Shown: positions 1 through 31,568 of the stretch, one piece after another
Numbering within the stretch: the first letter of the stretch is position 1
Layout of the letters: each line of letters begins with the position of its first letter
Virus record (IMG/VR): IMGVR_UViG_3300034082_000594
Coordinates: 1-31,568 of that record
Reading direction: 5' to 3' (one strand)
Source: a virus
Length of the DNA: 31,568 nt
The notes under the pieces: model-generated
Told to the model about the DNA's origin: nothing
The model's input: only the letters and a program-made list of their open reading frames with translations
The model's database searches: none
Made by a program: the position numbers and the translations under genes

Positions 1-2306
1 TTATTATCTAAGTTAGTAGTGTCGCCAATATTTCCTAAAAAGTTTATTGTTACTTTTGTTCTATTATTTAGTTTCCAATTTTCTAACATATCCAAAATAA
101 AAACAAATATACTATTTTCATCAATCATATTGTTACTTATATCTATATTAGTTAAAAATTTATTTGTTTCTAATGCACCTTTTGTATAAGATGTAAATGA
201 ATTTCTAGATAAGTTTAACTGTTTTAGATTAGGACACCCTGCAAAACTAGTAATTGGACCAGCTAAATTATTTTTAAATAATATTAAATTTTTTAAATTT
301 TGACATTCTAAATATGGAAATTTATTTGTAGAAGAAGATACTAAAATATTACTATCAAATCTAATATCAGTTATGGTGTTATTTATTATAGCTGGCATTG
401 AACCTGTAAACTTACTATTTCTCATTATAGCTGTTTTAATCAATGGTTGATTAGAAAAACTAGGAATAGGTCCACTAAATCCTGTATTTTCTATATAAAC
501 TGTTTCTAGTTTTTCTAATGATGATATAATTGGAAAATCTCCAGTAATGTTATAATTTCCAATTATGAAAAGTCGTTTTAAGTTTACTAAGTTTGATAAT
601 CCATTTGGTGAAATAAATGGTCCATCGACTCTAGTATCGTATAATCCACCAGCAATGTATAAATTTTGCAGTTTATTTGTATCATTAAATGAAGTGTCAG
701 TTATTTTTCCTGACATATTTGTATAACGAATATCTAAGTTTGTTAACTCTGGCAAACTAGAAAAGTTATCACCTATTGGACCATACCCTCTGCACGCATA
801 TAAGTCTATATTTTTTAAATTGGTGCATCCAGAAAACTTCCCAGATATATTGCCATCAACCAGTGATAGATTTCCGCTATATCTATAAGTATAACTTGTT
901 AATGTAGTTTTTTCAGACACATCAACAATATTATGACTGTTATTATTATCACTTGTAAACGAATTAAGAACATTTGAATCTATTGATATAGTACCATTTA
1001 TATTATTATTACTAATATCTAAATTAACCAATGTAAGAGATTCTTGGACTGATGTAGGTAATGTCGAATATCTATGGCCCCTTACCACATAATTTTTAAT
1101 TGTAGCAGGAACAATATGTGATGATCCAGTAGAAGTCATAGCTCTACGATTATTTAATGAATCTACTGCATAATGATATAGTGATTGCAAATTAGAAAAA
1201 CTAGATAAATCTATAGTTTCATTATCACTGAAACATGCAGATATGTCTAAACTGATTAATGATGTATTTAAATAATTATTAAGTTGATAATTTGCAGTAT
1301 TTGTAGTTCTTGTTAAATTATTTCCAGAAATATTTAATTCGGTTAATGCTGGTGTTATATATTTTAAATTTGGTAATTCTCTAAAATCATTATTTCTTAA
1401 ATCTGCTATAGATAAATTATCCATTTTGTTATTAGGGAATGATGTTAAATTTATATTAGTTAAATACAATTCACTAATATATCTAGGATCGTAGTAATAT
1501 TCTAACAATCTTGGCCTTGAAGTAGTATCAAAATGTCTGATTGTAGTATTTTCCCCCAATTTGTAGGATTTTTCAATATTATTGTCTAAATTTGTTATTA
1601 ATAAGTTTGCAGTAGGGTATCCAATTATTTCACTTGGCGGCGATGTTCTAATCCTAATTGTAGCATTTTTATAAAATGCTTCGAATGAAACAGGAATTCC
1701 TCTCATTGCATAAAATTCTATTTCTGATCCTGATCCATTGTTATACATTTTTACTTTGTGTGTTGGAATTTCGGATGCAAATCTTCTTTTTTTCAGTTGG
1801 CTTGTTTTTTGTAATCCAGTTATAACTAATTTACTTGAATTATTAATAGATGGTGTTACTGTTACTTTTCCTCCATAAAATATAGGAGAAGTATCTAATA
1901 CAGGAGAAGAAAAAGATGACCAAGAAGAAACTCGGCTAGTTGATATGTCTGCGTATTCTATAGTAGGGTTTGCTGAAAATTTTATATATTTGTATTTTAT
2001 AGACGATGCACCAATTTGAGAATTTATTTGAATATTACCACTGACCTCATCTGCTATAGTTTGTTGTTCTTGTATAAAAAATGAATAATTACTGGTTCCA
2101 TTGAATATTTTTATTAATTCATATTTAAAATCAACGTCTAAGTTTGAAATGTTTTTTATATCATTTCTAGAAACATTAGCAGAAGCTAATCCTTTTATTA
2201 CATCTATGTCATCAGGATTTAATCCTAAATTTATTAATGCTTGTCTTGTGTTTTCTAGTTGTCCAAGATATTTACTTGTATCTAATCCATAATAAAACTT
2301 AGCCAT
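1..2306 (-). CDS. Leucine-rich-repeat tail/adhesin protein, C-terminus cut by the window edge
   Basis: The reading frame is open from an ATG at 2306 to the left edge with no stop, giving about 768 visible residues; the C-terminus lies outside. The start codon overlaps the stop of the upstream gene (TAATG) and has an AAGGAA ribosome site. Residues 1 to about 270 resemble a structural attachment region with no recognised domain. From about residue 273 to the edge there are at least ten leucine-rich repeats, such as LTNLDIRYTNMSGKI, LETVYIENTGFSGPIPSF, LKQLNLSRNSF and LTNIDISNNMI. Several follow the LxxLxLxxNxxxGxIP pattern best known from plant LRR proteins. It is the last visible gene of the late tail operon, so I infer a virion surface protein that binds the host or a partner protein. 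LRRs mediate protein or glycan binding, but the actual ligand is unknown. Confidence 0.8.
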   Translation of the reverse strand, partial: MAKFYYGLDTSKYLGQLENTRQALINLGLNPDDIDVIKGLASANVSRNDIKNISNLDVDFKYELIKIFNGTSNYSFFIQEQQTIADEVSGNIQINSQIGASSIKYKYIKFSANPTIEYADISTSRVSSWSSFSSPVLDTSPIFYGGKVTVTPSINNSSKLVITGLQKTSQLKKRRFASEIPTHKVKMYNNGSGSEIEFYAMRGIPVSFEAFYKNATIRIRTSPPSEIIGYPTANLLITNLDNNIEKSYKLGENTTIRHFDTTSRPRLLEYYYDPRYISELYLTNINLTSFPNNKMDNLSIADLRNNDFRELPNLKYITPALTELNISGNNLTRTTNTANYQLNNYLNTSLISLDISACFSDNETIDLSSFSNLQSLYHYAVDSLNNRRAMTSTGSSHIVPATIKNYVVRGHRYSTLPTSVQESLTLVNLDISNNNINGTISIDSNVLNSFTSDNNNSHNIVDVSEKTTLTSYTYRYSGNLSLVDGNISGKFSGCTNLKNIDLYACRGYGPIGDNFSSLPELTNLDIRYTNMSGKITDTSFNDTNKLQNLYIAGGLYDTRVDGPFISPNGLSNLVNLKRLFIIGNYNITGDFPIISSLEKLETVYIENTGFSGPIPSFSNQPLIKTAIMRNSKFTGSMPAIINNTITDIRFDSNILVSSSTNKFPYLECQNLKNLILFKNNLAGPITSFAGCPNLKQLNLSRNSFTSYTKGALETNKFLTNIDISNNMIDENSIFVFILDMLENWKLNNRTKVTINFLGNIGDTTNLDN

Positions 2307-5300
2307 TATTGTTCCTTAATGTTAACGCTTATATCAATTTCTCCCGAATTAGTAATACTACTAGCTGTTATAAAAATAGCATTATTATTTTTTAATCCTG
2401 AAGTTATTTTATATCTATCTCTTCCAAAAATCTTAGTAAGATTCACTGGTTTACTATCGTTTGGCGAAACATACAAAGAATGAAATGTTGTGCCGGGTCT
2501 TAAAGGTTGTAATGTCTGTGTATCTATTCTAGTAGAAGCTAATCTTTGTATTTCAACAAAATTAGAAGGATTTAATATGTTTGTAGAATTTCCACTATTC
2601 ACATAAATTGTGTCTTCATATAACAAATTAGATTCCCATACTGGATTTTGGGTTATTGATTGGTTTGCTCTTATTTCTTCTATTATCATACCATTTATCT
2701 TTGCATCGTCGTTCATGCCAATAGTAACATATATTTTATCTGAAGAAAAGTTTATATTTTGTCTATAATTAAAAAATTTGTTTAAAAATCGTTGTGATCC
2801 ATTTGAGTTATATGATATAACTTGAAAATCATCAGACATAAGTATATATTTTGTTTGAATTTCTGTATTAGCCAAAATAGTTGCTGCTTGTGATCCTTTA
2901 ACACGCAAATATATTTTTTGCGTATTTTCCACAGTTTCCTCTTGCAAAATTGACATAACGACTATGTTAGTTGGATTATTATTAATTCCTAATGTTGCGT
3001 TTCCAATTTCTTCTGCTGTTATAACTGGTGCATCACCAATATTAAAATATAAATCATACTCATCAGTATTGCCAACACGTGATATTTCAGTAACAGTAAA
3101 GTTATTATATGATATTTTTCCTACAATTTTTGATATTCTTCCGCTATCCGATCCACTTGGATTTGGCAATCTAGGGTCTACTTCCAATCTATATCCATAA
3201 GATGCATCCCATTCTCCAATTTCTACACCATTAATGTTTAATTGTTCGCTTTCTTGCCCCCATTTTACATACAGATTTTTATACGTATCATAATCATATG
3301 TTATGTCATTTTCCTGATAAACAAATTTTTTATCTATTACTTCATTTGATTCGTTTAATATTTCTTCAATTTGAATATCTTTATCAGTTACTCCAATACA
3401 AAAGTCAGCAAAATGCTCATTATATGTATGGTCAATTGCTATTGGATTTAGAAAATGTATATTAAAGTTATTACTAATTATCGGAATAGTAGCTTTTAAT
3501 ACGGTGTCATTAAATCCAGTTATTTTTGCAGCAAATGGTTTGTTATATAAGTTAGCAACAGTTCCATTCTTCAACAATACTTTGTTTAATATTTTTCTTT
3601 CATCTTCTTGGTATCCATTACTTCTTCCTATATTAGCAGTAGTTTGTGCAATATCGGATGCATTAGAATTAGGTAGTAAATAACAATTGTATATACCGTC
3701 TGCTATAACTTTTTTATAATAGTCGCTATCAAGAAAATACTCTGTAGTTATGTCAGATATTACACAAGAAAATCCATTTCCAATTCCAACAGTAGTATTA
3801 GAAAAAGACAATAACTCCGACAGATCGTAACCAATACCACTATTTTTAATTTTAATATACGACACAATTCCATTTATAACAGTAACATCAATAGTAGCAT
3901 ATTGACCTGTTCCGCCAGATAATGGAACATTATAGTATGTTCCATCCGTGTATCCTGTTCCACCATTTACAATAGAAATAGATAATTTATCATTTATTTG
4001 TATAGATGTTCCAGTTTCATTTAACATCAATGTAGCATTTTTTGATTTACTTTCATCAACTGATGTTGCTAAAATCTTTGCAACATTGCTACCGCCTATA
4101 TACCCAGTTGATATAAAAAGTAAATCATTTTTACTATAATTTATTCCTGCATTTGATATTGATGTTGATGTAATTAATCCACCAGAAATAGTAACATTAA
4201 TTTTTGCACCAGAACCAGAACCACCAGTTACTGGTATGTTACTAAAAGTTCCATTAGTATGTCCATTTGTAGTAGATACAAGTAATATGTCTTTTATTGC
4301 ACCCTTTAAATTATGTAAACTTGGAGAATAATGATAGTGAAATCCTTCTGGTGATCCTATAATTCTTGTAAATTCTATTTTTGTAGGTTCGTCAGTTCTT
4401 ACAGTCATTGATGTTGGATATGATAAAATTTGATTTTTTGATTTTTCTCCAACTGAATTTGATATATCTTTTTTTGGTATCATTCCAATTATTGGAGTAT
4501 CATTCGAAAAATTTTTAGGTTCAGATGTTGCAGAGTATAATTTTACCGTTCCTTCATCGCCACCATCAATATAATAAGATGCTCCATATTTATAAATGGA
4601 TATCGGTTCATAAATTATAGAAGTATCACGTAATCCCATATAATATTTAAATTTAAATTCTGGATTTTGTAAGCATGGTTTTCCTATACCATTTTCTATT
4701 ACTAAAGTATGCAATACTACCCATCTAGCTTGATCATTTTCAGATGGAATATATGCATAAAATCTAGCACCAATAGCACCATACCAACCAAACTCTATTT
4801 TAAACATCGTAACTTTTTTTAAGTCTGCTATATATCCACTTGGTCCCTCACCCTTAAGCGAGTCACCATTAAAATAATCACGTGAAATAGATACTTCCCA
4901 TAACTGAGTTGCATTATCTAAGCCTTCGGAATATACTAACTTTTCACTACCTGGTTCTAAACCAAGTCGGTTGACTACTACTTCATTTCCAAGTGGGATT
5001 GTACTTCTTCTTACTATATTAAAGTCTGAGCCACGAATTTGAAACATATATTCATCAGTAGAATTAGAACATCCCCATTCTAATATGTTAGATTTTGATT
5101 GACCGCCATTTGCTCTAACACCAAATGTAAAAGCACTAATTCTTCCAGGTTGATAACGATAAACATCCTTACTCTCTAATACTCCAAAATATGTAGATTG
5201 GCTACTATATCCCGGACTTCTAATATCAGCACCTGCCCTGATTGCATAATATATTGGATTAGTAGAAAATGATTCCAATGGAAATATATATTCACCTCCT

Positions 5301-6148
5301 AATATTTTTTCATAAGTTATAGTAAATCGTTCTATTTCATCAAATGAAAGTTGTGGATTATCACCATATGTAACATCATAAAATGAAGCACTGCCAGTTA
5401 TTTCTCCTGTTCCTGTAGAATCTATATTATAATCAAAAATAGGATTCTCATTTACATCTACTATTGTTATACGATCAGAGAGAAAATTGTTAATTGCATA
5501 TTGCCGTAAGCTTTCTGCCAATGGCTCGGTTTCACTATTATCATAAAAATAATCATATAGTATTCTTCCAATTGCAATAAAGTTTAGATACTTATCAAAC
5601 GAACCCTCTACATATCTTCCAGTATTACTCCAGTTAGGACCAAATGGATAACTATATTGAACTGGAAATGCTTGTAATGTAAGTGCTTGTTCATCAGTAG
5701 ATTCTATAAACTGCACTTGAGTTCTTTCTCCATATATTGGATTTCTTCTATTATACCATTCGTTAGGATAGTATGTTTGACTAGAAAAGGTATAATAATC
5801 CCATGTATTAACATCATATCCATATGTTGACACGTCAGCAAATAAACTCAATTGTTGTTCAGCACGTGGAACACCCAATAATGAAGTACTTACTTGACTA
5901 GTTTCGGAAAATTGTTCTAATATTTTTACATTTTCATCAAAATTAGTTTTATATCCATTATTAACTTGTATACTAGTAGAATTTCTCATACGATTGTATG
6001 AAGATAAAGATGAATTTACCTCAGTAACTAGCTCATTTCCAGCAGAATCATATAGTTTTAACGCTGTATCAATGTCATAGAGCGGTTCATATGATGGGAA
6101 ATCTGGTGCTGGTATTTTGTCAAAACCAATTTTTATTTGTTTAGGCAT
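2306..6148 (-). CDS. Giant tail/virion structural protein, paralogue of the next upstream gene
   Basis: This encodes 1280 residues. I chose the ATG at 6148 (MPKQIKIGF) over an in-frame TTG at 6163, because the ATG overlaps the upstream stop (TAATG) and follows a GGGAAGAA ribosome site. It shares four modules in the same order with the 1382-residue neighbour: LLGVPRAEQQLSLFADV (about residues 88-105), YRYQPGRISAFTFGV (about 330), a KVTMFKIEFGWYGAIGA block (about 443) and KYGASYYIDGGDEGTVKLYS (about 517). Residues of about 628-680 and 733-785 are two copies of a Gly/Thr-rich beta module ending in N-x-G-I-N/G-Y. No enzymatic motif is visible. Position in the tail operon and the beta-rich modular build suggest a fibre or baseplate-attached structural protein. 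The function is inferred and no T4 counterpart is recognised. Confidence 0.75.
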   Translation of the reverse strand: MPKQIKIGFDKIPAPDFPSYEPLYDIDTALKLYDSAGNELVTEVNSSLSSYNRMRNSTSIQVNNGYKTNFDENVKILEQFSETSQVSTSLLGVPRAEQQLSLFADVSTYGYDVNTWDYYTFSSQTYYPNEWYNRRNPIYGERTQVQFIESTDEQALTLQAFPVQYSYPFGPNWSNTGRYVEGSFDKYLNFIAIGRILYDYFYDNSETEPLAESLRQYAINNFLSDRITIVDVNENPIFDYNIDSTGTGEITGSASFYDVTYGDNPQLSFDEIERFTITYEKILGGEYIFPLESFSTNPIYYAIRAGADIRSPGYSSQSTYFGVLESKDVYRYQPGRISAFTFGVRANGGQSKSNILEWGCSNSTDEYMFQIRGSDFNIVRRSTIPLGNEVVVNRLGLEPGSEKLVYSEGLDNATQLWEVSISRDYFNGDSLKGEGPSGYIADLKKVTMFKIEFGWYGAIGARFYAYIPSENDQARWVVLHTLVIENGIGKPCLQNPEFKFKYYMGLRDTSIIYEPISIYKYGASYYIDGGDEGTVKLYSATSEPKNFSNDTPIIGMIPKKDISNSVGEKSKNQILSYPTSMTVRTDEPTKIEFTRIIGSPEGFHYHYSPSLHNLKGAIKDILLVSTTNGHTNGTFSNIPVTGGSGSGAKINVTISGGLITSTSISNAGINYSKNDLLFISTGYIGGSNVAKILATSVDESKSKNATLMLNETGTSIQINDKLSISIVNGGTGYTDGTYYNVPLSGGTGQYATIDVTVINGIVSYIKIKNSGIGYDLSELLSFSNTTVGIGNGFSCVISDITTEYFLDSDYYKKVIADGIYNCYLLPNSNASDIAQTTANIGRSNGYQEDERKILNKVLLKNGTVANLYNKPFAAKITGFNDTVLKATIPIISNNFNIHFLNPIAIDHTYNEHFADFCIGVTDKDIQIEEILNESNEVIDKKFVYQENDITYDYDTYKNLYVKWGQESEQLNINGVEIGEWDASYGYRLEVDPRLPNPSGSDSGRISKIVGKISYNNFTVTEISRVGNTDEYDLYFNIGDAPVITAEEIGNATLGINNNPTNIVVMSILQEETVENTQKIYLRVKGSQAATILANTEIQTKYILMSDDFQVISYNSNGSQRFLNKFFNYRQNINFSSDKIYVTIGMNDDAKINGMIIEEIRANQSITQNPVWESNLLYEDTIYVNSGNSTNILNPSNFVEIQRLASTRIDTQTLQPLRPGTTFHSLYVSPNDSKPVNLTKIFGRDRYKITSGLKNNNAIFITASSITNSGEIDISVNIKEQ

Positions 6149-9100
6149 TATTGTTCTTCCCAAGTAAGGCCAATACCAACAGTTGCAACCGAAGTTGGCG
6201 ATGCAATATTTACATCTCCTTCTGCATCAACTACAAAGTAAAGAGTGTCTGCTACATTAGTTAATGGATATGACAAATATTCTTTATTGTAATCGAAATA
6301 AGTAGCCATATCTATTTGTTCTGTTCCCGGTTGTATATATAGCGTAGCAATATTAATACCAGTAGCAGGAACAGGAACTTGATTAGTTACTGCTATTTTA
6401 ACAGAACTTAATCCTTCTTTTTCTGTCAAGATTTTAATATCTGATGTTTGTAATTCTACACCAGTAGAACTAAATCTACGTTCACGTAAGAATGACTGTG
6501 CCACTAATTGTATTTTTCCAACATAAGAATCAATCATATCAAAATAATATTCTGTACCAATTCTGTAAAGTTTACCGAATACAGTTATATTTTCAGTTTC
6601 TTCTAATAATCCTCTAAACCATCCATAAGTAGAACCGCCATCTTCTAGATAAGTAGTCGAAATAGTTGGTAATGGATTTTTATCAGAAGTTATTTCATAA
6701 ATGCTTGTCAACGAAAATGATCCTGTAGTAACAAATTCAGTTTGGAATATAGGAGTTTTTTTCAATCTTACACGGATTGGAACACTTCCCAAATTAACTG
6801 CAGATAATTGAGTTGGATATACTTGCACCCTATTTCTAATTTTCTTATTTTGTGTGCTTACTATGTTTTCTTTTGTTTCTAATCCATATATTGTATTACC
6901 ACGATCTGGAATAAGTCTTATAGATGTTCCTAATGGTGCAGAAGAAAGATATATTTTAGTAGTATCAACCCAAATAACTTTTATATTTTGATCTGTTCTG
7001 TTATTTGTTTTTACTTTTGCACCCATAAAGAATGCATTGTCGGGCAAATCATTAAGAGCACTTACACTAGTGTTAATAGAAGGTATTCCCTGTATAGTAA
7101 ATAATGTATCATTTGCATTATATGTTCCACTAGATACATTATAAGTTCTTCCATATACATCTTCCAATTCAGTATTGTCATTACTATAAAGTCTTACTGT
7201 TCCACGATCACCGCCATCAATATAATATGATGCACCATATTTTACTATATAATGACTTGAACGCTCATATCCAAGATTTTGATCAATTTCTCCGCTGCCT
7301 TTTGTATTACTATCACCGCCACCATACACGTTATATGTTATTGGTAATGTTGCATTTCCAAGTGATGCAATTTTTAATTGGTTTGATGCTCTTAAATGAT
7401 GCACCCTTACCCAACGTGCTTCTCCATTGCTTACTGGAACATATGCTAAGAATAACGCACCAACCGCACCATACCATGAAAATTCGATTTTTAACATTGT
7501 AACTTTGGTAAAGTCAAAATTATAAACACTGGCAATTCGTGTTTGTAGAGATTCTGCATCAGCTTTAACTGCTTGTCCAGGATATGCACGTCCAGTATTA
7601 CCAATTGCAAAATCACTGTATACTAATGGATTTCCAGAGGTAACATTATCTGTCAGTTGAACGCCATTTAATTGGTCATTACTGTATCTACTTCTAGGAA
7701 CACGATATTCATATACACCATAATATTCTGGATCGACATTATTTTTAATCCAATTTATATACTCTTGGGTAAAGTTTACACTGTCTATTTGTTCTTCTAA
7801 AACTGCATGATTTATATCAGTAGTGATAGCAGTGTCAATATAACCTACTTCATATATTGTAATGTCATTTGGGTCTCTTGGCAATGATCCATTACTAGTA
7901 TATTTGTATGGGAATACCATTCCATCTGGAAATGGATCGTTTCCTTCTGTGTAATTTGGAGTAACTCCTACTCTATATACCGCAGGATCATATGATTTTG
8001 GAAATATAAATGGATTAACTGTTTGAAAAGTAATTCCATCAATCGGTGCGGTAGAATCAAATGTAATTTCAACTCCACTAGAATCTTTTATAGTAAATTC
8101 ATTTCCTTTTGGCCCAATAACTCTTGCGACCTGATATAACTTTCCACTTACTACTTTGGGCAATGCAGGTGATACACCAATTGATAATGTTGGTCCAAAA
8201 TACCGAACATGTTGATCAAATGTAACTACACCCGATGTTATTTTAAATGTACTATTTAATGTAGTAGTTGCTACAATTTTATTTTTTGGCTTTAATAATG
8301 CAGGGTCATATACTGCTGCATTAACCATTATTAGTCCATCACGTAATATAACAAGATTTCCAGCAACTCCACGATCACCATATTCAGTAACATTGGTGTC
8401 TTGTTTACTAAAATTAGTTACTATTATATTTGCTAATGAAGTGTTGTCGTTTACTGTATAAAATTTTGAATTTATAGTAGTGTTTACTGTTCCTACAAAA
8501 TAAGTATTAGCCAAATCTTCCACAATTTTTGATCGTAAATGTATATGTCTTGCTATTTCTGCTGGCAAAACTCCATCTAGCTGACTATAAACCGTCATAT
8601 CATTGGTAGAATTTGCTTTATATCCGTTATAAGCAGTATAATACATACTAGCATTATATTTGGTTGCTGCATTACCGCCACCTATTAAATCATCACGATA
8701 ACCATCAATAACATACAACATATCTCTTATACATTTATCTTTAATAATATCTTTTGATATTTTAATCCAATTTGTTCCAGTATATAATACTATATCGTCA
8801 ACATTAAATATTTCTTCTCCGTTACCAATATCTCTAGCACTAGCGGTTCCAACAACTTTATAATACCATCCTGCTGTTAATAAATTAGGTGAGGTATCAC
8901 TTAGGTTTGGACTATTTGCTTCTGCATTCCATGAACCTTTATCAGTTGTTGCACCAAATTTTAGTAAGTATCCGGCTGGCATATCATCGTATAATAAAGC
9001 ATTTCCATTACTGTCATACTCGTTTGTATAATATGCCCAATATTGTCTACGAACATCAAACATAGTTTCTATTCTAGACTTCAAAGTAGGATAAGAAGTT

Positions 9101-10296
9101 GGACCAGTAAATGCAGCATTATTACCAGTAGATGCATGTACCGCAGCAAAAAATGCTATAGTAATGTCAACTAATCCAACTAATTCTGTTTTTGTAAACT
9201 CATTTAATCCACTATGATAAGTTGGCTCAGAATTTATAACTGCTTTTAATGCATTGTATAAAATTATTTCGTATGGTGCTGCACCATTGTTATAAGCAAG
9301 GCTTGTTTCATAATTTTTAGTATTAAATGAAGTATGAGCATCACAGTTAAACTCTATGTCCATTAGATACATATCAATCCAATAATCAGAATCTCTTAAA
9401 CATTTATTTTTAAATATTATTTTGTTAAATGTAGACAAACCGTTATAATATGTAGCAAATGTGCTATATAAAGAATTTGTCATTAATTCCGTCCACGTAG
9501 CATCCATTAACTTGTATCTACTATCACTTATTATTTTTCTATCTTTTAATAATCTAGTTGAACTTGGTTTTGGAGAATTTGGGGATTTTCCTACTACACG
9601 ATAATCTTCAAGTTGTGTTGTGCCTAATGTATCAGATGAAGTAGAACTTGGTCCTTTTAATAAGGAAGTAGCCAATCCAAATATAGAAGCTGGTGTTCTA
9701 TATAAACTATTTGTTCTTCTAACAACAGCAAAGTTATCATCTTTTCCATTTTGACGGGTTTCCCAATAATATCCATCATATTTGTCAAATATACCATATT
9801 TTCTTATAACTGGGTTTTGTGCAAATGAACTGATACTTACTGTGCTTTTTACACCAAAAGTAGCTGCACTAACACGACCAGGCTGATATCTAAAAAATCT
9901 TTTAGATGTTAATACTGAACTTTCGTTACGTGGTGCTTCTATTAATGCACCAGCTTCTTCTTGAATATGTTTTACACCATGCCCGTATTTAAATCCACTA
10001 GTATATGTACCACTAGTATATGTACTTGGAGTAGATGACCATTCATTTGGGTTTACATCATATGTATTAACATCAGCAAATATACCAAGGGCAACTTCAC
10101 TTCTTGGTATACCAAGCAATGACAGTGCAACTTCACTTTGTATTTTATTTTGTTCAACTACTGGGATTGGCGTTTGATCACTAGCAAGAACTACTGGTAT
10201 AGATTTGCTTGACGGTTTTTGGCCGGGGGTAACAGGTGTAGTTCTACCTACGTTTACAACACTACTGTTGTTGTTTATATTAGTTAAGCTGCTCAT
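6148..10296 (-). CDS. Giant tail/virion structural protein, 1382 residues
   Basis: The frame runs from an ATG at 10296, which overlaps the upstream stop (ATGA), to a TAA at 6148 shared with the next gene's ATG. The N-terminus has a Ser/Pro/Gln-rich linker and a VVLASDQTPIPV-like segment, which I recall from phage fibre proteins. The blocks SLLGIPRSEVALGIFADV (residues 59-76), FRYQPGRVSAATFGV (about 136), KVTMLKIEFSWYGAVGA (about 930) and KYGASYYIDGGDRGTVRLYS (about 1018) are shared with the downstream paralogue. The region of about residues 180-900 has no equivalent there and looks like an insertion of extra domains. There is no signal peptide or clear transmembrane segment. It probably forms part of a tail fibre or baseplate appendage. 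Similar proteins occur in marine T4-type phages as far as I recall, but the precise role is unknown. Confidence 0.75.
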   Translation of the reverse strand: MSSLTNINNNSSVVNVGRTTPVTPGQKPSSKSIPVVLASDQTPIPVVEQNKIQSEVALSLLGIPRSEVALGIFADVNTYDVNPNEWSSTPSTYTSGTYTSGFKYGHGVKHIQEEAGALIEAPRNESSVLTSKRFFRYQPGRVSAATFGVKSTVSISSFAQNPVIRKYGIFDKYDGYYWETRQNGKDDNFAVVRRTNSLYRTPASIFGLATSLLKGPSSTSSDTLGTTQLEDYRVVGKSPNSPKPSSTRLLKDRKIISDSRYKLMDATWTELMTNSLYSTFATYYNGLSTFNKIIFKNKCLRDSDYWIDMYLMDIEFNCDAHTSFNTKNYETSLAYNNGAAPYEIILYNALKAVINSEPTYHSGLNEFTKTELVGLVDITIAFFAAVHASTGNNAAFTGPTSYPTLKSRIETMFDVRRQYWAYYTNEYDSNGNALLYDDMPAGYLLKFGATTDKGSWNAEANSPNLSDTSPNLLTAGWYYKVVGTASARDIGNGEEIFNVDDIVLYTGTNWIKISKDIIKDKCIRDMLYVIDGYRDDLIGGGNAATKYNASMYYTAYNGYKANSTNDMTVYSQLDGVLPAEIARHIHLRSKIVEDLANTYFVGTVNTTINSKFYTVNDNTSLANIIVTNFSKQDTNVTEYGDRGVAGNLVILRDGLIMVNAAVYDPALLKPKNKIVATTTLNSTFKITSGVVTFDQHVRYFGPTLSIGVSPALPKVVSGKLYQVARVIGPKGNEFTIKDSSGVEITFDSTAPIDGITFQTVNPFIFPKSYDPAVYRVGVTPNYTEGNDPFPDGMVFPYKYTSNGSLPRDPNDITIYEVGYIDTAITTDINHAVLEEQIDSVNFTQEYINWIKNNVDPEYYGVYEYRVPRSRYSNDQLNGVQLTDNVTSGNPLVYSDFAIGNTGRAYPGQAVKADAESLQTRIASVYNFDFTKVTMLKIEFSWYGAVGALFLAYVPVSNGEARWVRVHHLRASNQLKIASLGNATLPITYNVYGGGDSNTKGSGEIDQNLGYERSSHYIVKYGASYYIDGGDRGTVRLYSNDNTELEDVYGRTYNVSSGTYNANDTLFTIQGIPSINTSVSALNDLPDNAFFMGAKVKTNNRTDQNIKVIWVDTTKIYLSSAPLGTSIRLIPDRGNTIYGLETKENIVSTQNKKIRNRVQVYPTQLSAVNLGSVPIRVRLKKTPIFQTEFVTTGSFSLTSIYEITSDKNPLPTISTTYLEDGGSTYGWFRGLLEETENITVFGKLYRIGTEYYFDMIDSYVGKIQLVAQSFLRERRFSSTGVELQTSDIKILTEKEGLSSVKIAVTNQVPVPATGINIATLYIQPGTEQIDMATYFDYNKEYLSYPLTNVADTLYFVVDAEGDVNIASPTSVATVGIGLTWEEQ

Positions 10297-12488
10297 AAAA
10301 TTAATCCTTTAGCCATTTCAAATTTATTAATAATATTTATATAACCTAATGCACTTGGATTATTTCCTGCGGTTATACTACCGTTGAATTTAATAGATAC
10401 ATTTGCAAGGGTTCCTGCCATTGTCAATCCAGTTATTATTCCTGTTTGATCGCTACCAGTGACTACAAATCCTTGATGTTGTGGTGATAGTGACACCTTT
10501 GCACCAAGATATAGATATTGTGGATTTTGAATTGCTACAGTATATATATAATTATTTGTAGTATTGGAAGTTATTGTTCCACTTGTTATATTTCCATCGT
10601 TTATCCATTCTTCTAAGTATACTAGATAAACCAATCCGATGTGATTCGAATTTATGACACGTAGTGTGTCGTAACTATATGTTGTTCTGATTTTTTCTAT
10701 ATCTGCTGCCAATATGGTGAATTGGAATTCTCCATTTGTTGGATCAATGCCAACAGTTTTATTTACAAATGATACGTCTGTTATTTTATTATATAAGTTT
10801 TCTACACCAACATCATTTTTTGATAATTTCCAAACTTCATATTGAACATTTCCATATTCACTACTAACTGCTTGATTGCTAGTTAATAGATTAAAGTTTT
10901 CTCCATTTTCTTGATATGTATGTTTATCGCTTGTATAGTCTACTGAAGCAGAATTCGTTGGTAGTTTTATATTTACGCTATCATACGAAGTATTAAATAT
11001 ATCGGGACTTGGTAAGAATTCTTCTGCTGGACCCATTAACACATTTGGTGAAGATATAAAAAATCTACTTCCATATGAAAATATACCATTTCCACAATTT
11101 TGTATTATGTTATTTGCTATTACACCTTTGTATACTATACTAGTATCTATGTGATCAGAAAAGTTTTCAATTCTGTTTGAAGTTATTGAAACATTTTTAC
11201 TTTCTGCAAAATCTATAGGTTTAAAATTATATCTATCAGTTAATCCACTATTACGCAATTCACTTATAAATATTTGGATATTGTCTGATTCTGGTGCATA
11301 AACTCCACCTGCTATTATATTATATATTTTAGAATTAAAAATCTTACAATCTACTGATTCACTTCCCCAATTTATTGCATAGTTAAGAGAGTCATCTGTC
11401 ATATCATTTACCAAAAATTGATTTGTCATATTTCCATCTATAATTATGTTAGATATAGTATTGGTTGCTATTGTGCCTATACTTTTAAAAATAATATTAT
11501 TATGGTATACATTGAAATATGCACCACTCCATGGTAGTTTTTTTAATTCAGATGAATTTGGTGTTCCAGTTAAATTAAAGTTTTGTGGAAGATTTATTCC
11601 AGCAACTACATATGTTTTGTCTAATAAAATTAAATTATTTTTTCCAGAAACATTAGAAGTTGTTATTAAATTTTGAAGATATTCTGTATCATTATGCGAT
11701 ATATTTACAGTTAATGAAGTTGGATCAATGCTAACTGAACTAGATATGACTATTTTAGAATTATCTGTATCAATACTACTTATTACTGCATCTACCCATC
11801 CTAGTTTTGCTGTGGTAGGTGGAGTATGAGAAAAATGAATTACATCTGTTGGTAATACATTATCTGCTTCTGTTTTACCACTCCATGATGTATAATCAAA
11901 AAGATAATAATCAATATATGAATTATTTTCTAAATCCTTTGGTCCCAATACAGAAACCAATTTCCATGATCCCAAAGCAGTAATACGTCTATATAATAGT
12001 ATTCCTTTTCCCAAAGGTTTATTACTAAATGTTAATGTAATAAATTGGTTTACTCCAAAACTATTCAACGCAAAAAGCACATTTATGTTAATAATTGGAC
12101 TAGCAGGTGAAATTTCTCCTGTATTTAAATTAAATTCTGCTATTCTATAAGAAAAAGTAGTAGTAGAACTTGTGGTAACTGGCGGTTGTACTGCTGCAGT
12201 TAATGTAGTTGATATTGAAGGAATCGTAGTATTACTAGTTGCATCTGATGCACCGTAAATTCTTATTTTTTGACCAGTTTCAAATTTATCTATAAATTCA
12301 ACATTTGCTAATGTTGTACTTTGATTGCTTAATGATGGTTCAAATACTGCACTACATTTTATTATACTATCAGTTGCTCCACCTCCAAGAAATATACTAC
12401 CAGATGGTGCATTAATATTACCTGATAGTTCTATATCACCATTTACAAAAATACTTTGATTAAAACGAGTTTGATTTTGCGAAACCAT
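10293..12488 (-). CDS. Fibre/spike protein with beta-helix-like region
   Basis: This encodes 731 residues starting at an ATG at 12488, with an AGAGGAA ribosome site (12497-12503) and a late-type promoter just upstream. The N-terminus (TRFNQSIFVNGDIELSGNI) resembles the short beta-rich attachment segments of phage fibre proteins. Residues of about 337-477 contain a run of short Ile/Asn-rich strands such as NTISNIIIDGN, VDCKIFNSKIYNIIAGGVYA, KNVSITSNRIENF and YKGVIANNIIQNCGNGI. This is the pattern of a right-handed parallel beta-helix, as in pectate-lyase-like tail spikes. No catalytic residues can be assigned. It is the first gene of the tail operon and its stop overlaps the start of the 1382-residue gene. 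I infer a receptor-binding or polysaccharide-interacting structural protein. The fold call rests on sequence pattern alone. Confidence 0.65.
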   Translation of the reverse strand: MVSQNQTRFNQSIFVNGDIELSGNINAPSGSIFLGGGATDSIIKCSAVFEPSLSNQSTTLANVEFIDKFETGQKIRIYGASDATSNTTIPSISTTLTAAVQPPVTTSSTTTFSYRIAEFNLNTGEISPASPIININVLFALNSFGVNQFITLTFSNKPLGKGILLYRRITALGSWKLVSVLGPKDLENNSYIDYYLFDYTSWSGKTEADNVLPTDVIHFSHTPPTTAKLGWVDAVISSIDTDNSKIVISSSVSIDPTSLTVNISHNDTEYLQNLITTSNVSGKNNLILLDKTYVVAGINLPQNFNLTGTPNSSELKKLPWSGAYFNVYHNNIIFKSIGTIATNTISNIIIDGNMTNQFLVNDMTDDSLNYAINWGSESVDCKIFNSKIYNIIAGGVYAPESDNIQIFISELRNSGLTDRYNFKPIDFAESKNVSITSNRIENFSDHIDTSIVYKGVIANNIIQNCGNGIFSYGSRFFISSPNVLMGPAEEFLPSPDIFNTSYDSVNIKLPTNSASVDYTSDKHTYQENGENFNLLTSNQAVSSEYGNVQYEVWKLSKNDVGVENLYNKITDVSFVNKTVGIDPTNGEFQFTILAADIEKIRTTYSYDTLRVINSNHIGLVYLVYLEEWINDGNITSGTITSNTTNNYIYTVAIQNPQYLYLGAKVSLSPQHQGFVVTGSDQTGIITGLTMAGTLANVSIKFNGSITAGNNPSALGYINIINKFEMAKGLIL

Positions 12489-12513
12489 TAAATTAATTCC
12501 TCTATTATTAGTC

Positions 12514-12521
12514 TATTTATG
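12514..12521 (-). promoter_or_regulatory. Late-type promoter CATAAATA for the tail operon
   Basis: On the minus strand the sequence reads CATAAATA, seven of eight matches to the T4 late element TATAAATA. It lies 26 bases upstream of the ATG at 12488. The expected start point (about 12507) falls just before the AGAGGAA ribosome site, the short-leader arrangement typical of T4 late genes. One mismatch lowers certainty. Confidence 0.5.
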
Positions 12522-12535
12522 CAAAATATTATTTG

Positions 12536-13906
12536 TCAATATTTTATTATATATTCAAACACTAAATTACCACATCCCCAATATCTTCTATATCCAGAAT
12601 TCATCATGTTATCTCGTTCGCTCACGTTAGGGTCATATGTATCTCCTACTATGCTTTGTAATTTAGTTTTATGTTGTGTTTGATATCTTGAATATATAGT
12701 GTTTTTGTTAAACCATATATAATCTGGATTACTTATTTTTATTAGATTGAAACCTATTTGTTTATAACTATTTCCATTACTGTAAGAACGATTACAGTAT
12801 GAAATTATTGATTTTTTAAAATCATAATATTTTATTGCATGTAGCAACATTCGGTTCATGCCGCCTATTATAGTATAATTTTTTAATGAACACATACGAT
12901 ATAATTCAATTCCATCACCAAATCTGTTTTTACCAAAACACATAATAGAAACCAGTTTATTTTCGTAAAGTAAACCAACTCTAAGTTTACTTGGAACATA
13001 TCCTTGAATATGATTTTCAATTAAGAATTTTTTATATATATTATTTGGTATATCAAATGTAATGCTACATTTTCTTGCATATATTTTTTCAGTTAAACCT
13101 AATTTAGATTTTATCATTGATTTAACTATTTCTTGATTATTATTCCAATCATTGTCTGTTATATGCAATAATATCATTCCAGAGTTTTCACATTTTTCTG
13201 TTTTTCTTAGATGATATTTTTTATCTTCAATTAATAATCCGTTTTCATCAAAATCATTTTTTCCATAAGAATGCCAATATAGCCCATTATGTTCTATTGC
13301 TACTTTTTTACTAGGTACAAAAATGTCTAATTCACTTCCGATAACACTAGTATCATTTTCAAATATATCAAGTTTTAATTCATTTTTTATGAATTCTTTA
13401 ATTGCTCTTTCTTCTTTACTAGTTTTAGTATATTGCCGTATAGATATTCCATTATCCAATAATCTTAATTTTATAGTTCTTGGATTTACGTTTAATTCAA
13501 GCGATATATCTTCTAATGATCTTTGGTTTTCGATATATTCTTTTTTAAGAAAGTCAATGTCATTTATTTTTAATACGGTGTTATATGGTATATGTGCAGA
13601 TTGTGTGTTTTTCTTTCTTTCGATATTATGTTTTTCTAACCAATAGCATACTTTTTGCTTTGTGGTTTTATTTTCTTCTGCAATTTGAATTGTGCTTTTG
13701 TTTTCAACAAAGTATTGGTTATACAACCACATGTAATCTTTTAAATTAGATGATAAAATATTGTTTATTTTGGTTATCTCAAACTTTTTTAGATATTTCC
13801 ATATACAAGCTTCGCTTACGTTTTGATCAATTGATATTTCACCTTGCGTTTTATTTTTATTAACATATTGATCATACAACCATTCTTTATTTTTATATAA
13901 ACTCAT
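12536..13906 (-). CDS. Free-standing homing endonuclease, Vsr-like EDxHD type
   Basis: This encodes 456 residues starting at an ATG at 13906, six bases after an AAGGA ribosome site. Residues 1-155 hold three repeated helix-turn-helix-like modules (around W9-F42, W60-I95 and F119-I154), each ending in a short helix, presumably for DNA reading. Residues of about 165-255 form a Vsr/EDxHD-type nuclease core: E192-L-D194-I-F, then IEHNGLYWHS (H206, H212), YHLRKTEKC (H232) and LLHITDNDW (H248, D253). The rest is the C-terminal domain common in phage homing enzymes, with FGKNRF, GGMNRMLLHAI, YCNRSYSNG and a final GYRRYWGCG. It lies between the tail operon and the capsid gene terminator without disrupting either. 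I infer that it cleaves a site near gene 23 in sibling phages and spreads by repair. The family is recognised from motifs; the target is not known. Confidence 0.85.
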   Translation of the reverse strand: MSLYKNKEWLYDQYVNKNKTQGEISIDQNVSEACIWKYLKKFEITKINNILSSNLKDYMWLYNQYFVENKSTIQIAEENKTTKQKVCYWLEKHNIERKKNTQSAHIPYNTVLKINDIDFLKKEYIENQRSLEDISLELNVNPRTIKLRLLDNGISIRQYTKTSKEERAIKEFIKNELKLDIFENDTSVIGSELDIFVPSKKVAIEHNGLYWHSYGKNDFDENGLLIEDKKYHLRKTEKCENSGMILLHITDNDWNNNQEIVKSMIKSKLGLTEKIYARKCSITFDIPNNIYKKFLIENHIQGYVPSKLRVGLLYENKLVSIMCFGKNRFGDGIELYRMCSLKNYTIIGGMNRMLLHAIKYYDFKKSIISYCNRSYSNGNSYKQIGFNLIKISNPDYIWFNKNTIYSRYQTQHKTKLQSIVGDTYDPNVSERDNMMNSGYRRYWGCGNLVFEYIIKY

Positions 13907-13939
13907 AATTAGTCCTTGTATATTAACATATGAAGTATA

Positions 13940-13968
13940 TTCATAACATATCTATATATATTTGTCAA
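13940..13968 (-). promoter_or_regulatory. Sigma70-like promoter for the homing endonuclease gene
   Basis: On the minus strand a perfect -35 box TTGACA (13963-13968) is followed by 17 bases and a weaker -10 box TATGAA (13940-13945). It lies downstream of the capsid terminator and about 35 bases upstream of the endonuclease start at 13906. This implies expression by unmodified host polymerase, probably early in infection. A weaker -10 candidate, TATACT, lies at non-ideal spacing a few bases further on. Confidence 0.55.
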
Positions 13969-13978
13969 GGATAAAATA

Positions 13979-14002
13979 AAAAACGCCCCGAAGGGCGTTT
14001 TT
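13979..14002 (-). terminator. Intrinsic terminator after gp23, UUCG tetraloop
   Basis: A ten-base stem (AAAAACGCCC with GGGCGTTTTT) closes a TTCG loop on the minus strand, giving the very stable C(UUCG)G tetraloop. It is followed by a T-rich tail, TTTTTTATTTT. It sits 24 bases after the gp23 stop codon and isolates capsid transcription from the homing endonuclease gene downstream. Confidence 0.9.
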
Positions 14003-14026
14003 AATATTTTTCTGTGTCACTTCATA

Positions 14027-15184
14027 TTAGAAGAATGATAGATTACCAGTTGTTACTGCTATCTTGTTTAGATAGTCAGCAGCGTTACCAAGCGATGAAG
14101 CTGCGTTTGTTAGTTCAACATATCCATAACGTGTCATAAAACCAACAGTTGGTTCAAAAGTATTTGGATCAAGAACAGTTCCAGTACTCATTAGAGGAAT
14201 ATATGGGCAATAGAATGCAGCAGCATCCGCTTCGCTTGATCCCTTATAACCGACTAGAATAGTGTCGTCGGTTGCATACTGGTTAACATAAACTTTCATT
14301 ACGTTGTTTAGAGTTCCAACTAGTTTGGTGTTTGTTGGGGCTTCGAATGCACCTTCTGTAGTTCTTGCGAATGCAGAAGTAGTTGCAGACTGTAGAACAG
14401 TTAGCATACTTGGGCTAACAACCAACCAGTTACCAGCACCACGACGTGTGCGGGCAGCAATGTCGTTTGCCGCTTTATTGATTAGAACTGCAAGTGCAGC
14501 ATGTTCGTCACCAACGAATGTAGCAGTTCCACTTACTGCACCTTGGTCAAAGGTGTATGCTGCGGTGCCAGCTAATGATGAAAGTGAAGCAAGAATTTCT
14601 TGGTCAATTTCAGTGGTGATTTCTGTTGCTAAAGCAGCCATTATTTCTGCTTCAACATCAATGCCGTGCATTGCTTGTGCATCCTGTGCAGCTTCAAATG
14701 TCCAACGTGCTGACAACTTACGAGTTTTTGCTTCGACAGTTTGCTTCACGATTTGGATATTCAACTTACGACCAGCAACACCTTCCAATGTGCTTGTTGC
14801 AGTTGCTCTACCAGTTGCAGCATCACCAGCATATCCGTTAGCGATTGCGAATGGTGATAGTGCTTCTTGTCCAGCAGTAACGCCAGCGGCACTTTCTGCA
14901 TAACGAACACGTAGTGTGTGGATTTGTCCAACTGGACCAGTCATTGGTTGAACGCCGACTAGTTCGTTTGCAATAACAGTTGGCATAACACGACGAATAA
15001 CAGGTAGAATTACCTTGTTTAATGTCGCTACGTTACCAGCCATAGTTGCACCAGTTGATGCACTTTCCATAAGTGATCTTTTAGTGTTTTCTAAAACAGC
15101 TTCCATAACTGTTTTACGATTTCCTGTCAGCCCGTCAGTTAGTGCTTCTTTAGTAGCTGACCAATGTTCAAATAGATTTGCCAT
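14027..15184 (-). CDS. gp23: Major capsid protein gp23
   Basis: This encodes 385 residues. The start at 15184 follows a TAAGGAG site that also contains the stop codon of gene 22. It is the hexameric shell protein of T4-type heads. The conserved block LPVIRRVMPTVIANELVGVQ, followed by PMTGPVGQIHTLRVRY, is a family hallmark. T4 gp23 is 521 residues and loses 65 on maturation, so this version is short and may lack the insertion domain. A probable gp21 cleavage site fitting the (L/I)-x-E pattern is L38-M39-E40, just before S41. Codon use is visibly richer in GC (many GCA, GCT, GTT and ACT codons) than the neighbouring tail genes, as expected for the most abundant virion protein. It is the last gene of the capsid operon and is followed by a strong terminator. 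Confidence 0.95.
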   Translation of the reverse strand: MANLFEHWSATKEALTDGLTGNRKTVMEAVLENTKRSLMESASTGATMAGNVATLNKVILPVIRRVMPTVIANELVGVQPMTGPVGQIHTLRVRYAESAAGVTAGQEALSPFAIANGYAGDAATGRATATSTLEGVAGRKLNIQIVKQTVEAKTRKLSARWTFEAAQDAQAMHGIDVEAEIMAALATEITTEIDQEILASLSSLAGTAAYTFDQGAVSGTATFVGDEHAALAVLINKAANDIAARTRRGAGNWLVVSPSMLTVLQSATTSAFARTTEGAFEAPTNTKLVGTLNNVMKVYVNQYATDDTILVGYKGSSEADAAAFYCPYIPLMSTGTVLDPNTFEPTVGFMTRYGYVELTNAASSLGNAADYLNKIAVTTGNLSFF

Positions 15185-15194
15185 ATTTTTCTCC

Positions 15195-16295
15195 TTAGCT
15201 AAGTCCTGCTAATTTTTTGATTCTAATAATTTCGGCGGAACCTTCAGTCTCGGTCTGGGTTCTTGAAGCTCTATCCCCGGTAATAACTGTAGTCATTTCG
15301 GTTAGCTTTGCCTTGCTCTGTGAAGTTTTTACTTTTTCTGACAACACAGTTGGCAGATACTTGTCATATGCATCGCGTAGTTTTTCTGTTTTCACAGACT
15401 CTAACAACGAATTCATTACTTCACGTTGATCCTTGTTTAATGGATTAAGCATTTCGTTCATGATTGCTTTACGATTGCTTAAATCTTTTGCGATTTTAGT
15501 TTCACGCTTTGCTTCCATGATTGCTTTATCTTTATTTACAAGAATTTTTTGATTCTCATCAAGTTTAGATTTAATTTGTTTAACTTGACGCGAAAGTTTT
15601 GAAACTTGAGTTCCTTCACTCATTGCACTAGTCATAAATTCGGCTGCGAAAGTTTCGAAAATCTTTCTACCAAAATTATTTTCTTTTGCTGCACGAATAT
15701 CTTCTTTTAGGACATTTATTTCGCCGCGTAGTGCACTTTCAATAAGCTTTTCCGCTTTAGCAGCAGCGTTCTTTACGAATTGTGCTTTTGCTTCTGCAAT
15801 TATTTGCTTACCTTCTTTAACCATACGTATTCTTTGCTCTACAAGAGCCTTTTTATCTATATGGAATTCATTTAATTCTTCTGTTAGTTTATGTAATACA
15901 AACTCTTCGAGTTTACCGAAGTTAGCCTTTTGGGCTTTTCTGTCGTCTCTCAGTTCAGTAACTTCTTTTGCCAAAGCTTCTACGATTTTCTTATCTAATG
16001 ATTTAGTATGCTCGCTTATTGCTTTTTTATAAGATATTTTTTCTTCACGTAGTGCTTTTTTATCATTTGCAAATTCAACCAATTCTGATTTAATTGCATC
16101 TGCAAGCATTGCGTCCATAGCTTCTACGATTTGCGATTTGTCATTTTCATAACGATTGGCAAATTCTTCACGTAGTTCTGCAGTAATTTCTTCACGCATG
16201 TCTGCTAATTTTGCATTCCATGCTTCCGAAACCGAAGTTCTTACTTCTTCTGAGAGAAGTTCTGAGTTCAATATTTTTTCAAATGTTTGAGCCAT
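15195..16295 (-). CDS. gp22: Prohead core scaffolding protein gp22
   Basis: This encodes 366 residues. The frame extends upstream to 16391, but I place the start at the ATG at 16295 (MAQTFEKIL). That ATG overlaps the gp21 stop (TAATG) and has a GGGGAG ribosome site. The protein is almost wholly charged and alpha-helical, rich in Lys, Glu and Ala, with long coiled-coil stretches and no enzymatic motif. The segment ELVEFANDKKALREE is characteristic of the T4 gp22 family. It forms the internal core around which gp23 assembles and is then degraded by gp21. Many L/I-x-E tripeptides, the known gp21 cleavage pattern, are scattered along it. Placement between genes 21 and 23 matches T4. Confidence 0.92.
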   Translation of the reverse strand: MAQTFEKILNSELLSEEVRTSVSEAWNAKLADMREEITAELREEFANRYENDKSQIVEAMDAMLADAIKSELVEFANDKKALREEKISYKKAISEHTKSLDKKIVEALAKEVTELRDDRKAQKANFGKLEEFVLHKLTEELNEFHIDKKALVEQRIRMVKEGKQIIAEAKAQFVKNAAAKAEKLIESALRGEINVLKEDIRAAKENNFGRKIFETFAAEFMTSAMSEGTQVSKLSRQVKQIKSKLDENQKILVNKDKAIMEAKRETKIAKDLSNRKAIMNEMLNPLNKDQREVMNSLLESVKTEKLRDAYDKYLPTVLSEKVKTSQSKAKLTEMTTVITGDRASRTQTETEGSAEIIRIKKLAGLS

Positions 16296-16930
16296 TATTT
16301 TCTCCCCAGGTCTCTTATGAACTTTACGACCTCTTCTTGGAGGTAGCGTTGTGCTCTGGAATCGTGTTTTACCGCAGTAGCAACATCCCACATAACATTT
16401 CCTCTACGATGATTCATGAGTTGTTCATAAATCGGTGTAGGATATGCTTCGGGGGCACTTGGATTTGCTACAATATCGACAGTAATAATTTCAAAATTAC
16501 TAACCTGTCCATTTGCATCAACGTCGCCACTGCCACGAGAACTAACACCTAATTTGACACCACTTTCCAATAGTGTCTTGCAAACATTGCCCATTGGGGT
16601 AGGCAACATTTTTAATTTACCAATGCCATCATTTCCGTTCATATTCATGTCAACAATGACATGAGACACACGGTCAAGATTTATATTAAGGTCTTCGGGA
16701 TGATCTGCCTCACCAAGAACACTATATCCGTTAGTAATACGCTCTTTGAGTGTTTTTACTGCCATGTTAATTTCATTAACTGGATATACTCTTTGGTTTT
16801 GGTTTTTTACACCACCTTGTATGAAAATACCACGCATATATAAATCTTTTCCTCCACTGCCATTGTCAGCGGATTCTGTAATTATGTTTGCAGAAGCAGG
16901 TTCAATAAATTCTCTTAGTGGTGTGATCAT
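16295..16930 (-). CDS. gp21: Prohead maturation protease gp21
   Basis: This encodes 211 residues from an ATG at 16930; a GTG immediately upstream (16933) could also serve, as both lie in range of the AAGGGA site. It is a serine protease of the T4 gp21 family that cleaves the scaffold and capsid proteins inside the prohead. Visible hallmarks are GEADHPEDL with the catalytic-type His (about residue 77), GVSSRGSG with the catalytic-type Ser (about 130/131), and downstream VDIVANPSAPEAY. The N-terminal part with Y-M-R-G-I-F and the NQNQRVYP element also fits the family. Its stop overlaps the start of gene 22, so the two are probably translationally coupled. Length matches T4 gp21 (about 212). Confidence 0.95.
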   Translation of the reverse strand: MITPLREFIEPASANIITESADNGSGGKDLYMRGIFIQGGVKNQNQRVYPVNEINMAVKTLKERITNGYSVLGEADHPEDLNINLDRVSHVIVDMNMNGNDGIGKLKMLPTPMGNVCKTLLESGVKLGVSSRGSGDVDANGQVSNFEIITVDIVANPSAPEAYPTPIYEQLMNHRRGNVMWDVATAVKHDSRAQRYLQEEVVKFIRDLGRK

Positions 16931-16936
16931 CACAAA

Positions 16937-17776
16937 TTATCCCTTCATCTTACGAACTGATGCTGGTTTTAGTTTTGAGTCAACATCTTGTGGACCAGGG
17001 ACACCAATTGGTTTTGCTTTTATTGCTTTACCACCAGTTTCTTCGCTATTTTTAATAGCGTTTTTCATTGGGTTGCCTAGTTTATTAGAGTCTTTTACTT
17101 TTGCGAATGGTGATGCTTTACCATCGTCTCCACCTTTTAATTTAGGTGCAGAAATTTTGGTCAAGGTAGCACTTTCTTTGATTTCTTCTTCGCCTTCATC
17201 TTCTGATTTTTCTTCTGAACCATATTCATAGTCGTTAGCGTCGTATTCATCTTCGCTTTTTTCTTCTGAATTTGTTTCACCGACTAAATCAGCAAATGCT
17301 AGTTTTAATTCTTTCAATGCCTCTTCGACATTCATAAGTGCTTCGGCAGCAGGATTTTCACTACCTTCTGAATCCATGTCCATGTTCATTTCATCTTCTG
17401 AATCCATGTCCATGTCCATGTCCATGTCATCTTCTGGACCCATTTCGTCGCCCAAATCGACTTCTGAATCGAACTCGTCTTCATCTTCGCCTTGTTCATA
17501 CATTTCTTCATTGTCGATTTCGTCATTTAGACCCTCGACATCAAAATTGTTTGTATCTTTTTCTAAATCTTCTTCAGCATCGCTGGTGTCGAAATCATAT
17601 TCGTCATCCCAGTCAGCTTCGTTTAAATCACGCTCAATATCTTGATCTTCTTTGATCATATTAGCGTAAATCCTACGTGCTTTTTCAACAAAGATATCAT
17701 GAAGTAGCTCACTTGCTTTATCGCTCTCTTCATTTATCATAAGTTCAAGCACCTTTTCTAACTTTTGCTTGCTCAT
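16937..17776 (-). CDS. gp68: Acidic prohead core protein, gp68-like
   Basis: This encodes 279 residues from an ATG at 17776 with an AAGGAG site. The N-terminus (residues 1-45), with ELLHDIFVEKARRIYANMI, resembles the start of T4 gp68 and its relatives. It sits exactly where gene 68 lies in T4, before genes 21 and 22. T4 gp68 is about 141 residues; this one is doubled by a very acidic low-complexity middle (about residues 48-205) full of Asp, Glu and Ser, including tandem Met-Asp repeats. The C-terminal 70 residues are instead basic, rich in Lys, Gly and Pro. A role in the internal core, with later degradation by gp21, is expected. The expansion may help neutralise or exclude DNA, but that is speculation. 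Confidence 0.75.
   Translation of the reverse strand: MSKQKLEKVLELMINEESDKASELLHDIFVEKARRIYANMIKEDQDIERDLNEADWDDEYDFDTSDAEEDLEKDTNNFDVEGLNDEIDNEEMYEQGEDEDEFDSEVDLGDEMGPEDDMDMDMDMDSEDEMNMDMDSEGSENPAAEALMNVEEALKELKLAFADLVGETNSEEKSEDEYDANDYEYGSEEKSEDEGEEEIKESATLTKISAPKLKGGDDGKASPFAKVKDSNKLGNPMKNAIKNSEETGGKAIKAKPIGVPGPQDVDSKLKPASVRKMKG
17365..17430. repeat. Tandem hexamer repeat coding for Met-Asp
   Basis: Two copies of a segment beginning TTCTGAATCCATGTCCATG (17365 and 17395) contain tandem CCATGT/CCATGTC units, four in the second copy. They encode DMDMDMDMDSEDEMNMDMDSE-type runs in the core protein. This is a slippage-prone microsatellite inside a coding region, so copy number is likely to vary between relatives. 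Confidence 0.85.
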
Positions 17777-17891
17777 TTAAATACTCCTTAATGATTTTGA
17801 CACAGCCATGTCATTTCTCAATCTAATTTATTTAGGTATGTTGCAAAAAAACACTCTTAAATACCCAAAAAAACGATCTTTTTGTAAAAAC

Positions 17892-17916
17892 GTGCATAAT
17901 ATTAATTACTATGCAC
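17892..17916 (-). promoter_or_regulatory. Stem-loop at the predicted 5' end of the capsid operon mRNA
   Basis: On the minus strand GTGCATA (17910-17916) pairs perfectly with TATGCAC (17892-17898) around an 11-base loop. The predicted late start point (about 17918) lies two or three bases before the stem, so the hairpin would cap the 5' end of the mRNA, an arrangement known to slow decay. It is followed by GTTTTT, so weak termination of transcripts entering from the portal operon is an alternative. Confidence 0.5.
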
Positions 17917-17924
17917 ATCTGTTT

Positions 17925-17932
17925 TATTTATA
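17925..17932 (-). promoter_or_regulatory. T4-type late promoter TATAAATA for the capsid operon
   Basis: An exact match to the T4 late element on the minus strand, with no recognisable -35 box. It lies in the 172-base gap between the 69-residue gene and the gp68-like gene. It would drive 68-like, 21, 22 and 23 up to the terminator at 13979. The leader before the first ATG (17776) is about 140 bases, unusually long for a late gene. Confidence 0.8.
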
Positions 17933-17948
17933 GAATAATAAATACTTT

Positions 17949-18158
17949 TTAAATTCCTAGATCAGCTTCGCCTTCGGTACTACCATAAATCTTTTGTAGA
18001 CGTTCACGATGAACCTGATTTTCTAATTCTCTAAGTTCACGTAATTTTCTAAGCTTATTAAGATGCTTTAATGTAAGCCGTGGTCGCCTTACATCGTCAA
18101 CATTTCGTTTTGTATAATTATCATTCTCTGCATCATAATATTCGCGAATTATTTTCAT
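17949..18158 (-). CDS. Small basic protein between portal and core genes (gp67 position)
   Basis: This encodes 69 residues. The ATG at 18158 overlaps the portal stop (ATGA), which implies translational coupling. The sequence is highly charged and helical, with DDVRRPRLTLKHLNKLRKL as its core (about residues 21-39). In T4 the gene at this position is 67, an acidic prohead core protein of about 80 residues. This protein is basic, so orthology with gp67 is doubtful and I give no symbol. I recall similar small proteins next to gene 20 in other marine T4-type phages. A scaffold or portal-associated role is a guess from position only. Confidence 0.75.
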   Translation of the reverse strand: MKIIREYYDAENDNYTKRNVDDVRRPRLTLKHLNKLRKLRELRELENQVHRERLQKIYGSTEGEADLGI

Positions 18159-21100
18159 CGTTGTTGTCCTTCTTGCCCACCTTGTGCGGGAGGTGTTACG
18201 CTACCAATTGGAGATACACTAGCTTCTGGAGCACCTTCGCCACCTAATTCATCGCCAACTGGTTCTCCCATATTCATATCGCCAAAATCTTCAAATTCAT
18301 TTCCACGAATACCAACATCGCTAAGTCCCATTTGATCTCCCAAATCACTAGGTTTAATTTTACCTTTTGGATTTTCTTCCATATACATTTGTTCATTTTC
18401 TAGTATTTCAGCAGGACTTAATCCAAGATATTTCTTCAACAAGAATCTACGACTTAGATACTTAGAACCTTCAAGTTGTCCAAATACACCAGCTTTTGCA
18501 GAATCAAGTTCAATTTGTCTATATTGACTAAAGCTTTGTGGCTCAGTGAATATTAAATCAAACATACTAGCGTCTATGTTAAATCCTCTATGCTTCAAAA
18601 ATCTTTTAAATTCACGATCAAATACTGGTTGAATTATATTTTGTAATCTTTGACAATATTTGTTGAATCTAAATTCTTGAATAAATGCTGTTCCAACTCT
18701 ACCGTCAGTAAACACAGCACCACTATCGTCTGAACTTAATGGCATGTAAGAAGATGGAATACGCAATCCACGCATCATTTTATCAGTGAAGAATTTTAAA
18801 TCACTAATTTCACCTAAATTGTCACCACCTGGTAATACTTCCACCTTTGAACCGCGACCATCACTGTTATGAACATAAATTCCAGCACCAAGACCAAACC
18901 AGTGACTACCAGATTCACTTTCAATTGTAATATCACCAGTATCTATTGTGTAATCTAATTCAATTACCTCTAATATTTTATGGTTTTGACGAACTGCAAC
19001 TTTATTAGAATATTTTGGTATACCAGTATATTCTACTTTCCAATCACCAAAAGTTTTATAACCAATTACGTTAACTATTCTATTCAATGTAGTATCAGTT
19101 ACACCCAATCGTTCAGACATATTGGGATCACGTATTGTACTTGGATTTGCAGTTAAGTAAGCATTATGAAATTCGTCGTCAATTCTTAATTCTTTGCCTA
19201 GTTTTTTTACGCTAGTATGACCTCTATCAAATGCGGAAACCATTGCATTAAACATTTCTATAGAATACTTAATTTTTCTATTTTCTGTATTTTCTTTAAG
19301 AGTTTTTACAAATTTTTCGCCAACTACTTTTTTTTCTTCTTCTGTAAATTTATTCCAATATTTTTTTGCATTTTTGCTGTTTCTTTTTGACAGCGATATT
19401 GTGAATTTTTCACTTGGATTTTCATATAATTTTTTCATTCCAGAAATAAGCTTATTTCTGCCTTCTTCCGTTTTCCACATATTAGTTAAAGAATAAGTTC
19501 CTATGCTTTTATGTAATGCTATATGATCTTCTGTTGTCATAACATTTAAGTTATTTGGGTTATTGTTTTGAGAATTAAAATCAATATGATGAACTTGTGT
19601 GTCTTTTCCTACTGGTTTTTTTGCAATAGTTGTATGGACAAACTTCTTTTTTCCATTATTGTTAGATACATATTTCATATATTGTTTTGATTTTTGATTT
19701 GGACCAGTATGCCCAAGTTCAAGATTTAATGGCATCAATGAATCACCGGATTTTAAATTCTGTGCTTCTACTTCTGTCCCATCCCGTAAAATAAATTTAT
19801 GATCAGGAGTTGCAATTACACTTTCCCCATTATCTAATCTTACTTCCAAAACTTTTGCATCACGTCGAGTTATCCCTGCCCACTTAATTTTTGCAGGTTC
19901 CAATTCATGTGTAACATTTGATAGTCCATATACCCAGTTTTCTTTGCCTTCTTGGTGTTCTTTTATTACTTCTTCTAATGTAAGTGTTCTTCCATCTAAT
20001 AATGGTAATTTTGTATCTAAAACCAGGCATCCTTGTGCAAAGAAGAAGTCTTCCATGATAGAGTTTTTAACAAAAATACCACTTTCGGTTGCAAAAGTAT
20101 GATAATTATGCCATTTTTCTTTACCATCAATGGTAATAGTTCCAGTATCTTGTTTTTCATTTATGTATTCTATATTAGTAATGCGATGGTTGAATACTTC
20201 TAATTTTGATACGAAATCTTTCCATCCTTTATATCCAAAGTGGAACAATGTTCTTTCAAAAATTTCAACGGTTACTTTATCATTTAATATTTTATAATTT
20301 TTTGAAGGATCACGTGGGTTATTTTTTCTTATTTCTTCTAAAAATTCTTCATTATTGGATAACAGTTCTATAGTTTGTTTTTTATTCGAATTATGCTTTT
20401 TAACAGTTTCCGAAATTATTTGAAGCATTCTGAAAGAATATACTTTATTTTGGTTTGGATAATTTTCAGTATATGTATTCAGATTGGGAAGTAAAACATC
20501 TTTGACAAATTCTGGATTTTTTTCTAAAAACTTTAATCTAACCGCTCTCATAGTTTTACTATATTTTTCTTTTACATAAGAATCAGTATTTCTAAGATTT
20601 ACCGCTTTTTTCTGTGCTTTTATTATATGATCTAATGCAATAATTCTATCTTCATTTGAAAGATTTTTCCATCTTTCAACTAATGTAGTTCTTATTTTTT
20701 CTTTGACTTCTACAGCCTCTTCTGGCGAAACATTTGCCCAGAAGTTACTATCACCATGGAATTTAAAATGATCTTCTTTGTTCATCCATTGTAGATTTTT
20801 TGGATCATTATTATATCTATTAAAATCTTTGTGGTGGACTATATTTTTATTTCCCTCGATTATGTAAGTAAATTCTTGATGTTTCCCAAGCTTTCTAAAA
20901 TATTCTCCAACCATTCTGTGAACAAAAGTCCATTCTTTATCATTATGATCATACACTTGCGTATATGTGGTTTTATTTTTAGAAGATGGCAATTTTTGCT
21001 GACGAGTTTCAAAACTAATCAAAGAATCACTGGGAGTTAAATCTTTAGCTTCTACAAAACCTTTTCCAAATACTGGTATTTTGTGGTCTGGAGTAACAGT

Positions 21101-22297
21101 AAGACTTTCCCCGTTATCAAAAGTAAGTTTTATAACTTGTGTATCTTTTCTAGTTATTCCAGCCCATGTTATCACACCAGGAACTATTTTTCCAGTTTCT
21201 GGATCACAACTATAAGCCCAATTTTCTTTACCATCTTGATATTCATTAATAAGTTCATTCAACTCTAGAGTTCTTCCATCAAGTAGTGGTATTTTGGTAT
21301 CTAATGCTAAACATAGTGGATTATATTGTGCATCCATTATGTTACTTCCACCGCCAGTTTTATTTGGAATACGCTTTTGGTGAACTTCCATTTTTACTTT
21401 TTCAAGAAAAGCGGATGCACGGTGTGCTGGCATATCACCAACATCTATATAAAATACTCTACGTTCTGGTGCACGTTGAACACGATAAATGATAATAGAA
21501 TCTTCTAGCAATTCTTTTTGCTTATATGTTTTAAATATTGGGTCTAGTATAGAACTACCAAATGGAAAGTTTGGGTCCATTCCTTCGGTCATAGCAACAT
21601 GTACTACATTATTGGAATCAACATGAAATTCATCAGCAGGATTGCTTATGTTGGCACTAGAGTATCCAGTATTGACGCCAGATTGTCTTCCGGTTAGTGT
21701 AGTAAATGTAGAATTTGTAATTCCACCAGTAGTTCTATTGATACCAATTGGGGTTGTTGCAGTTTTGTTTTGCAAGTTAAGGTCCAAATTTCGTATAATG
21801 TATTGTTCTGGTTCTTTTCCCTTACTTTCATTAATAACAACACCACTAACATCTTGTGGTTGAACAAACAATAATTGCCATGTTTCTGGATCACGAACAA
21901 ATGGCTGATCACCGTATTTGATAACATTTCTAAAAGTTTTAAAAATTCTACGATCCCAATCGTTTATATTGCACCATTGTTTTAATACTTGTTTGATTAT
22001 TTTAGCTTCACTTTCAGTAGGATCGTCGAGATATCTAACTTTAAATGGTGAACTTGTTTCTTCATCAAGTTGTGTAGCAAATTCTGCAATAGTATCAAGG
22101 GCCATGTTTATTTCACTATCCATGTCCATCTGATCGTATTGCATATATCGTTCTGTTCTATTTGGCATACCTGTATAAACTTCTGGTAGCCAACTTTGGA
22201 ATCTACTAGTATAACCTTCACTCCTATTTTTTCCCGCATTGGGTCCAGTTAATGGAGATTTATTCTGATATACTACAAAATGTTTTTTCCAACTCAT
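18155..22297 (-). CDS. gp20: Portal protein gp20, interrupted by two inteins
   Basis: The precursor has 1380 residues; removing the two inteins leaves 575 (328 + 11 + 236), close to T4 gp20 (524). The start at 22297 follows AGAGGAAAAATA. Family hallmarks include the YGDQPFVRD region (about 128), GMDPNFPFGSSILDPIFKTY (about 239-258), RRVFYIDVGDMPAHRA (about 279-294) and, after splicing, YNPL-SIMEDFFFAQG-SDGRGSKVEVLPGG. gp20 forms the dodecameric ring at one head vertex that starts prohead assembly, passes DNA during packaging and joins the tail. Both inteins fall in the most conserved core, so the protein should be non-functional until both splice. The C-terminal tail (after about 1320) is Gly/Pro/Gln-rich and variable. 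The gene follows the tape-measure-like gene and is coupled to the 69-residue gene. Confidence 0.95.
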   Translation of the reverse strand: MSWKKHFVVYQNKSPLTGPNAGKNRSEGYTSRFQSWLPEVYTGMPNRTERYMQYDQMDMDSEINMALDTIAEFATQLDEETSSPFKVRYLDDPTESEAKIIKQVLKQWCNINDWDRRIFKTFRNVIKYGDQPFVRDPETWQLLFVQPQDVSGVVINESKGKEPEQYIIRNLDLNLQNKTATTPIGINRTTGGITNSTFTTLTGRQSGVNTGYSSANISNPADEFHVDSNNVVHVAMTEGMDPNFPFGSSILDPIFKTYKQKELLEDSIIIYRVQRAPERRVFYIDVGDMPAHRASAFLEKVKMEVHQKRIPNKTGGGSNIMDAQYNPLCLALDTKIPLLDGRTLELNELINEYQDGKENWAYSCDPETGKIVPGVITWAGITRKDTQVIKLTFDNGESLTVTPDHKIPVFGKGFVEAKDLTPSDSLISFETRQQKLPSSKNKTTYTQVYDHNDKEWTFVHRMVGEYFRKLGKHQEFTYIIEGNKNIVHHKDFNRYNNDPKNLQWMNKEDHFKFHGDSNFWANVSPEEAVEVKEKIRTTLVERWKNLSNEDRIIALDHIIKAQKKAVNLRNTDSYVKEKYSKTMRAVRLKFLEKNPEFVKDVLLPNLNTYTENYPNQNKVYSFRMLQIISETVKKHNSNKKQTIELLSNNEEFLEEIRKNNPRDPSKNYKILNDKVTVEIFERTLFHFGYKGWKDFVSKLEVFNHRITNIEYINEKQDTGTITIDGKEKWHNYHTFATESGIFVKNSIMEDFFFAQGCLVLDTKLPLLDGRTLTLEEVIKEHQEGKENWVYGLSNVTHELEPAKIKWAGITRRDAKVLEVRLDNGESVIATPDHKFILRDGTEVEAQNLKSGDSLMPLNLELGHTGPNQKSKQYMKYVSNNNGKKKFVHTTIAKKPVGKDTQVHHIDFNSQNNNPNNLNVMTTEDHIALHKSIGTYSLTNMWKTEEGRNKLISGMKKLYENPSEKFTISLSKRNSKNAKKYWNKFTEEEKKVVGEKFVKTLKENTENRKIKYSIEMFNAMVSAFDRGHTSVKKLGKELRIDDEFHNAYLTANPSTIRDPNMSERLGVTDTTLNRIVNVIGYKTFGDWKVEYTGIPKYSNKVAVRQNHKILEVIELDYTIDTGDITIESESGSHWFGLGAGIYVHNSDGRGSKVEVLPGGDNLGEISDLKFFTDKMMRGLRIPSSYMPLSSDDSGAVFTDGRVGTAFIQEFRFNKYCQRLQNIIQPVFDREFKRFLKHRGFNIDASMFDLIFTEPQSFSQYRQIELDSAKAGVFGQLEGSKYLSRRFLLKKYLGLSPAEILENEQMYMEENPKGKIKPSDLGDQMGLSDVGIRGNEFEDFGDMNMGEPVGDELGGEGAPEASVSPIGSVTPPAQGGQEGQQR
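18866..20029 (-). mobile_element. Intein 2 in gp20 (388 residues, HNH endonuclease)
   Basis: It spans precursor residues 757-1144. The first residue is Cys (CLVLDTKLPLLDGRTL). Block B has T-P-D-H (about 829-832), and the C-terminus is GIYVHN followed by extein Ser1145. All residues for class 1 splicing are present: Cys1, block B Thr and His, penultimate His, terminal Asn and Ser+1. The middle carries an HNH nuclease motif (V902-H-H-I-D-F-N, N916, D924-H, H929) rather than the commoner LAGLIDADG type, followed by a helical DNA-binding-like region. It is very similar to intein 1 in both the splicing blocks and the HNH domain. It probably homes into the conserved gene 20 site of relatives. Confidence 0.93.
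20063..21313 (-). mobile_element. Intein 1 in gp20 (417 residues, HNH endonuclease)
   Basis: It spans precursor residues 329-745. It begins with Cys (CLALDTKIPLLDGRTL), block B has T-P-D-H (about 402-405), and it ends GIFVKN before extein Ser746. Terminal Asn and Ser+1 are canonical, but the penultimate residue is Lys rather than the usual His. The HNH motif reads VHHKDFN (487-493), then NLQWM, D509-H and H514. A longer helical region follows, ending in a helix-turn-helix-like segment before splicing block F. It lies only 11 extein residues before intein 2 and is clearly its sister. Splicing is expected because the portal is essential, but the altered penultimate residue may slow it. Confidence 0.92.
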
Positions 22298-22334
22298 TAT
22301 TTTTCCTCTATGAATTATGTTATAGTGTATTTAG

Positions 22335-25300
22335 TTATTGTGCAGCCTCGTCATATTTTCTGATCAATGTCCCAATTAATCTGTTTGTTTCTGTCATTAA
22401 TAATATCATAGATTCACTGTTTTGTGAAGAACTATTTGGTAGATTGCTATTAATTGCGGGTATATTAGTACTAGAATTATCAGTAATAGCAGCCCCAACT
22501 AAATCACCACCAACACCACCAACAGCAGAACCGCCAAAATATCCCAAAGCACCACCAATAACACCACCAAGGAATGCACCTGTCGCATTTCCAACTACTG
22601 GGACAGCAGTACCAATTCCACCACCATATAGTGCACCATATCCAGCCCCTGTCAAAGCACCACCAACACCACCAACAGCAGAACCAACACCTTCTGATTT
22701 TTGTCTGGTTGTAAGAGTTTCATCAGTCAATGCATCATATGCTTCATATGCTCCAATTCCAACAATTAGCGGGGTATTTAATTTACCTGCTATAACTTTT
22801 AATCCTGTACCACCACCAGCAGCAGCAGCACGTGCAGCATCATCTACTAAATTTCCACCAGCAGCAGTAGTAGCTGCAGCAGCAGTAGTAGCTGCAGCAG
22901 CCTTAGCAGCAGCCTTAGCAGCATCATCTACTAAATTTCCACCAGCAGCAGTTGGTCGTCCAGCAAATCCCATCATATTTCTAGCAGCAGCACTAGGAAC
23001 TCCTGGCCCTGGCTTAAATCCCATAAGCTTTGGAACTGCCTTCAACATTGTTGGAATTGACTTCAACATAGAACCAACCCCTAGTTTTTTAAAAATAACA
23101 AGTCCAGCAATAGTAGCAAGAATACCAGATGTAACGGGATATTCGGTAATAGCATCTTTTCCCTTATCAACGGCAATATCTGACACAGTGGGTATTATTC
23201 CATTTTTTTCTATATTATCTATGAATTTACGCAACCCGGTTATAAAATCTTTACCAGCAGCATTTGTGTCTATTCCTAACTGGTCAAGAACTCCGACTAA
23301 AATAGATTGTTTTATTGCATTTGCTGTATTTTGTAGTTCACTTGGTATTGCTAACCATGCCGCAGCTTTAATTGCTGCTCCTGCCGCTGCTTGTCCCTCA
23401 ATATTTTCCTCAACTAATTTATTAAGTCCTGCAAAGTTACTTGACATTTCTACTAACTTTTCTATACCAGGGATTCCAATGTTTGATCTGTATCCCATTT
23501 CTTGTGTTAAATTTTTATCAGAAAATATAGCAATCATTGATAATAGTTTAGCAGTGAATTCCTCTGTTGGCATTGATTTTACATTGTCAGACATAAAATC
23601 AAATACTTGTTCAAAACTATCTATGTCTTGAACAACTGCGGTTCTCAATTCTTCTGGAAGATTTTTTAAAACTATTGAAAAATCTTCACCAAATTGTGCA
23701 GATCGTAACATTTGGTTTCCGATTTCAATGGCTGAATCTCCCCCACGCTGCATAGTTCCCATAAATGAATCTACGTTTGCTGCTGCAACTGTGCTATTTT
23801 CAGACAATAGCTTAATAGCCAAGTTTAATGTTGAATCGTTTATTCTAGATTCATTCATTTTTCTACGCATTTCTCTAGCATCTTGTCCAGTCATTGCAGC
23901 TAGTTGACTAGTATTATAAAGCAAACCATTCATACTACTACTAACCGCATCATATATATCAGCACTATCCATGCCACTTTTGCGACGCAATTCTATTTCC
24001 TGCATTAGTATTTCGTTATATTCGTTATTTGTTAATCCAAAATTGTTAAAAACTTCGGCCTTATCCAGCAGGTCGTTACTTAACTCACTAAATTTTTTCA
24101 TACCAGAAGTAGTAGAATTTCCAAGTGATTTTACAGCTTTTCCATTTTCAGAAATTAATTTAGAAAAATCTAATAAATTCATTCCCGCATCTTTTGCAAA
24201 AGTATTCAATTGTAGCAAATCAAATCCTAATCCTGCTGAAACTCCAGATAAATTTTTAAGACCATTTATATATTCTTCTAAAACTGCACCACCAACACCA
24301 ATAATTGCAGCAGCTATTCCACCAATTATAGGTACAGCACCAGCCAGTTTTGATATAGAATCGGTAATTTTACTAAATGTTAATCCGGTAGTCATAGCAC
24401 TTCCAGCAAGCGAAGTTAGTCCGGTTACTGTTTGCCAAGCAGTATTTGCAAGTTGTTCTTGTACGTTAACAATCTTTTTGAAAATTTCATATGATTTTTT
24501 ATTATCTTTTTCTGTTGGAGATAATGAAGAGTCTTCGGTTAGATTATAATGTACTAACAATCTTTTTGTTAAACTAGTATATTCTTTATTATATATAGAA
24601 AAATCTTTTAGAGCAGATTTTAATTCTTCTATCGTTTTTACATCAGGGGATTTTCCATCCGAGACTTTAGCTAACGCATCTTTCAACGATTTTAAATACT
24701 CTTTTTGTAACCCTTTTGTATTTCCAGAATCAATAGCTTTTTTAAGATTATTAACACCTTTCATATAATTTTCATTATCAAAAGTTATAGGAATACCTTT
24801 TTCTTGTTTTTCCATTAAATCTTCAACAAAACTGGTAAACAAAGATTTAAAACTTAAATCTCTACGCTCTATAGTAAAAATATCAGGATCAGGCGTAGCT
24901 TTACCACCCGAACTACCCGTAGAACGTGTTATTTTTCCGCCTTGATCACTACCAGATGCAAATACTTTAGAAATTCTATTTGTATTTCTTAACATAGTTT
25001 TATATGTAGTAGAAATTTCTTTAATCACCAAATTCAAATCTATTAAACTTTTAGAAAGATATAGCAATGATCCTTCTACTAAGGTAATACTTGTACTATA
25101 ATTTTTTGATAACTCTGACATTTTTTTGTTAAAGTTAGTAGATGAATTATCAACATTTTGGGCTTTTGAACGAGCAACAACTGGTTTTGTTTTTTCAGAT
25201 TTTATAATTGTAGTATTTTGTTTTACTAATTCTTCTTGTTTCTTTTTAGATTTTTGTAATTCATCTACAATCTGTTTAAAATAATGCTCTTGAACCCTAA

Positions 25301-25457
25301 CAGTTTTGTTACCATTACTACCTACACCTACTAGCTTATTTAATGCACGTGCAGTTATTTCATTATATTTTAACATCGCTTCTAGTGTAGTTTCGGTTGC
25401 CCATGCGGGAACACGAATACGTTGATCACCGATTTCAATATCAATAAGGTCTGCCAT
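22335..25457 (-). CDS. Tape-measure-like tail protein
   Basis: This encodes 1040 residues from an ATG at 25457 with a TAGGAAA site. The N-terminus (IDIEIGDQRIRVPAWATE) is followed by a long polar, helical region. Residues of about 360-396 include a hydrophobic Gly/Ala segment (AVPIIGGIAAAIIGVGGAVL). Residues of about 800-850 are Ala-rich with an internal duplication, and residues of about 925-990 are glycine-zipper-like (GVGGALTGAGYGALYGGGIG and onward). Long helical proteins with hydrophobic patches are typical of tail tape measures, which set tail length and enter the host envelope. T4 gp29 does this with 590 residues; I see no direct similarity to it. The neighbouring gp26-like hub gene supports a tail assembly role. 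The call is by architecture and context. Confidence 0.6.
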   Translation of the reverse strand: MADLIDIEIGDQRIRVPAWATETTLEAMLKYNEITARALNKLVGVGSNGNKTVRVQEHYFKQIVDELQKSKKKQEELVKQNTTIIKSEKTKPVVARSKAQNVDNSSTNFNKKMSELSKNYSTSITLVEGSLLYLSKSLIDLNLVIKEISTTYKTMLRNTNRISKVFASGSDQGGKITRSTGSSGGKATPDPDIFTIERRDLSFKSLFTSFVEDLMEKQEKGIPITFDNENYMKGVNNLKKAIDSGNTKGLQKEYLKSLKDALAKVSDGKSPDVKTIEELKSALKDFSIYNKEYTSLTKRLLVHYNLTEDSSLSPTEKDNKKSYEIFKKIVNVQEQLANTAWQTVTGLTSLAGSAMTTGLTFSKITDSISKLAGAVPIIGGIAAAIIGVGGAVLEEYINGLKNLSGVSAGLGFDLLQLNTFAKDAGMNLLDFSKLISENGKAVKSLGNSTTSGMKKFSELSNDLLDKAEVFNNFGLTNNEYNEILMQEIELRRKSGMDSADIYDAVSSSMNGLLYNTSQLAAMTGQDAREMRRKMNESRINDSTLNLAIKLLSENSTVAAANVDSFMGTMQRGGDSAIEIGNQMLRSAQFGEDFSIVLKNLPEELRTAVVQDIDSFEQVFDFMSDNVKSMPTEEFTAKLLSMIAIFSDKNLTQEMGYRSNIGIPGIEKLVEMSSNFAGLNKLVEENIEGQAAAGAAIKAAAWLAIPSELQNTANAIKQSILVGVLDQLGIDTNAAGKDFITGLRKFIDNIEKNGIIPTVSDIAVDKGKDAITEYPVTSGILATIAGLVIFKKLGVGSMLKSIPTMLKAVPKLMGFKPGPGVPSAAARNMMGFAGRPTAAGGNLVDDAAKAAAKAAAATTAAAATTAAGGNLVDDAARAAAAGGGTGLKVIAGKLNTPLIVGIGAYEAYDALTDETLTTRQKSEGVGSAVGGVGGALTGAGYGALYGGGIGTAVPVVGNATGAFLGGVIGGALGYFGGSAVGGVGGDLVGAAITDNSSTNIPAINSNLPNSSSQNSESMILLMTETNRLIGTLIRKYDEAAQ
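22834..22952. repeat. 35-base direct repeat and GCAGCA/GTAGTA tandem tract
   Basis: A 35-base sequence starting GCAGCATCATCTACTAAATT occurs exactly twice (22834-22868 and 22918-22952). Between the copies are imperfect GCAGCAGTAGTAGCT units. They encode the duplicated Ala-rich AAGGNLVDDAA segments of the tape-measure-like protein. This looks like a recent in-frame duplication that would lengthen the protein. Confidence 0.9.
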
Positions 25458-25481
25458 TTAATTTCCTACATTAACTACAAA

Positions 25482-25489
25482 GATAAATA
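25482..25489 (+). promoter_or_regulatory. Possible late promoter GATAAATA for the gp26-like gene
   Basis: GATAAATA, one mismatch to the late element, lies 41 bases upstream of the ATG at 25530 on the plus strand in the divergent gap. It is the best candidate I see for this operon; the evidence is weak. Confidence 0.35.
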
Positions 25490-25512
25490 CATGTGATAAT
25501 CACAATTATAAC

Positions 25513-25520
25513 TATTTATA
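25513..25520 (-). promoter_or_regulatory. T4-type late promoter TATAAATA for the tape-measure/portal operon
   Basis: An exact TATAAATA on the minus strand, 56 bases upstream of the ATG at 25457. The transcript would cover the tape-measure-like gene, gp20 and the 69-residue gene. Confidence 0.75.
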
Positions 25521-25529
25521 GGAAAAAAC

Positions 25530-26363
25530 ATGACAGATAATCCACTTTCAAAATTATACAGACACAAATCAATTTATATACAATTACCAAGCAAAGGAAA
25601 GTATTATACCAGTGGTATTAATTTATCTATTGATAATGACCTTGGTATAATGCCAATGACTGCATATGATGAAATATCATTAAAATCACCAGATGCATTA
25701 TTCAACGGGGATGGATTAATAAATTTAATAAAAAGTTGTGTTCCAGATATTAAAAATCCAGAAGAAATGCCGTCATGTGATATTGATCCAATAATTATTG
25801 GAATACGTGCAGCAAGTAATAAGATATTAGAAACAGAAGTTGAATGCCCACACTGTAAAACTGAGCAAATTTTTAATTTAGATTTAACTATGTTGTTGTC
25901 AACTTTTAAAGAGATTAGTGAGAATAATATAATAGAATTATCTGGAAATACTATAATAAAAGTTAGACCATATAGTTTAAGAAGTCAGTTAAAAACAAAT
26001 ATACAGACATTCCATCAGATTAGAATGGAAATGATATTAAACAATAACGAGTCAATAACGGATGATAAAAAATTAGAATTATTCAATAGTGCATTTGCAG
26101 AAGCCACTAAATTGACAGTTGAGCTAGTAGCAGACAATATACTAGCAGTTGAATTGGATGACCTCATAGTAACTGACAAAGAACATATTTTTGAATGGGT
26201 ACAAAATATGGACAAACAAACCTATAAGACAATTGTAGAAAAAATTAAAGAACTTAGCAACGGCACAATGGAAAAAACCACGAAAGTTCAGTGTTCAAAT
26301 GCAGAATGCAATAAAGTATTTGAAACTATTATAGATTTGAACCCCGTAAGTTTTTTCACATGA
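25530..26363 (+). CDS. gp26: Baseplate hub assembly protein, T4 gp26-like
   Basis: This encodes 277 residues from an ATG at 25530 after an AGGAAAAAA site. The N-terminus, with IYIQLPSKGKYY and LGIMPMTAYDEISLKSPDAL, matches the T4 baseplate (gp26-type) family as I know it. These proteins act in baseplate hub or tail-tube initiation. It carries C106-P-H-C109 and C255-x4-C260, which could together form a zinc site. T4 gp26 is about 208 residues. The small next gene overlaps its stop (ATGA), and the divergent tape-measure-like gene lies on the other side, consistent with a tail initiation module. The family assignment is fairly firm; the exact role is less so. Confidence 0.75.
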   Translation: MTDNPLSKLYRHKSIYIQLPSKGKYYTSGINLSIDNDLGIMPMTAYDEISLKSPDALFNGDGLINLIKSCVPDIKNPEEMPSCDIDPIIIGIRAASNKILETEVECPHCKTEQIFNLDLTMLLSTFKEISENNIIELSGNTIIKVRPYSLRSQLKTNIQTFHQIRMEMILNNNESITDDKKLELFNSAFAEATKLTVELVADNILAVELDDLIVTDKEHIFEWVQNMDKQTYKTIVEKIKELSNGTMEKTTKVQCSNAECNKVFETIIDLNPVSFFT

Positions 26364-26590
26364 GGGCAATTAGATTATCTGGTATTGAATTACAAAAATA
26401 CATAGATAATCTAATTGCCCAAGGAGAATCTATTAAAAAAATACTAGCAGAAATATCAGTTTATAGTAATGGATCAATTAACTTACAAGATTTATACAAT
26501 ATGCCAATGACTCAGATTAAAATGATAGAAAAGGTTATATCAGATAAGATCAAATCAGAAAATAAGGTAACTGGTAAAGAATACTTGTAA
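26360..26590 (+). CDS. Small protein coupled to gp26-like gene, possibly gp51-like
   Basis: This encodes 76 residues. The ATG at 26360 overlaps the gp26-like stop (ATGA) and there is no separate ribosome site, so translation is probably coupled. The protein is helical and charged, with the segment GSINLQDLYNMPMTQIKMIEK reminiscent of small tail-assembly chaperones. In T4 the gene next to 26 is 51, a hub assembly factor of 249 residues, so this is far too short for a full gp51. I infer a tail or hub assembly helper from position. It ends just before a strong terminator. Confidence 0.6.
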   Translation: MRAIRLSGIELQKYIDNLIAQGESIKKILAEISVYSNGSINLQDLYNMPMTQIKMIEKVISDKIKSENKVTGKEYL

Positions 26591-26599
26591 TAGAAAAAC

Positions 26600-26631
26600 A
26601 AAAAGAAGGAAACATATGTTTCCTTCTTTTT
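26600..26631 (+). terminator. Perfect-palindrome intrinsic terminator after the gp26-like operon
   Basis: A 32-base perfect palindrome centred on CATATG (arms AAAAAGAAGGAAACAT and its complement) ends in TTTTTT on the plus strand. It begins about ten bases after the stop of the 76-residue gene. Being palindromic, it has a T-tract on both strands and could act in both directions. Confidence 0.85.
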
Positions 26632-26633
26632 TA

Positions 26634-27523
26634 TTGGTTCTACGAACCAATACATAATTAGTAAATGCATAATGAATCATGGTAATAATACTTACTCATT
26701 TCATTCGTAAGTATTTAACTAATGTATATAATACTCATTCCATTTCATTACATTCGTATTATATACATTAGTATTTTTTTGATTTATATTAGATACTGTA
26801 ATTATCATCATATGATTCATCATGATAATCATCATGTACAGATCATACTATCATTACCTTGGAGCAAGACATACTTAGCCTGTTAAGGGCCAAGTATGTC
26901 TAAGCTATAGATAAAATATTACCTCATCACCATGACATCTTATACAGATTTAACCTAAATTACTCGCGTAGGTCTGGGTGGTCAAGCGGTGCCCAACGTG
27001 TAATAAATCACACGTAATCTAACTTATTCAGAAATTACCAGTCTTGCTTGGTTTCCTCGACATAATGTCTTCTACCGTCCGCTCAGATAATCCCCTCAAT
27101 TGACGCAAGAACATATTAGCTGTATAAGTAACTTATATATGTTCTTTGTAGGTTTCCGAGGTATTGTGAATTGCCTACTCATTTCTCCAACTGGTCCGGG
27201 TCGGAACGCATGTGAACCAACTCTGTATAATAAATTACCAGAGGCGACTCTTCCAATTCATTCGCATGTAAACAGAGGCGTCAGACTAGAGGGTAACAAG
27301 TTCGTTACTATCACAGATATTATCTGCTAATCGCAATATGTGGGTTGCTAAAACTATTCACGGCCTATGTAGTGGTGAAAAATATTTTAGCGAAAGGGTT
27401 CTGTATATGGGAAAGGTATTGGTCAGGTGTTGGTTATATATTAGTTGATTTGTTATATTATAAAACTATACATCAATATTAGTGATTCGTCAAGATATTT
27501 TCTATGATTCACAAATCTTTTTT
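26634..27523 (+). ncRNA. Candidate large structured noncoding RNA
   Basis: This 890-base region has no convincing gene, and its centre (about 26860-27450) is noticeably less AT-rich than the flanks. It is filled with perfect stems: 26634-26640/26644-26650, 26687-26695/26707-26715, 26718-26734/26756-26772, 26801-26808/26822-26829, 26868-26876/26892-26900, 26996-27001/27010-27015, 27107-27116/27137-27146, 27293-27297/27304-27308 and 27314-27318/27322-27326. A two-part hairpin has 27347-27353/27385-27391 enclosing 27357-27361/27375-27379. AGAG-GCGA-CTCT (27240-27251) is a GNRA-capped stem, which favours the plus strand. A long-range helix, 26646-26653 with 27416-27423, may close the whole. AAGAT/ATCTT (27492-27519) plus a T-tract could be its 3' end. 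Size and phage setting recall GOLLD or ROOL RNAs, but I cannot assign a family. Confidence 0.55.
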
Positions 27524-27545
27524 ACTATTCCTCCTATAAATTATT

Positions 27546-27553
27546 TATAAATA
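27546..27553 (+). promoter_or_regulatory. T4-type late promoter TATAAATA for the GIY-YIG gene
   Basis: An exact late element 22 bases upstream of the GIY-YIG start. The expected start point (about 27560) falls just before the GGAGG ribosome site, the standard late-gene layout. The overlapping sequence also reads TATAAATA on the minus strand (27542-27549), where it faces no nearby gene. Confidence 0.7.
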
Positions 27554-27574
27554 GTATATAATGGAGGAAATATA

Positions 27575-28642
27575 ATGGAAACAAATGGACATTGGAAATA
27601 CGCAGAAATTATTAATATAGATGACTGGTTTGGATTTATTTATAGAATAGTTGAGCTATCAACAGGTAAAGAATATATAGGAAAAAAACAGTTTTGGTCT
27701 TTTACAAAAAAAGCAGTGAAAGGAAAAACAAATAAAAAAACAGTAAAAAAAGAAAGTAACTGGAAAATTTATACTAGCTCTTCAACTCATATAAATGAGG
27801 CAATTGTTAATAATGGGATAGAAAATTATTCATTTTTTATTGAATCTTTACATAAAACAAGGGGAAGTTTATTTTATGCAGAAGTAGAAAAACAAATAAA
27901 AGAAAATGTTTTACGAGAAAAATTGGAAGATGGTATAACGCCAAAATATTATAATAGACAAATAGCAGGAGTTAAATTTATTCCTCCTATGATATTAGAA
28001 GAGGAACAATATACTAATATTGACAATTATATAATAACTCCAAATAACATGTTTTATGGTAACATGATAGGAAAATATAATGGTATGTTTGGAAAACAGG
28101 GTATCAAAAAAGATTTAACATATGAAGAATATTATGGCGAAGAACGTGCAGCTATGATAAAACAAAAATTAAGTGAAGCTAATAAAGGAAAAGAAAGCAA
28201 ACATAAAGGATTAGCCATACACACAGACGAACAAAAAGAAAAATGGAGTAATGACCCTAGAAGAATTCATTATGGTGAAAATAACGGAATGTATGGAAAA
28301 CCTTGTTATATTAATATGACTGATAAAGAAAAAGAACAATGGAAAACAAATGTTGGAAATTCTATAAAAGGAATTAAACGAACCGACGAAACTAAGAAAA
28401 AAATGAGTGAATCTTTTTCTGGGAGAATATATCCAAAAGTTGAATGTCCGCATTGTCATAAGCAAGGATCAAATGCAAATATGATAAGATACCACTTTGA
28501 ATATTGCAAAGAAAATCCAAATGCTATACCTTATAAGATACCAGAAAAAATATTATGTGAATATTGTGATAAAAAATTTGATCCTGGTAATTTTAAACTA
28601 CATCATGGCGATAAATGTAAGAAAAATCCAAATAAGAGTTAA
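27575..28642 (+). CDS. GIY-YIG homing endonuclease with NUMOD3 repeats and zinc fingers
   Basis: This encodes 355 residues, with GGAGG (27563-27567) placed seven bases before the ATG. The GIY-YIG core is F21-I-Y-R-I, then K-E-Y34-I-G36, with the region around E103-E105 and Y126-N127 filling the later catalytic positions. From about residue 158 to 282 come NUMOD3-like DNA-binding repeats (MFYGNMIGKYNGMFGKQG, NNGMYGKPC, KGIKRTDETKKKMSES). The C-terminus holds two CCHC-type fingers: C291-x2-C294...H307-x3-C311 and C328-x2-C331...H344-x3-C348. This resembles Seg/Mob-type phage homing enzymes. It stands alone between the structured RNA region and gp46, under a late promoter. Its target is unknown; neighbouring intergenic DNA in relatives is the likely site. 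Confidence 0.88.
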   Translation: METNGHWKYAEIINIDDWFGFIYRIVELSTGKEYIGKKQFWSFTKKAVKGKTNKKTVKKESNWKIYTSSSTHINEAIVNNGIENYSFFIESLHKTRGSLFYAEVEKQIKENVLREKLEDGITPKYYNRQIAGVKFIPPMILEEEQYTNIDNYIITPNNMFYGNMIGKYNGMFGKQGIKKDLTYEEYYGEERAAMIKQKLSEANKGKESKHKGLAIHTDEQKEKWSNDPRRIHYGENNGMYGKPCYINMTDKEKEQWKTNVGNSIKGIKRTDETKKKMSESFSGRIYPKVECPHCHKQGSNANMIRYHFEYCKENPNAIPYKIPEKILCEYCDKKFDPGNFKLHHGDKCKKNPNKS

Positions 28643-28644
28643 TA

Positions 28645-28672
28645 AAAAAAGTGCCACGAATGGCACTTTTTT
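28645..28672. terminator. Bidirectional terminator between convergent genes
   Basis: A 12-base stem (AAAAAAGTGCCA with TGGCACTTTTTT) closes a CGAA loop, with T-tracts on both strands. It lies immediately after the GIY-YIG stop on the plus strand and abuts the gp46 stop on the minus strand, so it serves both convergent genes. Confidence 0.9.
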
Positions 28673-30438
28673 CAATCTTCGTATGAGTATGAGGTAAACC
28701 CTGATTCTTTAGTTACCATCAGTATTTTGTTTACTCGCCCTATTAATTCTTCACGGTGTGAAATTAACATAATGCTTTTATTTCGTTCTCTACTCATTTG
28801 ATTTAATAGTTCTAGCGATGCTTCAACTCCTGCGGTGTCTAGTCCACTGTCTACCAATTCGTCAATAGCCAAGAAATTAATACTATCATTCATACTTTCA
28901 AAAACGTCTCTAAATGCCCAACTTAAACCTAGAATTAATCTATTTCTTTCACCCCTAGATAAATTATCAAAATCTAAATCTCTACCCAGATTTGTTATAC
29001 TTACACTAAGATCAGATTGGAACATAACACTGTGTGGCAAACCTAATTTATCTAAGTAATGTTCAAGTCTAGTATTTAAATATACAAGATTTTGCTCAAT
29101 TATTTTTTTACGAATGAAAGAATCTTTATTTGTTAGTAACTTTAATAAAAATTTCTGGTGTTCTCTGACATTACTTAGTTCATTTAATTTGTCCCAAGTT
29201 ATGGTTTTAATCCCAGACTTTTTTAAATTAATTATTTGTTCTTCGTATTGATCGGTTTCTGCAATTTTTAATTCTATTTGCTTTTCTATTTGTTGAATGG
29301 AAGATTTATGCTCGTATGCTTCTGATACATTTTTATAGTAAGTTACTGGTTTTTCTGGTAGTGGATTAGCGTCAAATTCTTGCTGTAATTGTTCTATCAA
29401 TACATTAATTTCACTTATTTTTTGTGTAAGATCAGCATCGCTTGATTGTTTATCGGTTAGCATCTTTTCATGTGAATGGTCATGAATTTCTTGACTACAT
29501 GCATAACATTTATTATTTGCTAAACTTAAAATTTCATTACGTAATTTGTTTTGTTGTTCTACATAGTCTTTATATTTTCTTAAATTTTCTTTTATTTTTT
29601 TATCTAAATCAAGACGAATATTTACAGTTGTTTGATATTCTTTTAATAATTCATGATTGTTTATTTCTATGTTAATATCAAGTTGGGTTAGTTCTGTTAA
29701 TTCTTGTGTTAGATTTTCTAGGGCTTTACTTTTATTATTTTCCCATACTTTTTGTCTACGTTCTAAATCTTTAACACTTTTTTCAATTTGTTGATTTGCT
29801 TCATCGACTGCTTTTATTTTGTATTCTTCTTCTTTTACACTATCTTCAGTCGTTGATATTTGTTTTCTAAGTAAATCTGCTTTTTCACTTAGCATCGTTA
29901 TACCTAATAGTTTTTCTATAATATCACGTTGATCTTTAGCTGGCATCGCCAAAAATGGGTTAGTAAATGTATTCAATGCAACTAAGTGTCTAAACATAGT
30001 TGCATCCATTCCTATTATTTTATCAATTTCTTTCTGACTATCTGCATTTTCGCCCAATGCATCATTTGTTTCGCCTTTTGCTGGTTTACCAACTTCGGTA
30101 TTGTTTATATAAAATCTAAAAATAGAAGGCTTTCTTCCTCGCTCTATTTTATATTGTGTTCCATTCTTTTCAAATTCAAATATAACAAGCATATCTTTTG
30201 TATTTGTTATATTGATTAAATTATCTTTTTTTATCGTGTTTAATGCTACGCCATACAATGCAAAACATATTGCATTAAGAACGGTACTTTTACCCACTCC
30301 ATTTTTGCTACCATTTCCTCCTAAATCTAGATTATTTCCTAGAACTAGAGTTAGTTCTCCATCAGTAAAATTTATTAACTGTGGAACATTCCCAGTTGAT
30401 AAAAAGTTTTTCATACTTACATTTTTAAAAGTAATCAT
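28672..30438 (-). CDS. gp46: Recombination endonuclease subunit gp46 (SbcC/Rad50-like)
   Basis: This encodes 588 residues. The ATG at 30438 overlaps the gp47 stop (ATGA). It is an SMC-type ATPase that acts with gp47 to process DNA ends for recombination-dependent replication. The Walker A segment is SKNGVGKST (44-52), with a Ser at the first Gly position and a preceding GG-rich loop. Long coiled coils flank a zinc hook, C311-Y-A-C314, which dimerises the complex. The ABC signature LSRGERNRL is at about 492 and Walker B FLAIDELVD at about 519. Length is close to T4 gp46 (560). It is co-transcribed after gp47. Confidence 0.95.
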   Translation of the reverse strand: MITFKNVSMKNFLSTGNVPQLINFTDGELTLVLGNNLDLGGNGSKNGVGKSTVLNAICFALYGVALNTIKKDNLINITNTKDMLVIFEFEKNGTQYKIERGRKPSIFRFYINNTEVGKPAKGETNDALGENADSQKEIDKIIGMDATMFRHLVALNTFTNPFLAMPAKDQRDIIEKLLGITMLSEKADLLRKQISTTEDSVKEEEYKIKAVDEANQQIEKSVKDLERRQKVWENNKSKALENLTQELTELTQLDINIEINNHELLKEYQTTVNIRLDLDKKIKENLRKYKDYVEQQNKLRNEILSLANNKCYACSQEIHDHSHEKMLTDKQSSDADLTQKISEINVLIEQLQQEFDANPLPEKPVTYYKNVSEAYEHKSSIQQIEKQIELKIAETDQYEEQIINLKKSGIKTITWDKLNELSNVREHQKFLLKLLTNKDSFIRKKIIEQNLVYLNTRLEHYLDKLGLPHSVMFQSDLSVSITNLGRDLDFDNLSRGERNRLILGLSWAFRDVFESMNDSINFLAIDELVDSGLDTAGVEASLELLNQMSRERNKSIMLISHREELIGRVNKILMVTKESGFTSYSYED

Positions 30439-31451
30439 AGATTTAAATAAATCTCCATAAGTTTTTCTTTGTTTATAAATTCACTATCTACTGCTGATAG
30501 TTGTGATATTACTATTTGATCTACGTTTTCAATAATTAAATTATCTCCACTCCAATCTTTAGCATGTTCGTCTGTTTTTTGTGGTATCAATGATAATTCT
30601 CTAAGACCATATTGTGTTACAAATGTTTCTTTAATGAAATTAGATTCTTCATATGATATTGGAACATCTATTATTATTTTACAGTTTAATTTTTCTGACA
30701 AATAGTCATCTGGCTTTTCTAATAAGGTAGAAAGATTTATGTTTATATATTTTGGACCACCATCCCAGTCTATATATCTTGGAGTTTTATCCCATTCCAA
30801 AATCATCATTCCTCTTTCATCGTCCCATACATCTGCATAATTATGAGCAAATGGCGAACCTACATAATGAATTTTTCCATTATTTTGTCTTTTATGAAAA
30901 TGTCCTGAAAATACATAATCTGGTTTGACGAAATCTTCTTTTTTTAATCTACCGTGATCTGGCATTTCTACCATTTCGTTCATTTTAAAATGCGGCAGTT
31001 CAAAATGACCAAATATATATTTTGAATTTATTGCCGACATTTTTTTCCATTCATCTTCTACTAACCATGGAACTAGCGTAACATTACCTGCGGTCATTTT
31101 ATCTTCTACAACAACAATATTGTTGAAACTAGTTGCAAATGGATAGCTATAAAGGTCTCTTTTTTCTCTGAAATAAATGTCATGATTTCCTAATATTAGG
31201 TAAACTTTTTTAAAAGATTTGCTTAATTTTTTAATACATTCATAACCACAATTTAATGTGCTTACATTAATTGAATTTCTAGTATGATATAAATCTCCTA
31301 AAAAAATACAAGTTTCACAATTTTCTTTTATAGCATTATCGCAAAACCAGTCAATAAAATTATGACAATCTTCGTTGTGTATTTTTGAATTATTTTTTAA
31401 ACCATAATGAATATCACCAAAAATAGCAGCTTTTTCAAAAAAATTTATCAT
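30435..31451 (-). CDS. gp47: Recombination endonuclease subunit gp47 (SbcD/Mre11-like)
   Basis: This encodes 338 residues (T4 gp47 is 339), with an AGAGGAA site before the ATG at 31451. It is a metal-dependent phosphoesterase, the nuclease partner of gp46. Calcineurin-like motifs are all present: D13-I-H15, G-D53-L-Y-H, G-N89-H90-D, G-H149-F and G-H184-F-H186. It is the first gene of the 47-46 pair, and the four-base overlap with gp46 suggests coupled, balanced synthesis of the subunits. Confidence 0.96.
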   Translation of the reverse strand: MINFFEKAAIFGDIHYGLKNNSKIHNEDCHNFIDWFCDNAIKENCETCIFLGDLYHTRNSINVSTLNCGYECIKKLSKSFKKVYLILGNHDIYFREKRDLYSYPFATSFNNIVVVEDKMTAGNVTLVPWLVEDEWKKMSAINSKYIFGHFELPHFKMNEMVEMPDHGRLKKEDFVKPDYVFSGHFHKRQNNGKIHYVGSPFAHNYADVWDDERGMMILEWDKTPRYIDWDGGPKYININLSTLLEKPDDYLSEKLNCKIIIDVPISYEESNFIKETFVTQYGLRELSLIPQKTDEHAKDWSGDNLIIENVDQIVISQLSAVDSEFINKEKLMEIYLNL

Positions 31452-31476
31452 TATAATTTGTTTCCTCTTTTATAAT

Positions 31477-31505
31477 AGTATACATCATTTTAAGTTAAAA
31501 GTAAA
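31477..31505 (-). promoter_or_regulatory. Sigma70-like promoter for gp47-gp46
   Basis: On the minus strand TTTACT (31500-31505) and TATACT (31477-31482) are separated by 17 bases. The start point would be about 31470, giving a leader of about 20 bases that contains the AGAGGAA site. The -35 box lies inside the tail of the upstream endonuclease gene. This fits early expression of replication and recombination genes. Confidence 0.5.
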
Positions 31506-31568
31506 GGACAAAGTTCCACAATCCCAAAAACGGTCATATCCATTTTTTTCTAAGTTCTTCCAAGCTGA
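31485..31568 (-). CDS. C-terminal end of a homing endonuclease, cut by the window edge
   Basis: The last 27 codons plus a TGA stop are open to the right edge. The peptide contains KNGYDRFWDCGTLSF, which matches the C-terminus of the endonuclease at 12536-13906 (NSGYRRYWGCGNLVF). I therefore infer a second member of that family, lying just upstream of gp47. Whether it is intact cannot be seen from this window. Confidence 0.7.
   Translation of the reverse strand, partial: SAWKNLEKNGYDRFWDCGTLSFTFNLK

Follow-up and report, generated by a model that had tools for sequence, protein, structure and literature searches.

A probable conserved structured RNA gene between gene 26/51 and gene 46 of T4-superfamily phages

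Introduction

What, if anything, is encoded by nearly 1 kb of DNA without a gene in a phage genome that is otherwise tightly packed? The question is raised by 31,568 nucleotides (31.6 kb) of IMG/VR sequence from a phage of the T4 superfamily, a fragment referred to here, as a whole, as the window. A first-pass annotation, made from the letters alone, had proposed that positions 26634-27523 are a large ornate noncoding RNA, either a divergent relative of GOLLD and ROOL or a new class. Few known RNAs are as elaborate as large phage RNAs of the GOLLD and ROOL kind, whose tasks have yet to be worked out. Here, we compare the stretch with its counterparts in other viral contigs and suggest that it very probably contains a conserved structured RNA gene.

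Results

A gene-free stretch next to gene 46

Our starting material was the window and one syntenic homologue, L007 (65% nucleotide identity). The features that border the stretch in the window are:

25530-26363, plus strand: gp26-like baseplate hub protein (PF12322)
26360-26590, plus strand: small gp51-like ORF, conserved (57% identity to its L007 counterpart)
27502-27525, minus strand: remnant of a resolvase C-terminus, VKKICES and stop (last seven codons 27505-27525), seen by comparison with L007
27575-28642, plus strand: SegE-like GIY-YIG endonuclease (PF19835, E 4e-32), in the position of the L007 resolvase
28672-30438, minus strand: gp46, SbcC-like (phrog_77, E 1e-98)
30435-31451, minus strand: gp47, SbcD-like (phrog_100, E 2e-59)

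Judged by gp46 (45-48% identity), the closest named relatives are jumbo phages, namely the Pseudomonas phages Paride, PA5oct and MIJ3, Sinorhizobium phage Phosso and Agrobacterium phage Atu_ph07. In L007, a PDDEXK resolvase-like gene lies where the window has its endonuclease gene, and we infer that in the window the endonuclease gene replaced a resolvase gene, leaving the last seven codons and the stop behind. In relatives, SegE-like genes occur at the same border but on the other strand compared with the window (27502-28642).

The gene-free stretch is real: 26591-27574 holds no credible gene, the longest ORF being a TTG-initiated one of 76 aa, and the conserved core described below has 11-20 stops in each reading frame. 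The GC content of its centre is raised, as had been noted (0.37 compared to ~0.29 in the surroundings), several of the longest perfect inverted repeats of the window are found here (26600-26631, 26718-26772 and 26867-26901), and the stretch folds far better than its dinucleotide shuffles (z -6.7 on the plus strand and -3.5 on the minus strand). An ARAGORN scan of all 31.6 kb detected no tRNA.

Other parts of the window also carry unusual elements. The start of the gp51-like gene has a 17-bp perfect inverted repeat (26364-26420), and an GGGCAATTA...TAATTGCCC-like pair is kept at the start of this gene in relatives. The gp20 portal protein gene (18155-22297, minus strand) contains two intein-splicing stretches and HNH endonuclease domains, and the repeats 19933-20020 and 21217-21304 in this region fit two related inteins. 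A free-standing HNH homing endonuclease gene (12536-13906, minus strand; phrog_3339) adjoins the major capsid gene, and short internal repeats with a raised-GC patch at 22654-22952 coincide with the overlap of a 459-aa ORF (plus strand) and a 1040-aa ORF (minus strand).

Homologues occupy the same slot in many phages

In L007, gp46 is 74% identical to that of the window and the gene-free region is in the same place, and in several of its stems both arms have been rewritten; a further contig, L005, is 99.9% identical to the window and was uninformative. Alignment of gp26 brought in 80 viral loci, 74 of which extend far enough to be counted. An ORF-free gap of 410-1404 nt lies at most 1.9 kb downstream of gp26 in 69 of these 74 loci, and in the remaining 704 kb just four more gaps reach 350 nt or longer. 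An HMM built from the window and L007 matched ten of the slot gaps (E down to 5e-14) and gave no match in distant relatives; an HMM of the core matched 56 slots, 33 of them distinct, with E values from 1e-47 to 3e-8. In total, counting exact sequences and including three extra copies in one genome, we found 59 distinct cores in environmental viral contigs; apart from these extra copies, every one of them sits between gene 26/51 and gene 46. On the side that is upstream of a minus-strand RNA, nearly all relatives have a minus-strand gene for a resolvase-like PDDEXK or a SegE-like GIY-YIG protein, and in most of them the core lies 190-460 nt downstream of this same-strand gene. T4 late promoters (TATAAATA) near the RNA were not a family-wide feature among the relatives compared.

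Searches by nucleotide similarity were less productive. When the region was compared by blastn with named phages and plasmids, short chance matches alone came back; blastn of two relatives against phages returned none, and exact-pattern scans of viral contigs with strings conserved between the window and L007 recovered only these two. A 24-nt match in Arthrobacter citreus was judged to be due to chance; it is at the end of an 8 kb locus that has no other homology, the right flank being beyond that locus.

Compensatory changes argue for a folded RNA

Comparison of the window with L007 and with the wider family points to the following parts, listed in order of coordinates:

26600-27530, minus strand: RNA gene, predicted extent (conserved ORF-free slot; strand from covariation and GU/AC tests)
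26600-26632, both strands: palindrome with U-runs on both strands (sequence)
26687-26715, strand not assigned: 9-bp hairpin with related loop (sequence)
26718-26772, strand not assigned: 17-bp hairpin, the arms of which differ in L007 yet pair
26850-27204, minus strand: family-conserved core with P6, P5, insert, P3, P2, R1, P1 and R2 (nhmmer, alignments A4 and A6, covariance model R1)
26853-26859, minus strand: 3' repeat copy R2, AGGTAAT (covarying direct repeat)
26856-26998, minus strand: match to covariance model R1 (79.3 bits, E 6.1e-16 in its own record)
26867-26901, minus strand: P1 hairpin (covarying, 94.4% of cells paired)
26918-26924, minus strand: 5' repeat copy R1, AGGTAAT (covarying direct repeat)
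26952-26973, minus strand: P2 hairpin (87.9% paired, double changes in 4 of 5 pairs)
26975-26995, minus strand: P3 hairpin, GGG..CCC (99.3% paired, double changes in 5 of 5 pairs)
26996-27145, minus strand: expansion specific to the window and L007, with hairpins at 26996-27015 and 27108-27145 (alignment, sequence)
27148-27178, minus strand: P5 hairpin, GUAGG..CCUAC (inner helices 98.9-100% paired in 30 sequences)
27187-27204, minus strand: P6-like hairpin, CCGAC..GUUGG on the minus strand (sequence, alignment)
27347-27391, minus strand: nested two-part hairpin, 5' part (comparison with L007)
27542-27553, both strands: TATTTATAAATA palindrome, a candidate T4-type late-promoter core on both strands (sequence)

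Thirty divergent members were aligned, once per strand. The minus-strand alignment folds into 34 pairs, 25 of which have double changes (-24.4 kcal/mol), compared to 18 pairs for the plus-strand alignment (-16.8 kcal/mol). In alignment A4, 95.6% of the cells in 26 minus-strand pairs are standard pairs, and 140 cells with double changes were observed as opposed to 50.3+-5.9 in shuffles (0 of 500 reached the observed value); when partners were moved by 1-3 columns pairing fell to 28-48%. Both controls leave some relatedness in place, and in the slide control relatedness is kept while the structure derives from the same sequences. A 23-pair version restricted to the P3-P2-P1 domain (A6) behaves in the same way. 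The inner helices of P5 show many double changes with up to four pair types, and the loop of P3 is conserved (ACCGC or GACCRCC-type). The P6-like hairpin appears to stand where relatives have the GGUUUGACAAACC hairpin. A 3' hairpin with an GAAUGAAAUG-type loop was rejected as a general feature, given that perfect hairpins are found in 17 of 59 members and in 11 of 59 for a control stretch; the loop motif itself is confined to one locus. The structure that is family-wide spans ~250 nt; for the remainder of the 0.9 kb, support comes from one homologue.

The P3-P2-P1 domain of the 30 members was used to train covariance model R1. Because the training set of 30 includes the window itself, the independent test of the model lies with the held-out members, and the model found such members adjoining gp46, among them L068 (E 1.9e-19), L056 (8.5e-19) and L066 (1.5e-17). 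The strong matches share one orientation; weaker matches on the opposite strand overlap them and arise because P1 is nearly palindromic. The match in the window lies 3' of gene 26/51 on the minus strand.

These data bear on the possibility that the stretch is a decayed gene or neutral filler. The few remnant resolvase codons at 27505-27525 fit such a history, which could apply to the flanks only; for the core it is refuted by the covariation, along with conservation over 59 distinct sequences, and for the locus as a whole we regard it as hardly credible.

The covariation check that the first-pass annotation had suggested for homologous intergenic regions thus yielded strong covarying pairs, and the nested two-part hairpin at 27347-27391 is borne out by direct reading of the L007 counterpart, which is rewritten with the nesting kept. 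Other arguments for an RNA fared less well. The stem at 27240-27251 is capped by the GNRA loop GCGA on the plus strand only, the loop on the likely RNA strand being UCGC. The 8-bp match between 26646-26653 and 27416-27423, thought to join the ends, is present but not kept in L007, and by our estimate a stretch of 890 nt should contain inverted 8-mer matches by chance alone. Neither argument is evidence for an RNA. Nor do the ends at 26634 and 27523 delimit the conserved part, which is instead ~26850-27204; the right border falls in the resolvase codon remnant (VKKICES, minus strand, 27505-27525).

The RNA is likely on the minus strand

In the minus-strand structure, G-U cells outnumber A-C cells by 77 to 6. 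Because the minus strand had been used to choose this structure, helices defined without a strand preference were tallied too: on the plus strand they give 42 GU and 68 AC cells, which points to the minus strand. In the model-fitted alignment A7 the tally is nearly even (GU 18, AC 13), and P3 by itself leans to the opposite strand in the strand-neutral tally. Based on these indirect signs and on covariation, we consider it likely that the RNA is on the minus strand, in the direction of gene 46, and that the transcript probably runs from right to left, from ~27530 to ~26600, the two ends being approximate predictions.

The plus strand, which the first-pass annotation had implied, would place the end of the RNA at a hairpin with a T-run (27481-27522) that is kept in L007, and the window by itself folds better against shuffles on this strand (z -6.7 versus -3.5). 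The family-wide folding and the GU/AC tests favor the other strand, however, and the conserved terminator-like element overlaps the C-terminal codons of the resolvase, so that we judge a plus-strand RNA improbable.

A pair of phage-specific repeats flanks P1

P1 is flanked on both sides by a 7-nt direct repeat, the two copies of which are identical or nearly identical within a phage and different between phages. The repeat is AGGTAAT in the window (26853-26859 and 26918-26924, minus strand), CGGAAAT in L007, and TGTCAAG, TGCCAAG, TGTGAAG, GGTGAAG, GGCAAGT, GGATGAT and others elsewhere; a few members, e.g. L203 and L182, have no clear pair. In the training set the two copies of a phage match at 6.73 of 7 positions compared to 5.65 of 7 with copies of other phages, and in held-out members at 6.68 compared to 5.73 of 7 (0 of 20000 permutations in each case); the permutation test ignores relatedness, yet close relatives show parallel changes (TGTC, TGCC, TGTG). 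Pairing with a complementary partner in cis was rejected as an explanation, the duplex energy being -5.71 for own and -5.79 for cross combinations, and no reverse-complement copies of the repeats were found in cis.

One tentative explanation is that the two identical repeats offer the same kind of contact to a single partner, which co-evolves with them and might be a phage protein or a second copy of the RNA. We know of no RNA with such same-sense covariation of repeats. If true, it would imply either that a dedicated partner co-evolves with the RNA or that one segment is copied from, or swapped for, the other by some mechanism.

Extra copies away from gene 46

Record G006 (317.7 kb) contains four copies of the RNA domain, L223, L224, L225 and L226 (E 1.7e-19, 2e-12, 5.7e-9 and 8.3e-5). 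Three of them are not near gp46; most genes around these three have the same orientation as the RNA, and no recognised endonuclease gene was found beside them. In 29 other records there is at most one copy each, palindromic shadows aside.

The copies help to weigh two alternatives to a stand-alone RNA gene. (i) The conserved structure could be a cis-acting element in the 3' UTR of the 47-46-resolvase mRNA, acting in stability, termination or processing, in line with the distance of mostly 190-460 nt between the core and the same-strand resolvase or GIY-YIG gene. The size would be unusual for such an element, however, and in the window the upstream gene was swapped for an endonuclease gene on the opposite strand while the RNA core was kept. 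Because three paralogous copies in one genome are located away from gp46, an independent RNA gene is favored over the 3' UTR element, which we consider a less likely, although substantial, alternative. (ii) The hairpins and iteron-like repeats could act as DNA, for instance in a replication origin or recombination site. Consistent with this, the stretch adjoins the replication-recombination genes 46 and 47, has AT-rich palindromes at 26600-26772, and carries a hairpin flanked by identical 7-nt direct repeats that are specific to the phage. DNA hairpins are not expected to show an excess of G-U over A-C on one strand, but the pairs vary via G-U far more than via A-C on one strand, and together with small nested helices with conserved loops and four copies in one genome this makes a DNA element very improbable.

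Other sequences in the same slot

A second conserved, structured RNA-like sequence group, type A, occupies the same slot 3' of gp26 in 22 loci (among L009, L011, L012, L019, L026 and L032-L053), several of them on contigs of 360-385 kb. Its alignment folds at -202 kcal/mol compared to -119+-2.8 in column shuffles and, with 19 GU and 60 AC cells on the plus strand, also leans to the minus strand. The type A loci searched gave no match to Rfam, and model R1 had no match in those searched with it or in Paride, Phosso and Atu_ph07; we therefore do not claim that these slots are homologous to the RNA described here. The gap is ~1.5 kb in Paride, PA5oct and MIJ3, where it is gene-free or has tiny predicted ORFs, and ~1.0 kb in Phosso. 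ORF-poor slot sequences are also found in L015, L020, L028 (7525-9039) and L029 (8232-9247), Paride and Phosso being among them. Those of L015 and L020 are 79% identical to each other and have 3' patches in common with type A, that of Paride has one short patch in common with L015 and L020, and that of Phosso stands alone.

Discussion

Combining the conservation, covariation and strand data, we suggest as the best reading that the stretch is a stand-alone noncoding RNA gene on the minus strand that is selected for its folded RNA. The RNA would be transcribed downstream of the 47-46-resolvase genes. In the window, after replacement of the resolvase gene by the endonuclease gene, transcription may instead proceed from the TATAAATA promoter at 27542-27553, where the TATTTATAAATA palindrome could serve as the start of the minus-strand RNA. 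The 3' end would be near the palindrome at 26600, and 26600-26632 is a terminator-like end of gp51 and possibly also the 3' end of the RNA. We lean toward a trans-acting mechanism, with the RNA working as a stable structured molecule or as an RNP. More speculatively, there may be a widespread class of large trans-acting RNAs, sometimes present in several copies, in jumbo and marine T4-like phages that carry a duplicated recognition element; this element could consist of the two identical phage-specific 7-nt segments, which change together and have no complement in cis, although both proposals are tentative.

The family has a fixed address (gene 26/51 - RNA - resolvase - 46 - 47) and a clear consensus from 59 distinct sequences, and can therefore be sought in cultured phages and tested there. 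The cultivated Pseudomonas phages Paride, PA5oct and MIJ3 offer an entry to the laboratory, though the gap of Paride has no match to model R1.

No Rfam family reached its gathering score in the window, and only short chance matches were obtained at E<=10 in the window and E<=1-2 in relatives; GOLLD, ROOL, HEARO and group I and II introns, the models named in the first-pass annotation, were absent. We found no description of this RNA family in the open-access papers searched. The RNA family is a member of no Rfam family and very probably represents a new class of large phage RNA: of the original proposal, a large RNA of a new class is upheld by homologues, covariation and held-out members, whereas a divergent GOLLD or ROOL is not, given the lack of an Rfam match. 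An intron was also rejected, since there is no match to group I or II and the genes on either side, gp51 and gp46, are each intact and have no relation to one another.

GOLLD is often, but not always, near tRNA genes. The new RNA resembles GOLLD, ROOL and the abundant orf-less RNA of phage ICP1 in size, in its setting in lytic myophages and in the lack of protein coding; it differs from GOLLD in having no Rfam match, in not being beside tRNA genes and in its slot between gene 26/51 and gene 46. GOLLD itself is a large elaborate phage RNA of unknown function with a conserved and a variable part, and forms a 14-mer RNA nanocage (PMC12286853). ROOL is likewise a large structured RNA of phages and prophages with no coding function, but the new RNA has no match to it, and setting and motifs differ. 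Some members of the new family lie beside an endonuclease gene, as does HEARO. There is, however, no match to the Rfam model; the endonuclease here is of the GIY-YIG type, is not conserved and is on the opposite strand in the window, and three extra copies have no recognised endonuclease gene beside them. Finally, in phage ICP1 the most abundant transcript is an ~800-nt RNA without an orf, from an orf-less gap of ~1 kb (PMC7567579), and phage K produces lncRNAs, i.e. large noncoding transcripts (PMC9241854). These transcripts are known from RNA-seq of single phages; what they would have in common with the RNA proposed here is that they are large noncoding transcripts in lytic myophages.
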